DNA of 64,000 bases from an uncultured Chthonomonas sp. GTDB lineage: Bacteria > Armatimonadota > Chthonomonadetes > Chthonomonadales > Chthonomonadaceae. A program made the position numbers and the translations under genes. The notes beneath the pieces were generated by a model. That model did not search any database, was not told the DNA's origin, and saw only the letters and a program-made list of their open reading frames with translations. The stretch spans positions 1 to 64,000 of the forward strand of contig CAIONQ010000017.1 in the NCBI GenBank assembly GCA_903859705.1. The letters run 5' to 3'. The number at the start of each line of letters is the position of its first letter. Positions within the stretch are counted from its first letter, which is position 1. Positions 1 through 64,000 of the stretch are shown piece after piece.

Positions 1-2
1 AT

Positions 3-125
3 TGCCTGAACTCCATCTCACAGAAGATTATCGGACAATTCGACGTTGGCAACCAAAATGACTCTATTAAATTCGAAACCAGACCGATATATCAACTACA
101 GGTTCGACAGCCTACGCGCCAATAA
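3..125 (+). other. possible 3' end of an upstream reading frame
   Basis: Frame 3 is open from the window edge to a TAA at 123-125, about 40 codons. The tail reads plausibly as protein but matches no family I recognise. A second frame is open only to a TGA at 59-61. With no upstream sequence I cannot tell whether this is the end of a gene or non-coding. The stretch 126-159 before the glmU promoter shows nothing clear. Confidence 0.2.
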
Positions 126-159
126 GATGCGATAGCCCTGGTCAACATGTAAATCCGCC

Positions 160-188
160 TTGACTCTCGTGGTCTGGCTCAATATAAT
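160..188 (+). promoter_or_regulatory. sigma-70-type promoter of glmU-prs
   Basis: A TTGACT -35 box at 160-165 and a perfect TATAAT -10 box at 183-188 are separated by exactly 17 bp. Transcription should begin near 195, giving a leader of about 48-75 nt before glmU, depending on which start codon is used. Confidence 0.85.
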
Positions 189-242
189 GAGGTGTGCTGG
201 CCCGAATATTTTTCGTTTTTTGGTCGGCTTACTTAATTCAGT

Positions 243-1691
243 GTGGAAAGCAGTAACCCCATTTCAATTATGACCAGCCCAGCAAGCGACACTCCTATTC
301 GGCCGCAAGCAGCGGCAATCATTATGGCAGCGGGTAAGAGCACGCGTATGAAATCGGAGTTTCCGAAAACCGTGCATCCCGTGTGTGGCCTACCTCTGTC
401 TTTACATGTAGTCAGGGCATGCCAGGCCGCTGGTATAAGCCGTATTGTTGTGGTAGTTGGTCACCAGGCTGATAGCGTAAAAGAGGCGCTTGGCACCGAT
501 GTTCAGTACGCACTTCAAAAGGTGCAGCGTGGCACCGGAGACGCGGTTGCTGCCGCGCGTGAGGAGCTTAAGGATTGGGACGGTGACATCCTGATTCTTG
601 CTGGCGATGCGCCACTACTAAAGGCAGAAACAATCACTGCGTTACTGGAACTTCGGGGTTCCTCCGGTTGTCCGGCAGTGATGTTGACTGCATTTCTGGA
701 TGATCCCACGGGATATGGGCGTATTATTCGTGAGCCAGCTGTTTCTGGCCCCATTGTTCGGATTGTGGAGCAGCGGGATGCCACCACGGAGGAGAAGCTC
801 ATAAAGGAGTGGAGCCCTTCGGTATATGTGTTTGAATCTGCAGCTTTGTGGCCAACACTTGACCGCATTGAGCCAAACAACAGCCAGGGTGAGTTTTACC
901 TAACAGATGCAGTGAAAATACTTGCTGCAGATGGCGGCCGGATAGAATCTGTTGTGGTACAAGATGCTTCTGAAACTCTGGGTGTGAATACCCGCGTGGA
1001 ACTGGCACAAGTAACAAAGATTATGCAGGATCGCATTCGGCTGGCTCACATGCTTGCTGGTGTGACAATGATTGACCCTCAAAACACCTATATCGACGCT
1101 GACGTTTCGATTGGTACTGACACCGTGCTGCTGCCCGGCACCTATCTGCAGGGCTGCACGGCTGTCGGCAATAGCTGCGTTATTGGCCCCAACACTTTAG
1201 TTAAAGATAGCAAAATTGGGGATGGAACAACGGTTGCCTTCAGCCAGGTAGTTCTGAGCCAAATTGATACCGAAGTGAAGGTTGGGCCGTTTGCAAATCT
1301 GCGTCCGGGTACATCCCTTGGACATGGTGTTAAGATCGGCGATTTTGTAGAATTGAAGAACACCACACTCCATCCCAACGTGCAGGTAAACCATCTTAGC
1401 TATCTGGGTGATTGTGAAGTAGGCGCCAACACAAATATTGGTGCTGGAACAATAACCTGCAACTATGACGGTTTCAAAAAGAGCCGAACAGAAATTGGTG
1501 CTGATGCCTTTGTAGGATCACATTCAACCTTGATCGCGCCCGTTACTATTGGTGAAGGAGTCATTGTTGCGGCCGGGTCAATAATCAACAAATCGGTTCC
1601 TGCGGATGCGCTCGCGATATCGCGAGCTCCTCAGGAAGTTAGGCCGGATGCCGCCAGACGATTTAGATCTGCCCGAAAGGCCAGGGAGTAG
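243..1691 (+). CDS. glmU: bifunctional UDP-GlcNAc pyrophosphorylase / glucosamine-1-phosphate acetyltransferase
   Basis: GlmU is the cytoplasmic bifunctional enzyme that acetylates glucosamine-1-phosphate and then uridylylates it to UDP-GlcNAc, the precursor of peptidoglycan and surface glycans. The N-terminal nucleotidyltransferase domain shows MAAGKSTRM near residues 28-36 followed by the FPK lysine. The C-terminal half is a left-handed beta-helix of hexapeptide repeats. It carries the HLSYLGD and NIGAGTITCNYDG acetyltransferase active-site segments. Length (482 aa) is normal plus a short N-terminal extension. The GTG at 243 has no Shine-Dalgarno, and an in-frame ATG at 270 is a credible alternative. 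It lies upstream of prs, an arrangement common in Gram-positive and related lineages. Confidence 0.96.
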   Translation: MESSNPISIMTSPASDTPIRPQAAAIIMAAGKSTRMKSEFPKTVHPVCGLPLSLHVVRACQAAGISRIVVVVGHQADSVKEALGTDVQYALQKVQRGTGDAVAAAREELKDWDGDILILAGDAPLLKAETITALLELRGSSGCPAVMLTAFLDDPTGYGRIIREPAVSGPIVRIVEQRDATTEEKLIKEWSPSVYVFESAALWPTLDRIEPNNSQGEFYLTDAVKILAADGGRIESVVVQDASETLGVNTRVELAQVTKIMQDRIRLAHMLAGVTMIDPQNTYIDADVSIGTDTVLLPGTYLQGCTAVGNSCVIGPNTLVKDSKIGDGTTVAFSQVVLSQIDTEVKVGPFANLRPGTSLGHGVKIGDFVELKNTTLHPNVQVNHLSYLGDCEVGANTNIGAGTITCNYDGFKKSRTEIGADAFVGSHSTLIAPVTIGEGVIVAAGSIINKSVPADALAISRAPQEVRPDAARRFRSARKARE

Positions 1692-1843
1692 GTAGCGGGG
1701 TGTGGTATCTACACCGTAACCGTTGGGATACTGAAGTATTGGTGGCGTTCAGCACTAACTTGCTACGACGCCAAAAGTGGATTAGCCATTCGTACGTGGC
1801 CCTTGACCTACCTGCAGGGCCACAGCAGATATAGGAGAACCTG

Positions 1844-2809
1844 ATGCGTACCGATAACGCCCTCCGGATTTTCACAGGAAATGCAAATCCGAAGCTCGCA
1901 GCAGCGATCGCAGCGGAATTGCATACTCCGCTCGGGGAAATCGTAGTAAAGCAGTTCTCCGATGGCGAGATCTGCGTTAAGATTGAGGAGAGTGCCCGCG
2001 GTCAGGACATATTTATAGTTCAGCCCACATGCAATTCTGTTAATGACAACCTGATGGAAGTTCTGATCATGATCGATGCATTTCGGCGCGCATCGGCCAG
2101 CCGCATAACTGTGGTGCTACCCTATTACGGATATGCGCGTCAGGACAAGAAGGTTAAGCCGCGTGAGCCTGTTACGGCACGGCTGGTAGCCAACCTCATC
2201 TCACATGCAGGTGCCAGCCGGGTGCTATGTTTAGACCTACATGCCGGCCAAATTCAAGGATTTTTTGATCTGCCTGTGGATCACTTGTATGCTGGTCCGC
2301 TGATTGCCGATTATTTAATTGGCGAAGGATTGTACAATGGAAACACCGTGGTTGTTTCCCCTGACGTAGGTGGCGTTGCTAGAGCCAGAGCGCTTGCGGA
2401 GCATCTGAAATCGCCGATTGCCATTATTGTCAAACGGCGCCCCCAGGCAAATCAGGTTGAAATCATGGAGATCATTGGTGATGTAGCGGGTAAGACCTGC
2501 GTGATGATCGACGATATGATTGATACCGGTGGCAGCATAGTACAGGGCGCTGAGGCGCTAATTCAGCGTGGTGCAAAAGAAGTGCACGCATGCTGTACGC
2601 ATGCTATTCTCTCTGGCAATGCCATAGAGCGCATCAACAATGGTCCGCTAAAATCGCTGGTTGTAACGGATACCATTCCACTTGCGCCGGAAAAACAGAG
2701 CCCCAAGATTAAGATATTATCTGTAGCCGGCCTTCTTGCAGATGCTATCGTGAGGATTCACGAGGATAACTCAGTAAGTGAGCTATTCAGCGGATATGGC
2801 AACCACTAA
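1844..2809 (+). CDS. prs: ribose-phosphate pyrophosphokinase (PRPP synthetase)
   Basis: Prs makes PRPP from ribose-5-phosphate and ATP for nucleotide, histidine, tryptophan and NAD synthesis. The sequence shows the FSDGE motif, the [13 protein letters not shown]-binding segment, the metal-binding [12 protein letters not shown] region and the [13 protein letters not shown]-binding loop. At 321 aa it is full length. The start is well fixed by AGGAG at 1833-1837 six bases before the ATG. It sits 152 bp behind glmU; that gap holds only a weak hairpin (1699-1715), so both genes are probably one transcript from the promoter at 160-188. It ends at a strong convergent hairpin shared with nagA. Confidence 0.97.
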
Positions 2810-2840
2810 TAGCGATTTCGGTTCAATCTACTAAGTTACG

Positions 2841-2868
2841 GGCCTCCTGAACACCCATTCAGGAGGCC
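2841..2868. terminator. bidirectional hairpin between prs and nagA
   Basis: A perfect 11-bp GC-rich inverted repeat (2841-2851 with 2858-2868, 6-nt loop) lies between the convergent prs and nagA stops. The downstream T-richness is modest on both strands, so termination may be partial, but position and stem strength support the call. Confidence 0.75.
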
Positions 2869-2879
2869 TGTAGGTTATT

Positions 2880-4064
2880 TCAGTCTTGGTGGAATATGGT
2901 AACTCCATCAATGATGGTTCTCATAACCGTGCCGTTAGAATCCAGAATGGCGAAATCTGCATCATATCCTGGAGCCAAAAGCCCTTTGCGATCAGCAATG
3001 CCCAGCGAACACGCTGCGTTGTACGAAGTCATGGTTGCGCGATCGGTAATATCAAAGATTGCACTGTTAGCAAATGCTTTATCCAGCGTCAACAGGCTAC
3101 CCGCAAGTGTCCCATCGGCGAGCCTTGCAGCGCCCTGCTCTACCAGCACGGGATGAGCTCCAAGGTTAAAGCGAAAACCCTCGCCCATGCCTGCGCCAGG
3201 AATGCCATCTGATATTAGAATGACACCTGCCGAAGACTTTGCCTGAATTAGAGCTTTGCAGCTTGCCGGATGCACGTGAATGTTATCCCATATGAGTTCG
3301 GCTTTCAACTCAGCGCAGCACATAGCAGCACCAACAACTCCCGGTTCCCTGCCCTCCAACTGCCGCATTGCGTTATAGCAGTGGGTAACATGGCGAGCAC
3401 CGGCATCAATTGCCGCTCGTACCTGATCATAGGTTGCTGCCGTGTGGCCGATTGACGCAATTATTCCCTGGCGGTCAAGAAATGTTATGAGTTCTATTGC
3501 GCCGGGCATCTCTGGTGCCAGTGTAACAATCTTAATTGTGCTCAGGCTGTTCCCGGTGTTATCAACCAGATCTTTAATGGATGGCTCGCGAACAAATTCC
3601 AGCGGCTGTGCGCCCTTTTTGGCCGGGTTTATGTAGGGACCTTCCAGGTGGGTACCCAGTACGGTGGCACCGCGCCATGTGCTGTTTCTTGGCGTATTAC
3701 CAAGCACATTGGCCGCAATGTTTATCGCCTGGCTCTGCTGTTCCCAGCTACCAGTAACCGTAGTAGAGAGAAAACCGGTAACACCATGTGCCGCCAGGTG
3801 CTCCGCAATTACAACAAGCCCCTCAGGATCTCCGTCCATCACGTAGTGCCCGGCACCGCCATGTATGTGAATGTCGATAAAGCCTGGAACCAGTGTAAGA
3901 TCCCGGCAGTCGATATCACCAGGCAAGGGTTTTTCACCCTGGCCGAGTGGCTGCACATCCTGAATTTTACCATTGTCTACTGTGATGGCGGCATTAAGTA
4001 TCGCAGTGCGGGCATCGGCAGCGATGCCCGCAAGAATGCGATAAGTGTTAGGTTCTGTATTCAA
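2880..4064 (-). CDS. nagA: N-acetylglucosamine-6-phosphate deacetylase
   Basis: NagA hydrolyses GlcNAc-6-phosphate to glucosamine-6-phosphate and acetate in amino-sugar salvage and cell-wall recycling. It belongs to the amidohydrolase superfamily. Visible elements are the HIHGG metal-binding motif, GTHLEGPYI with the conserved Glu, the SIGHT and HVTHCYNAM histidine segments, and the catalytic Asp in LISDG. Length 394 aa is typical. The start is TTG at 4064, supported by AGGAG 8 nt upstream. No nagB or transporter gene is adjacent, so it stands alone, opposite glmU-prs, which serves the biosynthetic side of the same sugar pool. Confidence 0.94.
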   Translation of the reverse strand: MNTEPNTYRILAGIAADARTAILNAAITVDNGKIQDVQPLGQGEKPLPGDIDCRDLTLVPGFIDIHIHGGAGHYVMDGDPEGLVVIAEHLAAHGVTGFLSTTVTGSWEQQSQAINIAANVLGNTPRNSTWRGATVLGTHLEGPYINPAKKGAQPLEFVREPSIKDLVDNTGNSLSTIKIVTLAPEMPGAIELITFLDRQGIIASIGHTAATYDQVRAAIDAGARHVTHCYNAMRQLEGREPGVVGAAMCCAELKAELIWDNIHVHPASCKALIQAKSSAGVILISDGIPGAGMGEGFRFNLGAHPVLVEQGAARLADGTLAGSLLTLDKAFANSAIFDITDRATMTSYNAACSLGIADRKGLLAPGYDADFAILDSNGTVMRTIIDGVTIFHQD

Positions 4065-4102
4065 CTAAACTGCTCCTGAATTCGGTTTGCTTCAGGTTCA
4101 GT

Positions 4103-4819
4103 TTACCTCGTACCGCCCATACCTGCGGGCTCTCTATCCGTTGCAACAACATCTGCAGTGGGTGCTGTTGTGCCACGTGCAGACAGGTATCGTATCAGTT
4201 CGCCAGCTTCCAATGCGTTGAGTTCGTTAAGTGCAGATTTGCCGAATTTTACATGAGCTATCTTTTCTGGCGAAACCCCTTTGCGGGTAGCAAGGGATTG
4301 AATAGCGCGAATTTGTTCGGAACTTATTTCCGACCCAGGCATCTCTGGCTGTGCAGGCGGTCGGGCTACTGATCTAACGGAAGGTGCGGTGGCTAGCTGA
4401 GTGTCCGCGCGCCTTGCGCGCTGACCTTCCTGACCTTGAAACCTGCTGTTCTGGTTGCCATTAAATGGTGCATCTTCCATCCCCTCTTCTTCCACCGATG
4501 CCATGCCAACATTCACAGCGTCCCGAAGGGCACGAGCTTTTGCTCGCGTTTCTGCCATGCGGATGAGTGATGTTTGCATCGCGGGAGAGACGCTGGATGC
4601 AGAGGCATCCCCGATGCCAGTGAAGCGTTTATTGCCACTGCTTGTAGTTAACGTTACGGCAGCAGAGCAGATAGCCACTCCTCCATTTTGATCCGTTGGT
4701 GCCTGAATCAACTGGGTTTCGATTGCGGTTAAGCCCGATTCGTGGGCCATATTAAGCAGGCCAGCATAGAGAACAAAGGTGCGGCCATGACGTTCAACAA
4801 CAAACTCTTTCTTCATCAC
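4103..4819 (-). CDS. orphan protein with single-strand-annealing-like (Rad52/Erf/DdrA-type) features
   Basis: This 238-aa protein has no signal peptide or membrane segment. Residues about 80-110 contain an RMAETRAKARALR helix followed by a short NVG segment. Phage-type ssDNA-annealing proteins often carry a similar run of TRA..RAL residues. After a Gln/Arg/Ala-rich linker (about 120-165), residues about 170-225 (SSEQIRAIQSLATRKG ... LEAGELIRYL) resemble the small helical tail found on many annealing proteins. That resemblance is from memory, so recombination or repair is only a hypothesis. GTG 4819 or ATG 4816 may start it; AAGGAGG lies just upstream. It opens onto an unusual AT-rich region. 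No recombinase, exonuclease or phage gene is nearby. Confidence 0.6.
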   Translation of the reverse strand: MMKKEFVVERHGRTFVLYAGLLNMAHESGLTAIETQLIQAPTDQNGGVAICSAAVTLTTSSGNKRFTGIGDASASSVSPAMQTSLIRMAETRAKARALRDAVNVGMASVEEEGMEDAPFNGNQNSRFQGQEGQRARRADTQLATAPSVRSVARPPAQPEMPGSEISSEQIRAIQSLATRKGVSPEKIAHVKFGKSALNELNALEAGELIRYLSARGTTAPTADVVATDREPAGMGGTR

Positions 4820-5112
4820 GCAAACCCTCCTTCCATCACTATCCGTTGCGAATACAGGAGACTTTATTCACTCAGCAAGCTGTGCGCCTCCTAAAGTAAG
4901 TATACATAAATACACCTTAATATGATACATGAATAGTAAATATTTATACACCTATTTATGATTCGATTTTTGTTTCCCCATCTGCTAGCTGTAGACTCTT
5001 TGTGAAATATGCCACAGAAAACAGGGTTATTTTGGCTGCCTATGGGAGGCAAGGGGGGCTAACAAGTGTTATTAAGTATTACTTTAGTGTTTTTATGTCT
5101 ACATCTTATGGG
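4820..5112. promoter_or_regulatory. AT-rich divergent control region with repeats
   Basis: This non-coding stretch is markedly more AT-rich than its surroundings. Within 4905-4960 an 8-bp inverted repeat (CATAAATA at 4905-4912, TATTTATG at 4953-4960) encloses two direct copies of ATACACCT (4910-4917 and 4946-4953), 36 bp apart. It lies between the divergent orphan gene and the 3D/G5 gene. It may hold the orphan gene's promoter and operators. I could not assign a regulator, and no -35/-10 pair for the minus strand stands out. Confidence 0.45.
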
Positions 5113-5142
5113 TTGACATGAATGTAAAAGCTATGAGATACT
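5113..5142 (+). promoter_or_regulatory. promoter of the 3D/G5 gene
   Basis: A perfect TTGACA -35 box at 5113-5118 is followed after 18 bp by GATACT at 5137-5142 (4 of 6 matches to TATAAT). A start site near 5149 would leave a leader of about 130 nt. Confidence 0.6.
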
Positions 5143-5278
5143 CATAACGGTGATTCGGTGTCAGGGGGCCTATTGCCTGGATTTAGCCAGGAAAGAGTGC
5201 TGCTCTGAGGCCGCGGAATCACGGCTGATCAGGCATCCGATTGGTGTCTACGACGGAACGGGAAAGGGGGGCACGAAA
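5143..5278 (+). promoter_or_regulatory. long, possibly structured 5' leader of unknown class
   Basis: Between the promoter and the GTG at 5279 there are about 130 nt able to fold. GTGATTC at 5150-5156 can pair with GAATCAC at 5216-5222, closing a domain that contains a CCTGG/CCAGG hairpin (5176-5180 with 5187-5191). An in-frame ATG (5150) exists but the encoded start looks unlike a real protein. I compared it from memory with c-di-AMP (ydaO), c-di-GMP and cobalamin riboswitches and did not see their consensus cores. A new regulatory RNA or a simple long UTR are both possible. Confidence 0.4.
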
Positions 5279-5977
5279 GTGACCATACCATCCACTGTTC
5301 GTACGGCAATGCTCACGGGAGTTGCCGCCCTGCTCGCCATGGCGACAGGAATGGCCGCTCACAGCGGTACGCCGAAAGATACGAACAGCAATCGCGCTGT
5401 TAAAGGGCAAACCGGCCACCTGGCTGGTGAGAGCACTGTAACAGTACGCGAGCCGATTCCTTACTCCACCTTAAGGAAGGCAACATCTCAGCTCCGCAGC
5501 GGCACAAGCCGTACTGTTCAGACTGGCGCGAACGGTGAGAAGATTACGATTTATCGTGTTTTCTCAAAGCCAGATGGCACAGAACTTCGACGCGAGGTTG
5601 TATCAACCAGCATATCGAAGCACTCTGTGGCGGAGATCGTTGAGGAGGGGCGACAGGCTGCCCTGCCCTCCCGCGGATATTTCTCGGGCAGACGAACTGT
5701 AATCATGTCGGCAACGGTTTATGATCCTTATCACTGCGGTGGTTCTGGATCTGGCCGTACAGCGGCAGGGCTGCAGGGAGGATATGGTGTGGTAGCGGTG
5801 GATCCCAAATTCATACCGCTGGGCACACGCCTGTATATCGAAGGCTACGGATACGCTGTAGCGGCCGATACCGGGGGAGCGATCAAAGGCAATAGAATTG
5901 ACCTTGGCATCGACTCACGACATGACGCCTCGAACATAAAGAATATGAAGTCTGTGTGCGTGCACATTCTGGATTAG
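5279..5977 (+). CDS. secreted G5-like and 3D-domain cell-wall protein
   Basis: This is a 232-aa exported protein. The N-terminus is a signal peptide (hydrophobic stretch [17 protein letters not shown]). Residues about 50-125 look like a G5 domain ([13 protein letters not shown] ... [11 protein letters not shown] ... GTELRREVV), often linked to glycan binding. The C-terminal ~90 residues form a 3D domain with conserved aspartates in VAADTGGAI and RIDLGID, related to the MltA-type double-psi-beta-barrel fold and usually tied to peptidoglycan cleavage or spore and resuscitation functions. I place the start at GTG 5279 because a purine-rich GGGAAAGGGGGG lies directly upstream. An upstream ATG at 5150 adds 43 unlikely residues. 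It is probably monocistronic; rsmA follows 46 bp later. Confidence 0.85.
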
Positions 5978-6023
5978 GAACGTTAAGATCGAATCCGGCA
6001 ATCAGAACTCTTCCGCAGATATA

Positions 6024-6938
6024 GTGGAAACAGAACCAATCAGTTCCGGTGGTATTGCATTGGATCTGTCTTCACCAAGGGTGGTAAATGATCTGCTTAA
6101 AGAGCACGGCCTGCGTGCTCAGAAGAGGCTGGGACAGAACTTTCTTTGTGATCGAAACTCTCTAAATAGGATTGCAGAAGCTGCAGAAATTTGCGCTGAC
6201 GATCCTGTTCTTGAAATCGGCGGGGGGCTGGGTGGTTTAACAGTTACCCTCGCCGCCTTAACCTCAAAGGTTACTACCGTTGAGATAGATCATCAACTGG
6301 AACCATTGCTGCGGGTTGCTGTAGCTCCCCACCCCAATGTTCATCTAGTTTTTAACGACTTTCTGAAGGTTGACCATGACGCCCTATTTGCCGAATCTTT
6401 TGGCGATAAGCCGGGCACCGTCGTGGCAAATATTCCATACTACATATCTTCGCCAATTCTTGAAGTATTGCTTGAACACAAGAAATGGCTGCGAAAGATT
6501 GTGCTTCTGGTTCAGAAAGAGTTTGCCGTTCGGCTGTGCGCTGCTGCCGGTTCTGACGAGTGCGGCTCGTTGTCTCTGTATGGGCAATATCATGCACAGG
6601 TTAAAATAGCCGGTGCTGTCTCCAGAAGTGTCTTCCTTCCCGTGCCAGATGTCGATTCCTCTATTCTGGTGCTTACTCCTATTCAGGAGGGAGCAGTTCC
6701 AGTTAAAGACCCGGATAGAATGTTTACGCTGATACGTGCAGGATTTGGCCAGCGCAGAAAAACACTCCTTAATGCTTTAATGCGTGCACCCGCTTCTTTT
6801 GGCCTTGAGTTTGGTATGGAAGACCGGGAAAAGATAGAGGCACTTCTGCACTCGGTAGGTGTTAACCCAATGCGCCGTGGTGAAACACTGAACCTGGACG
6901 AGTATGCAAGGATAGCGGACGCCTCGCTCAGCCTGTAG
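6024..6938 (+). CDS. rsmA: 16S rRNA (adenine1518/1519-N6) dimethyltransferase
   Basis: RsmA (KsgA) dimethylates two adjacent adenosines in helix 45 of 16S rRNA late in 30S assembly. The N-terminus has the family's LRAQKRLGQNFL signature. SAM motif I is VLEIGGGLGGLT, and the catalytic motif IV is NIPYYISSPI near residue 135. The C-terminal segment FGQRRKTLLNAL is also diagnostic. Length 304 aa is slightly long because of about 20 N-terminal residues before the conserved core. The only early start is GTG 6024, with a weak Shine-Dalgarno. It converges on the MFS gene with just 12 bp between stops and no visible terminator. Confidence 0.96.
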   Translation: METEPISSGGIALDLSSPRVVNDLLKEHGLRAQKRLGQNFLCDRNSLNRIAEAAEICADDPVLEIGGGLGGLTVTLAALTSKVTTVEIDHQLEPLLRVAVAPHPNVHLVFNDFLKVDHDALFAESFGDKPGTVVANIPYYISSPILEVLLEHKKWLRKIVLLVQKEFAVRLCAAAGSDECGSLSLYGQYHAQVKIAGAVSRSVFLPVPDVDSSILVLTPIQEGAVPVKDPDRMFTLIRAGFGQRRKTLLNALMRAPASFGLEFGMEDREKIEALLHSVGVNPMRRGETLNLDEYARIADASLSL

Positions 6939-6950
6939 TTTGTTTCATGT

Positions 6951-8222
6951 TCATTCGACTGTGCCTTCACGGTCGCCATCTCTTGCTCTCATCAATACCG
7001 CTGGCAGAAATGGTATTACCAATAACGTAATGGCAGTAGTACTCGCGTTCAACCACACAAGCTTCTCGAACGCATGGTTCCACATTTGAAACAGCTTTGA
7101 TCCAGTCACATCAGAAACCGCATTGGTTGCATTCCACACGCTCATCATAACGGCGTATCCGATTGCTTCGGTACCTCTGGGAGTTGCTCGGGCGGCCAGG
7201 TCATACACTGGCAGAATAGCAAGCGTGCCAGAGATACCTCCTACGGCGGTAATTAGTGCCGCAGAAATATGCCCATGGTAGTTCAAGTAAAGCATCGTAC
7301 CGGCGGCATGCACTACAACACTGCTAATGAGCAGTGACTTTACCGAAAGGCGCCTGCAGAAAGCATAATAAAACCAGGCCCCAAGCAGACCGGTGGCAGC
7401 ACCTACAGAGCTTAGAAAACCGATGTACTCCTTTGTGAAGTGAAGTACATCCCTCTGAACAAACAACAAAGGGGTACCAAACCCGGGTGAAATGGCAATC
7501 AGAACAACCATACCTGCAGCTGCAAGTAGCACCTTGCTGCCCAGCAGCTTTTTAAGTGCATCCTTCGCCTCCTTGGCCCCCCGGCTGTTGCGCCGTGCAG
7601 TTGGCGATTCCCCCATTTTCAGCCAGATTAAGCCAAACAGCAGAAAATGCAAGGTGGAAGCAATAGCGACCGTTAGGCCGAAGGGCCGGGATGCAAGCCA
7701 GCCACCTACTGCTCCACCGGTAACCGTTGCAAGCCGAAATGTGCCAATACGCTGTGCGGTGAGCCTGCCTGCTGCGAGATGCTCTCTTCCAACCTCTACC
7801 ATACGCCCGCCAAGTGAAGTGCTTGTTAACACAACGGTACAATAGAACACGGTGTATGTGAGCAACAGGATGGAGTAGGTTCTTGGCACAGCTCCCAGAA
7901 GCAGCCAGAAAATTCCCCCGGCTCCTACTCCAAGCAATGTGTAGTGGCGCCTCCGAGTGCCCCTAAACGGAACGGTATCTGTAAAGACGCCTGCGAGTGG
8001 TTTTACGTAATTAGACATATTGCCTGCGGCAAAAAACAGCGCAAGTTTTTCGGGTGAAAGGTGGAGCGTATCCTTTAATAGAAATCGCAGCGGAAGATCT
8101 GCGATGCTCAACGCGATGTTGGTAACTAGCCAGCTGATTGCAAGCAGCCTTGCAATATCGTTAAAATTTGATTTTGTGGATGCCGCTGGGCTCTGGGCCT
8201 CAGAAATCGTTTCAGGTGTCAA
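6951..8222 (-). CDS. MFS transporter, BT1/folate-biopterin-transporter-like
   Basis: This 423-aa polytopic inner-membrane protein has about 12 hydrophobic segments. The N-terminal loop VKPLAGVFTDTVPFRGTRRRHY resembles the KP-x-GL-xSD-x-P-x-G-x-RRRPY loop of BT1/folate-biopterin-type carriers rather than the common MFS motif A. Substrate cannot be read from sequence. The start is TTG 8222, supported by GGAGG 5 nt upstream. It is divergent from the giant glycosidase gene, with about 230 bp of repeat-containing DNA between them. It converges with rsmA at its 3' end. Confidence 0.8.
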   Translation of the reverse strand: MTPETISEAQSPAASTKSNFNDIARLLAISWLVTNIALSIADLPLRFLLKDTLHLSPEKLALFFAAGNMSNYVKPLAGVFTDTVPFRGTRRRHYTLLGVGAGGIFWLLLGAVPRTYSILLLTYTVFYCTVVLTSTSLGGRMVEVGREHLAAGRLTAQRIGTFRLATVTGGAVGGWLASRPFGLTVAIASTLHFLLFGLIWLKMGESPTARRNSRGAKEAKDALKKLLGSKVLLAAAGMVVLIAISPGFGTPLLFVQRDVLHFTKEYIGFLSSVGAATGLLGAWFYYAFCRRLSVKSLLISSVVVHAAGTMLYLNYHGHISAALITAVGGISGTLAILPVYDLAARATPRGTEAIGYAVMMSVWNATNAVSDVTGSKLFQMWNHAFEKLVWLNASTTAITLLVIPFLPAVLMRARDGDREGTVE

Positions 8223-8300
8223 TGCGGCCTCCAGTACGATCGATGTACGGCAGTCACGTAACCCTGTTGCGTTTTTTTAACGGGCAGGCGTGCGCAATAT

Positions 8301-8416
8301 TTGCAGGTGCTTGCGTATTGGCTTATTAGCAGGCAAATACCTGCTGTAGCCAGCTAGCAGGTTGCGTTCTGCAGGAATGCACCGGCACAAGGGATAAAAT
8401 GTGGGTACACGTTGTA
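8301..8416. promoter_or_regulatory. candidate operator region between divergent MFS and glycosidase genes
   Basis: AGCAGG at 8328-8333 and CCTGCT at 8340-8345 form a 6-bp inverted repeat with a 6-bp spacer, and another AGCAGG occurs at 8357-8362. Further on, GTACA (8404-8408) and TGTAC (8412-8416) form a second short dyad. These are the kind of palindromes that LacI- or GntR-type regulators bind, but no regulator gene is close. The short arms could arise by chance. Confidence 0.3.
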
Positions 8417-8454
8417 CGGACAAGGGTACAGGCGATGATGTTTACTGAGGGCTC

Positions 8455-11400
8455 ATGCTGAACAGGTATTTACGATCCATTACAAAACCATTGGCAGCGC
8501 TTCTGTTTGCTGTTTCTCTCTTTATGGCACTTATATTGAGCAAGGCCGCGCCATGCCAGGTGCAACCTCCTGCCGGATGGTATTGGATATGGGCTCCCGT
8601 GCCTGCTGCCTCTACTCCAGACACCGTTTACATTCGGGAAACCTTTAAACTGCCAGCTGCGCCATCGCAAGCTACTCTTCTTATTACAGCGGACGATTCT
8701 TTCACTGCATTTTTTAATGGTGCTCGCAAGCCAGCGGCACAGGGTGCCGACTGGACTACAATACACGAATTTAATGTGACTAAGCAGTTAGTAAAGGGGC
8801 AAAACCTGCTTGCCATCCGAGCAACGAACTCGGTTGGGGCTGCTGGAGTGCTCTTTAAGCTGCAAATAGTTGCCGCTGGTAAAACCTATACGCTGCGTTC
8901 CAATGCGCGCTGCCGTGTCAATCGACGGCCGCCGCCCGGTTGGAACGATATTGCCTTTCAGGATACAGCGTGGCCACAGGCTCGCGAAATAGCCTCTGTT
9001 AACAGCGGTCCCTGGGGACCACTCCACGGTGCCCTAATAAGTGACCCATCACGCCTCATCCGCATCTGGGATATCAGGGCAAGCATGCCAGCAAACATGA
9101 GCCAGTATGCTGCTCGTAGGCGTGTTGGTGATCGGATGATCCTCGCATCCAGCGTATCCAGCCAATCCGATATGAAGCTGTTGAGTTATGCAGGGTTCAC
9201 GTTATTCCAATCAGATTCTAATCATATCTCCACGGATGAAGAGGCACGAGGTCACTGGAACTGGACACCTGCTACACTTGCTGGCAGGTTAGTTAACGGG
9301 CTGGGGCTTGACTGGTGCTATTCGCCGCACTGCGCGTTCCCCCCACCCTTCTACCGAACGGACCCCGGTTTCACGCGCCTGCAATGCCTTGAACACCATC
9401 AGCCCGTACAGGCATTTTCGCCATGGGATCCTGCCTGGGCTTACTTTGTAGATGCCAACTATGCGGCACTTGCCCGGCAGTTTCAGGCGGATGTAGATGA
9501 TCAATCTCGCGAGCGAGCAATGCGCTCTAATTCGGCTGCATTGTCAGCCGTTTATGTAGGAATACATGGCGATTATGGCGAGGCTGGCTTCCTGAATGGT
9601 GGCCGAGTTTCAGTACCAGCTCAGCGAACCATTTGGGAACAAACCTTTGGAGATATTCACGACCACCTCGGATGGTGGTGCGACGATCCCATCGCGAAGC
9701 GAGATTTTCAAACAACGATGCTCGCGAAGTATGGCTCGCTTGCTAAACTGAATGAAAGCTGGAAGCGGAACTACACTACCCCGGATATGATTGCTTTCCC
9801 GGTTGTTACTGGTGTACGCACTGAGGCAAAGCAGGAGTGGTTGGATTTTGTGGATTGGTACCAGGTAGGAATTGGCCGCGCACTGGATGTTAACCTTACG
9901 GCGGCCAGAAAGCATTTTCCAAAGTCGTTGCTGATGGTTCCTGCCGGGTTCACCGATGAAAACCCACGAGGGGGCAATGATAACTCGTTGATACCAAAGG
10001 TAGCCGCAAAGTATTCGGCCGATGTGCGGTCAACACATGGCGGTTTCCGGCCGTTTGCTGAGAACCAGGCAACCATGTTTGGAAGGCTGGCGAGTGCCTG
10101 CCGGTTTTATGGCGTTCCGTTGTGGACAGAGCCACCGGGCGCCCTAACTCCGGATCAAGAAGTTGGCCGTCTGTTTGAAGATATATCCCAGGGAGTAAAG
10201 GGACACTTTGACTGGGCAGAAAATGCAGCAGCCAATATCGATACATTCTTTAAGTACTCACGTTTGTTAAGGGTAGAGAAGCCTGTTGTGGACGTGGCGA
10301 TGTTCTACCCCGCAGAAGCACAGAAACTTAAACCAGATCAGGGTTACAACCCATTGTTTGCACAGGCTTGTACGTACATGCGCGACGTTGCAAACTTCGA
10401 TATTGTAGATGATCGCATGGTGTTGGATGACTGCCTGGCCCACTATAGAGTGCTTGCATTGTGGGAAGGAACGCAGGCCAGCCAGGCTACCTTAGACAGA
10501 ATTCGAGAGTGGGTGAATGCCGGCGGAACCCTGGTAGCGTATGATTTTGGACGCGTGTCAACGTTTGATGGCGATACTTCCTGGTGGACCGACATGTTTG
10601 GCTACAGCCGAACACTACAGCCTGCCGTTCTTAAAGAAAACTACACGGGAGTAATACCGGTTCAGTACCGCATTCCGGTGGGAGAAGCCGCAGTATCCGG
10701 TTTCTTGAGTGACGATGGTTGGGAAAAGCCAGATCCTGCCCTGGGGCAGATCACACAATCAAGCCGTTGGACAAACAAGCCGCTCGCATCTGTGAAACTG
10801 CCTGTTAAGCCAGATACGCAGTACTCGCTGATTGTGCATGCGTTTGCTCCCGAAGAGGCAGACGGATTGAATCGGTCTGTACTGGTAAACGGCAAGGTAA
10901 TCGGCCAATTGCGGCAGACCGGTGATGTTACCTACCGGTTTGTTTTACCCGCAACGTTGCTAGAGGAGCACGCACTGGCTACCATCACTTTTAAGTGCGA
11001 CATGTTCACACCCACAGTAAAGATCGTAGGGCATCCAGATGTGAAATCGCTGGGAGTTCAAATTCAATCGGTTCAAATGGTGGAACAGGGTGCGCAACCT
11101 GCTGCAGACGCTCCTCTTCTGCCGGGTCAGATGCGGCATGAGTTGGACCCAAGCAAGCTTCGGAATGAATGGGCACAACTGCATGGCAAAGGTATGACGA
11201 TCTACTTCCCAGCTCAGAAGAAGCTGCTAAAGGGTTACATGGAGGTTGTACGGCAGGCGATTTATCACCTTAGCGAGATTGATCCTACCTCCGTTCGGCG
11301 GGATGCACTCCCGGTAGATGATGCCAACGACGGAATTTATGCCACCCTTTTTACAGATAGGATCCTGTATTACAATCCCAAGGATGTACGTTTAACTCGC

Positions 11401-11949
11401 AAGATATCGATACCTGATAAGCTTCTGGATGCATGGAAGGATGAGATTGTAGTTCCGCAGGAGCACTCCTGGACGGTAACACTGGAGCCTCACAGCATGC
11501 AGGCAATCTTCTTTGCGCCAGATCCTCAGGAACTGTTGTTTGAGTGCGAGAAATTTACGGAGCTTGAAGGCAGCAAGCCCGCTGCAAATCCGCTGTGCTC
11601 GCCTGGTAATGGGCTTAGCTGTGTTAGCATACCGAAAGGCGGGCAGATTGGCACCAGATTTATCCTGGATACGACTGCTGGAGGCAAGTACTCTATATTT
11701 GTGCGATGTTTGAACGGTAAGAAGGTTGTACCGATAGATGTGCTTATCGATGGTATGCCCGTTTCGGCCATAGATGCCCATGCGGGATGCACAATGCTAT
11801 CGGGCACCGTAAGTCTTGCCCCCGGCAGCCATAGCATCACGCTGAAGAATCGTAGCAACTTGCCAATTGATGCCGACTTCGTATTGATCACTAACGATCG
11901 CACAATTGCAGGATACGATTTCTCTTCGCACTTTACAAACGTAGAGTAA
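8455..11949 (+). CDS. very large secreted glycosidase-like protein
   Basis: This 1164-aa protein begins with a signal peptide (about 1-35). Residues 40-150 form a galactose-binding-like beta-sandwich (TVYIRETFKLP ... FTAFFNGARK ... LLAIRATN). The central part looks like a clan-A TIM barrel similar in style to GH42/GH14-like enzymes. The acid/base Glu may lie in GDYGEAGF near 375 and the nucleophile in LWTEPPG near 557. Residues about 640-730 resemble the Rossmann-like GH42 trimerisation domain (ALWEGTQ ... WVNAGGTLVAYD). The last ~140 residues (FECEKFTE onward) look like a CBM6/35-type module. Catalytic residues are my inference. It ends at a strong hairpin facing two transport or lipoprotein genes, which suggests a shared polysaccharide-use role. 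Confidence 0.7.
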   Translation: MLNRYLRSITKPLAALLFAVSLFMALILSKAAPCQVQPPAGWYWIWAPVPAASTPDTVYIRETFKLPAAPSQATLLITADDSFTAFFNGARKPAAQGADWTTIHEFNVTKQLVKGQNLLAIRATNSVGAAGVLFKLQIVAAGKTYTLRSNARCRVNRRPPPGWNDIAFQDTAWPQAREIASVNSGPWGPLHGALISDPSRLIRIWDIRASMPANMSQYAARRRVGDRMILASSVSSQSDMKLLSYAGFTLFQSDSNHISTDEEARGHWNWTPATLAGRLVNGLGLDWCYSPHCAFPPPFYRTDPGFTRLQCLEHHQPVQAFSPWDPAWAYFVDANYAALARQFQADVDDQSRERAMRSNSAALSAVYVGIHGDYGEAGFLNGGRVSVPAQRTIWEQTFGDIHDHLGWWCDDPIAKRDFQTTMLAKYGSLAKLNESWKRNYTTPDMIAFPVVTGVRTEAKQEWLDFVDWYQVGIGRALDVNLTAARKHFPKSLLMVPAGFTDENPRGGNDNSLIPKVAAKYSADVRSTHGGFRPFAENQATMFGRLASACRFYGVPLWTEPPGALTPDQEVGRLFEDISQGVKGHFDWAENAAANIDTFFKYSRLLRVEKPVVDVAMFYPAEAQKLKPDQGYNPLFAQACTYMRDVANFDIVDDRMVLDDCLAHYRVLALWEGTQASQATLDRIREWVNAGGTLVAYDFGRVSTFDGDTSWWTDMFGYSRTLQPAVLKENYTGVIPVQYRIPVGEAAVSGFLSDDGWEKPDPALGQITQSSRWTNKPLASVKLPVKPDTQYSLIVHAFAPEEADGLNRSVLVNGKVIGQLRQTGDVTYRFVLPATLLEEHALATITFKCDMFTPTVKIVGHPDVKSLGVQIQSVQMVEQGAQPAADAPLLPGQMRHELDPSKLRNEWAQLHGKGMTIYFPAQKKLLKGYMEVVRQAIYHLSEIDPTSVRRDALPVDDANDGIYATLFTDRILYYNPKDVRLTRKISIPDKLLDAWKDEIVVPQEHSWTVTLEPHSMQAIFFAPDPQELLFECEKFTELEGSKPAANPLCSPGNGLSCVSIPKGGQIGTRFILDTTAGGKYSIFVRCLNGKKVVPIDVLIDGMPVSAIDAHAGCTMLSGTVSLAPGSHSITLKNRSNLPIDADFVLITNDRTIAGYDFSSHFTNVE

Positions 11950-11970
11950 ATTAGCCTGTAAGCAAAAGTA

Positions 11971-12004
11971 AGCGAGCCCGCCATGCTATCTGCGCGGGCT
12001 CGCT
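11971..12004 (+). terminator. terminator of the giant glycosidase gene
   Basis: A perfect 11-bp GC-rich stem (11971-11981 with 11994-12004, 12-nt loop) begins 22 bp after the stop codon and is followed by a T-rich stretch. It may also end transcription of the convergent lipoprotein gene. Confidence 0.8.
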
Positions 12005-12141
12005 CTATTGTGTTTGCTTTCAAACTTATACGTTGTGCATCTGTCTTACGCCTACACAGGTTTGGTTCGAATAGAAGGTGATGTTTTTTCGGGACAAAGC
12101 CTTTAGGCCTGATCGTGAATTGATCGTACCGCGGAGACGCG

Positions 12142-13578
12142 TTAATTGCTCTTCTGATCTGCCGGCAACTGGTTGTATAGAATTTTTGCGGTGTGAGGGC
12201 CCAATTCAAAGGTTTTTACCTGCTGCCCGTCCAGAGTCATCATGGGGGCAGCAAGGGATACCAGGCAGTTGCCCTGATCATGCGAATTTAGGTAAACATC
12301 TCCATTTTGAAAGCGTCGTCGCCAAACAGAGTTTCCATTCAGTACAACTTCATGCCTCTCCTGCAGTGCAATCCCAAGTGGCGCATCAAAGTACTGTTTG
12401 TAGCGCTCAAATTCACGCCTCATTACTCGTGCGCTCATACCGGCGTTCGCAGGTTCACCCGGGTACTGTGGCATAGGCTGAAACACAAGGCGAGACTGCA
12501 TGTGACTCGCCAATAGGTAGCTGGCAAGCCCATATTCCAGTTCTTGTGCGTCATGATAAGCATACGCAGCTATGAATATATCGGCAGTAAGCACATTATC
12601 TGGCATCCGCCCCGCTCTGTCGGCAGCTTCCTCATGCATTTCCCAGAAGTTTTCTGGAACGTCGGCAACTGTCCAGTAAGGGCGCACCCATCCTTCCGCC
12701 CAAAACCCGTCCGTCATTCTATCCAATTCATCCCAGCTTCTGCCAGAGAGTTGTGGCTCTGTTCTCGCGTGATGCACGGGAAGTGTTGGCCGACCAATCA
12801 GGGTATCGTACCCGGCGCTGGAGGGCACAATCAGGAACTGTTTTGGCTTGTGAACTATTTGCAGAAAGCTAGCGGTTGCATCTACCAGTTTTGGAAAAGA
12901 GGAGTACTTTGTATCTTTGTAATCAACAAATGTATTGGCGGGGCCGAGTTCTGCTGCAATTACGCCATCAGAGTGATAATTTCGAGCCAGCGCTTCGGCG
13001 TTCTTGGCGTAGTAGTTTGCCCAATCCGCATTCCCGGGGTCCATCCAATGTCCGCCTGCATCGGGGTGCTTAATAACACTTCCGGATAGAGTCTTCAGTT
13101 CCCATGCCGACATTGTTGGTGAGTATATGCCGACGCTCCCGCGATGCCCCGGCTGCTCATAAATCGTACTTGCGTAAGTAAACAGAAGCGGAGTAAACAG
13201 CTTCTGAAGTGAACGCATTCGCGGAAATGTTTGAGGCGTGATGGCACTGGCATCCAGGGCCAGAACATCACAATGTGTGGCAAGCCATGTTTCCAAATTA
13301 GCACCAAGCTGCACGTTGGTACCGGCGGCATCGATGTCATCCGAACCCGTATCCCCCAGCCCGCGTGTGGTTACCATCCCCATGCGAATAGGAAACGGAT
13401 CCCTGATGCGTGCCGAACGGACAATTTCACCCTTTAGCCGTTGCTTTTGAGGAGCTTGTTTGGACGCAGGTTGGATTGTTTTTTGTGCAATCTGCGATCG
13501 ATGACATCCTGCTCCCAGGGCCCCAACAGAGCATGCAGAAACGGCGCAAAGCGCAGCTGTAAATAATCTGCTCACCAT
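12142..13578 (-). CDS. putative lipoprotein with glycosidase-like TIM-barrel character
   Basis: The 478-aa product starts with a signal sequence ending in LGAGC, close to a lipobox, so it is probably lipidated and periplasm-facing or surface-exposed. The body alternates predicted strands and helices. It includes VLALDASAITPQTFPRM, HWMDPGNADWANYYAKNAEALA and DGVIAAELGPANTF, which resemble the barrel of uncharacterised glycosidase-like proteins where a carboxylate follows a D-G-V strand. I do not recognise an exact family. It lies 44 bp downstream of the DUF6785-type membrane gene on the same strand, so the two are likely co-transcribed. It may bind or trim a glycan that the membrane protein handles. 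Confidence 0.6.
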   Translation of the reverse strand: MVSRLFTAALCAVSACSVGALGAGCHRSQIAQKTIQPASKQAPQKQRLKGEIVRSARIRDPFPIRMGMVTTRGLGDTGSDDIDAAGTNVQLGANLETWLATHCDVLALDASAITPQTFPRMRSLQKLFTPLLFTYASTIYEQPGHRGSVGIYSPTMSAWELKTLSGSVIKHPDAGGHWMDPGNADWANYYAKNAEALARNYHSDGVIAAELGPANTFVDYKDTKYSSFPKLVDATASFLQIVHKPKQFLIVPSSAGYDTLIGRPTLPVHHARTEPQLSGRSWDELDRMTDGFWAEGWVRPYWTVADVPENFWEMHEEAADRAGRMPDNVLTADIFIAAYAYHDAQELEYGLASYLLASHMQSRLVFQPMPQYPGEPANAGMSARVMRREFERYKQYFDAPLGIALQERHEVVLNGNSVWRRRFQNGDVYLNSHDQGNCLVSLAAPMMTLDGQQVKTFELGPHTAKILYNQLPADQKSN

Positions 13579-13622
13579 TATTTTAGTACCTTTTGGCCAA
13601 GTATACCCATCGCATTATCGCG

Positions 13623-15650
13623 CTACTGCCAGAACTGATACGTTGGCAATCCAACGATAATGCCGTAAATGTTCCACAAACTGCCAACCACAAACTGCCC
13701 CAGCATAAGCCCTATAAAGAATGGCAGGGCGCGATGGAAACCGCCCCGGCCACCGTACCGTAGAATGAGCGACTTAAACATCCACGCAAGGAATAACGGG
13801 CCCCACACCAGGTTGATTTCCCACGAGGATGTAACTGCAAATGCAAGCGGATGCAGTGGCCACCATGGGAACCGCACGCGCAAAAGCTGCAGAATGAAGG
13901 CGATACCAAAGCCAATGGTGATAGCAAAGAACTCTGGCGCTTTTCCTACCTGTGGCGTACGCAACCACGCTTCTAATTTGGTGTACGATTCTGCGCCAAA
14001 GGAGAGCTTAGATTTACCTTCCGCTCCATATTGGTACATCAGGTGTAGTACTGCCCAGAATCCTACAAAAACAGCTATGCTGCCAAGCACCAGAAGTGCG
14101 CCTGTCCACTTTCGATAGCTTGTGTTGGTTTGTTCGGCAAGTTTGAACGCTTCGAGCTGTTGTGGGCCGGGATGAGAGCGGTACGCTCGATTGAACCAGA
14201 AGAATATGGCAAACACAGTAAGAGTATCTGCATCAAAGGCTCTGGATCCCGCCACCGAAGTCATGATGGTTTCTGGGCCTGTAAAATGCAAATCATGTAC
14301 AGGTGTACCGAGTTCTGCCCTCATTCTGGTTATTGCCAGAGCGAGTGCGAAATAGATTATGAAGAACAGCAGACCAACCTGAAATGGCATTCCAAGGTAG
14401 TTAGAGAACAGCAAAAGAGCCGTAACGCCTACGAATATTCCCAGAGCTGCCCCTCTGTAAGTCATCGGTTCTTGCGAATCATCTATTGAACCTGGCCGCC
14501 TGAATATTCTGGCTACAACTTGTTTCAGATAGTGCCGGCTGAGGTAGATGGAGTAGGCACAGAAAGACATGTATGCGCCGAACGCCTGGTTCTCTGTGTA
14601 CGGCACCCGCGGGTCTTGATCATAGGCCAGAGCGACTGCCGTAACTTTCTCGAACTTCCAGAACCAGTAGAAGAAGACACATGAGAAAAGGAAGTCGAGA
14701 GGCATAAACATGCCAAGGCCAATCATAAATGGATAGAACGAAAGCGGTGTCCAGCCGATGCTATTCCACGGCTTGGTTGTAAAAAACTGACCGATATCCA
14801 GGTAGGAGTGCCCGAATCCTGGTGTTAAGATAGTTGGAATCGACGGATAGTAATAGTTGAGGCTGTTGATTTGATCTATTAGCCCCGCAACGGCAAATCC
14901 TATCCAGAACAAGCGGTTACGAAATACACCGGCTGGTTGGAAGGCCTGATCACTTGTAATCTGCAGCGGAAGTTGTACGATGGGATACGTGAGGCGCTCG
15001 CTATCGGTCCACTGCTTACGTAGAATGGCATTAACGCACATCATCACGTAGAGCAAAACGCTTACAAAACCGCTCCAAACGAGGCTGATCGGCATCCACA
15101 CACGCAGGTACTTCAGTTGCCAAACACTGTCGTTGCCAATGTAGTAGCCCTTATAGATATCCTCGTCGGCAACAAACAGGGCTTTCTTTAAGTGCGGGTT
15201 TATCAGCGTTGCCCAGCCGTTAACCGCATTTGCGTGTTTAAAGGACCAGGTAAGCATGGGGACAAATACTTCAAGCATGTCGTGCCCACACACACAGGAG
15301 CCTATACACAATACACTGTAAACCAGGAGTAGCTCGCCACGCTGCAGTGCTGCCTTTGGTGCCACCCGCATTACGCCTCGATTAAGTACCGTGAGGCAAA
15401 ACAGCACGAAAATGGTGTTGAACAACAGCGAAATGGTGGTAGGATGCGCAGAATAGCGCACAACCTCCATCTGTACAACCCATATAGCATTGATTGGTAG
15501 AAGAAGAAGACTCAGGAGAACGGATCGCCAGGTTACAGCTTTATTGTGCGTATGTGGCGCATCTGTAACCGCAACACTTTGTGCCGGGGGAGCTTCATTT
15601 GTTTCAGCGTCTGCCCCAACATGTGCTGCCCCGGATTGCGCCATTGCCAT
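13623..15650 (-). CDS. DUF6785/DUF6784-type multipass membrane protein
   Basis: The 675-aa protein has a hydrophilic N-terminal 40 residues followed by about 14 hydrophobic segments. Recognisable stretches include ALQRGELLLVYSVLCIGSC and the soluble loop FFWFNRAYRSHPGPQQLEAFKL, which fit the DUF6785/DUF6784 proteins common in Planctomycetes and Armatimonadota. Those families resemble OPT-type transporters in topology, but no substrate is established. The ATG at 15650 has GAGG 11 nt upstream. The lipoprotein gene follows after 44 bp, while the menaquinone operon diverges on the other side. Confidence 0.75.
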   Translation of the reverse strand: MAMAQSGAAHVGADAETNEAPPAQSVAVTDAPHTHNKAVTWRSVLLSLLLLPINAIWVVQMEVVRYSAHPTTISLLFNTIFVLFCLTVLNRGVMRVAPKAALQRGELLLVYSVLCIGSCVCGHDMLEVFVPMLTWSFKHANAVNGWATLINPHLKKALFVADEDIYKGYYIGNDSVWQLKYLRVWMPISLVWSGFVSVLLYVMMCVNAILRKQWTDSERLTYPIVQLPLQITSDQAFQPAGVFRNRLFWIGFAVAGLIDQINSLNYYYPSIPTILTPGFGHSYLDIGQFFTTKPWNSIGWTPLSFYPFMIGLGMFMPLDFLFSCVFFYWFWKFEKVTAVALAYDQDPRVPYTENQAFGAYMSFCAYSIYLSRHYLKQVVARIFRRPGSIDDSQEPMTYRGAALGIFVGVTALLLFSNYLGMPFQVGLLFFIIYFALALAITRMRAELGTPVHDLHFTGPETIMTSVAGSRAFDADTLTVFAIFFWFNRAYRSHPGPQQLEAFKLAEQTNTSYRKWTGALLVLGSIAVFVGFWAVLHLMYQYGAEGKSKLSFGAESYTKLEAWLRTPQVGKAPEFFAITIGFGIAFILQLLRVRFPWWPLHPLAFAVTSSWEINLVWGPLFLAWMFKSLILRYGGRGGFHRALPFFIGLMLGQFVVGSLWNIYGIIVGLPTYQFWQ

Positions 15651-15823
15651 ACGTTAAGAGACCTCGTTCAGGAGACGTTAATTGTTCAGTGTTGTAGACC
15701 CAAGGGCCAACAGGAAGATTTTACGGCACATGTGGCCCGAATTCCTCCCTGAAGATCACCGGCGGCGGCAGGCAACCAACACTGAGACGATGAGTAGGAC
15801 CAATGTCAGCAGGTATAGTTACA

Positions 15824-15852
15824 TTGACTTAAGGCATGCTCGCTGGTATACT
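15824..15852 (+). promoter_or_regulatory. sigma-70-type promoter of the menaquinone operon
   Basis: TTGACT at 15824-15829 and TATACT at 15847-15852 are spaced by 17 bp. Transcription should start near 15859, giving a leader of about 54 nt before ubiD. This matches the same pattern seen before glmU and both tRNAs. Confidence 0.8.
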
Positions 15853-15912
15853 CACCAATTAATATTCGCATCCAAGAGCGGCAACTTGTCGCTTTAGAAA
15901 TAGCTCTGAAAA

Positions 15913-17373
15913 ATGGCATACAGTGACTTTCAAGAGTTCCTCAGTCGGCTCGACGCAGCCGGGGAGCTGAAGAGGATCAAAGAGCCTGTTGATCCGTATC
16001 TCGAGATTACCGAGATTGCAGACAGGGTGATGAAAATGCCCGGCGGCGGTCCGGCACTTCTCTTCGAAAATCCAAAGAACAGTTCGTTTCCGGTAGCCAT
16101 AAACATATATGGCAGTCGGAAGCGGATGAGCATGGCTCTTGGTGTTAACGATTTCGAGGAAATAGCCACCGAGTTGGCTGCTATGTTAAAGCCAGAAGTT
16201 CCTTCTGGTATCGTTTCCGCTACGCGCGAGTTCCTTCCCAAGCTGAGCACCTTGCTCAAAATGCCTCCACGCCACGACAGTGGGCCAGGGAGATGCCAGG
16301 AAGTAGTGCAGCTCGGCGATGAAGTAAATCTGGATGAGATCCCTGTATTGCATTGTTGGCCAGACGATGGCGGCAGATACATCACTTTGCCGTTAGTGTT
16401 TACCAATGACCCGCTAACCGGCAAGCGCAATGTTGGCATGTACCGAATTCAGGTGTATGACCAGAACACAACAGGTATGCACTGGCAGATGCATAAAACG
16501 GGTGCAGAGCACGCACGGATTTCTGGAGCACAGAAGCGAAAGATTGAAGTTGCTGTGGTTCTGGGCGGTGACCCTGCCCTTACTTATGCGGCAACGGCTC
16601 CCCTGCCGCCTGGTATTGACGAGATGCTGTTTGCTGGATTTTTACGCAAGAAGCCAGTGCACCTTGTTAAGGCTAAAACGGTAGACATCGAGGTTCCTGC
16701 CGATGCGGAGTTCGTGATTGAGGGATTTGTAGATCCCACTGAGAGCCGCCTTGAGGGCCCATTTGGAGACCACACTGGCTACTACTCGCTGGCAGACATG
16801 TACCCTGTGTTGCATGTAACTGCTGTAACTCGGCGCAAACAGCCCGTGTATCCGTGTACCATCGTTGGGCAGCCTCCAATGGAGGATGGCTGGCTGGGCA
16901 AGGCCACCGAACGAATATTTCTGCCGTTACTAAAGCTAACGTTGCCTGAAGTAGTTGATATGCACCTTCCTGTAGAAGGCGTGTTTCATAACATCGCTTT
17001 AATATCCATAAAAAAGCGCTATCCTGGCCACGCATTCAAAGTGATGCATGCCCTGTGGGGCCTTGGGCAAGCGATGTTTACGAAGATGATATTTGTCTTC
17101 GACGATGATGTGAATGTGCAGAATGTTCAGGAATGTTTGTGGCGATTAGGGAATAATATTGATCCAGAGCGGGACATGTGCCTGGTACGTGGCCCCATCG
17201 ATGTGCTGGATCATGCATCCAGGTCTCTGGGCTTCGGTTCAAAGGTAGGCTTTGATTGCACGCGTAAACTTCCTGCAGAGGGGTTTGGGCGCGAATGGCC
17301 GGATGTCATCAAGATGTCTGACGATGTGAAAACTCGTGTAGATGCTATGTGGAGCAGACTGGGAATAAATTGA
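15913..17373 (+). CDS. UbiD-family decarboxylase (MqnL-like)
   Basis: UbiD enzymes are prenylated-FMN-dependent non-oxidative decarboxylases of aromatic acids. The 486-aa product has the family features: SDFQEFLSRLD at the N-terminus, ITEIADRVMK, the prFMN and metal-site region MYRIQVYD with MHWQMHKTGAEH, and the EGPFGDHTGYYS loop carrying catalytic acidic residues. Because ubiX, ubiA and mqnA follow directly, the likely substrate is the prenylated 1,4-dihydroxy-6-naphthoate intermediate of futalosine-route menaquinone synthesis. That role is inferred from context and from the known MqnL/MqnM/MqnP set of Streptomyces. It overlaps the next gene by 4 nt at its stop. Confidence 0.92.
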   Translation: MAYSDFQEFLSRLDAAGELKRIKEPVDPYLEITEIADRVMKMPGGGPALLFENPKNSSFPVAINIYGSRKRMSMALGVNDFEEIATELAAMLKPEVPSGIVSATREFLPKLSTLLKMPPRHDSGPGRCQEVVQLGDEVNLDEIPVLHCWPDDGGRYITLPLVFTNDPLTGKRNVGMYRIQVYDQNTTGMHWQMHKTGAEHARISGAQKRKIEVAVVLGGDPALTYAATAPLPPGIDEMLFAGFLRKKPVHLVKAKTVDIEVPADAEFVIEGFVDPTESRLEGPFGDHTGYYSLADMYPVLHVTAVTRRKQPVYPCTIVGQPPMEDGWLGKATERIFLPLLKLTLPEVVDMHLPVEGVFHNIALISIKKRYPGHAFKVMHALWGLGQAMFTKMIFVFDDDVNVQNVQECLWRLGNNIDPERDMCLVRGPIDVLDHASRSLGFGSKVGFDCTRKLPAEGFGREWPDVIKMSDDVKTRVDAMWSRLGIN

Positions 17374-17999
17374 CGGACAGCGAAACAACAATAGATAGTC
17401 CCATCGTTCCATCGGTGACACCGCCGGATCTTGGCACAGCACTTTTCTCTGTAGACATGCAGTGGGGCCAGCAGCCTGTTCGGCTGACGGCCTTTAAATG
17501 CCGGGAAATGCCAGCGGAAGCGCCAGTCACTTCCGTTCATGTTGTATCCTTTTGCGGGGAGCGCGTACTTGTTGTGCGTGATCGCAAAGGATCCTTCGGA
17601 TACCCGGGAGGTCGCCTCGAAGCCGGCGAAACAATCCATGAAGCGATGCAGCGAGAGGTGTTTGAGGAAGCGTGTGCACACTTACATCCTGGCTACGAAC
17701 TTTTTGCCGTGTTGCGGATAGAGTGTACGGCGCAGTTGCCTGGCCGCGAGTATCCGCACCCTTATAGCTACATGGGAATGTATGCCGGGTTGGTTAAGGC
17801 GTTAGAGCCCGTTGCACGCGATCCTGCCGGAATCATCACGGGCCGGGATCTGTTTACATTTAGCGATTGCGAGCGGCGCCTGGATGAGCACGATCAGCTA
17901 CTGCTACACGAAGCTATAGCTGTACTGAAATGCAACCCTACCTGTATTCGCAGAATTCGAACGTTTCTTAATGGAGCTCCGCTAAACACACGCTCCTGA
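17370..17999 (+). CDS. NUDIX hydrolase inside the menaquinone operon
   Basis: This is a 209-aa cytoplasmic protein. The Nudix box is complete: G-G-R-L-E-A-G-E followed by R-E-V-F-E-E-A, matching GX5EX7REUXEEXGU. NUDIX enzymes cleave nucleoside diphosphates linked to another group, and the substrate here is unknown. The start is uncertain. TTG 17370 overlaps the ubiD TGA (TTGA) and favours translational coupling, while GTG 17349 would add seven residues. Its embedding between ubiD and ubiX suggests co-expression with quinone synthesis. Either a nucleotide-sanitising or a prenyl-diphosphate-hydrolysing role could be imagined, but neither is shown. Confidence 0.85.
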   Translation: MTDSETTIDSPIVPSVTPPDLGTALFSVDMQWGQQPVRLTAFKCREMPAEAPVTSVHVVSFCGERVLVVRDRKGSFGYPGGRLEAGETIHEAMQREVFEEACAHLHPGYELFAVLRIECTAQLPGREYPHPYSYMGMYAGLVKALEPVARDPAGIITGRDLFTFSDCERRLDEHDQLLLHEAIAVLKCNPTCIRRIRTFLNGAPLNTRS

Positions 18000-18013
18000 T
18001 CGTAAGTACTGAT

Positions 18014-18640
18014 ATGTCGATCACCACAGATAAGGCCGAAAGCCGCAGGCTGATTGTTGCAATCACGGGCGCAAGTGGCGCACCCTACGCGGTGCGCTTC
18101 TTGCAGATTGCTGTTCAGCATTATGATGAGATCTACCTCGCAGTATCCGAGCAGGCCAGGCAAGTTATTGCTCTCGAAACTGGCCGGTCAGTATCGTTTG
18201 ACGATCAATTGTCAGATTCGCTGCTCGGCTTTCATTCGGACGTACTTCGGCTTGTAGAAAAACGCAACTACTTCTCTCCCCCGGCAAGTGGATCATTTCG
18301 AAACGACGGAATGGTTATTGTTCCGTGTTCCATGGGTACGGCTGGCCGAATTGCGGGCGGCATTAGCGATGATATAGTAACGCGTGCCGCCGATGTGTGT
18401 TTGAAAGAGCGCCGCAAGCTGATATTGGTTCCTAGAGAAACACCATGGAACCTTATTCACCTCCGCAACTTAACTACATTGGCGGAAGCAGGTGCCACCA
18501 TTTTGCCCGCGTGCCCCGGTTTTTACCATGGCGCAAAGACTATAAATGATCTGGTTGATCATGTTGTGGCCCGCATCCTACAGCAGCTTAACATAGAGCA
18601 CAAACTTATTCCTGAGTGGCAGCATGACGAGGAGATGTGA
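18014..18640 (+). CDS. ubiX: UbiX-family flavin prenyltransferase (MqnM-like)
   Basis: UbiX joins dimethylallyl phosphate to FMN to make the prenylated flavin that UbiD enzymes need. The 208-aa sequence has the N-terminal AITGASGAPYAVRFLQ phosphate/flavin loop. It also has the central VIVPCSMGTAGRIAGGISDD segment and the RKLILVPRETPWNLIHLRNL arginine/glutamate region. All three are diagnostic. It is cytoplasmic and usually dodecameric. It lies 14 bp after the nudix gene and 3 bp before ubiA, supporting tight operon organisation and supply of cofactor to the UbiD encoded first in the operon. Confidence 0.95.
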   Translation: MSITTDKAESRRLIVAITGASGAPYAVRFLQIAVQHYDEIYLAVSEQARQVIALETGRSVSFDDQLSDSLLGFHSDVLRLVEKRNYFSPPASGSFRNDGMVIVPCSMGTAGRIAGGISDDIVTRAADVCLKERRKLILVPRETPWNLIHLRNLTTLAEAGATILPACPGFYHGAKTINDLVDHVVARILQQLNIEHKLIPEWQHDEEM

Positions 18641-18643
18641 GAA

Positions 18644-19519
18644 GTGACAGCGGTTATTGATCGAACCCGGCTCATTCTTCAGATGATAAAGTTTGAGCAC
18701 ACTATCTTTGCGCTCCCTTTTGCCCTTATAAGCGTCATACTGGCCTCTCAGCAGCGCGGAGCTTCTCCTGGTGCCGCTACTGTAGGTTGGGTTCTACTTG
18801 CGATGGTTAGCGCGCGTAGCGCGGCTATGGCATTTAACAGGCTGTGTGATGCCGATATAGATGCCAACAACCCCCGAACCGCACAGCGCCACATTCCGGC
18901 GGGCCTGTTATCACGTGTTCAGGTTGGAACCTTCCTGTTAGTTTCTGTGGGTCTTTTCGAACTCGCCGCATTCAAGCTAAACCGAATGTGTTTTGCTCTG
19001 TCTCCGGTGGCACTGGCATGCGTTCTAGGCTATAGCTATACCAAGCGGTTCACGTCCCTGTGTCATCTGTTCCTGGGGTTTGCTATTGGAATAGCACCCA
19101 TAGGGGCATGGCTGGCTATATCCCCTCGCCTTGCTCCGGTTCCCCTGGCGCTTGGAGCGGTTGTGATGCTGTGGATCGGCGGATTTGATATCATCTATGC
19201 CCTTCAGGATTATGAGTATGATGTGAAATCCCCGTTGTACTCATTGCCAAAGCGCCTGGGTAAACCACGAGCACTGATGGTATCTCGAGCAATGCACGTT
19301 GCGGCTATCGGATTGCTCTGCTGGATAGGTGTGCTTTCTGGCTTACATGCCGCGTATTTTACGGGAGTTGCGGTTGTTGCCTGCTTAATATGCTGGGAGC
19401 AAAGCCTAGTGAAGCCGGATGATTTGAGGCGCGTTGATCTGGCGTTTTTCACCTTGAACGGTTGGGTAAGCGTGAGCCTGTTCTTGTTTGTGCTGGCAGA
19501 TAACTGGCTCAAACATTAG
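18644..19519 (+). CDS. mqnP: UbiA-family prenyltransferase (MqnP-like)
   Basis: This 291-aa integral membrane protein has about eight or nine hydrophobic helices. The first Asp-rich motif is NRLCDADIDANNPRT and the second is ALQDYEYDVKS, matching the Mg-diphosphate binding sites of UbiA prenyltransferases. The opening ILQMIKFEHTIFALPFAL is typical of the clade that acts in futalosine-pathway menaquinone synthesis, where it attaches the polyprenyl tail. The start is GTG 18644, three bases after ubiX, with GAGGAG inside the end of ubiX as ribosome site. Assignment to MqnP rather than 4-hydroxybenzoate prenylation follows from mqnA being next. Confidence 0.9.
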   Translation: MTAVIDRTRLILQMIKFEHTIFALPFALISVILASQQRGASPGAATVGWVLLAMVSARSAAMAFNRLCDADIDANNPRTAQRHIPAGLLSRVQVGTFLLVSVGLFELAAFKLNRMCFALSPVALACVLGYSYTKRFTSLCHLFLGFAIGIAPIGAWLAISPRLAPVPLALGAVVMLWIGGFDIIYALQDYEYDVKSPLYSLPKRLGKPRALMVSRAMHVAAIGLLCWIGVLSGLHAAYFTGVAVVACLICWEQSLVKPDDLRRVDLAFFTLNGWVSVSLFLFVLADNWLKH

Positions 19520-19539
19520 AGTTTAACGGTGGACCATCG

Positions 19540-20337
19540 ATGACCCTCAAAATTGGCAGTGTGCCTTACTTAAACGCAAAGCCTCTTGTGGACTATTTCC
19601 ATTCAGCCGATTGCACAGAGGATGTTGAGGTTGTGTATGCAGTGCCATCCAGGCTCGCAAAGATGCTGCGAAACGGGGAAGTAGACGTTGCCAACTGTTC
19701 CATATTTGAGTGCCTATCTGCTCCTGGCCTCAGCATCGTACCAGGGGTCTCTATTTCATCTCATGGGCCAGTGATGAGTGTTAGGCTATTTAGCAACGTA
19801 CCCATCTCAGAAATACGTTCCGTTGCACTGGATACCAGTTCTCTAACAAGTTCTGCCCTCACAAGAATTGTGCTTAACGAGCGGTGCAAAGCGGAGCCCA
19901 CTTATGTAAACTGTGATCCAGATCTCGACAAGATGCTGGCTATCGCTGATGCAGGATTGATTATTGGAGATTTGAAGCTATTTGACTTGCAGAAAGGTAC
20001 TACCGAGTACGATCTCGGCGAAGAATGGCAAAACAGCGTTGGTTTGCCGTTTGTTTACGCTGCATGGCAGACACCAGAAATAAGTGCCAGTCATGAGATG
20101 ACGTTTCTCTTGAACAAGGCTATGCACTGGGGAACACAACGGCATGAGGAACTGGCCTTAAAGTGGGCCGAAAAGATGCGACTGCCGTATGAAAGATGCC
20201 TCAAATATTTCCGAGAGGCAATGGTGTACGGCCTAGATACAAGCCAGGTGTACGGTTTAAACAGGTATCGCCAGGAGTGTATTGCACTTGGATTGATAGC
20301 CGATTCCCCATTGCCTGCTTTTGGCCCGGCTGAGTAA
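19540..20337 (+). CDS. mqnA: chorismate dehydratase (MqnA)
   Basis: MqnA removes water from chorismate to give 3-[(1-carboxyvinyl)oxy]benzoate, the first step of the futalosine route to menaquinone. The protein (265 aa) is a periplasmic-binding-protein-like fold without a signal peptide. It opens with KIGSVPYLNAKPLVDYF, followed by VPSRLAKMLRNGEVDVANCS and IGDLKLF, which are hallmarks of MqnA. It is the last gene of the ubiD-nudix-ubiX-ubiA-mqnA operon, 20 bp after ubiA. The later enzymes MqnB, MqnC, MqnD and MqnE are not in this window and must be encoded elsewhere. Confidence 0.94.
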   Translation: MTLKIGSVPYLNAKPLVDYFHSADCTEDVEVVYAVPSRLAKMLRNGEVDVANCSIFECLSAPGLSIVPGVSISSHGPVMSVRLFSNVPISEIRSVALDTSSLTSSALTRIVLNERCKAEPTYVNCDPDLDKMLAIADAGLIIGDLKLFDLQKGTTEYDLGEEWQNSVGLPFVYAAWQTPEISASHEMTFLLNKAMHWGTQRHEELALKWAEKMRLPYERCLKYFREAMVYGLDTSQVYGLNRYRQECIALGLIADSPLPAFGPAE

Positions 20338-20356
20338 TGCCACTGGGGTCAGACCT

Positions 20357-21589
20357 TTACAGAGATTTTAGTGTTTCCAGAAGCTGATCAATTTCATTTA
20401 GCGTGTTGTAGTGAACTGGCCCTACCCTTATGGCCCCTTCGTCCATCCCCAGGCTCTTCATAAACTGGTAGGCATAGTAGTTTCCGCTCCAACAGTATAT
20501 TCCTCGCTCCGCCAGTTTGTTTGTGGTGGCACGAGGAGACAATCTATCCCACACAAAACTAACTGTACTGAGGCGTTCTTGCCTTCGAGCCGGATCTGTA
20601 ATACCAAGTATTCTAACGCCAGATATTTCCTGCAACGCATCTATGAGCGTGTAACAGAGGCTATCCTCGTGCGATTGCATCCTTGACATCGACTCCACGA
20701 TCTGATTCCGCAACTCCTGGGAAGTATTCCAGGGCTTAACTTCTGCATCTGGTGCGGCGATGTGCTCTATAGCGGCAAGCGTTCCTGCAATCCCCTCGTG
20801 ATTCTGAGTGCCAGTTTCCCAACTGGAAGGTGGTAGTGCAGGCGCCGGGCGCACTTTGTGCCGTGGCAGGTTGTTTAGAACCTCATCTGTGCCATACAAA
20901 ATCCCAACGTGGGGGCCGAAGAACTTGTATGCCGAACAAACCAGAAAGTCGCAGCCCATTTGCTGTACATCAGTTGCACGATGCGGAGCGAACTGTACAG
21001 CATCTACATAAGTTAGCGCTCCCGCGGATTTCGCTAATTTTACTGCGCGGTTAACATCTGGAATTGTGCCAGAAGCGTTTGACGCTGCCGTAATTGCCAA
21101 CAATCTGGTGCGACTGGTAAGCAGCGATGTTAATTCGCCAATATCAATTGTGCAATCGTTGGAATTAAGAGACATCCTCTTGATAACGGCACCCTGAGCC
21201 TGCAAATCTAACCACGGCGCAACGTTTGCGTCATGATCGAGATCCGTAACAATTATCTCGTCGCCAGGTTGGATTGTGTCGGCAACAGCACGGGCAACAT
21301 GAAACGTTAGGGATGTCATGTTGTTTCCAAACACTATGTTGGTGGGATTCGGTGCATTCAGCAAAGCAGCAGCAGCCAGGCGCGCTCGGTTAATAGTGTG
21401 CACCACCCCAACACTTGTATTAAATGCGCCACCTACATTTGCACATGTGCGCACGTAACATTGCGTAACCGCCTGAATAACGGATTGAGGCACCTGGGTG
21501 CCGCCCGGGTTATCAAAGAAAACGGGAGAGCCCGGTTGGGAAATAGCGGGAAACTTTGCGCGGACGGCATCAATGTTTAGTGGCTGCAC
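20357..21589 (-). CDS. cysteine-desulfurase-like PLP enzyme (VC1184 type)
   Basis: This is a 410-aa fold-type I class V aminotransferase. The pyridoxal Lys lies in SAYKFFGPHVG, and the cofactor-binding segments DLDHDANVAPW and YVDAVQFAPH are clear. FDNPGGTQ near the start and RGIYCWSGNYYA near the end are typical of the VC1184-like branch, related to SufS/CsdA but with a different C-terminal catalytic region. Physiological substrate is therefore unsure. The reading frame runs open further upstream, but that extension enters the tRNA-Leu gene and cannot be coding there. GTG 21589, with GAAAGG 12 nt upstream, gives the usual family length. Confidence 0.85.
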   Translation of the reverse strand: MQPLNIDAVRAKFPAISQPGSPVFFDNPGGTQVPQSVIQAVTQCYVRTCANVGGAFNTSVGVVHTINRARLAAAALLNAPNPTNIVFGNNMTSLTFHVARAVADTIQPGDEIIVTDLDHDANVAPWLDLQAQGAVIKRMSLNSNDCTIDIGELTSLLTSRTRLLAITAASNASGTIPDVNRAVKLAKSAGALTYVDAVQFAPHRATDVQQMGCDFLVCSAYKFFGPHVGILYGTDEVLNNLPRHKVRPAPALPPSSWETGTQNHEGIAGTLAAIEHIAAPDAEVKPWNTSQELRNQIVESMSRMQSHEDSLCYTLIDALQEISGVRILGITDPARRQERLSTVSFVWDRLSPRATTNKLAERGIYCWSGNYYAYQFMKSLGMDEGAIRVGPVHYNTLNEIDQLLETLKSL

Positions 21590-21753
21590 AGCGATAATGC
21601 GCCTTTCAAACAACTTACGAGTTGTAACGATGCTAATTGGGTAGAAACGAACAGTTGAGGGTAAACGCAATGCTGTGTGAACCGTAAGCAATCGGCGCTT
21701 ACGTGCTGGCAGCAAACCTGAAGAAACCTTAAGTGCGAGCTTTTGAAAACAAA

Positions 21754-21836
21754 TGCCGTAGGTGGGAGTCGAACCCACATGAGGTTGCCCCCAATGGTTT
21801 TTGAGACCACCGCGTATGCCATTCCGCCACTACGGC
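21754..21836 (-). tRNA. tRNA-Leu (anticodon CAA)
   Basis: Read on the minus strand, a 7-bp acceptor stem (GCCGTAG/CTACGGC) closes an 83-nt class II tRNA. The anticodon stem GTGGT/ACCAT holds the loop CTCAAAA with anticodon CAA. A long variable arm and a T arm with GGTTCGACTCC follow. The 3' CCA is not encoded, so a CCA-adding enzyme is required. Confidence 0.96.
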
Positions 21837-21847
21837 AATTCGAGCGT

Positions 21848-21876
21848 ATTATACGGCAGCTTCCATCCCTTGTCAA
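21848..21876 (-). promoter_or_regulatory. consensus promoter of tRNA-Leu
   Basis: On the minus strand, a perfect TTGACA (21876-21871) and a perfect TATAAT (21853-21848) are separated by exactly 17 bp, placing transcription start near 21841, a few bases before the mature tRNA. Confidence 0.92.
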
Positions 21877-21954
21877 TTAAGATAGATGCTCCTGTACTTA
21901 AATTTGTGTTCGGTTATCAATAGGGTCATCGTGCTCAAATGTGCACACCCATGG

Positions 21955-21960
21955 TAAAAT
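21955..21960 (+). promoter_or_regulatory. possible -10 box giving a leaderless mRNA
   Basis: TAAAAT at 21955-21960 ends six bases before the ATG of the polysaccharide deacetylase, so transcription could start at or next to the start codon. The -35 region (TGCTCA) is poor. No Shine-Dalgarno precedes this ATG, which agrees with leaderless expression. Confidence 0.35.
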
Positions 21961-21966
21961 CAGTTC

Positions 21967-22818
21967 ATGCAAACGAGTGGTAATCCAGTTAACGGCCCGA
22001 ATTCTATACAACACAAGAAGAATAAGAAGCGGATTCTGATTGTAGCCTCCATTGCTGTAGTGGCCATATGGTTCTACGCAGCGCGCGGCACTGGTTGGAC
22101 TAACGCGATTAATCCCGCATATTGGATGCGGCGTATGCGCGGTGAGGACCTTTATAGAGCCGAAGGGGCATTGCTACTGCATGGCAACCGGGATGTGCCA
22201 GAGGTAGCGCTCACTTTTGATGATGGTCCACATGCCGAAAGCCGCGCAGAGATCCTGGCGATACTGAAGAAAGAATCTGTAAAGGCAACGTTTTTTGATG
22301 TTGGCGTGAATATGACCGCCAATCCAGAACTCTTGATTCAGACCATTGAACAAGGCCATGAGATAGGAAACCACTCTCAGGATCATCGCAGCCGGCTCGA
22401 TACCATTGAAGGTATGGAGCGGCATCACGAAATAAATGACGCCGATATATCTTACGCCTCTGTAACGGGCAAACACCTCAAACTTCTTCGCCCACCTGGA
22501 ATGCGATATAATGATTCTGTACTGTCTGATACAAAATCCCTGGGATATGTAGTCGTAGGTTATACAACTGCCTCGCGAGATTTCTCTGCCGATGAAAAGC
22601 CAGAAGATATTGCAGACCGTACTCTTGCCCGTACGGAAAACGGCAGCATCATACTGCTGCACGATTACCAGGCAACCGCAAAGGCACTTCCTGCGATCCT
22701 CAAGGTCCTCAAAGAGCGCGGGTTTAGGTGCGTAACAATTTCCGAAATGGTATCGCATTTGCCCACGAGGCCACGAAGCAGCGCACAAAAATTGCTGTTG
22801 AATTCTAATCCAAATTAA
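21967..22818 (+). CDS. membrane-anchored polysaccharide deacetylase (NodB domain)
   Basis: The 283-aa protein has an N-terminal transmembrane anchor (ILIVASIAVVAIWFYAA, about residues 22-40) after a Lys-rich start. A NodB-type carbohydrate-esterase-4 domain follows. Motif 1 is TFDDGPH (catalytic base and metal Asp), motif 2 is HEIGNHSQDH (metal His pair), motif 3 is LRPPGMRYN, and IILLHDY is the late His motif. Such enzymes remove N- or O-acetyl groups from peptidoglycan, chitin-like or xylan-like polymers outside the membrane. It precedes the ECF sigma gene by 65 bp, so partial co-transcription is possible. No Shine-Dalgarno is apparent. Confidence 0.92.
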   Translation: MQTSGNPVNGPNSIQHKKNKKRILIVASIAVVAIWFYAARGTGWTNAINPAYWMRRMRGEDLYRAEGALLLHGNRDVPEVALTFDDGPHAESRAEILAILKKESVKATFFDVGVNMTANPELLIQTIEQGHEIGNHSQDHRSRLDTIEGMERHHEINDADISYASVTGKHLKLLRPPGMRYNDSVLSDTKSLGYVVVGYTTASRDFSADEKPEDIADRTLARTENGSIILLHDYQATAKALPAILKVLKERGFRCVTISEMVSHLPTRPRSSAQKLLLNSNPN

Positions 22819-22883
22819 ATCTATTATTCGGCGGGAACAAATGGTGTTCTGACAGCCGTAACACAACGCAGGAGATTGTTGAG

Positions 22884-23474
22884 ATGGACATCGCAAGGCT
22901 CTTTGCCGGAGTCCTCAAAAACGATAGAAGTGAGTTTGATGCCCTGGTCAATCGGTGCCACCGGCAGGCGTATAATGTTGCCTACCGTTTAACCGGAAAT
23001 CACGCTGATGCGGATGACCTGACCCAGGAGACATTTCTTCGCGCCTATCGCTTTTTTGACCGATACAATCGAAGCATGCCATTTGAAAACTGGCTGTACC
23101 GCATTATGTCTCGCGTATTTATCGATGAACTCCGGAAAAAGCCTAAGCACCGGATTCAATCCATCGATCAACCCATCAATATTGGTTCTGGCAGCGAACG
23201 TGAAATGCTGCTCGAAATTCCGGATTACGATAGCAATCCGGAAAATGCCCTGCTTACTGATCAACTGGATGAAGTTCTTCAAACGGCATTGAACTCTTTG
23301 CCTGAGGAGTTTCGTATTGCAGTTATCCTTGCAGATATTGAGGGGATGTCTTACGAGGAGATAGCTGAGTCGATGTCATGCTCTCTTGGCACCGTGAGGT
23401 CCAGATTGCATCGCGGCCGCAAGCTTTTGCGCAGCCGCCTTACTCCTCCATCGGATATGGCAGCCAGGAGCTGA
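22884..23474 (+). CDS. ECF RNA polymerase sigma factor (SigE/RpoE-like)
   Basis: The 196-aa protein contains region 2 (about 20-90: YRLTGNHADADDLTQETFLRAY, then ENWLYRIMSRVFIDELRK) and region 4 (about 130-185: LPEEFRIAVILADIEGMSYEEIAE and GTVRSRLHRGRKLLR). Regions 1 and 3 are absent, which defines an ECF sigma factor. It directs core polymerase to stress promoters. An anti-sigma gene begins 61 bp downstream, then htrA after a terminator. This arrangement indicates envelope-stress control. AGGAGA lies upstream of the ATG. Confidence 0.94.
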   Translation: MDIARLFAGVLKNDRSEFDALVNRCHRQAYNVAYRLTGNHADADDLTQETFLRAYRFFDRYNRSMPFENWLYRIMSRVFIDELRKKPKHRIQSIDQPINIGSGSEREMLLEIPDYDSNPENALLTDQLDEVLQTALNSLPEEFRIAVILADIEGMSYEEIAESMSCSLGTVRSRLHRGRKLLRSRLTPPSDMAARS

Positions 23475-23535
23475 CCCACATTCGGTACATTATTGTGAAC
23501 CGCTGCGTGCATTCGAGCCTACACAGGAGACTAAC

Positions 23536-24147
23536 TTGAATTGTAGAAAAGTTAACCATCTTCTGTCCGCCTATATGGACGGCGAACTACCTGGTATTGA
23601 AAGCTTACAAATTCGGGATCATCTAAATTCATGCCAGGCATGCTGCGATGATTATAACGAGTTGCTGCATATGAAAAGGTTACTTGGACGTTTAAAAGTT
23701 CAAACACCTGTTCACGATCTCCCGGTGGCTATCTTTCAAACGATACGCGTGGACTCCGAACTAGCTAGCCACAGAACTGTTGCCGCCAGAACTCAAGAAT
23801 TAGCAAATGGATTGCGTGCCGCGGTTGGCCCTCCGCGCGTCGTAGCCATAGCTATCTGCGCTGCCGGTCTGGTGGTTTTCACTTTTGCCTCTCGAAATTC
23901 AGACAAAGTACATTCCATTGGCAGCTGGGATCACTCCACGCCACCTGCAAGTGAGTTCACTGCAGGTATTCGGTATCCAGATCCTCAACGCTTTGTATCT
24001 ACACCTTCCAGGAACACGCCAGGAATTCGTACTCTGGATGAAGTTTCCTTTACTGGGCAATCATATCGCTGGCCAGATGATCGTCTGTATTCCAGGAGAG
24101 CGAACACGCCAGTAAGTACGGTGGATTACACACAATTCGGCCGGTAA
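23536..24147 (+). CDS. zinc-finger transmembrane anti-sigma factor
   Basis: This 203-aa protein starts at TTG 23536 with AGGAGA five bases upstream. Residues 3-40 form a putative zinc-finger (zf-HC2) with CRKVNHLLSAYMDGEL and HLNSCQACCDDY, where His and Cys ligands bind the cognate ECF sigma. One transmembrane helix (VVAIAICAAGLVVFTFA, about 95-112) is followed by a short Ser/Pro/Thr-rich periplasmic tail without recognised domain. Proteolysis of the tail would release the sigma factor, by analogy with RseA/RsiW. It is co-transcribed with the sigma gene and ends at a strong terminator. Confidence 0.9.
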   Translation: MNCRKVNHLLSAYMDGELPGIESLQIRDHLNSCQACCDDYNELLHMKRLLGRLKVQTPVHDLPVAIFQTIRVDSELASHRTVAARTQELANGLRAAVGPPRVVAIAICAAGLVVFTFASRNSDKVHSIGSWDHSTPPASEFTAGIRYPDPQRFVSTPSRNTPGIRTLDEVSFTGQSYRWPDDRLYSRRANTPVSTVDYTQFGR

Positions 24148-24187
24148 GGTGCGGTAAGACAGTACTCAACCCGGACATCCGCTTTTC

Positions 24188-24230
24188 CCCACCCGGCACC
24201 CTTCTGGGGCTCGCCGGGTGGGCCGTTTTT
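24188..24230 (+). terminator. rho-independent terminator after the sigma/anti-sigma pair
   Basis: A 10-bp GC-rich stem (24188-24197 with 24213-24222) is followed by a short spacer and a run of five T (24226-24230). It separates the sigma operon from htrA, which therefore needs its own promoter; I could not identify one with confidence in 24231-24315. Confidence 0.9.
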
Positions 24231-24315
24231 CATACCACTTTCAGCGTGTTGTTAACTTAGCGCACATCACGCCACCCACCCAAACAAGCTCACACGTGCT
24301 CCCGGGAGATTGCAT

Positions 24316-25761
24316 ATGCACCGACTTCGATCACCTAAGGGTTCCTGGAATCGCACCGCAGTTTACTGTGGTCTCTCACTGACGGCGATAATGTGTATCG
24401 ACGGATCACGTTCGGCGGTGTTTGCACAGGCCAAACCCGGCGATGGCAAAGTAGCGCTAGCCAGCCTGCAGGATGCGTTTGTATCCATTGCCGATGAGGT
24501 GGAACCAACAGTCGTTACAATATCCAGCAGCAAAGCGGGCCGTGGTGCGGCGGCATTTGGCGGTGCTTCAAGATCGGTAGGAACCGGAACAGGTGTTATT
24601 GTTCGCAAGGATGGGTGGGTACTCACTAATGACCATGTTGTTAACGGTGCAGACCGCGTAACTGTGAAGCTGCATGATGGACGCGAGTTTACCGGGACTG
24701 TTTATACCGACCCACGCAGCGATCTGGCCATGGTTAAAATCGATGCGCATGCCGTGTTACCAGCTGCCAGACTGGGCAACTCAGACGGTGTAAAGGTTGG
24801 GCAATGGGCTATAGCAATTGGTTCACCCTTTAAGTATGAAGGCAGCCTTTCGGTTGGGGTTATCAGCAGCCTGATGCGTAAGCAATTGATTGATGAGCCA
24901 TCGGAAGGAATGCGCGGTAAGCTGTATCCAAATATGATTCAGACCGATGCAGCAATTAATCCGGGTAACTCTGGCGGGCCATTGTGCAATCTTGCCGGCG
25001 AGGTTATTGGAATTAACACTGCCATACAGAGCTCGCAAACACAGGGTGGAAGCATCGGCATTGGATTTGCGATACCAATAAACACGGCTAAGTTTGTTAT
25101 GACGCAATTGCTGGAAAAAGGCAAAGTAGCCTATGGCTTTCTTGGAGTTTCTCCAACATCGCTTACGCCAAGGCAGGCATCAGCACTGAAAGTAGATAAT
25201 GGAGCACTGCTGTTCCGCGATCCTGCATCCAATTCTCCAGCAGCACGAGCCGGATTAAGAGCAGGCGACGTGATTGTGGCTATTGGCGGTAAGCCTGTAA
25301 AAGGCGAGATTGATCTGCGTACAATTGTGGCCCAGACTGCCCCATCCTCTATGGTTGAGATTAAGTTCGTTCGTGATGGCGCACCAAAAGTTGTTAGTGC
25401 AACACTTGAAAAAGCGGAAGATGAACCGGCAGCTGGCAAGAGCAAAGCAATTGATAAACCGCAACTGGGCCTGGAAGTGGAAAAGCTGAGTGATGACATT
25501 GCAGACCGAATTAATGTACCGCACAATACCCCTGGTGTCGTTCTGCGTTCGATCAGTCCAAATTCATCGGCTGCAGATGAAGAAGACCTAACAGAAGGCT
25601 CTGTTATACTGAAAATTAACGATGAGGATACTCCAACAGTAGATGCCTTCAAACTGGCGGTGAGCAAGCTAAAAACTGGCGATGCTGTACGAGTATGTTT
25701 TTTGAAGTCAGATCGAGTAGACGGCCCTGTAAGGCGCTTTACGGTGATTGCGCTGGACTGA
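24316..25761 (+). CDS. htrA: HtrA/DegP-type periplasmic serine protease with two PDZ domains
   Basis: HtrA degrades or refolds damaged envelope proteins. The 481-aa product has a signal peptide ending near AFAQA-type residues (VFAQA). The trypsin-like domain has the full triad: His in TNDHVV, Asp in SDLAMV, and Ser in NPGNSGGPL. Two PDZ domains follow, about residues 275-365 and 385-480 (FLGVSPTSLT and VVLRSISPNS mark their starts). I chose ATG 24316 because GGGAG sits 7 nt upstream; TTG 24310 is also possible. Placement after an ECF sigma and anti-sigma pair suggests it belongs to that stress regulon. It converges on a secreted protein gene across a shared hairpin. Confidence 0.95.
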   Translation: MHRLRSPKGSWNRTAVYCGLSLTAIMCIDGSRSAVFAQAKPGDGKVALASLQDAFVSIADEVEPTVVTISSSKAGRGAAAFGGASRSVGTGTGVIVRKDGWVLTNDHVVNGADRVTVKLHDGREFTGTVYTDPRSDLAMVKIDAHAVLPAARLGNSDGVKVGQWAIAIGSPFKYEGSLSVGVISSLMRKQLIDEPSEGMRGKLYPNMIQTDAAINPGNSGGPLCNLAGEVIGINTAIQSSQTQGGSIGIGFAIPINTAKFVMTQLLEKGKVAYGFLGVSPTSLTPRQASALKVDNGALLFRDPASNSPAARAGLRAGDVIVAIGGKPVKGEIDLRTIVAQTAPSSMVEIKFVRDGAPKVVSATLEKAEDEPAAGKSKAIDKPQLGLEVEKLSDDIADRINVPHNTPGVVLRSISPNSSAADEEDLTEGSVILKINDEDTPTVDAFKLAVSKLKTGDAVRVCFLKSDRVDGPVRRFTVIALD

Positions 25762-25818
25762 TCAGCTCCTTATTTGTGATGACCGAGACGAGAGAGTATT
25801 GCTTCACAAAAAAAATAT

Positions 25819-25851
25819 GGCCGGGATCAGATGTAATCTCTGATCCCGGCC
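25819..25851. terminator. bidirectional terminator between htrA and the CBM9-like gene
   Basis: A perfect 13-bp stem (25819-25831 with 25839-25851, 7-nt loop) is flanked by an A-run on its left and a T-rich run on its right, so it makes a proper intrinsic terminator on both strands. Confidence 0.92.
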
Positions 25852-25894
25852 TTGTTTTAATCTACCAGTCCTGGTGTTAGCACAACCCCGAGGT

Positions 25895-27451
25895 CTACTG
25901 CTGTCCGTCTGCCGGTTTCGGCGCAGGTGCTGGTGCGGGTGCTGGCGTTTTAACAGGTGAGTCTGTTCGAATAACAGTAACAGTAGTTCTCAGCTTCCAA
26001 ACACGGCCTTTCCATGTTACCGTGGCCTCTATTGGGTAGGAGCCTGCAGCAGTGTTAGAAGGCAGTATTACGTTGAAGTGTGAAACAGCGTGCCCATCCT
26101 CGCGCTCAATCAGCAGGCTGTGTTTCTTGCCGTTCTTGCTCTCCCACCCTGCTGGCACATTTACGAGCTCGATATCGCCTCGCCAGTGATCTGGCACGGC
26201 GCTGAGAACATCCACCTTAACATCTAGCTTGGTGGGACCAAGGATGGCCACCGGATTGGGATCTACCGCGATCTGAACCTGTAATGGCTCAACAACCGCG
26301 AAAGATGCCGATGACTCTACGCGCTTACCATCTTCTGTTTCGGCAGCTACCTGTAGCACGTATGAACCGAGAGCCAGATTATCTGGCAGTACGGTTTTGT
26401 ATTGCATTTTGGCGCGTTTGAGCCCTGGAACCGGCGGAACGTTTACATCTCTAAATGTGTTAACTGCATTCACAGAGTTTCCCTGGCCAGTCCAGAGCAC
26501 ACTCTTGATTTTCACAGTGAGGTCTGTTTGATTAAACAGCTCCAGGGTTGCAAAGAGTTTCTGGCCCTGTACGCACTTATAATCCGATAGCGTGAGCTTT
26601 GGGTTCAAGCCCTGAGCGGCCACTACGCGTGCCTCAACCAGAGTTGCGTCCAACAGCAGGTGAGGTTCAAAGGCCTGTGTTGGAACATACGCGGCGGCAA
26701 CCATGGGTTGTAGGAATTCTGCGCGGAGGCCAAGGTTAACACCCGGGCGAAGCACGAGGCTACCCGCGTTACGGGGAATAGCAAGCTCCACCACCTGGAC
26801 ACCATTTTCAAACTTCTCGGCGGCAAGAATGGTTTTCGGATCAACTCCTGTTTCATTCCAAACCGGAGTATCTTTGCTGTTTGCCGCATCCAGTAACCTT
26901 ACCGATATTGTAGGTGTGCCGCCTGCCACCTGTGGTGGGCCAACCACAATTTCCAGATTATCAGAACCACGAAGCCACCCATCTCCACCGGCATCGATGT
27001 CAAACAGAACGGTGGATGCAACATCTGCGCGGGCAGCAACGTACAGAAATCGATCGTCCCAATTGCAGTAAACGGTGCCTTTAACGGGGCCAGAATCAAT
27101 GGTGTAAAACGGATCCCATTCGCCTTCTGTCAGCAGACCATCGATGGTTGGGCTACGGCGCAATCGCTGCGGATCGGTTACATACCTCGGTCGCTCACGG
27201 AAGCGAGGAACTGGCCACTGAACTGCAGGAGTAACTGCCGCAGGATCTGTTTTTGCGGGAGCACCGCCAACGGGCGGTTCAATTTTTGCCGGGGCAACAG
27301 TTCCCTGTTCCGTCTTCTCCTGCTTTTCCTGAGCTTGTGCTTGCGCTGCTGGCCCACAAATGCCGGACGCAATTGCCAGTGCTGCAGGAACTGCAACAGT
27401 AATCAGAGACGATTTGCGCAGGTTTAAAAAACGCAGATGTAGTGGCGGCAA
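25895..27451 (-). CDS. secreted protein with CBM9-like and NEW3-like domains
   Basis: The 518-aa protein begins at TTG 27451 with GGGAGG 8 nt upstream. A signal peptide ends near residue 38, then comes a low-complexity Gln/Glu/Lys/Pro/Ala linker to about residue 75. Residues about 85-250 resemble a CBM9/DOMON-like sugar-binding sandwich (PTIDGLLTEGEWDPF ... VYCNWDDRFLYVAARAD ... DNLEIVVG). The C-terminal part has Ig-like strands, the last similar to NPCBM-associated NEW3 modules (VPAGWESKNGKKHSLLIERED). The tail is a PAPAPAP repeat. No catalytic domain is visible, so it is probably a surface binding or scaffold protein. It is the last gene of the long minus-strand run and has its own likely promoter. 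Confidence 0.75.
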   Translation of the reverse strand: MPPLHLRFLNLRKSSLITVAVPAALAIASGICGPAAQAQAQEKQEKTEQGTVAPAKIEPPVGGAPAKTDPAAVTPAVQWPVPRFRERPRYVTDPQRLRRSPTIDGLLTEGEWDPFYTIDSGPVKGTVYCNWDDRFLYVAARADVASTVLFDIDAGGDGWLRGSDNLEIVVGPPQVAGGTPTISVRLLDAANSKDTPVWNETGVDPKTILAAEKFENGVQVVELAIPRNAGSLVLRPGVNLGLRAEFLQPMVAAAYVPTQAFEPHLLLDATLVEARVVAAQGLNPKLTLSDYKCVQGQKLFATLELFNQTDLTVKIKSVLWTGQGNSVNAVNTFRDVNVPPVPGLKRAKMQYKTVLPDNLALGSYVLQVAAETEDGKRVESSASFAVVEPLQVQIAVDPNPVAILGPTKLDVKVDVLSAVPDHWRGDIELVNVPAGWESKNGKKHSLLIEREDGHAVSHFNVILPSNTAAGSYPIEATVTWKGRVWKLRTTVTVIRTDSPVKTPAPAPAPAPKPADGQQ

Positions 27452-27494
27452 GTCGGTGACCTCCCTATAATTAGCGGTAAGTGAGAATGAAAGT

Positions 27495-27524
27495 ATGTTA
27501 CTCCGTAAGCGGAGAAGCTGTCAA
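27495..27524 (-). promoter_or_regulatory. promoter with an inverted repeat in the spacer
   Basis: On the minus strand TTGACA (27524-27519) is followed after 18 bp by TAACAT (27500-27495). The spacer contains a CTCCG-TAAG-CGGAG inverted repeat (27501-27514), a natural place for a repressor or a MerR-like activator to act on the CBM9-like gene. Confidence 0.5.
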
Positions 27525-27551
27525 GGCAGTGGTATGCTTGGCCTATGCCGA

Positions 27552-28514
27552 TCAATTCACTGGTGCCGGGTTTAGCTTGTCGGTAAGCCAGCCTACTGCG
27601 CGGTTAAGTGCTGCGGCAGGTAGGATGTGGTTAGTATCGTACCATTCCAGCAGCTTTGGCTGTTTAAACGCATCGTAGAGCCTCAGTGCGGCTGTGGCAG
27701 GCATCACATCATCAATTCTGGCATTCAGCATCAGCACTCGGCGTGGGGAGATGTGATCTGCAAAGAGTGTTGGGCAAATGGAATACATTGCGTCTCGTTT
27801 GCCTTCCGGGATATTGGGTGCAAAAGAGATTATGGGATCTCCTCCCACACACAGTACGGTGTCCGATACCCTGTCGTCAACTGCAGCAAGGATAACAGTC
27901 ATCATGGCCCCCATGCTATAGCCCAGGGCCCCTATCCTGTGCGCATCAATATCCTTGCGTGCACAGAGCCAGTCCAGGGCTTTTCTGTACTCCCGTGTGC
28001 CTTCGCGAACAGCTTCTGCAAAGTTGCCCGTATCGGCTGCGGAAATGTCTGGATCTTTACTCTTACGCTCACCGTGGAATGGTGCATCGAGAGCGAGTAC
28101 TGCAAATCCGTGCTGAACAAGGGAAATGCCGTAGCTCTTTAGCATCGCATCTTTGTCTGAAGTGAGGCCATGAAGAAGCAGAATTGCCGGGTACTGCCCT
28201 TCCGCTTTTGGGCGTAAGAAACCGCCCGGAACCTTTTCACCACGAGGGCCCGTGAGGATTATATGAATTGATAGAGCACTCAGGCTCTTTCTGTCTTCCT
28301 CTTTTACTTCTGGATCTTTCGAAGGCACATCATATGCCTTTTTGAGCTCTGGCCACGAGGGGGCATCTCCGGGCTGAATGAACTCAGAACCTGGAGGCAG
28401 TTTGCCGCTCTGGGGCCTGCCCTGTGTAAATGCGGCGGCCGGCAATAGCATGATGCAGGCAAACAATGCAACGGCAAATGCTTGAATGGATGTTCGGCAC
28501 TGTTTGGATTTCAT
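27552..28514 (-). CDS. secreted alpha/beta hydrolase (dienelactone-hydrolase / acetyl-esterase type)
   Basis: This is a 320-aa exported protein with a signal peptide (about 1-30, VALFACIMLLPAAAF). The alpha/beta-hydrolase core shows the nucleophile elbow GYSMGA, an upstream oxyanion-hole strand ILLLHGLTSDKDA, the acid in a LNARIDDVMPA segment, and a His in WYDTNHILP. The architecture matches plant- or polymer-acting esterases and peptidases, and substrate is not evident. It lies 23 bp downstream of the ceramidase-like gene on the same strand, so both are probably co-transcribed. Confidence 0.85.
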   Translation of the reverse strand: MKSKQCRTSIQAFAVALFACIMLLPAAAFTQGRPQSGKLPPGSEFIQPGDAPSWPELKKAYDVPSKDPEVKEEDRKSLSALSIHIILTGPRGEKVPGGFLRPKAEGQYPAILLLHGLTSDKDAMLKSYGISLVQHGFAVLALDAPFHGERKSKDPDISAADTGNFAEAVREGTREYRKALDWLCARKDIDAHRIGALGYSMGAMMTVILAAVDDRVSDTVLCVGGDPIISFAPNIPEGKRDAMYSICPTLFADHISPRRVLMLNARIDDVMPATAALRLYDAFKQPKLLEWYDTNHILPAAALNRAVGWLTDKLNPAPVN

Positions 28515-28537
28515 AATATTGCTTTCTGCCAGGTTGC

Positions 28538-29791
28538 TCAGCGTTTTGCATCTATCATTTGAAGCAGGTTCTTAACCAGAATGGGTTCTATTTCTGGGCC
28601 AACAGACTGCCCAGATTCGTACCCGTACAAATCAACTCCAAAATCTTCTGGAGCAAGGATATACCCGAGAAAATCATTGGTTAAACCGAGTTGAAATCTG
28701 GGTGAGCCCTGCATGTGAGCCCTGAGGAAGATACCTACATTAGGCAGTGCTTCGCCGGGTATGGTTACAAATTCTGCCGGACCAATTTTGAACCAGGATG
28801 CTTCTGTTTCTACGCTGCCATCTGGTAATAACGTGCCTGAGAAAACCTTCATGTTGATCAAGGCTCTGTAGCGCCTATTGGCGAGGGGAACAGAAAACAC
28901 CTGGCGGGCAAATGACAAAGTTGGCGCTGTTACTAGCGGTGCATCTGCAATTACTTTTAAAGCGGCCGCACCCAACTGCTTGCCAATACGCTCAGCTTCC
29001 ACCCAGTTGGCCCCTCTTGGAGCAAGGCTTTCATCAAAATCGGCCGTTACCATACCACCCTGTGCTCCATTGAAGTAGATGCACTCACCGCCACCTGCCG
29101 CCTCTACCGCTTCGTACAACCAGTGAGGAAAATCTGCAGTCATTTGTCTATTATTTAGTATTTCAGGGTGGCAAGCGTAGTTTACAAGCGTCACCAGGGG
29201 CTTTTTCGTCTGTTCATCTTGCAACTGCAAAACACTTAGGTGGGTATCCAATATCTGAGGTAAACGAATGTTTTTGGAGATGCGCTTAAGGCCAGAGGTC
29301 TCCGCAAGGCGCAATGTAACCGGCTTTATCGCATCCGCAGTAGCGTCTACCATTCTGGCGATCTTTGTGCACGTATCCTCTAGCCAGGGTTTATCAACAC
29401 CGCTTACAGTGAGCGTTGGCCCCCACATTCCCAGAGTATCTGGCCCGGAGTGTGTGTGCGTGCCGCCTATGATTACTTGAGATTGAGGAACGCGTGATAT
29501 TTGCTTACGGATGAGAAGCGTATTGAAGCGCGGTACGCCGATTAGATCACACGAAACGAGGGCAATTCTGGTGGTACCATCATCAAGAACAACACAACGT
29601 GCGCTAAGATGATCATGAACAGCTTCACTTTTGCGGGCAATAGAGTAGCCAGCAAGGTATGCAGGGCGCGGCGGCGTTATATCGATTTTTGCCGCCGCAG
29701 CACGCAAGCCATCCGCACTTGAATGGATAGTACATATCGAAGCGACGATAGAGAGAGCTATTGCAGCAGTTGGAACATTAAACAGACGCAT
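28538..29791 (-). CDS. secreted neutral/alkaline ceramidase-like protein
   Basis: This 417-aa protein has a signal peptide and then the AAAKIDITPPRPAYLAGY opening typical of the neutral/alkaline non-lysosomal ceramidase N-terminal family. IGGTHTHSGPDT carries the His pair of the zinc site, and further metal-site elements lie in NYACHPEIL and YFNGAQGGM. True ceramidases are longer, with a C-terminal Ig-like domain. This shorter form is common in environmental bacteria and has no established substrate; an amide or ester of a lipid or glycoside is possible. Its ATG is preceded by GAGGG. It follows rpiA by 42 bp. Confidence 0.85.
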   Translation of the reverse strand: MRLFNVPTAAIALSIVASICTIHSSADGLRAAAAKIDITPPRPAYLAGYSIARKSEAVHDHLSARCVVLDDGTTRIALVSCDLIGVPRFNTLLIRKQISRVPQSQVIIGGTHTHSGPDTLGMWGPTLTVSGVDKPWLEDTCTKIARMVDATADAIKPVTLRLAETSGLKRISKNIRLPQILDTHLSVLQLQDEQTKKPLVTLVNYACHPEILNNRQMTADFPHWLYEAVEAAGGGECIYFNGAQGGMVTADFDESLAPRGANWVEAERIGKQLGAAALKVIADAPLVTAPTLSFARQVFSVPLANRRYRALINMKVFSGTLLPDGSVETEASWFKIGPAEFVTIPGEALPNVGIFLRAHMQGSPRFQLGLTNDFLGYILAPEDFGVDLYGYESGQSVGPEIEPILVKNLLQMIDAKR

Positions 29792-29833
29792 GGGAACCCT
29801 CTTGGCTCCCGATGCGAATAGTAAATCGGAAAC

Positions 29834-30511
29834 CTACTTCAGATAGTGCACAGTGCTGCCATCGGCATGGCCAACTATTATTCGTGTTGCAAGGCCAACA
29901 AACAGCCCCACATCCACAACACCGGTGATCGATTTTACCTGCTGCTCAAGCACAGAAGGATGCTCGATCACCCCAAGGTGCATATCCAGTATATAACAAC
30001 CATCATCAGTGATATACGGATCTGTCCCACCGGGTGTTTGTCTTAAGGTGATCGCCGGGCAAACTTCCCGCAACCGCGTTAATGTAGACTGCCAGGCAAA
30101 CGGCACAACGGAAACTGGGAGCGGAAACGCACCAAGCCTGGCCTTCATTTTGGATTCGTCGCATATGATGACAACTTCGTTGCTGGCAGCTGCTACAAGT
30201 TTCTCACGCACCAGCGCCCCACCTCCGCCTTTAATGAGGCAAAGGCCCGGATCAACTTCGTCGGCACCATCTATCGTTAAGTCTACTCGTGAAGGATCTC
30301 GAATATCCACCAGCGGTATTCCAAGCTCAGCGGCAAGCTGGTTTGTAACCGACGACGTGGGGACACCGCAGATTTTCAGGCCTTCCTGATGCATCCGCTC
30401 GCCAATACGCTTGATAGCATATGCCGCGGTAGAGCCTGAGCCAAGCCCTACGATCATTCCATCCTTAACCAGCTTAACGGCTTCTTGTGCCGCTACATCC
30501 TTCGCTTCCAC
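29834..30511 (-). CDS. rpiA: ribose-5-phosphate isomerase A
   Basis: RpiA interconverts ribose-5-phosphate and ribulose-5-phosphate in the pentose phosphate pathway, feeding the Prs step encoded at the start of the window. The 225-aa sequence contains GLGSGSTAAYAIKRI, TIDGADEVDPGL with catalytic Asp/Glu residues, and IKGGGGALVREK, all diagnostic. I set the start at GTG 30511, where GGGGAG lies 5 nt upstream. An upstream in-frame ATG at 30580 would add 23 Cys-rich residues that overlap cimA and look spurious. The gene lies 22 bp after cimA and is likely in the same transcript. Confidence 0.95.
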   Translation of the reverse strand: MEAKDVAAQEAVKLVKDGMIVGLGSGSTAAYAIKRIGERMHQEGLKICGVPTSSVTNQLAAELGIPLVDIRDPSRVDLTIDGADEVDPGLCLIKGGGGALVREKLVAAASNEVVIICDESKMKARLGAFPLPVSVVPFAWQSTLTRLREVCPAITLRQTPGGTDPYITDDGCYILDMHLGVIEHPSVLEQQVKSITGVVDVGLFVGLATRIIVGHADGSTVHYLK

Positions 30512-30533
30512 AGCTGCTCCCCAGAAACAAAAC

Positions 30534-32135
30534 TTACTTGCGCCTGCCACATCTGAGCAGACCGTACATGATACTCTCAACCAGTGCGTGGCAACTCGCT
30601 TCGATCATATTGGTGCTAACACCAACTGTGCTCCAGCTTGTTTCACCGTCATTAGAGTCGATGATAACGCGTACCTGAGCAGCCGTTGCCTCTCGGGTAT
30701 TTACCACACGCACTTTGAAATCTGTTAGCCGAATGCCGGCCAATTCTGGATAATCCTCGGCGAGCGCTTTTCTCAATGCGCCATCGAGGGCATGTACCGG
30801 TCCATCACCTTCCGCAACTGTGTGCCGCTCGTTTCCATTAACTGCCAGTTTAACAGTTGCCTCGGTTACTGCCTCGCCTTCGTGGCGCTGTTCTACCCTG
30901 CAGCAAAAGCTGTTAAGATTGAAGAGTGGTTCGTATTTGCCGGCGTGCTGCATCATCAGGAGTTCAAACGATGCCTCAGCGCCCTCATAGGAGTACCCGG
31001 CATGTTCTCGTTCTGTTATGGTTTTGAGCAGTGCCTTTGTTTCAGGGCTCTTACGGCTAAAATCGAAACCATACTCCGCAGCTTTCCCCGAGATACTTGC
31101 ACCACCAGCCAGCTCCGAGACAAGTAATCTGCGCGTATTTCCGACTCTTACTGGATCGATGTGTTCGTAGCTTGCTCCCTTGAGCACAGCATCGGCATGA
31201 ACACCGCCTTTGTGTGCGAAAGCACTTTTGCCAACGTAGGCTCGGCGGCCATCGGGAGTAAGGTTGGCGATCTCATCAACATATTGCGAAAGGGCTGTGA
31301 GGTGCGCCAGAGATGACTTATCACCACAATCGAAACCCATTTTCAAAATAAGGTTGGGAGCAATCGAAAGCAGGTTGCAGTTTCCACATCGTTCACCATA
31401 CCCATTAACTGTGCCCTGCACCTGTATGGCGCCTTGTTCTACCGCTGCAAGCGCATTGGCCACTGCACATTCCGAATCGTTGTGAGTGTGAATACCTATA
31501 ACATCTGTACCGAAGTGTGCCTGCACCGTACGCACCACACCAGTAACCTGATGCGGCAGCGTTCCACCATTGGTATCACACAATATCAGCCTTTGCGCGC
31601 CAGCTTCCAGCGCGGCATCCAGGCACTTTATTGCGTAGGCAGGGTTAGAAGCATATCCATCAAAGAAGTGTTCAGCATCGTAGATAACGGTTTCGCAGTT
31701 AGCCGATAGAAACTTGACACTATCTGCGATCATCCGCAGATTTTCGTCTAAGGTGGTGCCAAGTGCATGCAGCACATGCTGCTCCCACGATTTACCAAAA
31801 ATTGTGATTACCGGAGTACGAGCAGAGATGAGTTTTTGTATTTGCGGATCCGCATCTGGCTGAACACCAGCGCGACGCGTGCTGCCAAAGGCGGCCAGGC
31901 GAGCGCGCCGAAGGCGCACACCCTGCATCCGGCTGAAGAACTCCTCATCCTTAGGATTAGAACCGGGCCAGCCGCCCTCAATAAAGTCCATACCGAACTC
32001 ATCGAGCCTGCGAGCTATGCGGAGTTTGTCCTCAACACTATAGCTGATACCTTCTCCCTGAGAGCCATCTCTAAGAGTGGTATCGTACAGCTCGATGGTT
32101 CCAATTTTCCGGTGTGCAGAAGACCGTGATGCCAT
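30534..32135 (-). CDS. cimA: (R)-citramalate synthase
   Basis: CimA condenses pyruvate and acetyl-CoA to citramalate, giving a threonine-independent route to isoleucine. The 533-aa protein has the HMGL-like TIM barrel with LYDTTLRDGSQGEGISYS, the metal-binding HTHNDSECAVANALAAV segment and VQGTVNGYGERCGNCN. The C-terminal ~150 residues resemble the LeuA dimerisation/allosteric domain, implying feedback control by a branched-chain product. The pattern (GWPGSNPKDEEFF) is that of the CimA clade rather than 2-isopropylmalate synthase. GAGGG precedes the ATG. It leads into rpiA. Confidence 0.94.
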   Translation of the reverse strand: MASRSSAHRKIGTIELYDTTLRDGSQGEGISYSVEDKLRIARRLDEFGMDFIEGGWPGSNPKDEEFFSRMQGVRLRRARLAAFGSTRRAGVQPDADPQIQKLISARTPVITIFGKSWEQHVLHALGTTLDENLRMIADSVKFLSANCETVIYDAEHFFDGYASNPAYAIKCLDAALEAGAQRLILCDTNGGTLPHQVTGVVRTVQAHFGTDVIGIHTHNDSECAVANALAAVEQGAIQVQGTVNGYGERCGNCNLLSIAPNLILKMGFDCGDKSSLAHLTALSQYVDEIANLTPDGRRAYVGKSAFAHKGGVHADAVLKGASYEHIDPVRVGNTRRLLVSELAGGASISGKAAEYGFDFSRKSPETKALLKTITEREHAGYSYEGAEASFELLMMQHAGKYEPLFNLNSFCCRVEQRHEGEAVTEATVKLAVNGNERHTVAEGDGPVHALDGALRKALAEDYPELAGIRLTDFKVRVVNTREATAAQVRVIIDSNDGETSWSTVGVSTNMIEASCHALVESIMYGLLRCGRRK

Positions 32136-32214
32136 GTTCCCTCACTGGTTCTCATCGCCTCGTAACGCATTCAAAGCGGGACAACAGTATACCACAGCGA
32201 GGTAGAGGCTGGAT

Positions 32215-35120
<2,906 letters not shown>

Positions 35121-35146
35121 TCTTACTCCATCGTAGTATTAGAGAT

Positions 35147-38140
35147 TTATCTGGCTGCGCTGGGATCAGCCCTGAAGATGACTACGGCATCTGCATCGAT
35201 CTGACACTCGCCAGACCATCGAATTCTTGTTTCCAATGCTCCGCCTGGGTGGTTAAATACGCACACGATGGATCGGTATTCGCCATCGGGCATGTCTTGT
35301 GCTGTTACCGTTTTGTTTGAAGTAACGCGGTTACCTCCACCGATGCAGGTATCCAGATCGCATACAATACTTGCCGCGCCAGTCCTCTTTAAACGAAATA
35401 CCGCCAGGTACCGCCCGGCTGAAAGCGGCTGGTATGGCCCATACACCACATACCCGGGCGCATCCTTGCCGGGTATGCTGCGCCACACTTCTCCAGAGAT
35501 AGACGCATTGTCTGGAACTGCAGTTCCTGCCCGGTGGCTCAAATCGGTTGCACGGTAAGTTTGAACATAGGTTATTTGTGAAGCTGTTGGAATGTTACCT
35601 ATCTGTTCAGCTCTATTCAACACCGTCATGCGAGATCGGGTTTTAATCACTCGGCCAGCTCCGCGTATTGTGGCCTCGGCAAATTCCCCGGCTGGTTTAC
35701 CCTTAATGTGGAGCGTAATTTCAGCAGATGGTGCAATTGGCGTGGATAATGCGGGATTGCCGTTTCTTGCAATCCCCTTAATCTCCGATGCCGTCACTTT
35801 GAAGGATGAGGGCGATACATTTTGAACGCGTACCGGAATATCCATCTCCTGCCCATCCAGTGCAACCACCGATGTTGGTGCTCGAACTATTAAGCGCTCT
35901 TGAGCCAGGTACTGCCTGCACAACGTAACAAGGTGATCTGGACGAACCGCAACATAATCTGGCCCAAGTCGCTTTAGAACCTCGTTGAGATTAGATAATT
36001 TCGCGCCCCAGTTCCAGACAAACAGGTGTAAAAAGCCCGGGCCATGTTCGGGAGACAGGTGTTTGATTTCATCCACCATTCCCTGAATGGCCTCTTCATC
36101 GGTTGCATTTTCCTTCCATGAGGTTACGGCTGAGAAGATTGGTACATTCCGAATGGTGGAGGTAACAGCTTCCTGGTATTCGGTGGCGTGCCTTCCGTAA
36201 TCTGGGAACAAACCCTGAAGGTGAGGAATACCCGCAGCGTATTTAGCGAAAGATGCAGCCCCCGTAACATTCATTGGCCAGAGTATTCGCTGATCCATGC
36301 GGTCCATGTACTGGGCAGTCTGGCCGAGGAAGCCGTCGAAAACTTTATCCTTGTAGGGAGCGCGATATCGTGTACCGTAGGAGTCCGGGTAGGTGTATCC
36401 TATGCCGGAAACTGCACCGATCCATAGATCGTTTGAACCAGATGAACTGTAATAATAGTCAACCACATCTGGCACTAGCATCGCTGCTGATGGCGAGATA
36501 GACCATCCTGCCGGGAATTTACCACGGAGTGGGTCTGTCCACAACTGCGGGAAATTGTAACCGGTAAGCACTGGAATATTGTCACCATCCGAGATGATAT
36601 AGGTAACGTACTTTTTAATACGATCCAAAACTGGCGTAGGAGGTGCGGCCCTTTGTTTGAATGAGGCCAGGCGGATGCCAGAGTGAACAGTGAGGTTGGC
36701 AGTATCTGTGGTACCAACCAGATATTTCCCAAATTCAGCAAATAGGGTTACTCCGGGGCCCTCCCCCATGCCAATATCCTTGCCAGCGTAAGGATAGCTC
36801 AGCACCGGGATGTTAACAGGCATTTTAGCCAGCAGGTGCTCCATAAGCTCTGTTTCGGCCTGTGGATTAGCGTATGGGCGAGCCCCATCGATGGGGCCAG
36901 ATATCCAGAAGATGAAAACTTTGTTTGCAACCAGGTAATCTCGCAAGTACCTTTGATCTGGATAAGAACAGGCAATTACATGGTGGTTGAGACGCTGCCA
37001 GAGGTTATCAAAAGCCCAGCGGTACACCTCGGCAGAGGTATGCCACCGGCCTCTCAAATCTTGCTTTATTGGCAGGTTCAGGCGTTTCTGCAGCGCCGGT
37101 GAACACACGAGAAGGCGGTCCAAACCTGCCATCATGGTAGCCAGATTAATTGTTGCCGGTTGAGTTGGATCCGGGATAACGCAACCCTTAATACTCCACG
37201 AGTATCGTGCAGCAAGGGATGACAGAGTTGCACCTTTGTGAACTCCACGAATCCAGCCTCTTGCCAGCATACGATCCAGCCAGAATACATCCTGATCAAC
37301 CGTAATGCAGTAGATTTGTGGTTGAGTGCGGTTCATAAGGCCCTGAATGCAAAGAACTGCAAGCTGCTCATCGGCAGGCAGACCGCGCAAATCCGCAACT
37401 TCAAGATTATCTGCGGGAGCAACGCTTCTCGGCAAAATTTCTGGAAACGGGCGTGTCTCGGTAACAGGCACCAATTGTGCGGGCTGGCCAGATGTGTGTG
37501 GTGCGGGAACACGTTTAACCAGTGAAGCAAGATCTAATCCCTGGCTGGAGATCTTAAACAATGAGATCGTATCGATGCGGATTGCCGCGTTGCCACTCCA
37601 GATTACAGGAAGCTCCACTTGCTTATCTGCCGATGAGTTGTGGAAGAAGAGCGGAACCTGAACAAATGTGCCCTGTTTAAGATCGAGGCCCATAAGCGGC
37701 TGCGACACGAGCTCATTGTGACCAAAATCTGAAGTAGCTGAAATCGTTGCGACGCTTTCTTCGGCAGTTTCTGAAAGGCACTTTATCCGGAAGAATGCAG
37801 CATAGTCGCCTACTGGCAACAACGAATATGGTCCGTACACCAGAGCCTTCCACGCGCCTTTCTCGGTTGCAGGATTGGCTTCAATGCATTTTCTTTCGGG
37901 CGAACTCGCCTCTGTATCCGTCACTACTCTGCCAATCATGTGCTTCATCGGACCATTGCCGGCTGCCGAATACACTGCGATTGGAGAGTATTGGATTTTC
38001 TGGGCGTTGCCTGGCAGTGAAGCCTCGGTAAGGATGGCTTGAGGAAGCGCCTGACAATTGCCAACCGTTGGCTGTAGAACACAAAATACAGCACTCGAAA
38101 GGCCCACAAGCCGGAGATTCAGGGATAAGCAATTTGTCAT
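35147..38140 (-). CDS. GxGYxYP-family putative glycoside hydrolase
   Basis: The ~997-aa secreted protein carries the defining GIGYTYP motif near residue 578 and the family's AVLCIQGLMNRTQPQIY segment near 270. The GxGYxYP core spans roughly residues 230-700 and is a predicted glycosidase of unknown specificity. Two similar beta-sandwich modules flank it, one near residues 50-200 and one at about 860-997. Both contain VYGPY..L..G.Y.A.FR.K followed by a distant I.WSG segment. ATG 38140 is preferred over GTG 38149 since AGGTG lies just upstream. It heads a tight pair with the clan-A glycosidase gene. Confidence 0.85.
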   Translation of the reverse strand: MTNCLSLNLRLVGLSSAVFCVLQPTVGNCQALPQAILTEASLPGNAQKIQYSPIAVYSAAGNGPMKHMIGRVVTDTEASSPERKCIEANPATEKGAWKALVYGPYSLLPVGDYAAFFRIKCLSETAEESVATISATSDFGHNELVSQPLMGLDLKQGTFVQVPLFFHNSSADKQVELPVIWSGNAAIRIDTISLFKISSQGLDLASLVKRVPAPHTSGQPAQLVPVTETRPFPEILPRSVAPADNLEVADLRGLPADEQLAVLCIQGLMNRTQPQIYCITVDQDVFWLDRMLARGWIRGVHKGATLSSLAARYSWSIKGCVIPDPTQPATINLATMMAGLDRLLVCSPALQKRLNLPIKQDLRGRWHTSAEVYRWAFDNLWQRLNHHVIACSYPDQRYLRDYLVANKVFIFWISGPIDGARPYANPQAETELMEHLLAKMPVNIPVLSYPYAGKDIGMGEGPGVTLFAEFGKYLVGTTDTANLTVHSGIRLASFKQRAAPPTPVLDRIKKYVTYIISDGDNIPVLTGYNFPQLWTDPLRGKFPAGWSISPSAAMLVPDVVDYYYSSSGSNDLWIGAVSGIGYTYPDSYGTRYRAPYKDKVFDGFLGQTAQYMDRMDQRILWPMNVTGAASFAKYAAGIPHLQGLFPDYGRHATEYQEAVTSTIRNVPIFSAVTSWKENATDEEAIQGMVDEIKHLSPEHGPGFLHLFVWNWGAKLSNLNEVLKRLGPDYVAVRPDHLVTLCRQYLAQERLIVRAPTSVVALDGQEMDIPVRVQNVSPSSFKVTASEIKGIARNGNPALSTPIAPSAEITLHIKGKPAGEFAEATIRGAGRVIKTRSRMTVLNRAEQIGNIPTASQITYVQTYRATDLSHRAGTAVPDNASISGEVWRSIPGKDAPGYVVYGPYQPLSAGRYLAVFRLKRTGAASIVCDLDTCIGGGNRVTSNKTVTAQDMPDGEYRSIVCVFNHPGGALETRIRWSGECQIDADAVVIFRADPSAAR

Positions 38141-38356
38141 TTTTGGCACCTGCGTAGAGAAACTGAAAAACTACATTTCAATTCTGTTGATCTGCCTCGA
38201 AATCCTGTTCTCATGTCAGCGTTGTCGATACATGTGCGCTCTGCACGCAGGGAACTCTGATAACCAGACAGAATTAATGGGGCAGTCTGTTACCGCGCGG
38301 TGCGTCTAAGTTCTTTGATGTTCCAGTTGCGCGGATCTGATTGGAAGGATGGTTCG

Positions 38357-39439
38357 ATGCTCGCACTGCTGTTAACACTGCCAGTACTTTATGCTGCTGC
38401 AGCCACCACACTTGCTCCGGTTCATGATTCCGGGCATGGTATTACCCATGAACGGATTTTTGGGCCCGAAATTAAGACCGGAGATTACAAGCATCCTGCG
38501 TCGATGGCGGAGCTGGCAAACGGGGATCTGTACCTAGTGTATTACGGTGGCAAAGGAGAGTACGCACCGGGAACGGGTGTATTTGGGTCCCGGCTTCGCA
38601 AGGGTTCCAAAACGTGGACCTACCCGCGAATGATAGCGCAGGATCCATTCCGATCTGTTGGCAATGGTGTTATCTGGCAGGGGCCCGATGGTCTCGTATG
38701 GTTGTTTTATGTAGTACGCTGGGGCGAAACGTGGTCCAGCTCGCGAATTCAGGCCAAAGTCTCGCACGATGGCGCAAAAACCTGGTCGGATAGCTTCGTG
38801 ATGGCAACTGATGAAGGCGACATGGTGCGTGGGCATCCTATTGTGTTAAACAACGGCGACTATTTGCTGCCTATATATAATGAGACTGGCCAGAACAAAG
38901 AACTGGTTGGCCCGGATAGTACTTCACGCTTTCTGCGCTTTGACCATAAGAAAAAGGTGTGGGTTGCGAGTGGAGAAATACGATCCGCCAAAGGCAACAT
39001 TCAGCCGGCAGTAGTTCAGTTAACGGATAGCCACCTGGTGGCATATTGCCGCCGAGGCGGCGGTTATGACCCTGTTAAGGATGGCTATATTGTTCGCTCC
39101 GAGTCTTTTGATGGCGGAAAGACCTGGGCAGAAGGGCAAGATTCACAATTCCCCAATCCGAACTCTGCAGTGGACTTGTTGAAGCTAAAGAACGGCCATC
39201 TGGTGCTTACTTACAACGACAACATGAACGACCGTTTTCCAATGACAGTAGCTCTTTCCACGGATAGCGACAAAACCTGGAAGTACAAGCGAAACATCGC
39301 AATTGGCAACCACGATTACGCTTATCCATTTTCGTTCCAGAGTAAAGATGGCAAAATCCACATCGTATACACATCGTATGGCAGAACAATTATTAACCAC
39401 GTAGTGCTAACCGAAGAATGGATAAAGAACGGGAAATAA
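38357..39439 (+). CDS. secreted BNR-repeat sialidase-like protein
   Basis: This is a 360-aa six-bladed beta-propeller candidate. Three Asp-box motifs are visible: SHDGAKTW, SFDGGKTW and STDSDKTW. A short signal peptide (MLALLLTLPVLYAAA) precedes them. Such proteins include exo-alpha-sialidases and many related exoglycosidases or lyases. I could not trace the full sialidase arginine triad, so true sialidase activity is uncertain. ATG 38357 is chosen because GGAAGGA lies 7 nt before it; an in-frame GTG at 38300 would add 19 non-hydrophobic residues. It is transcribed away from the GxGYxYP gene and ends at a shared hairpin. Confidence 0.82.
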   Translation: MLALLLTLPVLYAAAATTLAPVHDSGHGITHERIFGPEIKTGDYKHPASMAELANGDLYLVYYGGKGEYAPGTGVFGSRLRKGSKTWTYPRMIAQDPFRSVGNGVIWQGPDGLVWLFYVVRWGETWSSSRIQAKVSHDGAKTWSDSFVMATDEGDMVRGHPIVLNNGDYLLPIYNETGQNKELVGPDSTSRFLRFDHKKKVWVASGEIRSAKGNIQPAVVQLTDSHLVAYCRRGGGYDPVKDGYIVRSESFDGGKTWAEGQDSQFPNPNSAVDLLKLKNGHLVLTYNDNMNDRFPMTVALSTDSDKTWKYKRNIAIGNHDYAYPFSFQSKDGKIHIVYTSYGRTIINHVVLTEEWIKNGK

Positions 39440-39457
39440 GCCCGTTTCTCAACCAAG

Positions 39458-39500
39458 AAAAGGGTCCCTAAGGCTCATCATGAACCATAGGGACCCTTTT
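39458..39500. terminator. bidirectional terminator between BNR and SDR genes
   Basis: A perfect 13-bp inverted repeat (39458-39470 with 39488-39500, 17-nt loop) has A4 at one edge and a T-run at the other, so it can terminate both convergent genes. Confidence 0.92.
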
Positions 39501-39526
39501 TGTTTCTTTGAACGCTACACCGCTGC

Positions 39527-40303
39527 CTATGCCGGATTTGGGCCGGACATCATTGATAATCCACCATCCATGAGCAGTGTAGAACCCGTCATTTGACGAT
39601 TACGTGGGTCACACAGATGCGCAACCTGAAAGGCAACCTCATCTGCCTGTGTCAAGATCTTAATCGGCACGCGATCCATGCTAACCTGGCGCCAAGAGGG
39701 GTTTTGCTCGAATATCCTGGCGCTTAGCCCTGCATCCACGTTCCCGGGTGCTACTTCATTAACCAGGATATTATGCGGAGCCAGATCGAGGGCCAGCACC
39801 TTAGTAAGCATGCTCAAACCGGCCTTTGTAACGCAGTAGGCTGGTATATGATCTTGAGGTGTTGAGCCTACCCAACTGCCAATAAAAACGATGCGCCCCG
39901 AGGTGCCTGTGTCTACCAGCCGTTTGCCGCCTGTTTGAGCCATAAAAAATGCGCCGTCCAGGTTTATTCGCATTTCCCGTTGCCACTGCTCAGGCGTTAG
40001 GTCACGAATTCTAACCAGAGACACTACAGCCGCATTGGGGATAATGAGATTGGGGATTCCAAGTTTGGTTTCGACATCCACATACCACGCCGAAACTGCT
40101 TCCGGGCTCGAAACATCCACCTGTGTGTAGATGGCGCGAACACCAAGTGCCAGCAGTTCGTTCAGGTAACTGGATGCTTGAGCAGTATCCAGAACATCGC
40201 CTATGGCAACATCCGCACCGTGAGAAGCAAGCTCCCTGCCAATAGCCTTACCTATATCACCCAGCCCACCACTTATCAGCGCAATACTTCCGTTAAGGTG
40301 CAT
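39527..40303 (-). CDS. SDR-family NAD(P)-dependent oxidoreductase
   Basis: This 258-aa classical short-chain dehydrogenase shows the SGGLGDIGKAIG cofactor-binding glycine motif, the IPNAAVV (NNAG-like) segment, a catalytic Ser in FIGSWVGS, and YCVTK with catalytic Tyr and Lys. The C-terminus (GSTLLMDGGLSM) is typical. It is cytoplasmic. Such enzymes oxidise or reduce sugars, polyols or acyl carriers, and the substrate is unknown. GGAGAAG precedes the ATG by 10 nt. It lies 46 bp downstream of the copper-protein gene on the same strand, without obvious functional link. Confidence 0.92.
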   Translation of the reverse strand: MHLNGSIALISGGLGDIGKAIGRELASHGADVAIGDVLDTAQASSYLNELLALGVRAIYTQVDVSSPEAVSAWYVDVETKLGIPNLIIPNAAVVSLVRIRDLTPEQWQREMRINLDGAFFMAQTGGKRLVDTGTSGRIVFIGSWVGSTPQDHIPAYCVTKAGLSMLTKVLALDLAPHNILVNEVAPGNVDAGLSARIFEQNPSWRQVSMDRVPIKILTQADEVAFQVAHLCDPRNRQMTGSTLLMDGGLSMMSGPNPA

Positions 40304-40349
40304 CTATGCTGAACTTCTCCATTTCCTACTAACGCTGAATTCCTGACGA

Positions 40350-40760
40350 TTACTGAGCGATCATGGCGCGGCAGGCTTTGCTACACTCCTCACAGGCCTT
40401 CTTACATGCAGCCATTTGAGGCATGCCCTGGCTCTTGCCGCACTCTTTACCGCATGCATCGCAGGCTGCTGCGCATGCCTTGCATATCTCTACAGACATC
40501 GGGCCTTTGCGCGCACAGATTTTAGCTGCAAGAGCGCAGATATCGTGGCAATCGGCAGATAGTTTTGCCGATTTTGCATGTTCTTTATTGCCTGCTTTAA
40601 CCATGGCAGTGCAGTGTTTGTTACACTCCAGGCAAGCTTCTTCGCAGGCTTTGCATGCTGCTGCGCACTTCTTCTGAAGATCTGCTCCCGGGGCAGCGTG
40701 CGCTGGGAAGATACAAAACAGTGCAGCAGCCGCGCAGAGCAAAGCAATAATGGATTTCAT
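40350..40760 (-). CDS. exported Cys-rich four-helix copper-storage-like protein (Csp family)
   Basis: The 136-aa product has a signal peptide (MKSIIALLCAAAALFCIFPAHA). The mature part contains 18 cysteines arranged as CxxxC and CxxC pairs along predicted helices, for example KKCAAACKACEEACLECNKHC and ACDACGKECG. This matches four-helix-bundle Csp proteins, which store many Cu(I) ions on inward-facing thiolates. Export resembles Csp1 of methanotrophs. I set the start at ATG 40760, with AAAGGA 8 nt upstream; the longer ATG at 40814 adds 18 unlikely residues. Copper supply, storage or detoxification in the periplasm is the likely role. Confidence 0.85.
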   Translation of the reverse strand: MKSIIALLCAAAALFCIFPAHAAPGADLQKKCAAACKACEEACLECNKHCTAMVKAGNKEHAKSAKLSADCHDICALAAKICARKGPMSVEICKACAAACDACGKECGKSQGMPQMAACKKACEECSKACRAMIAQ

Positions 40761-41091
40761 ACCAGAGTTCCTTTCGGCCGGAGCACCAATAATTCTTAGT
40801 GGGTTGCTCCGCATAATTGATCATGATCGAGCTTTTGTGGCCTCAATCCACAATGCGAAGTTTCCCGTATGCAGTAGGTATTTCCTGCGCAAAGGTCAAC
40901 TTTGCGCCATGTGTGCGTTGCGAGGTTAGCGAAGAAGGAAAAATACGCCGTTAAGAGGATGATTGGCTCCTGTAGTACCGCTAAAATCAGATTGGATTGA
41001 CGCTGTTTCTTGATCACGTTAGCATTCACCTCATGATCGCTACGTTTCTGGTTTGCTGCAGCTGGCGGTGATGCCGGCGGGAGGCTAATCG
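40761..41091. promoter_or_regulatory. divergent intergenic region with a perfect dyad
   Basis: This 331-bp stretch separates the Csp gene from the TIM-barrel gene and holds no convincing ORF. Its main feature is a perfect 8-bp inverted repeat GCGCAAAG-GTCAA-CTTTGCGC at 40887-40907, about 125 bp upstream of the Csp start. It embeds TTGACC on the minus strand, which could be a -35 box under a repressor site. GATCATGATC is another small palindrome at about 40821-40830. No known copper operator is recognised. Confidence 0.4.
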
Positions 41092-42009
41092 ATGAATTCC
41101 CAGTTTCCACGAACGATGGTTGGAGGCGTTTCCCTTCCCAGATTGATCTGTGGCAGCAACTGGATGCTCGGATACTCACACACGAGCGCAGCAAAAGACA
41201 GGTTTATAAGAGAGCTTTTCGATACACCCCACAAAATTGCCGATACCGTTGAAGTATTTGCAAAAGCGGGTTGCAATGCGTTTATGAGCCCGTTAAATGA
41301 GTTTATTGCATCTGCACTGGATGAAGTTGAGCAGAGAACCGGTGTGGAGATGATATGGATCGTTACTCCAGGCAACTACGAAGGTGATGGAATGGATGCC
41401 TGGAAGGCGGCAGTAGAAAAAGCACGCAGACTGGGGGCAAAGTTTTGTTTCCCCCATCAATGTGTCACAGACCCACGTATAGATAGAGTAAATCGATGCC
41501 TGGCACCCGATTTGCGTGAATGCCTGCGAATTGTGCGAGAAGCAGGATTGATACCGGGATTGAGCACGCATATGCCAGAAGCGATTACCTGCAGCGATGC
41601 AAGCGGGGCAGATGTGGAAACTTACATCCAGCCATACAATGCCGCGGGTTTTCTGTGCCAGATTGAAACAGACTGGCTACAGCGCGTTATTCATGGAGCG
41701 CGCAAACCGGTGATGACCATAAAGCCACTGGCTGCGGGCAGATTGCTGCCCCCAACCGGGTTGAATTTTGTGTGGAACACGTTGAGAGATTGCGATATGG
41801 TCACGATTGGTACCATGAGCCCATATGAGGCGGAGGAAGCCATAGAGATTAGTTTGTCATGTCTCGAGCGCAGAAACGCCACCATTGAACTCCAGATAAC
41901 ACGCAGCAAACTAAGCCTTGGAATTACCGAACCCCTGCCAAGATTTCCAGAGATGGTATCAGCAGCAGGTCCAGACCCATCATTTACGCTGGGTGAAGGC
42001 GGGGACTGA
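41092..42009 (+). CDS. TIM-barrel protein of unknown function (aldo/keto-reductase-like in outline)
   Basis: The 305-aa cytoplasmic protein has alternating strands and helices consistent with a beta/alpha barrel: LPRLICGSNWMLGYSH, GCNAFMSPLNEF, MIWIVTPGNYEG, KFCFPHQCVTDPRID, IPGLSTHMPEAI, PVMTIKPLAAGRL, and DMVTIGTMSPYEAEE. The last segments recall aldo/keto-reductase-like barrels, but I do not see the complete Asp-Tyr-Lys-His tetrad, so the chemistry is open. GGGAGG precedes the ATG. Its last 26 nt overlap the end of the zincin gene on the opposite strand. Confidence 0.65.
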   Translation: MNSQFPRTMVGGVSLPRLICGSNWMLGYSHTSAAKDRFIRELFDTPHKIADTVEVFAKAGCNAFMSPLNEFIASALDEVEQRTGVEMIWIVTPGNYEGDGMDAWKAAVEKARRLGAKFCFPHQCVTDPRIDRVNRCLAPDLRECLRIVREAGLIPGLSTHMPEAITCSDASGADVETYIQPYNAAGFLCQIETDWLQRVIHGARKPVMTIKPLAAGRLLPPTGLNFVWNTLRDCDMVTIGTMSPYEAEEAIEISLSCLERRNATIELQITRSKLSLGITEPLPRFPEMVSAAGPDPSFTLGEGGD

Positions 42010-43204
42010 ACAGGACAACAGATCCTGGTGGATACCTGAGATACCGGCCCGCTTGTACTGGGGTCGGTTCTCTTTTTGTCTCGGTGTAAATCGAACCACC
42101 GAACTGGAAATAGATAGTGCTGTCCGGCTTACACGAGGGGTGGTGCGGATCTATCGATGACACAAGCAGCCAGCATCCATTTGTACCATGGAATAGTAAC
42201 TGCCCCGCAGGTATCACCGGATCTACTAGGCGGCCATTTTCAGTTGCGCCTTGATCAAGGCTGAGCGTAGACCGCGTGGAAAAGCGAACCGAGCTACGTT
42301 CAGGAAATAGCGCGTAACACCCTGCGGGTACTTCAATTATTCTTCGTGGATCCGCAGGTGTTACAATTGTGCCGCCATCCGGGAACACGACGAGGTCACC
42401 TTCCCTATATTTAGGTGGCCGCATGCTAAATGGTGATTGGGGCAAAAGTCGAAAAAAGTTCAAGTTAAAATCGGGCGAAATTTCCGAGAGGTAGGAAGTC
42501 AGCAGTTCTACCTTACTTCGTAGCACGGCGTGCTTATCAACGGAACGCCACCAATCGTCGTCACCGGAGAACATCATTTCACCAATGCATGCGATATCTT
42601 CCTGAAGATCTGATTTACCATATGGGCGAGCAAAACCTGAGGCCCGAATGCTATCATCGCCATCGCTCATGGTTACGCCAGCCCGGATGGATTCCAGCCC
42701 ACCCCTGCCATATTGAAAATCTGGCGGGTTGAGACGGATGAGCGCACGATACGGAAATCTGTGAAATCTGTCGGAAGTTATCAGGTGCGTCATTTCATGA
42801 TGCAACAGGCGCGCAATATAGCTATCTGTGCATCCAGAAGTTCTAAGACAGATGCTGCCTACCGATAAGTAGTTTAGCCCACCGACTTCAGTGCCATCTG
42901 CAGAAATGGAGCGTAGAAGATACACATGCTTGATTAAACGTTGGAGGAGTTCTGGAGGATACTTTCGTGCTTCCAGGCGGACGATAGAAGCGCAGCGACT
43001 CTGCTCTGAAACAGGGAGTGGCTGCGCTTCTACATGGGCAGTTAAGAACGCCGGAAACGTGTTTGCATCCGGAGCAAACCGGATATCGATATCATCTGCG
43101 AGTGCTGGAGCCAATAAACCAGAGACAAGAAACAAGAAGGCAGCTACCGCTATCATCCTACCTACTCTAGCTCTGGCAATGTGTTGGTTCTCTGGCGCAT
43201 TCAC
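41984..43204 (-). CDS. secreted putative zinc metalloprotease (HEMTH)
   Basis: This is a 406-aa exported protein. The N-terminus is Arg-rich followed by a hydrophobic signal (MIAVAAFLFLVSGLLAPALA). LLHHEMTHLI near residue 138 is a classic HExxH zinc-binding helix. A downstream glutamate in DIACIGEMMF near 210 may be the third ligand, as in gluzincin-like families. The C-terminal half (RLLPQSPFSM onward) is beta-rich and lacks an obvious domain. I recognise no specific family. GTG 43204 has no Shine-Dalgarno; ATG 43156 is an alternative that keeps the signal peptide. It follows the small secreted gene by 8 bp. Confidence 0.65.
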   Translation of the reverse strand: MNAPENQHIARARVGRMIAVAAFLFLVSGLLAPALADDIDIRFAPDANTFPAFLTAHVEAQPLPVSEQSRCASIVRLEARKYPPELLQRLIKHVYLLRSISADGTEVGGLNYLSVGSICLRTSGCTDSYIARLLHHEMTHLITSDRFHRFPYRALIRLNPPDFQYGRGGLESIRAGVTMSDGDDSIRASGFARPYGKSDLQEDIACIGEMMFSGDDDWWRSVDKHAVLRSKVELLTSYLSEISPDFNLNFFRLLPQSPFSMRPPKYREGDLVVFPDGGTIVTPADPRRIIEVPAGCYALFPERSSVRFSTRSTLSLDQGATENGRLVDPVIPAGQLLFHGTNGCWLLVSSIDPHHPSCKPDSTIYFQFGGSIYTETKREPTPVQAGRYLRYPPGSVVLFSPRLHPA

Positions 43205-43212
43205 AGATTGTA

Positions 43213-43794
43213 TTACTTGATGGTGGCTTCAAAGGTGCCCGCAACAAAGCTTCGCTTCATATCTGGCACACAGAGATAGATTTCTCCAGGGAGTTTGCCG
43301 TTGGTAACATGCCCAAATCTGAGTTGGATAACGTAGCCGCCTGTCCATGTTTTTGTTTTAGGCAGATCTTTCCCGCCTTCTTTCCAACTCATGTATACAT
43401 GGGGCATATTTTTTACTGCCTCTGTATCCTCGGTATCTATATTCAGGAAGTGCCCTTCCAGCCTGGATATTTCCGGTGCAAACAGAAACAGCTTCCACTC
43501 AAGATCTGCAAAAAATCCAGATCCCTGCCGCATAGTGAGGGTACCCTGCTGAATTTCGGCTCGCTGAATAGTGAACGCGTTGCCGTGGATTTTGCCAGTT
43601 GCTTTCGTCTTTGGGATTGCAACATCGGTAAGCTCTTCCAGCCAGGTTGCTTCCTTCTTGGTATCGGCGGGGCTGGTTGTCGATTTTTCGGTGCTGCTTG
43701 TGGCCTGCGCATGAGAAACCGAAGAAGTACAAACGCATGCCATCAGAGATGCGGCAAAAAGCACACGAGCTGCAAACCGGGAGCAGTAAGCCAT
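43213..43794 (-). CDS. small secreted protein of unknown function
   Basis: The 193-aa product has a signal peptide ending near SHAQA and a Ser/Thr/Lys-rich linker. A beta-rich domain follows: ATGKIHGNAFTIQRAEIQQGTLTMRQG, then LEWKLFLFAPEISRLEGHFLNI and GGYVIQLRFGHVTNGKLPGEIYLCVPD. The pattern suggests a compact beta-sandwich, but no catalytic residues or family are recognised. AGGAG lies 10 nt before the ATG. It is followed after 8 bp by the zincin gene; the pair may be co-expressed, so an inhibitor, substrate or partner role is imaginable but unsupported. Confidence 0.6.
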   Translation of the reverse strand: MAYCSRFAARVLFAASLMACVCTSSVSHAQATSSTEKSTTSPADTKKEATWLEELTDVAIPKTKATGKIHGNAFTIQRAEIQQGTLTMRQGSGFFADLEWKLFLFAPEISRLEGHFLNIDTEDTEAVKNMPHVYMSWKEGGKDLPKTKTWTGGYVIQLRFGHVTNGKLPGEIYLCVPDMKRSFVAGTFEATIK

Positions 43795-43875
43795 GCTGAG
43801 TGATCTCCTGTGATATCGAGCCGTATAGTTGTTGCTTTGGGTGAAATCGTGTTGCCGCTGGCAACCAAAACGCCA

Positions 43876-43908
43876 AACGGCTGTCCGAAGAGCGCTCGGA
43901 CAGCCGTT
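43876..43908 (-). terminator. terminator of the pnt operon
   Basis: A perfect 13-bp inverted repeat (43876-43888 with 43896-43908, 7-nt loop) lies 28 bp after the pntB stop. On the minus strand it runs into a moderately T-rich stretch. It separates pnt from the small secreted gene transcribed in the same direction. Confidence 0.8.
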
Positions 43909-43935
43909 CGAATATGACCAGATTGGATCTAGGCG

Positions 43936-45348
43936 TTAATCGTTGTTGGAGGCAAGCTCCTTAACCATCTCGCCAACAAACCCCTTAGCATCTCCGAATA
44001 GCATGAGCGTCTTGTCCATATAATATAGCTCATTATCGATGCCAGCGAATCCAGACGACATACTTCTTTTGATTACCATAACCGTACGTGCTTTATCGCA
44101 ATCAATAATTGGCATGCCATATATTGGGCTGCTCTTATCGTGGCGCGCTGCCGGATTCGTAACGTCATTGGCACCTATGATCAACACCACATCTGTGTGG
44201 CTCATTTCCGGGTTAACGTCTTCCATTTCGGATAGACGATCGTACGGGATATCGGCCTCTGCAAGCAGTACGTTCATGTGCCCAGGCATTCGGCCCGCAA
44301 CCGGGTGAATGCCGAACCGAACTTCTACGCCTCGCTTCGTCAATTGGTCGTATAGTTCCCGAACCTTGTGCTGCGCCTGCGCAACTGCCATGCCATACCC
44401 GGGAACAATCACCACAGTACTGGCTGAACCCAGGATTTGTGCTGCTTCTTCTGCCTGTGCGCTGCGAACATTGCGCTTCTCCTGTGCTGCGGCAGCGCCC
44501 GTAGGAGCCTGACCAAAAGCTCCAAACAAGACGTTTATGAACGACCGGTTCATAGCCTTGCACATGATTATAGAGAGAATAAAGCCAGAAGACCCATCCA
44601 GAGCACCTGCAATGATCAGCAGTTTATTATCGAGAACAAAGCCCATAGCAGATGCGGACATACCTGCATACGAGTTAAGGAGCGAGATGACTGTAGGCAT
44701 ATCTGCACCACCAATTGGTATGATGAGAAGAATGCCAAACAGCAGGGCCAGAACAACCAGAGCTGGAAATAGAACCGATTTTGTTGGATCAACAACCAGC
44801 GAAACACCAACGAATATGGCTGCAACCAGCAGCATAAGGTTGATGAAGTTCTGCCCCTTGTACACAAGTGGCCTCGAAGGAAGAATTTCCTGAAGCTTGC
44901 CAAACGCCATTAAGCTACCAGTAAAGGTTAGGAAGCCAAGAAGCACTTCCAACGCCAGTACGCCCATCTTAAAGGCGGTAAGGTGTGTTGTTGCATGCAG
45001 AGAAGTGAAGTATTCGGCAGTACCAACGCAACCAACCGCCAACCCGCCAAAGGCGTGCGAAAGTGCAGTTCGTTGCGGAACCGCAGTCATGGGCATTAGC
45101 ATTGCAAGCGGAACGCCTACTGCTGTACCTACCAGAATGCAGATAATAATCCACTGGAATGTCTGAATTTCCGGCATACGCAATGTGCCGAGGATGGCAA
45201 TTGCCATACCAATTTCACCTACAAGCACTCCTTTGCGCGAGGTAGTTGGTGCACTGAGCCATTTCAGCGAAAGTATGAATAGTGCAGACGCGATCAGATA
45301 ACAGATCTGCGTCTCCAGTGGGACGCTCTCAATGAGATCGGGATGCAT
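43936..45348 (-). CDS. pntB: NAD(P) transhydrogenase subunit beta
   Basis: PntB forms the proton channel (domain II) and NADP(H)-binding domain III of the proton-translocating transhydrogenase, which drives hydride transfer from NADH to NADP+. The 470-aa sequence has about nine N-terminal transmembrane helices. The domain III part has VVIVPGYGMAVAQAQ with the NADP-binding glycines, HPVAGRMPGHMNVLLAEA, and NPAARHDKSSPIYGMPI. Its ATG lies within the last 20 nt of pntAB, indicating translational coupling. It is the last gene of the operon. Confidence 0.97.
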   Translation of the reverse strand: MHPDLIESVPLETQICYLIASALFILSLKWLSAPTTSRKGVLVGEIGMAIAILGTLRMPEIQTFQWIIICILVGTAVGVPLAMLMPMTAVPQRTALSHAFGGLAVGCVGTAEYFTSLHATTHLTAFKMGVLALEVLLGFLTFTGSLMAFGKLQEILPSRPLVYKGQNFINLMLLVAAIFVGVSLVVDPTKSVLFPALVVLALLFGILLIIPIGGADMPTVISLLNSYAGMSASAMGFVLDNKLLIIAGALDGSSGFILSIIMCKAMNRSFINVLFGAFGQAPTGAAAAQEKRNVRSAQAEEAAQILGSASTVVIVPGYGMAVAQAQHKVRELYDQLTKRGVEVRFGIHPVAGRMPGHMNVLLAEADIPYDRLSEMEDVNPEMSHTDVVLIIGANDVTNPAARHDKSSPIYGMPIIDCDKARTVMVIKRSMSSGFAGIDNELYYMDKTLMLFGDAKGFVGEMVKELASNND

Positions 45349-45634
45349 CGTCTGTCTTCCGTTTCTTAAACATGCGGAGCATTCTGTCTGTAATTAGAAA
45401 TCCGCTGATGACATTGATGGTGGAAGCGGTTACTGCTACTGCTCCGAGTATCGTGCTCAAACTGTCTTTCTGAGAACCGAGAACAACGATGGAGCCTACA
45501 AGGCTGATGGCAGAAATAGCATTGGTAAGCGACATCAGCGGTGTATGTAACAGAGGCGATACCCGGCGAATTACCTCGAAACCGAGAAATGTCGCGAGTA
45601 AGAAGACGTACAAGTTAGGCATTAATGAAGACAT
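45329..45634 (-). CDS. pntAB: NAD(P) transhydrogenase subunit alpha, membrane part
   Basis: This 101-aa protein supplies the transmembrane helices of the split alpha subunit. Three hydrophobic segments are visible (LYVFLLATFLGFEVI, AISAISLVGSIVVLG, GAVAVTASTINVISGFLI). RRVSPLLHTPLMSLTNAISA is the conserved loop. A split alpha subunit is usual in many bacteria, such as Rhodospirillum. It overlaps pntB by 20 nt and lies 39 bp after pntAA. Confidence 0.96.
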   Translation of the reverse strand: MSSLMPNLYVFLLATFLGFEVIRRVSPLLHTPLMSLTNAISAISLVGSIVVLGSQKDSLSTILGAVAVTASTINVISGFLITDRMLRMFKKRKTDDASRSH

Positions 45635-45673
45635 GAAGTTGACTTCTCCACTTTTCTTAGCAAGCGCCTGCTG

Positions 45674-46873
45674 CTAACCCTGCGCCTGCAGGAGATCGTT
45701 CACCCGGGTATGTACTATCTTGCCTTCCTGCGTAAGCAGGGTACCGGCAACAATCTCATCGGTTGTATCAATATTCAGCTCACCATCCTTAACAATGTTC
45801 AGCAAGAAGGTGGCTATGTTCTTCGCGTAGAGTTGACTGGCATGAAACGCCAGGCTTGAGGGAATGTTGAGCGGCCCAATCACTTTTACGCCGTTCACTT
45901 CTACTGTTTGCCCGGGAACTGTAGCCTCGCAGTTACCACCGCGTTCTGCGGCGATATCTACAACCACAGAGCCGGGTGCCATATGCTCAACCATCTCTCG
46001 CGTTATTAAGATGGGTGCTTTCTGCCCTGGGACTGCTGCAGTTGTGATCACAACATCACTTTCTGCTACAACGCCGGCCATAAGCTCCGCCTGTTTCTTA
46101 TAGAATTCCGGGCCAAGGGCTTTCGCGTATCCACCGGCATCCTGTGCGCTTTCTGTTGCAACTTCCAGTTGAACAAATCTGGCACCAAGGCTCTCTACCT
46201 GTTCCTTTGCTGCTGGCCGAACATCGTATGCACTAACCACAGCACCCAGGCGCCTAGCCGTAGCAATAGCCTGAAGGCCAGCAACGCCGGCACCTACGAT
46301 GAAAACACGAGCGGGAGTGATTGTTCCGGCTGCAGTCATCATCATCGGAAATATCTTCTTCAATGTGTCTGCAGCCATAATCACCGATTTGTAACCGGCG
46401 AGGTTTGCCTGTGAGGAAAGAACGTCCATTGCCTGTGCCCGCGTAATTCTCGGCACAAGGTCTAATGCAAAGGTAACAAGTCCCCTGGCTGCGGCTTCCT
46501 TGCACGCCTCAGGAGACGAAAGAGCCTCCGCTACACCGATAATAACCTGCCCAGGCTTTGACAGATTAAGATCCTGTTGCCAGCTCTCCCCTGCCGCACC
46601 CAGACTTCGGACTTGAAGTATGACATCGGCTTTCGCGAACACTTCGGCTCTATCAGAGAAAACTGATGCACCTGCAGCAACATAAGCCTGGTCTCCAAAA
46701 CCGGCTGAAGTCCCTGCACCACTTGCAACAGCTATCTCCAGTTTCGCCTTTTTGAGTAAGGCGACTGTCGTAGGGACAATCGCCGCCCGGTTCTCACCGG
46801 GATAGGTTTCTCCTGGTATTCCTATGAGCACGGCCTCTACTCCCTTCAGTGGGATTGGTCTAACAGAGAACAT
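45674..46873 (-). CDS. pntAA: NAD(P) transhydrogenase subunit alpha, NAD-binding part
   Basis: PntAA is domain I of the transhydrogenase and binds NAD(H) on the cytoplasmic face. The sequence contains IGIPGETYPGENRAA, the RITRAQAMDVLSSQANLAGYK loop, the Rossmann motif VFIVGAGVAGLQAIATAR, and AYDVRPAAKEQVESLGARF, all diagnostic. I use ATG 46873 (399 aa) since the family normally starts a few residues before the IGIP strand. GTG 46978 would add 35 residues with no recognised similarity; neither has a clear Shine-Dalgarno. It is the first gene of pntAA-pntAB-pntB and diverges from the S9 peptidase. Confidence 0.93.
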   Translation of the reverse strand: MFSVRPIPLKGVEAVLIGIPGETYPGENRAAIVPTTVALLKKAKLEIAVASGAGTSAGFGDQAYVAAGASVFSDRAEVFAKADVILQVRSLGAAGESWQQDLNLSKPGQVIIGVAEALSSPEACKEAAARGLVTFALDLVPRITRAQAMDVLSSQANLAGYKSVIMAADTLKKIFPMMMTAAGTITPARVFIVGAGVAGLQAIATARRLGAVVSAYDVRPAAKEQVESLGARFVQLEVATESAQDAGGYAKALGPEFYKKQAELMAGVVAESDVVITTAAVPGQKAPILITREMVEHMAPGSVVVDIAAERGGNCEATVPGQTVEVNGVKVIGPLNIPSSLAFHASQLYAKNIATFLLNIVKDGELNIDTTDEIVAGTLLTQEGKIVHTRVNDLLQAQG

Positions 46874-47064
46874 TGCAACACTATGCGTGATTCTCAATTT
46901 CGTATCTATCCGCGAAACAGCCGATTTTCCTTCTGGCTGTCTGGTTGCGGAATTCTGAAGGGAATTAGCCACGCTCACGCGGAATATGAGCTCGGGTTAT
47001 TCATCACACTTTTACGGGGCTGCCTACCTACGTGGTTGGCTCTTACAAAACGGTCTTCAACAAC

Positions 47065-49665
47065 ATGATTATTCGCAATTCTCTCTATCTGTCTGTTATT
47101 TCAATGGCAGCAGTGTCTGCCGCGTCAATTCCCGCATATTGCCTGTCAGATGCGGCTCCGGGAAACCACACAGCAAACTATGTTCTGGCGTCACGGTGGA
47201 CGTCGTCCAAAATCAACAAATTATTGTTCGACTCGGCCGTTACTCCGCACTGGCTGGAGCATTCAGACAGGTTCTGGTACTCCTTTGAAACTACTGCAGG
47301 TCGAAAATTCTGGCTAGTAGACCCAAAAGCAAAAACAAAAAAACCATTGTTTGATAGCGCAAAGATGGCGGCGCTTCTCACGAAGATAACGCTGTTTCCG
47401 TACGACGCCCAGCATCTTCCAATCCGTACACTGAAGTTCATTAAGAACGACACAGCCATCCAATTTGAGATCGAATATCCGAAGGATGCAGCCGTACGAG
47501 AAGGCGACGTTGTTAAAACTGTGAAAGAGGTGGATGCAGAGCGCCTGGATGGCACCTCTCAGCAGAAGGGGACAGCAAAAAAGCCTGCCACTCCGGCCCC
47601 AGATGGCCCTACCCGCACACTCTACTTCACTTATGACCTGGCAAATGAGCAGCTGAGTATCGATACTACTTTTGTGCCTCCCACACATAAGCCATCCTGG
47701 GCCAGCCTTTCGCCAGATGGCAAGACTATAGTGTTTGCCCGCGGATACAACCTGTATATGATGGATGCGGCCAACTATGAGCTGGCAAAGAAGAAGGCCG
47801 ATGATCCTGCGGTAAAAGAGGTTCAGCTCACCTCAGACGGAGAGGACTATTACAGTTACGGTATACACCTGCACGAAGCAGACAAGAAGCAGTACCAGGA
47901 TCTGGAGAAGAAGCGTACCGATTTTCGAATTCCTGCGGTTTACGTTGTATGGAGCAAAGATTCTAAGCGGTTCGTGCTTGAACGGAACGATCAACGCAAG
48001 GTTCAGGAGCTCTGGGTTATTAACAGCCTCGCCGAACCAAGGCCAACCCTGGAGACATACAAGTACGAAATGCCCGGTGAGGCGAATGTGGATCAAAGCG
48101 AGTTGTTTGCCTTTGATGTAGCCTCCCATGCGCGGGTTAAGATTAAGGCCGATAAGTTTAAGGATCAGGGACTGAGTGTCCTAACACAGCATAACACCTA
48201 TCGTGAATCTATCAACGCTGTGGATGGCCTGGCGGCCCGCTGGATAACCGATAGCTCAGACAAGCTGCTATTTACGCGAGTAAGCAGAGACAGACACAAG
48301 TTCGATGTGTGTTCTGCAGACCCCGTGAGCGGCGATGTACAAGTTCTGGTTGAAGAGCGGCTAAACACTTACATCGATACCATGCCAATTCGGCTAATCG
48401 ATGGCGGTAAGCAGCTGCTCTTCTGGTCCGAACGGGATGGTTGGGGTCACTGGTACCTGTATGATATCAAGGGCAAACTGATTAGCAAGGTTACGCACGG
48501 CGAGTTCATGACACAGCAGATCGAAAGTATTGATGAGAAGAGCCATGTTCTGTTCTTTAATGCGTGCGGCCTGGAAGCTGGGGAAGACCCCTACTACACT
48601 CACTTATATCGGGTTAATTTAGACGGCAAAAACCAGAAACTACTTTCACCCGGTAACGCCTTGCATGTTGCAGCAATTGATGACGACGGAAAATATTTTG
48701 TAGACAACTACAGCCGGGTAGACACGGCACCGGCATCCGTTCTGCGCGATTCCAACGGCAACGAGCTAATAGCACTTGAGACAACTGATCTATCGGCGCT
48801 CACATCAGCCGGGTACAAACTACCAGAGCCGTTTAGTGTAAAAGCAGATGACGGAATTACGGATCTATATGGGGTTATGTACAAGCCGTTTGATTTTGAC
48901 CCCAACAAGAAATATCCGCTGATTGAATATGTGTATCCTGGCCCGCAAACAGAAGCTGTTTCGAAGGGGTTTGCGGCGCGCAACTCCAATACAGCGCTCG
49001 CACAACTCGGGTTCATAGTCGTAGAGATAGGCAACCGGGGAGGAAATCCTCAGCGATCAAAGTGGTATCACAACTATGGCTATGGTAACCTGCGCGATTA
49101 TGGGCTTGCAGATAAGAAGCGGGCTGCAGAAGAGCTTGCGTTGAAGTACCCGTGGATAGACGCCGACCGTGTTGGTATCTATGGACACTCTGGGGGCGGG
49201 TTTATGTCTGCCGCTGCAATGCTGGTTTATCCAGATTTCTTCAAAGTTGCGTGGTCAGAATCTGGAAATCATGAAAATAACATTTACAACCGATGGTGGA
49301 GCGAAACGCACCACGGCATCAAAGAGGTTGCTGATAAAGACAACAACATTCACTTTGAGTACAACATCGATAAAAACAGTGAAATAGCGAAGAACCTTAA
49401 GGGGCACCTTATGCTAACCACTGGTGATATTGATGACAACGTACATCCTGGCAACACATACCGCCTGATGAACGCCCTTATCCGGGCAAATAAGCGCTTT
49501 GATTGCTTCATTTACCCCGGACAGCGGCACGGCTACGGTGATATGGGCGAATATTGCTTCTGGCAGCGGTGCGACTATTTCGCGAAGTACTTACTTGGGG
49601 ATTTCAATCAGCCTGTAGACATTCTTGAAGTAGACCGAGACAAGCCTGCCAACGGCAAAAGATAG
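47065..49665 (+). CDS. secreted S9-family (dipeptidyl-peptidase-IV-like) prolyl peptidase
   Basis: The ~866-aa exported enzyme starts with a signal peptide (MIIRNSLYLSVISMAAVSAA), reached from ATG 47065; a GTG at 47032 adds 11 residues. Residues about 130-560 form the DPP-IV-type beta-propeller (SWASLSPDGKTIVFARG and FVVWSKD-like blades). The C-terminal alpha/beta-hydrolase domain has the nucleophile in GHSGGGF near 708, the acid in GDIDDNVHPGN near 790 and the His in GQRHGYGD near 822. It should cleave dipeptides or proline-containing peptides in the periplasm. It is followed after 14 bp by a GNAT gene. Confidence 0.93.
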   Translation: MIIRNSLYLSVISMAAVSAASIPAYCLSDAAPGNHTANYVLASRWTSSKINKLLFDSAVTPHWLEHSDRFWYSFETTAGRKFWLVDPKAKTKKPLFDSAKMAALLTKITLFPYDAQHLPIRTLKFIKNDTAIQFEIEYPKDAAVREGDVVKTVKEVDAERLDGTSQQKGTAKKPATPAPDGPTRTLYFTYDLANEQLSIDTTFVPPTHKPSWASLSPDGKTIVFARGYNLYMMDAANYELAKKKADDPAVKEVQLTSDGEDYYSYGIHLHEADKKQYQDLEKKRTDFRIPAVYVVWSKDSKRFVLERNDQRKVQELWVINSLAEPRPTLETYKYEMPGEANVDQSELFAFDVASHARVKIKADKFKDQGLSVLTQHNTYRESINAVDGLAARWITDSSDKLLFTRVSRDRHKFDVCSADPVSGDVQVLVEERLNTYIDTMPIRLIDGGKQLLFWSERDGWGHWYLYDIKGKLISKVTHGEFMTQQIESIDEKSHVLFFNACGLEAGEDPYYTHLYRVNLDGKNQKLLSPGNALHVAAIDDDGKYFVDNYSRVDTAPASVLRDSNGNELIALETTDLSALTSAGYKLPEPFSVKADDGITDLYGVMYKPFDFDPNKKYPLIEYVYPGPQTEAVSKGFAARNSNTALAQLGFIVVEIGNRGGNPQRSKWYHNYGYGNLRDYGLADKKRAAEELALKYPWIDADRVGIYGHSGGGFMSAAAMLVYPDFFKVAWSESGNHENNIYNRWWSETHHGIKEVADKDNNIHFEYNIDKNSEIAKNLKGHLMLTTGDIDDNVHPGNTYRLMNALIRANKRFDCFIYPGQRHGYGDMGEYCFWQRCDYFAKYLLGDFNQPVDILEVDRDKPANGKR

Positions 49666-49679
49666 GAACGCAGCACGAG

Positions 49680-50831
49680 ATGACAGACTCAATTACGCAG
49701 AAAACCGCATCTGATGGCCCACGTGCTGTTCGAGCAGGCGAGATGGAAGCATTGCGCCGACTGACGGACATTGTGTTTAGACCGTTGATGCCAGAGCAGT
49801 ACCCGCAGCTTTTCAACCTGGATAACTGTGAAAACTTAAGAGTATGTTTTGATGGGGATAGGTGCGTTAGCCATGTTGGTATGGTGCAGCGCCATGCCAG
49901 CATTCTGGGGTGCCCCATCAAGGTGTGCTGCATCGGTGCGGTGGCTACCGATCCAGAATATCGTGGCCTCGGCCTGGCATCTGCGTGTTTCCATGATGCC
50001 GTTGATAAGGCACATGCCGATGGTGTAGATGTGATGCTGGTTTCTGGAGGGCGTGGTTTGTATACAACCAATGGCTGCCAGCATGCCGGGTTACACTACC
50101 GTGTAAATATCGATTCCGGATCTGAAGGTGATCTGCACCATGGCATTACAGTGGAGGAAGCAACCACTCAGGACATGGAGTTAATTCGAGAGTGCTACCG
50201 AACCGAACCTGTTCGGTTTACACGCCCACTGGCCGATTACCGGTTCTTCGATCAATCTGGCTGGGCAATGAACTCACCCGCAAAGTTCCTTGCGATAAAA
50301 TCGGCTGCAGGACGTGAGTTTCTTGGGTATGTGGTTATCCGAAATCCCAGGCCAGATACCGCAGCATCACTCGCTGAATTTGGTGGCGATAGAGATGCAG
50401 TACAAGCCGCCCTTGTGCACTGCATTCAGCATTACAAGCTAAAAGCCATCAACTTTCAGGTACAGGATACGGACGCTGCTATGCTGGCAAGGTGCAGGGA
50501 ATCTGGGTGGGAAATGAAGCCCTGTGCGGCCTCTGGCACCATAAAGATTATCAACATGCAGCAACTTATGAATAAGCTCACTCCCCTCTTTTCGGAGCGT
50601 GCTGAGCCAGACGTGGTTGCTGCCTTAGAATGCTCCATCAGCGGCAACGACTGCGTGTTTAGGTTAGGGGCCGATAGTGTTACGATTAATCGTGACGATA
50701 CCGTTCGGCTCATATTTGGTGACCATGAAGTTGGGCACAGCGTATTGGATGGGAATTCCGGGCCAACGGCTTCGCTACTTCGCCAACTGCTGCCAGTGCC
50801 GGCCCTCTGGTATGGAATAAACTATGTTTAG
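49680..50831 (+). CDS. GNAT-family N-acetyltransferase (Eis-like, multi-domain)
   Basis: The 383-aa cytoplasmic protein has an N-terminal GNAT domain with the acetyl-CoA loop in AVATDPEYRGLGLASACFHDA (motif A, R-G-L-G-x-A). A second GNAT-like half probably covers residues about 165-290. The C-terminal ~80 residues may form the sterol-carrier-like fold seen in Eis-type proteins. The acceptor is unknown. Its last 8 nt overlap the DUF2961 gene start, indicating coupled translation, and it begins 14 bp after the S9 peptidase gene, so the three genes are likely one operon. Confidence 0.86.
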   Translation: MTDSITQKTASDGPRAVRAGEMEALRRLTDIVFRPLMPEQYPQLFNLDNCENLRVCFDGDRCVSHVGMVQRHASILGCPIKVCCIGAVATDPEYRGLGLASACFHDAVDKAHADGVDVMLVSGGRGLYTTNGCQHAGLHYRVNIDSGSEGDLHHGITVEEATTQDMELIRECYRTEPVRFTRPLADYRFFDQSGWAMNSPAKFLAIKSAAGREFLGYVVIRNPRPDTAASLAEFGGDRDAVQAALVHCIQHYKLKAINFQVQDTDAAMLARCRESGWEMKPCAASGTIKIINMQQLMNKLTPLFSERAEPDVVAALECSISGNDCVFRLGADSVTINRDDTVRLIFGDHEVGHSVLDGNSGPTASLLRQLLPVPALWYGINYV

Positions 50832-52920
50832 TCTCAAACGAATTGCAGCACTTGCTCTGGCCATTTGTCTGAGCCCTGCTATAAGTGCAGCGCCAAAGAA
50901 CCAGGTGAGCCTTCGCAGCCTTATCGCCGAAATGAGTGATAGGTCTTCCATTGCCCGGTATCCGGTGCCAGCCTACGAACTGCGGCAGGTCAGCAGCCAT
51001 GATACAAGCAAGAGAGACCCGGGCGATGCTGCAACCTGGCACTCAAACAAAGATTACGAGCAGTTTATCCGGACTGAAGTCAACAGTGGCCGCAAGGAAT
51101 GGGTCATCATGGATGAGGATGGTCCGGGTGCAATTTGTCGCTTCTGGCTTCCTCTAAATCCCGATAGAGATCGGCAGATAATACGGATATACCTGGACGG
51201 ATCCAGAGTTCCAGCGCTGGAAGCCCCATTTAACGATCTTCTGAGTGGACGCTCGATTGTAAAGCCGCCTCTGGCGTTTGCAGCCTTCAACGATAGTGAT
51301 CCGGCAACACAGTTAACGAGGCGCTCAACCACAACGCGTGGTGTTGCTGGCGATCTGTATCTGCCAATACCATTCTCAAAGCACTGTAAAATTACTCTTG
51401 ACCAGTTACCCTTTTATTACATCGTTAACTACCGTAAATATGAACAGGGCACGGCAGTTCGAACTTTCTCGCTGGAGCAGTTGAACGCACTGGAACCTAC
51501 TAAAAGCTCTCTGCAATCCGCGCTTCATGGCCCGAACCTGCTGGGAATATTGAACAGAACTGGCAACACAAATCCAACTGTAGAGCACATCGAAATACCG
51601 CCTGGGCAAAGCCATCAATTTTCGTTACCTGCCGGGCCACATGTCGTGAACTTGCTTGAGCTGCAAATGGAGCCACAAGTTTCCCCTGATGCAGCACGCT
51701 CGAGTGTAATTGAAGCCGAGTTTGATGGTGAGAAAACAGTGTGGTGCCCCCTGAGTGAGTTGGCAGGATCTGGAGTGCGCAGGACTAACGTTTGGGACAT
51801 TTATCAGTATGCAAGTAAAGAAGGTGTTTTTGGATGCACTTTCCCAATGCCATATCGATCTGGCGCGAAGATTACCATACACAACCTCGCCAATGATCCC
51901 ATAAAGTTTGGATGGTATGTTTCAGTGAAACCCTGGAATTGGGATGCACGTTCCATGCACTTTCACGCCGGTTGGCGCTACGGCGGAGAGCTAAAGACCC
52001 GTCCCTACTCAGACTGGAACTACGTTGAGATTAAAGGCAAAGGCGTGTACGCCGGGGATACCCTTACCGTCTACTCACCTGTTGGAGAATGGTACGGCGA
52101 AGGCGACGAGCGTATCTATCTTAACGGAGCTACCTTCCCTGCCCATATAGGCACCGGAACCGAGGATTATTATGGCTATGCCTGGGGCATGGCAGACTAT
52201 TTCTCATCTCCCTGGCTAAGTTGCCCGGCACGCGAGATCCCAGATCGGGGAGATTGGCGCGGATACACCACCACTTCACGCATGCGGATACTGGATGCTA
52301 TTCCCGTTACTACTGGCCTTAAAGTAGACATGGAAATCTGGAACTGGGCCGATACAAAGGTAGATTACGCCGTTGGCGTATTCTGGTATGCATTTCCAGG
52401 TGTATCTGGCAACACCTCTCCACAGCCCGATGCGGCAAAGCTGCCCATTCATCCGAAGCAAAAAGGGCACTCAGATCTTTCTCGGATGATAGATGGCGCC
52501 ATTGAGTTTGAGGACGCCGAAATATCAGCCAGAAACGCCGGATTGGGCACAGAAGTGCAAAATGCGGGGCTTAAAGAGGGTGGATGGAGCAATGGAAAAC
52601 AACTCTTTGTGAAGTTTACCAAACAGGATGAAACGATAGAGTTGAAGATCCCGGCAACAGGCACCGCTGAAAGGCACGTACTTCTTTACCTTACTCAGAG
52701 CTTCGATTACGGAATTCTGCATTTTGAACTGAACGGAACCAGGAGTAATACCGAGTTTGACGGTTATTCCGCAATACCTCGCTCCACCGGGCCAATTGAC
52801 ATCGGCTCGGCAGTACCAGTTGGAGGAGCGATACGGATCAAGGTAACCGCTACCGGCATTAACCCAAAAGCCGTACCTGGAAAGCTGTATGCGGGCCTCG
52901 ATTGTGTGGTTCTCAAGTAG
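50824..52920 (+). CDS. secreted DUF2961 (GH172-type) protein
   Basis: The 698-aa product carries a signal peptide (LKRIAALALAICLSPAISAA). Family-defining segments are EDGPGAICRFWLPLNP, IYLDGSRVPALEAPFNDLLSG, PYRSGAKITIHN and FPAHIGTGTEDYYGYAWG. DUF2961 includes GH172 enzymes such as difructose-anhydride synthase and exo-alpha-D-arabinofuranosidases, so an exoglycosidase on fructan, arabinan or similar is likely but unproven here. The C-terminal ~150 residues form an extra beta-sandwich. The start overlaps the GNAT gene by 8 nt. Confidence 0.9.
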   Translation: MFSLKRIAALALAICLSPAISAAPKNQVSLRSLIAEMSDRSSIARYPVPAYELRQVSSHDTSKRDPGDAATWHSNKDYEQFIRTEVNSGRKEWVIMDEDGPGAICRFWLPLNPDRDRQIIRIYLDGSRVPALEAPFNDLLSGRSIVKPPLAFAAFNDSDPATQLTRRSTTTRGVAGDLYLPIPFSKHCKITLDQLPFYYIVNYRKYEQGTAVRTFSLEQLNALEPTKSSLQSALHGPNLLGILNRTGNTNPTVEHIEIPPGQSHQFSLPAGPHVVNLLELQMEPQVSPDAARSSVIEAEFDGEKTVWCPLSELAGSGVRRTNVWDIYQYASKEGVFGCTFPMPYRSGAKITIHNLANDPIKFGWYVSVKPWNWDARSMHFHAGWRYGGELKTRPYSDWNYVEIKGKGVYAGDTLTVYSPVGEWYGEGDERIYLNGATFPAHIGTGTEDYYGYAWGMADYFSSPWLSCPAREIPDRGDWRGYTTTSRMRILDAIPVTTGLKVDMEIWNWADTKVDYAVGVFWYAFPGVSGNTSPQPDAAKLPIHPKQKGHSDLSRMIDGAIEFEDAEISARNAGLGTEVQNAGLKEGGWSNGKQLFVKFTKQDETIELKIPATGTAERHVLLYLTQSFDYGILHFELNGTRSNTEFDGYSAIPRSTGPIDIGSAVPVGGAIRIKVTATGINPKAVPGKLYAGLDCVVLK

Positions 52921-52986
52921 GCAACGCCACATTGGGGTAAAATCCGTGCACAAACTGCAGGTTACAAGGTTTCTGGAGATAATCGC

Positions 52987-54177
52987 TTGAAGTACGCCTT
53001 CGCACGCACAGGTTGGGCCGCACTATTGCTGGCTGGCATCGGAATTTCCGCTTATGCTCAAACGGGCAGTAATCCACAGGTCAGTAAACAGCTTTCGGAT
53101 ATTGCAGTAGCCTATCGCCAACTTAATGGGTTTAGCGCAACGATCGATACCGCAGAGATGGCAAGCGGGCATAATCAGACGTTGCATTGCGTTCTGAACG
53201 TAAAGAGGCCAAAACTTGTATCTGCGCAGGTATCCATGGGACGAATACACATCCTGTATATTGCGGATGATACTAACCAGTACACCCAGATGCTAAGCGA
53301 TAAAACTGGTTACGTGAAGACCCCCAACCCATCCTTTGAGGCTGCCGTTCAGGGAATGGTTAATTCGAGTGCGGGCGGTGTGGGCGTACTGCCATTACTG
53401 CTTTCCGATCCAAACGCGGCATCTAAGATTGTTCCTGGCAAGCCCGATTCGCTATCAACTTTGCCAGATGAATCGGTTGCAGGAGAAGCCTGCGGGCGGC
53501 TGGCCGCAAACTTAACCGAGCATGGCAAAAAGATCCGTTACGTGTTTTCATTTTCAAAGCGGGATCATTTGCTTCGCCGGGTAACCATCGGTCCGGCTTC
53601 AACCCCAACCAGCCCCGCCCTGATAGAAACTTACACCAATGTGCGGATTAATCCCCCACTCTCGGCGGCGGCGTTTCACTATACGCCTCCTGCGGGTGCT
53701 ATCGCACGTAGCCCGCGATCTGCGCCAGCACAGCCACCGCCATCAGTGTCACCAGGTGCTGCGCCTGTTCGATTAACAGGCAACGATCTGGATGGCAAAC
53801 CAGTTTCGCTGGACCAGTATCGCGGGAAAGTTGTCCTTCTGGACTTCTGGGCCACTTGGTGCGGCCCGTGTATAGCTGAGCTACCCAATGTCGTTTCTTC
53901 CTACAACAAATTCCATTCACGCGGATTTGATGTGGTGGGCATCTCGTTGGATCAGCCAAATAGCGCGCAAAAAGTACGTGATTTTGCCAGAGGTCACGGC
54001 ATGCCATGGCGCCAGATTTATGATGGCAAGTACTGGAGGGCAGCCAACGCGGTTTCCTATGGGGTTCGTGCCATACCGTTTACAGTTCTTATTGGACGGG
54101 ATGGCAAGGTACTGGCAATCCGAGTACGCGGTGCCGCGCTTCAGCCGGCAATAGAGGCAGCGCTTGCCCGCAAGTAA
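52987..54177 (+). CDS. LolA-like domain fused to a TlpA-type thioredoxin
   Basis: This 396-aa exported protein starts at TTG 52987, with GGAGA 6 nt upstream. After a signal peptide, residues about 35-235 resemble the LolA/DUF2092 half-barrel (AYRQLNGFSATIDTAEM ... HCVLNVKRPKLVSAQ). A Pro/Ala/Ser linker (about 240-258) leads to a TlpA/ResA-like thioredoxin domain with the WCGPC redox centre near 291 and a cis-Pro in AIPFTVLIG. It may couple binding of a hydrophobic ligand to disulfide exchange in the periplasm. The gene may form its own unit, 66 bp after DUF2961, and precedes a tRNA-modification gene. Confidence 0.88.
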   Translation: MKYAFARTGWAALLLAGIGISAYAQTGSNPQVSKQLSDIAVAYRQLNGFSATIDTAEMASGHNQTLHCVLNVKRPKLVSAQVSMGRIHILYIADDTNQYTQMLSDKTGYVKTPNPSFEAAVQGMVNSSAGGVGVLPLLLSDPNAASKIVPGKPDSLSTLPDESVAGEACGRLAANLTEHGKKIRYVFSFSKRDHLLRRVTIGPASTPTSPALIETYTNVRINPPLSAAAFHYTPPAGAIARSPRSAPAQPPPSVSPGAAPVRLTGNDLDGKPVSLDQYRGKVVLLDFWATWCGPCIAELPNVVSSYNKFHSRGFDVVGISLDQPNSAQKVRDFARGHGMPWRQIYDGKYWRAANAVSYGVRAIPFTVLIGRDGKVLAIRVRGAALQPAIEAALARK

Positions 54178-54193
54178 CACCGAGCAAAATGAT

Positions 54194-55330
54194 ATGTTTT
54201 TCCCTGCAGTGCAGCACGGCGTGCCAGCTATAGTGCTGGCACCAATGGATGGACTCACAGATGCCCCTATGCGTGCTGTGCACACACACATTGGTGGGTT
54301 TTCGTTCACGGTTTCCGAGTTTATCCGCGTAGCGCAGGAATTGCCACCTGCTCGGATCTTCCTGAAAGAAGTGCCAGAGCTAACTGCTGGCGCCAAAACG
54401 CCTACAGGTTGCCCGGTACAGGTGCAGCTACTTGGCGGAGATCCAGATCGGATGGCAACCTCTGCCAGGCTGGCAGTGAAACTTGGTGCTCGCGGAATAG
54501 ACGTCAATTTTGGCTGCCCCGCCCCCACCGTTAATCGCCATGATGGTGGGGCGACACTCCTGAAATATCCCGACAGGATCCAGCTTGTTGTTAGAGCTAT
54601 CCGGGATGCTCTGCCGCCTGAAATCCCTGTATCTGCAAAGTTACGGCTCGGCTGGGAATCCGTTGATGACATCCACTTGAATGCAGAGATGGCTGCACTC
54701 GGAGGTGCATCATGGATCACTATCCATGGCAGAACGCGCATGGAGCGCTACCTACCGCCAGCACACTGGGAGCCAATAGGTGAAGTAAAGCGGAACCTGA
54801 ATATTCCTGTGGTTGCGAATGGCGACATCTGGACACTCGATGATTTACGTCGCTGCCAGGACGTAACCGGTTGTGAGCACTTTATGCTGGGCCGAGGCGC
54901 CATCGCAAACCCCTATCTTGCTGGCTGGGCTGCGGCCGAAATTGGAGTTCGCGGAACGTCTCATGAGGAATTGACAGCCCCGGCACCGGAAGAATGGCCC
55001 GAGCTACTCAGTTTACTGGTGAGCTACTCTGCACATTATGGCCATACGGGTGAAAACTCGATATTGTGCCGATTGAAGCAATGGCTTAGCTTAGCATCGC
55101 GTTACGGCAACTTTGATCGCTTCGACTTACTTAAGCGTTCGGCAACTGCCGAAGAGCTATTCCAACTCATGGGAGCAGACTCCGCATTATGCATACTGCA
55201 GCAGATCCGACAGCATCAGAAGCCACACAAACTGCCAGAGGCATCGGTGCCGGACAGCCAGGAAGATATGGATGGCTGCTTGTTGGAATGCTCTGGTTTA
55301 TCTGCTTCTTTAATTATGCAGACCGTGTAG
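54194..55330 (+). CDS. tRNA-dihydrouridine synthase, DusC-like
   Basis: Dus enzymes reduce specific uridines of tRNA using FMN and NADPH. The sequence shows APMDGLTDAPMR, the catalytic-Cys segment DVNFGCPAPTVNRHDGGATLL, SAKLRLGWES, HGRTRMERY and FMLGRGAIANPYL. NFGCP..TVN plus KLRLGW and IPVVANGDIW resemble the DusC (U16) branch more than DusB. The core ends near residue 325. A further ~50 residues overlap the following MFS gene and look atypical. ATG 54194 is used; TTG 54164, overlapping the previous gene and preceded by AGAGG, is possible. FMN-binding barrel and helical tRNA-binding domain are both present. Confidence 0.92.
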   Translation: MFFPAVQHGVPAIVLAPMDGLTDAPMRAVHTHIGGFSFTVSEFIRVAQELPPARIFLKEVPELTAGAKTPTGCPVQVQLLGGDPDRMATSARLAVKLGARGIDVNFGCPAPTVNRHDGGATLLKYPDRIQLVVRAIRDALPPEIPVSAKLRLGWESVDDIHLNAEMAALGGASWITIHGRTRMERYLPPAHWEPIGEVKRNLNIPVVANGDIWTLDDLRRCQDVTGCEHFMLGRGAIANPYLAGWAAAEIGVRGTSHEELTAPAPEEWPELLSLLVSYSAHYGHTGENSILCRLKQWLSLASRYGNFDRFDLLKRSATAEELFQLMGADSALCILQQIRQHQKPHKLPEASVPDSQEDMDGCLLECSGLSASLIMQTV

Positions 55331-56481
55331 CGATAAACTCCTTGTTGCCTGAACTCCAGAAGCTTTATGGGTTCACAAAGGCTCAACAGGGTCTCATTAG
55401 CTCGGCCTTTACGTGGCTGTATGCCGTGTCTTCACCCATAGCCGGGCATGTTGGCGATCGACGGAGCCGCAAATGGGTGATAATTGGCGGCATGTATATA
55501 TGGTCCATGGTTACAGGCTTTACGGCCGCATGCACCAGGCTGTGGCAATTTGTTGCCGTGCGCGGTGCCGAGGGTATTGGTGAGGCATTCTATATGCCTG
55601 CATCTATGGCACTCATCTCGGATTATCACGGGCCCAAAACCCGTTCTCGCGCAATTGGCATCCATCAAACCAGCATCTATGCGGGCACGGTTTTCGGAAG
55701 CACTGTGGCAGCATATCTTGCCAAAAAGTACTCCTGGCAGGTGCCGTTCCTATTCTTTGCAATTGCCGGCTGCGCCCTGGGGCTTCTCCTCTCGCTATTT
55801 ATTCGAGACCGCAAGCGCCCACAGGATGAGCAAGGAACTGAGGCAACGCCGCATCTACCCGTGCGCCAATTCCTTGCTGAATTTGCGAAGACGCCCACCG
55901 CTGTAAGACTCGTTGCTGCGTATTTCTTTGCAAACATTGTTCAGTTCATCTTCCTAACCTGGATGCCGACATTTATGAAGGAGAAGTTTGGCGTATCATT
56001 GGTACTGGCCGGGTTTGCCGGTACATTTTTTATTCAGATATTCAGTATGGTAGGTGCTGCGGTAGGCGGGGTGCTAGCCGATCACCATGCCAACAAGCGA
56101 AAAGCAGGACGCATACAGTTTCAAATGGTTGCTGCGCTGGCCGGTGCACCGTTTATATTCTTGTGCGGGTACACCACACTGCCCGTGCTGCTTGTGCTGG
56201 CAATGTCTATGTACGGGTTTTTCAAAGGCATTTATGATGCCAGCCTTACCGCAAGTTTTTACGATGTTATAGCGGCGCCGAGGCGTGCAACCTCTACTGG
56301 CCTAATGAACTTTATTGGCTGGATTGGTGCTGGCCTTGGCGCGTGGATGGTAGGCGTTGCGGCGGATCACCGGATCTCTATGAGCATTTCTATATCAAGC
56401 GCTGCAGTTTTGTATGCCATGTGTGCGGTATTTCTGGCAGCTGCCGCCCGAACAGCTGCCAAAGATATGTTGCCAGCATAG
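55189..56481 (+). CDS. MFS transporter with long overlap onto the dus gene
   Basis: The 430-aa polytopic protein has about 12 transmembrane helices. Helix 1 is GWLLVGMLWFICFFNYADR, followed by the MFS motif A-like GHVGDRRSRKWV and ADHHANKRKAGR. The topology resembles anion/sugar-acid symporters (ACS-like) or Spinster-like carriers; substrate is unknown. ATG 55189 lies inside dus, giving a 142-nt overlap, with GGGAG 12 nt upstream. The next in-frame ATG (55288) would cut helix 1 in half, so the long form is favoured. It ends at a hairpin shared with the Tat protein gene. Confidence 0.85.
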   Translation: MHTAADPTASEATQTARGIGAGQPGRYGWLLVGMLWFICFFNYADRVAINSLLPELQKLYGFTKAQQGLISSAFTWLYAVSSPIAGHVGDRRSRKWVIIGGMYIWSMVTGFTAACTRLWQFVAVRGAEGIGEAFYMPASMALISDYHGPKTRSRAIGIHQTSIYAGTVFGSTVAAYLAKKYSWQVPFLFFAIAGCALGLLLSLFIRDRKRPQDEQGTEATPHLPVRQFLAEFAKTPTAVRLVAAYFFANIVQFIFLTWMPTFMKEKFGVSLVLAGFAGTFFIQIFSMVGAAVGGVLADHHANKRKAGRIQFQMVAALAGAPFIFLCGYTTLPVLLVLAMSMYGFFKGIYDASLTASFYDVIAAPRRATSTGLMNFIGWIGAGLGAWMVGVAADHRISMSISISSAAVLYAMCAVFLAAAARTAAKDMLPA

Positions 56482-56488
56482 ATTAATG

Positions 56489-56522
56489 TGGCGGCACACG
56501 GGCAAGAGGCCATGTGCCGCCA
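56489..56522. terminator. bidirectional hairpin after the MFS gene
   Basis: A perfect 10-bp GC-rich stem (56489-56498 with 56513-56522, 14-nt loop) is followed by ATCTTTT on the plus strand. It lies between the convergent MFS and Tat-protein stops. Confidence 0.82.
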
Positions 56523-56551
56523 ATCTTTTGTGAGTGAATTGTGGATGCCCG

Positions 56552-57796
56552 CTATTTCATTACTTCCACCCATTCTGGGGGCGTGGGAGTAGGCTGATAT
56601 TTGATTGCCATATCACGAGTTTGGATTAGTTTGCCACCGTTGAAGTGGCTATCCACGCCGTAGGCAAGTATTCCCGTGGTTAAATACGTCCTCTCTCCCG
56701 GGAAGCTGGGTTTGCCGGTTACATACATTTGCTCCAGAGCACGTACCGTCGCAGAAAAGTGCTTAAGGCGAGGTAAGGGGTCCAGGAAGTAGGATGCAGC
56801 AACTATTTCATTCGTTCCAGACTTTCGGTATCCGAATGCAAACTCCTGACAGTAGCCATTGGGCATCAACACAGTCATTCGCTGACCATCAAGATAACTG
56901 ATGTCAAAGGCAAAAACGTCTCGTGTGTAATCAGACCACTTTCCAGTTGGCTTCTTGCATGATCTCAGGGCAGCCTCTGCGATATCCTTTGGCCACCTGC
57001 CTGCCTCCTGGGCAGCCCACACTTCAGCGCCAGAGAGAACTTGAACGGACTTGACTCCCGTTTCGCCCCCTGCCCTGCACTCTGCAATCCGTTGGCCCGT
57101 TTCCAGGCAGTGAAAACCATAGGATTCTAATCCGCCGTAGCCAACTGCAACCACGTGGTCGAGCTTCTCCCCATGTGGTAGCGGTACGAGCGGTTCAAAC
57201 TTTGCATACGGCAACGAACTGCCAGCCATCCACGGGATTTTCATCTGCTGAATGGTTTTCCACATATACTTCGCCCAGTTCCAGTTCCAGCTCATGTGCT
57301 TGTCGTTAAACACAGGCACAACACGTCCACTCTGGCGGAACACGGAGGTTATCTGATCAAACATTTCACGGCGAGGATACAACTGCTGTCCCTTTGCGTT
57401 AAGTGGATAAGTTCCATGTTCGCCAATCAGAACAACCCCATCTACCGCCAGCGTATCGCCTCCGCAACAGAGCGCCTGTGCGATTGTGGAGTACATCGGG
57501 ATATTGTGTCTTTTTGCAAGGGCAACGCCAACGTCGTTCTTATCTACTTCCATCAAGTGGATGGCTACAACATCGCAGAGTGGCGCTTCATAGTGATCAT
57601 CAAACTGTTTGCCCTCAACAAGCTTGGTACAGTAGCACTCGCCATGGCTGCCAGCAAAGTAGGTAGTAAGCAGCACTGCAAGCCTCGGGCGGCGTGTTAG
57701 GCCCGGAATCTGCGGATCGGCGATAGCATCGGCCGGTAGCGCCGCAAGGCTGCTTGCCGCAATGCCTGCCTTCAAGAAGTCTCGCCTGGTAGTCAT
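56552..57796 (-). CDS. Tat-exported protein of unknown function
   Basis: The 414-aa protein starts with a twin-arginine signal (TTRRDFLKAGIAASSLAAL). The body includes LAVLLTTYFAGSHGECYCTKL, VAIHLMEVDKNDVGVALAK, GGDTLAVDGVVLIGEHG and VFNDKHMSWNWNWAKYMW, with conserved-looking Cys and His residues. I do not recognise a known catalytic family. Tat export of a folded protein suggests a cofactor or metal. GGAACC lies upstream of the ATG. It diverges from the phosphoesterase gene with 131 bp between starts. Confidence 0.65.
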   Translation of the reverse strand: MTTRRDFLKAGIAASSLAALPADAIADPQIPGLTRRPRLAVLLTTYFAGSHGECYCTKLVEGKQFDDHYEAPLCDVVAIHLMEVDKNDVGVALAKRHNIPMYSTIAQALCCGGDTLAVDGVVLIGEHGTYPLNAKGQQLYPRREMFDQITSVFRQSGRVVPVFNDKHMSWNWNWAKYMWKTIQQMKIPWMAGSSLPYAKFEPLVPLPHGEKLDHVVAVGYGGLESYGFHCLETGQRIAECRAGGETGVKSVQVLSGAEVWAAQEAGRWPKDIAEAALRSCKKPTGKWSDYTRDVFAFDISYLDGQRMTVLMPNGYCQEFAFGYRKSGTNEIVAASYFLDPLPRLKHFSATVRALEQMYVTGKPSFPGERTYLTTGILAYGVDSHFNGGKLIQTRDMAIKYQPTPTPPEWVEVMK

Positions 57797-57927
57797 AAGA
57801 GGGTTCCGTTTCGTTGGAGTATTTTGAATTTGCGCTGCAGCAACCGGCGCTCACAGCAGATTGCAGGAACCTTCCACAGTGGAGCCGTATTTCCCTTGTA
57901 TATGAATGAAGATGGATCGGATACCTT

Positions 57928-60456
57928 ATGCGAACTTCGAAATTTGTTCCGGCAATACTGTGCCTTGTATCGGTGTTTTGTGGTGGGCAACCCCTGCGAG
58001 ATACTCATATTGGTAGACAAAGCGACGGAAGCGTACTGCTCCCCACCCTTCAACGAATTGCCCCTGTAGGTGAACTCCTGAATGTTTCTGGCCGCCCGGT
58101 TGATGCCGCATTTAACCCTCAGAGCAATGTCATTTTTATAAAAGAGGCACACTCCTTAATAGCTGTAGATACCGTAACCGGCCATGTAATTCAGAGCCTG
58201 ACATTCCCAAAGGGGGAAGGTGCATCTCGCCATGGAATTGTCTGCAGCCGTCGTAATCATGCCGTTTATGTGAGCTCTGTAACAGGAAATGTGCTTGAGG
58301 CAGTTTCCGGGGCAGACGGCACGTTGCACTGGGGCCGAGTGCTGAATACCCGCGCCACTGCCAGCGCTCCGCAATCAGATGCAGAGGGATTGGCTCTGCT
58401 TCCAGATGAGCGTAGCCTGATTGTATGTCTTTCGATAACTAACGAAGTATGCAGGGTTAGTCTCGATAGCGGTGAGATTGTGAGTAGAATTCAGGTTGGT
58501 GTGGCTCCATATGACGTTGTTCTCTCCACCGATGAGAAGCAGGCGTGGGTCTCCAATTGGGGTGGCCAGTTGGCACGCGGTGCAGCGCAAACAGCGACTT
58601 CCGCTGGTACACCTGTGCTCGTAGACAAAAGAGGCGTAGCGCGGAGTGGAACCATCACTCAGCTTGCATTGGATGAGGATGGAAAACTATCCGCCGTACG
58701 CGAAATACCTGTTGGATTACATCCCACTCAGTTAGTACTCAGCAGCAATGGCCACTCGGTTAACCGCCTGTATTGTGCAAACGCAAATTCAGATTCGGTT
58801 AGCGTAATCGATCCACAAAACGGGCATGTGTTGCAGACTGCAGCTATCCTGCAAGAGGCGGGCCAGCGAGGCAAAGGTACACTGCCTAACGCGCTCTATC
58901 TTGCAGGAAATGAGATCTGGGTGGCACTTGGTGGTGTAAATGGTGTGGCAAGTTACCCGATACGCAATGATGGATTGTTGGCCACCGTAAATACCATTGT
59001 TCCAACAGGTTGGTTTCCGTCAGCTATCTGTGCCACAGAAGATCACACATCTGTTGCCATTGTATCCGTTAAGGGACTGGGACCTGCAACTCCAGGCAAG
59101 CACAACTCAGCCAGCGAGAATAGCGGTTTGCTTCAGACCATCCACATTGACGAAAACAACCGATTGGAGTGGACATCCAAGTTTCAGCGCTTGCAGCCAC
59201 AGAACGCACTTAGCTCTGCAGTGGAACGTGCCATGGCAGGTAACAATGCGGACCTCTACCCTATGGGGCGTCCACGGAGTGGCACAATCAAACACATTGT
59301 GTACATACTGAAAGAAAACAGAACTTACGATCAGGTATTTGGAGATATTGGCAAGGGAGACTCACGGCCGCAGCCTGCGATGTACGGCGAGGATGTTACT
59401 CCGAACCAACATGCACTTGCGAACCGTTACGTACTTCTGGATAACTACTACTGTAACGGTGCAATATCGGCAGACGGACATTCATGGGCTGCCGAAGGCA
59501 ACTCAACAGATCATCTTGAAAAGTCATTTGGCGGCTTTGTTCGCAGTTACACATTTGGTGATGATCCATTAACCTACTCTTCCACAGGGTTTATCTGGGA
59601 TAGCGTTTTGGATCATGGACTAAGCTTTCAAAACTTTGGCGAGATGGATTATGCTGAGCCCGCTCATAAAGGCACTACATATCTGCAAATGCTCACACAG
59701 TCTCGAAACGGGGAGATAGTAGAAACCAAACATAAAATTGGTATCCGTCGGCTCAGTACTTTATCGGCTAATGATTATCCCGGTTGGAACCTCAGCATAC
59801 CGGATCAAGTTCGAGCAGATGTGTTCCTCAAGCATCTGCATCAGATGGAAGTAAACCAGAAGGATCTGCCGGCACTCACGCTAATCTATCTGCCAAACGA
59901 TCATACTTCTGGCAGATCGCCCGGTGCCCCCACACCGCGAGCCCAGGTTGCGGATAATGACCTGGCTCTTGGCCGTATAGTTGAAGGCCTTAGTACGAGC
60001 CCCTACTGGAAGGACATGTGCATTTTTGTAAATGAGGATGACCCACAGGATGGAACCGATCATGTAGACGGGCACCGATCTTTGTGCCTTGTTATCGGCC
60101 CATATGTTCGGCAAAACAGTATTGTGAGTGCGCCATCAAATCAAACCAGCGTTTTACATACATTGCAGGCCTTGCTTGGTTTGCCTGCTATGAATAGAAT
60201 AGTGGCTGGCTCGCCCTTGATGACAGAGTGTTTCCAATCCCGAGTGGATTTAACTTCTTACCACTGCCTGCCTGCTAGAGTGCCACTGGATGAGATCAAT
60301 CCGAAGGCCGCAAGCTTAATGGGCAACGCACGAAGGCTTGCACGAACATCCGCGATGCTGGATTTCACAGGTCCAGACAGAGCTGATGAGGACAAGCTGA
60401 GCAACGTACTTGAGGAAGACTGGAAGTTACGAAAGTTGCATACCACGAAAAGATAG
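57928..60456 (+). CDS. secreted beta-propeller / phosphoesterase (alkaline-phosphatase-superfamily) protein
   Basis: This is an 842-aa exported protein. A signal peptide covers about residues 1-25. Residues about 45-420 form a YVTN/YncE-type seven-bladed beta-propeller with repeats such as EAHSLIAVDTVTGHVI and ANSDSVSVIDPQNGHV. From about 455 a phosphoesterase domain begins with VYILKENRTYDQVFGD, followed by NDHTSGRS and FVNEDDPQDGTDHVDGHRS. That resembles the phospholipase-C/acid-phosphatase-like branch. It probably cleaves phosphoesters outside the membrane. The fusion of propeller and phosphoesterase is known in environmental bacteria. Nothing indicates an operon; a tRNA follows. Confidence 0.88.
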   Translation: MRTSKFVPAILCLVSVFCGGQPLRDTHIGRQSDGSVLLPTLQRIAPVGELLNVSGRPVDAAFNPQSNVIFIKEAHSLIAVDTVTGHVIQSLTFPKGEGASRHGIVCSRRNHAVYVSSVTGNVLEAVSGADGTLHWGRVLNTRATASAPQSDAEGLALLPDERSLIVCLSITNEVCRVSLDSGEIVSRIQVGVAPYDVVLSTDEKQAWVSNWGGQLARGAAQTATSAGTPVLVDKRGVARSGTITQLALDEDGKLSAVREIPVGLHPTQLVLSSNGHSVNRLYCANANSDSVSVIDPQNGHVLQTAAILQEAGQRGKGTLPNALYLAGNEIWVALGGVNGVASYPIRNDGLLATVNTIVPTGWFPSAICATEDHTSVAIVSVKGLGPATPGKHNSASENSGLLQTIHIDENNRLEWTSKFQRLQPQNALSSAVERAMAGNNADLYPMGRPRSGTIKHIVYILKENRTYDQVFGDIGKGDSRPQPAMYGEDVTPNQHALANRYVLLDNYYCNGAISADGHSWAAEGNSTDHLEKSFGGFVRSYTFGDDPLTYSSTGFIWDSVLDHGLSFQNFGEMDYAEPAHKGTTYLQMLTQSRNGEIVETKHKIGIRRLSTLSANDYPGWNLSIPDQVRADVFLKHLHQMEVNQKDLPALTLIYLPNDHTSGRSPGAPTPRAQVADNDLALGRIVEGLSTSPYWKDMCIFVNEDDPQDGTDHVDGHRSLCLVIGPYVRQNSIVSAPSNQTSVLHTLQALLGLPAMNRIVAGSPLMTECFQSRVDLTSYHCLPARVPLDEINPKAASLMGNARRLARTSAMLDFTGPDRADEDKLSNVLEEDWKLRKLHTTKR

Positions 60457-60559
60457 ACGCAGAATAATCGAATGAGGCACCGCAATCAGATTGCAAAAGA
60501 TCCACCAGCAAAGGCATTACCCCGAAGTTAATATCGACCTGATTGTTGGGCTTTCAGAT

Positions 60560-60588
60560 TTGACAGCCGCCTGCAGGAATGCTATATT
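60560..60588 (+). promoter_or_regulatory. consensus promoter of tRNA-Arg
   Basis: A perfect TTGACA at 60560-60565 and TATATT at 60583-60588 are spaced by 17 bp; initiation would fall near 60595, just before the mature tRNA. Confidence 0.9.
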
Positions 60589-60599
60589 ATGTTTTGTAC

Positions 60600-60672
60600 G
60601 CGCCCGTAGCTCAGTGGATAGAGCGCTTGCCTCCGGAGCAAGAGGCCGTTGGTTCGAATCCAACCGGGCGTA
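60600..60672 (+). tRNA. tRNA-Arg (anticodon CCG)
   Basis: This is a 73-nt class I tRNA. The acceptor stem GCGCCCG/CGGGCGT has a terminal G-T wobble. The D arm is GCTC/GAGC and the anticodon stem CTTGC/GCAAG holds loop CTCCGGA with anticodon CCG. The T arm carries GGTTCGAATCC. No CCA is encoded. Confidence 0.97.
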
Positions 60673-60679
60673 TTAACTC

Positions 60680-60707
60680 AAAGGCCGGCCCAATTGGGCT
60701 GGCCTTT
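60680..60707 (+). terminator. terminator of tRNA-Arg
   Basis: A near-perfect palindrome (60680-60691 with 60696-60707, one G-T wobble) starts 8 nt after the tRNA and runs into a T-rich tail. It separates the tRNA from def, whose own -10 may be TATAAT at 60772-60777. Confidence 0.87.
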
Positions 60708-60865
60708 GTTGTGTTTTGGGGTGCGAGTAAATCCGCGGTTCTTCCAATATGGTGCGGTACAACCGATAGAGTATAATATTGTGTTTAATTATCATCCTGC
60801 ATTCACGCTTCGATACCAGACTTTAGTTCATTCTGAAGCGTTTCGTTCCAACCAAAAACATTACC

Positions 60866-61447
60866 ATGACCGACACATCCAGACTTGATGACAAGATTAT
60901 TCCTCCGCCCGAGCTTATGAGTGCCTGGGAAGCCATCCCGGAGATTGTAAAGCTTGGAGACCCGGTTTTACGCACACGTGCCGAGTCTGTTACTCGCATT
61001 CTTACTTCAGATACTCAGAAGCTTATTGAGCACATGAAAGTGATAATGCGCAAAGCTAATGGCCTTGGTCTTGCCGCGCCACAGGTGGGTGTATCGAAGC
61101 GCGTAATCGTTTATGAGATCGACGATCAGATTCATGTACTTGTTAACCCGATTATTTCGGGCGGCCGTGGCGAACAACTTGAGCCAATGGAAGGCTGCCT
61201 CTCCATTCCGAACCTGCATGGAGTGGTGAAGCGCTTTCAAGAGATAAAGATTAAGGGCCAGGATCACCGAGGGCGGCCAGTAGCAAAAAAGGTCATCGAC
61301 CTTGAAGCACGCGTAATCCAGCATGAGGTGGATCACCTGGACGGCATTCTGTTTATCGACAGGGCAGAATCGGCATCCCTCGTGTGGGCCATGCCAGGGC
61401 GCAACGGTGATGATGAAGAAGTTGACGAACCCGCATTTCGTGAATAA
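60866..61447 (+). CDS. def: peptide deformylase
   Basis: Def removes the formyl group from the N-terminal methionine of new proteins. All three motifs are present: GLAAPQVG (motif 1), EGCLSIP with the metal Cys (motif 2), and QHEVDHLDG with the HExxH metal site (motif 3). At 193 aa it is full length. The N-terminal 30 residues before KLGDPVLR are slightly longer than in some homologues. The ATG at 60866 follows no strong Shine-Dalgarno. It is directly followed by fmt, the enzyme that adds the formyl group on initiator tRNA, a common gene pair. Confidence 0.97.
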   Translation: MTDTSRLDDKIIPPPELMSAWEAIPEIVKLGDPVLRTRAESVTRILTSDTQKLIEHMKVIMRKANGLGLAAPQVGVSKRVIVYEIDDQIHVLVNPIISGGRGEQLEPMEGCLSIPNLHGVVKRFQEIKIKGQDHRGRPVAKKVIDLEARVIQHEVDHLDGILFIDRAESASLVWAMPGRNGDDEEVDEPAFRE

Positions 61448-61473
61448 GCGCCATAGCCGCGCTGGGTGAGCAC

Positions 61474-62427
61474 TTGAGAATACTGTTTTTCGGAACTGCA
61501 GACTTCGCCGTGCCATGCCTTGAGGCCATTGTTAGTGCGGGGCACGAAGTTGTTGGCGTGGTTACTCAGCCTGATAAGCCTTCCGGCAGAGGAATGCAGC
61601 TATCCGCATCGCCAGTGAAGAAAGCGGCAGAGAGACTCGGACTTTCGGTATTGCAACCCAGGCGGGTGCGTGCAGAGAGCTTCGTGGCCACTGCCACTGA
61701 TCTCCAGCCAGAACTCATTGCTGTAGCCGCGTTTGGGCAGATCATCCCCCAGAGTATTCTTGACCTCCCGAAATACGGACCCATAAATGTTCACGGAAGC
61801 ATTCTGCCAAAGTACAGAGGCGCCGCCCCTATTCAACGCGCGATCATGGATGGAGAAACCGTAACGGGCGTAACCACTATGTGGATGGATGCAACTCTGG
61901 ATACTGGGGATATGCTTCTTATTGAAGAAACCCCTATTCTACTTGAGGACACTACGGGAACTCTGTTTGAGCGGCTATCAGGTATTGGTGCAAGGCTCTT
62001 AATTGAAACGATCAATGGGCTGCGTGCCGGAACCATTGAACGTAAGCCACAGAACTCGGATGCGGCAACCTACGCCGCTATGATAAAACCCGAAGACTGC
62101 TTGCTATCCTGGAGTATGCCCGCCGCACAAATCAGGAGCAGAATTCAGGGATTGCTGCCAAAGCCGGGCGCATTTACAGTTTTCCAGGGCAAAAGGCTTA
62201 AGCTCCACAGTACAGCAGTAAGCGAGGTGCAAACCGATGCGGCACCGGGTACCGTTGTTACTGTGAGCCGAAACCTGGCGGGCCTGGTGGTTGCAGCCGG
62301 ACAAGGTACAAGCCTTCTTCTGCTTCAGGTACAACCAGATAACGGGAAACGCATGAGCGCAGACGCCTGGGCCAATGGTTTGAGAGTTAAGCCCGGAGAT
62401 AAATTCGACGCGGATGCGCAGATCTAA
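61474..62427 (+). CDS. fmt: methionyl-tRNA formyltransferase
   Basis: Fmt formylates Met-tRNAfMet using 10-formyl-tetrahydrofolate. The sequence opens with RILFFGTADFAVPCLEAI, contains VHGSILPKYRGAAPIQRAI with the catalytic Asn/His region, and has the MDATLDTGDMLL segment. A C-terminal OB-like domain (about 205-317) binds tRNA. Length is 317 aa. The start is TTG 61474, 26 bp after def, with a weak GGTGAG. It ends at a strong hairpin shared with the DUF1501 gene. Confidence 0.97.
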   Translation: MRILFFGTADFAVPCLEAIVSAGHEVVGVVTQPDKPSGRGMQLSASPVKKAAERLGLSVLQPRRVRAESFVATATDLQPELIAVAAFGQIIPQSILDLPKYGPINVHGSILPKYRGAAPIQRAIMDGETVTGVTTMWMDATLDTGDMLLIEETPILLEDTTGTLFERLSGIGARLLIETINGLRAGTIERKPQNSDAATYAAMIKPEDCLLSWSMPAAQIRSRIQGLLPKPGAFTVFQGKRLKLHSTAVSEVQTDAAPGTVVTVSRNLAGLVVAAGQGTSLLLLQVQPDNGKRMSADAWANGLRVKPGDKFDADAQI

Positions 62428-62453
62428 TCTGGATCACAAAACACAACAACAAT

Positions 62454-62494
62454 AATGGGCCGCGAACAGATTAGCTCTGATATCGCGGCCCATT
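62454..62494. terminator. bidirectional terminator between fmt and DUF1501
   Basis: A perfect 12-bp stem (62454-62465 with 62483-62494, 17-nt loop) is flanked by an A-rich left side and a T-rich right side. It fits termination of both convergent genes. Confidence 0.88.
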
Positions 62495-62507
62495 GGTTAT
62501 TATATTG

Positions 62508-63854
62508 TCACCCAATCAACTGCGCTATGGGCGTGCCCTTTTCAGTAATGCTAACAGGGCGACCTATGGGAGTATTGAACGTTTTGGCGTTGTCCATCCC
62601 AAGCAGCGCGGCATACGTCGCAAACAGATCGCACACCGGCGTGGGTTTGTCTGCAGGCTTTGTGCCGTCTTCGTTCGTGCTGCCATAAATGGTTCCGCCC
62701 CTAACGCCTGCACCTGCCATAACTGCCGACCATGCACCCGGGTAGTGATCTCGCCCTTCGTTTCCATTGATCTTAGGTGTTCGGCCGAATTCACCCATCC
62801 AGATGATCAAGGTATCATCCAGAAGCTTCCTATCCGTTAGATCCTTGATAAGGCTAGCCATGGCAGGATCAAAGGTGTTCATCTGCTTTTGAACGCGATT
62901 GAAGTTGTCCTGATGCGTATCCCAGCCATCCAGCACAACTTCCACAAACCGCACACCGGCCTCAACCAGTCTGCGAGCCATAAGGCAGCCCCGCCCGAAG
63001 TTTGTATCGCCATATGCCGTTTTTACGCTCTCAGGCTCCTCAGAGATATCAAATGCCTTGAGGCGTGGCGAACGCATCATCTTTACGGCTTTGCCGTACA
63101 CTGAAACGCGCCCACTTACCTTTGGATCTCCTGTTTGCTTCGCAAAGTTGCCTTCCAACATAGCCAGAGCCTGCTGCCTGCGATCAAACCTGCCAGCATC
63201 CACATCCGCTGCATATGCCACGTTCTGCGGCATTTGCCCGGGAGTTTGTACTACCAGTGGGCCGTACTGCACTCCAAGAAACCCGGCACCGTAACTTGGG
63301 CCGCTAATGCTGACGAATCCCGGGAGATCAAAGTGTGGGTCGGCAAGCTCTTCTGTAACCCATGATCCCAGTGATGGGTGGACTACGGTGGGGTTGGGAG
63401 TGTATCCCGTGTGCATCAGATACTGAGCACGCTGATGGTTACCTTCCTTGCTTGTCATACTTCTAACAATAGCGATCTTATCGGCAACATCTGCTACTTG
63501 CGGAAGATGCTCACATATCTGAATATCCGCCGCGCGCGTTTTTATCGCTTTAAACGGTCCGCCAGTTACTGCACCCGGTTTTGGGTCCCAGGTATCAAGA
63601 TGGCTGGGCCCGCCGTTCATCCACAGCACAATGCAGGATTTTGGTTTTGCCTTCTTTGCCGTATATGCGGCTCTTGCCATTTCTGGCGCTGAGAGTTCAG
63701 CAAGCATGGCGCCCAACAGCATACCCATGCCCGATTTGATTACAGATCGGCGCCCGGGCATAACAATGCTTGAACCAGGGGTTGGGCCAGCACAGGTTGT
63801 GTTATCTGGGTGTAATTTCGTATTCAGGTTGTTGTACATATGTGAAGCGTCCAT
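62508..63854 (-). CDS. Tat-exported DUF1501 protein
   Basis: This is a 448-aa member of DUF1501, an alkaline-phosphatase/sulfatase-fold family abundant in Planctomycetes and Armatimonadota. Residues about 33-55 form a twin-arginine signal (GRRSVIKSGMGMLLGAM). Family segments include SCIVLWMNGGPSHLDTWDPK, GVRFVEVVLDGWDTHQDNF, WMGEFGRTPKINGNEGRDHYPG and GTIYGSTNEDGTKPADKP. Its activity is not established. ATG 63854 is preferred since GGAGG lies 9 nt upstream; ATG 63872 would contain that site. It is 38 bp downstream of the DUF1553 stop, a widespread gene pair, and probably works with that partner. Confidence 0.94.
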   Translation of the reverse strand: MDASHMYNNLNTKLHPDNTTCAGPTPGSSIVMPGRRSVIKSGMGMLLGAMLAELSAPEMARAAYTAKKAKPKSCIVLWMNGGPSHLDTWDPKPGAVTGGPFKAIKTRAADIQICEHLPQVADVADKIAIVRSMTSKEGNHQRAQYLMHTGYTPNPTVVHPSLGSWVTEELADPHFDLPGFVSISGPSYGAGFLGVQYGPLVVQTPGQMPQNVAYAADVDAGRFDRRQQALAMLEGNFAKQTGDPKVSGRVSVYGKAVKMMRSPRLKAFDISEEPESVKTAYGDTNFGRGCLMARRLVEAGVRFVEVVLDGWDTHQDNFNRVQKQMNTFDPAMASLIKDLTDRKLLDDTLIIWMGEFGRTPKINGNEGRDHYPGAWSAVMAGAGVRGGTIYGSTNEDGTKPADKPTPVCDLFATYAALLGMDNAKTFNTPIGRPVSITEKGTPIAQLIG

Positions 63855-63892
63855 AGAAACTGCCTCCAACATTACCGCGGTATCGTTCTATT

Positions 63893-64000
63893 TCAGTGAT
63901 TGAACATGAACTCACTAGAGTTCAATAAAGCCCACATCATGTCTTCATAGGCTTGCTGCCTTGGCGTTGCAGCCACGCTACGCAACTTGCCTGCCGCTTT
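63893..64000 (-). CDS. 3' end of a DUF1553-type protein (truncated by the window)
   Basis: Reading the minus strand from the window edge, 35 codons are open up to a TGA at 63895-63893. The residues include QAYEDMMWALLNSSEFMFNH at the C-terminus, which matches the characteristic DUF1553 ending (ED-x-x-WALLNS-x-EF-x-FNH). The gene is cut at the edge. DUF1553 genes usually sit next to DUF1501 and often carry DUF1549 and cytochrome-like domains. Confidence 0.85.
   Translation of the reverse strand, partial: KAAGKLRSVAATPRQQAYEDMMWALLNSSEFMFNH

Follow-up and report, generated by a model that had tools for sequence, protein, structure and literature searches.

Polysaccharide-utilisation loci (PULs) of the SusCD type place secreted glycosidases beside a transporter gene, a feature shared by the locus described here. 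In contrast to these systems, neither SusC/SusD-like genes nor a binder were recognised among the three genes of the present locus, and its gene order and content vary among relatives. A further transporter gene that adjoins the trio matches no SusC or SusD family either.

The transporter gene of the trio encodes a protein of the DUF6785/DUF6784 type, for which our literature search returned no paper naming either domain and nothing usable on uptake in Armatimonadota. Its closest structural counterpart is YS1, from the yellow stripe-like branch of the OPT proteins (7wst and 7wsr), which has the same fold over the whole length, although the window transporter is only about 12% identical to it. 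Peptides or metal chelates are the cargo of the known OPT proteins, which are not known to transport sugars. The two enzymes of the locus recall GH42/GH14 glycosidases together with rhamnosidase SaRha78A on the one hand, and the GH168 enzymes Fun168A, Fun168D, Fun168E and PbFucA on the other. We tentatively favour, at somewhat less than even confidence, a reading of the DUF6785/6784 protein as an OPT-fold importer of small sugars or glycosides, paired opportunistically with extracytoplasmic glycosidases.

Layout of the locus

The window, that is, the whole stretch of 64,000 nucleotides from an uncultured Chthonomonas sp. that was analysed, carries the following features:

8455-11949, plus strand: gene for a 1164-aa secreted multidomain enzyme
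about 11972-12006 (approximate, read by eye), given on the plus strand: inverted repeat GCGAGCCCGC...GCGGGCTCGC, located between the 1164-aa and 478-aa genes
12142-13578, minus strand: gene for a 478-aa secreted GH168-like/GHL15 putative glycosidase
13623-15650, minus strand: gene for a 675-aa DUF6785+DUF6784 multipass transporter with an OPT fold

The enzyme gene converges on the minus-strand pair, with 192 bp between the stops. Within this pair, the 478-aa gene lies 44 bp downstream of the DUF6785 gene on the same strand, a gap which suggests that the two genes are probably co-transcribed. The inverted repeat is a possible bidirectional terminator. The consensus terminator scan does not include it, its loop being longer than the limit of the scan, and neither the promoter nor the terminator scan of the sequence gave a signal above that of shuffled sequence.

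Folds and candidate active sites

The initial annotation had proposed a degrader, a binder and a carrier. All three reading frames are real. Its description of the degrader is confirmed by a signal-like N-terminus, several domains and the convergent orientation, and the comparison with OPT structures that it suggested for the carrier agrees with a transporter. The supposed binder, a lipoprotein in that annotation, turns out to be a second glycosidase-like protein.

Both domains of the 675-aa protein exceed the Pfam gathering score and together cover its full length: DUF6785 (PF20581) at E 1.4e-159 and 532.3 bits (cut-off 25), DUF6784 (PF20580) at E 3.8e-30 and 104.5 bits (cut-off 26.4). An AlphaFold model built from 19 diverse homologues (pLDDT 85, pTM 0.87) superimposes on barley YS1 (7wst) with Z 25.7 and an rmsd of 3.6 over 552 of 601 residues, the best unrelated structure reaching Z 6.0. 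The model thus strongly supports an OPT fold for DUF6785/6784, and with it the transporter reading. As the single YS1 fold spans the whole protein, DUF6785 and DUF6784 are two parts of one OPT fold. Sequence comparisons give little trace of this relationship. PDB sequence searches with DUF6785 returned no match. Profile comparison (hhalign) with eight bacterial OPT proteins gave a weak colinear match (probability 31%, E 5e-4, 411 columns), which became weaker with a larger alignment (E 0.008). The Pfam OPT family (PF03169) does not match the 675-aa protein at E <= 1, and we therefore file it as an OPT-fold protein, not as a member of PF03169. The fold gives DUF6785 a mechanism class, in a family that is present in 206 of the 291 Armatimonadota genomes searched, often in many copies, and also in Poribacteria and Sumerlaeota.

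The model of the 478-aa protein (pLDDT 84) resembles GH168 endo-1,3-fucanases, with Z 26-28 over about 315 residues; nearly all of the 14 best structure matches are named GH168 or fucanase, and the next structural families follow at Z of about 18-20. The barrel and C-terminal sheet of GH168 are both found, as are acidic residues ending β4 and β6, whereas sequence identity to GH168 enzymes is 12-15%. The family profile finds nothing in the PDB at E <= 1, and the best hit of the single sequence, 9joc, is not significant (E 1.5); we therefore call the protein GH168-like rather than GH168. GHL15 (PF14885, hypothetical glycosyl hydrolase 15) matches 13 of the 14 family members, at best with 1.3e-8, the window protein itself falling below the gathering score (17.9 vs 27 bits). 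The reading as a carbohydrate-binding lipoprotein is rejected on these matches together with the full GH168-type fold.

Candidate catalytic acids in the model are E210, at the end of β4, and E295, at the end of β6 (full-protein numbering). The first position is acidic in 12 of 14 family members and the second in 11, being lost in the other three. In FunA, the catalytic residues are D206 and E264 (review PMC11943901, Table 3), to which E210 and E295, picked by strand position, may correspond. The lipobox of the window protein (LGAGC) is atypical at -3 and reads ASGC in a relative of the same genus, also an uncultured Chthonomonas sp. (G043). Since its cysteine is, moreover, missing from most homologues, surface anchoring of the 478-aa protein is uncertain.

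The 1164-aa enzyme divides as follows:

residues about 33-182: CBM67-like module, with a profile match to the N-terminal module of SaRha78A
residues about 225-600: GH42/GH14-like TIM barrel
after the barrel: A4-beta-galactosidase-like region
C-terminal part: beta domains, with a CBM35 match in one homologue

Profiles of the N-terminal 150 or so residues match the rhamnosidase module (3w5m) at 3.5e-20 and lectins at 1e-23; we take this module to be CBM67-like, after that of SaRha78A. The barrel matches beta/alpha-amylase at 4e-10 and also GH42 beta-galactosidases. Pfam GH14 is found in 10 of the 14 family members and GH42 in eight, weakly (best 1.5e-5), the window enzyme having no Pfam family above gathering score, GH42 included. 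The candidate acid/base D373 is Asp or Glu in 13 of 14 members. In contrast to GH42 and GH14, the catalytic Glu varies: the candidate nucleophile E559 is Glu in nine members and missing in five, so activity is not assured across all lineages of this enzyme.

Gene neighbourhoods among relatives

We surveyed 16 loci with homologues of the presumed lipoprotein, 20 with the enzyme and 19 with an orthologue of the transporter. Neighbour ranks are approximate in high-GC loci, where our own gene caller takes some ORFs on the antisense strand. Homologues of the 478-aa protein occur in 17 of the 291 phylum genomes, nearly all from the family of the window genome. The GH168-like and DUF6785 genes are adjacent in four of about 14 evaluable genomes and three of 11 genera (g1, g2 and g11); same-strand pairs are found in the window genome (G000), G043, G040 and G054 and are absent from the other evaluable genomes. 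The enzyme gene clusters with the orthologous DUF6785 gene in G000, G043 and G054, and in G048 and G050 it directly adjoins a different DUF6785 paralogue, of about 33% identity, so that it flanks some DUF6785 gene in three genera (g1, g11 and g7). The exact arrangement, an enzyme gene converging on a GH168-like gene that lies downstream of DUF6785, is found in two genera (G000/G043 and G054). Most relatives from this family have the three genes at separate places. The tree of transporter orthologues (n = 25) fits either one ancestral pairing with the GH168-like gene followed by losses, or several gains.

These results bear on the polysaccharide-utilisation locus of degrader, binder and carrier proposed in the initial annotation, for which a survey of this kind had been suggested. 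The families do associate recurrently, if partially, in other genomes, and this part of the proposal stands. Its strong form, a fixed trio, does not survive the scattering of the genes in most relatives, the lack of a binder and the other paralogues of the window genome, which have no recognisable glycosidase directly adjacent. The survey of the enzyme, 478-aa and transporter loci rules out a conserved three-gene PUL.

Glycosidases were also counted around forty DUF6785 loci from diverse families, in sets of near proteins (within two genes of DUF6785) and far proteins that both leave out those under 330 aa. At least 9 of 71 near proteins are glycosidases (three GH43, two GH2, and one each of GH42, GH38, GH51 and DUF2961), compared to at least 1 of 71 in the far control from the same loci, a GH78-type domain, among the matches listed. 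Fisher's test gives P 0.009 for 9 against 1, and 0.058 for 9 against 3, which allows for two weaker far matches beyond those listed. Glycosidases are thus moderately enriched beside DUF6785 across the phylum. A scan of named genomes with the DUF6785 alignment, whose hits were mostly Poribacteria orthologues, was rejected as evidence on glycosidases, its shared neighbours (e.g. a homoserine-kinase-like gene) reflecting conserved synteny.

It is quite possible, though we hold it to be somewhat doubtful, that the three genes are merely loose neighbours, DUF6785 being a core gene that serves the order in a separate role, such as salvage of ribose or of a nucleoside-derived sugar, and both glycosidase-like genes having landed beside it independently in a few genera. 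The transporter orthologue is indeed single-copy across the order and changes partners, with ribokinase in families f2 and f3, the GH168-like gene in three f1 genera and other genes elsewhere. Enzyme orthologues elsewhere lie mostly among housekeeping genes, and the genes that flank the window trio (ksgA, UbiD/UbiX/UbiA/MqnA) are conserved but unrelated to it, the whole block being kept in G043. Nevertheless, the same-strand pairs of transporter and GH168-like genes, with gaps of 9-87 bp across three genera, exceed what random placement would give, as do the occurrence of the enzyme beside two different DUF6785 lineages and the glycosidase enrichment elsewhere.

The strongest functional clue is the pairing with ribokinase. 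In eight genomes of six genera from sister families f2 and f3, a whole-genome search found the orthologous transporter gene directly followed by a ribokinase gene of the same orientation, with 30-204 bp between the matches. The transporters concerned are 58-64% identical to that of the window, and all five ribokinases checked by NCBIfam score above the TIGR02152 equivalog cut-off. Four other f2 genomes do not have the pairing, nor does the family of the window, whose genome carries its ribokinase gene on another contig. A genome holds about 4000 genes, and such a pairing cannot arise by chance placement, although the genomes are related by descent and do not count as independent cases. Because of this coupling to ribokinase in the sister families, ribose or a similar sugar is the best single guess for the ancestral cargo.

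The ribokinase genes also argue against a conventional OPT function, in which DUF6785 would import oligopeptides or metal chelates and its sugar-gene neighbours would be incidental. We consider this unlikely, even if the closest solved relative is an Fe(III)-phytosiderophore transporter (YS1) and DUF6785 could fill a vacant role: PF03169 genes are found in none of the 31 genomes of the order at E <= 1e-10, and canonical OPT genes in one of the 291 phylum genomes. The enrichment near DUF6785 is in glycosidases, not peptidases. Furthermore, canonical bacterial and archaeal plasmid OPT genes (L297, L298, L299, L301 and L303) each have a PqqD-family gene directly after them, whereas no such gene was seen in the DUF6785 neighbourhoods examined, where ribokinase or glycosidases are found instead. 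Finally, a bespoke degrader-binder-carrier locus for one polysaccharide, as a new PUL class in this lineage, is highly improbable, since despite an arrangement kept in two genera it has no binder, most relatives do not keep the trio together, and the window genome flanks its remaining paralogues differently.

A possible route for small sugars

Under the tentatively favoured reading, an OPT-fold importer of small sugars or glycosides beside extracytoplasmic glycosidases, glycans would be cut by the CBM67-GH42-like and GH168-like enzymes on the outer side of the cytoplasmic membrane, across which the DUF6785/6784 protein would import a small product, either a monosaccharide or a short glycoside. 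The three proteins would then act on a shared substrate. Import would probably be driven by an ion gradient, by analogy with OPT proteins. The ancestral cargo would, on this guess, be ribose or a pentose resembling it, or else a glycoside that includes such a sugar. GH168 enzymes act on fucans, which gives no pointer to ribose, and the two substrate clues thus disagree.

It is conceivable, with some doubt, that this extends to the family as a whole, DUF6785/6784 being a large OPT-fold family, multicopy in Armatimonadota, that would import sugars or small glycosides rather than peptides or metal chelates, together with ribokinase or secreted glycosidases depending on the branch. If the cargo is a sugar, the range of OPT-fold substrates would gain a new class, and this would help to explain product uptake in polysaccharide degraders poor in SusCD.

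Other DUF6785 loci differ in their surroundings. The other five paralogues of the window genome have no recognisable glycosidase directly adjacent. Another DUF6785 paralogue is faced by a gene (L009:7178-8764, plus strand) whose 529-aa product carries a TAT-like signal and has no Pfam match. In two genomes, G054 (L067:10577-14599) and G051 (L159:147-4239), the orthologous DUF6785 gene forms a tandem with a further, divergent member of the family.

Several neighbours of the trio are also of note. An MFS gene of the BT1/folate-biopterin family (window positions 6951-8222, minus strand) is divergent from the 1164-aa enzyme gene, and the same genome has a second one (L011:8610-9884) at a distance of about 2.5 kb from another DUF6785 paralogue; the two match each other with 248 bits. 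On the other side, positions 15913-20337 (plus strand) hold the row of UbiD-, NUDIX-, UbiX-, UbiA- and MqnA-like genes of the block shared with G043, which looks like a cluster for quinone synthesis (menaquinone, futalosine-type). Next to this row, the ORF of an aminotransferase-like protein (473 aa, 20357-21837, minus strand) overlaps, as listed, a tRNA-Leu gene at 21753-21837, suggesting that its true start is probably downstream.
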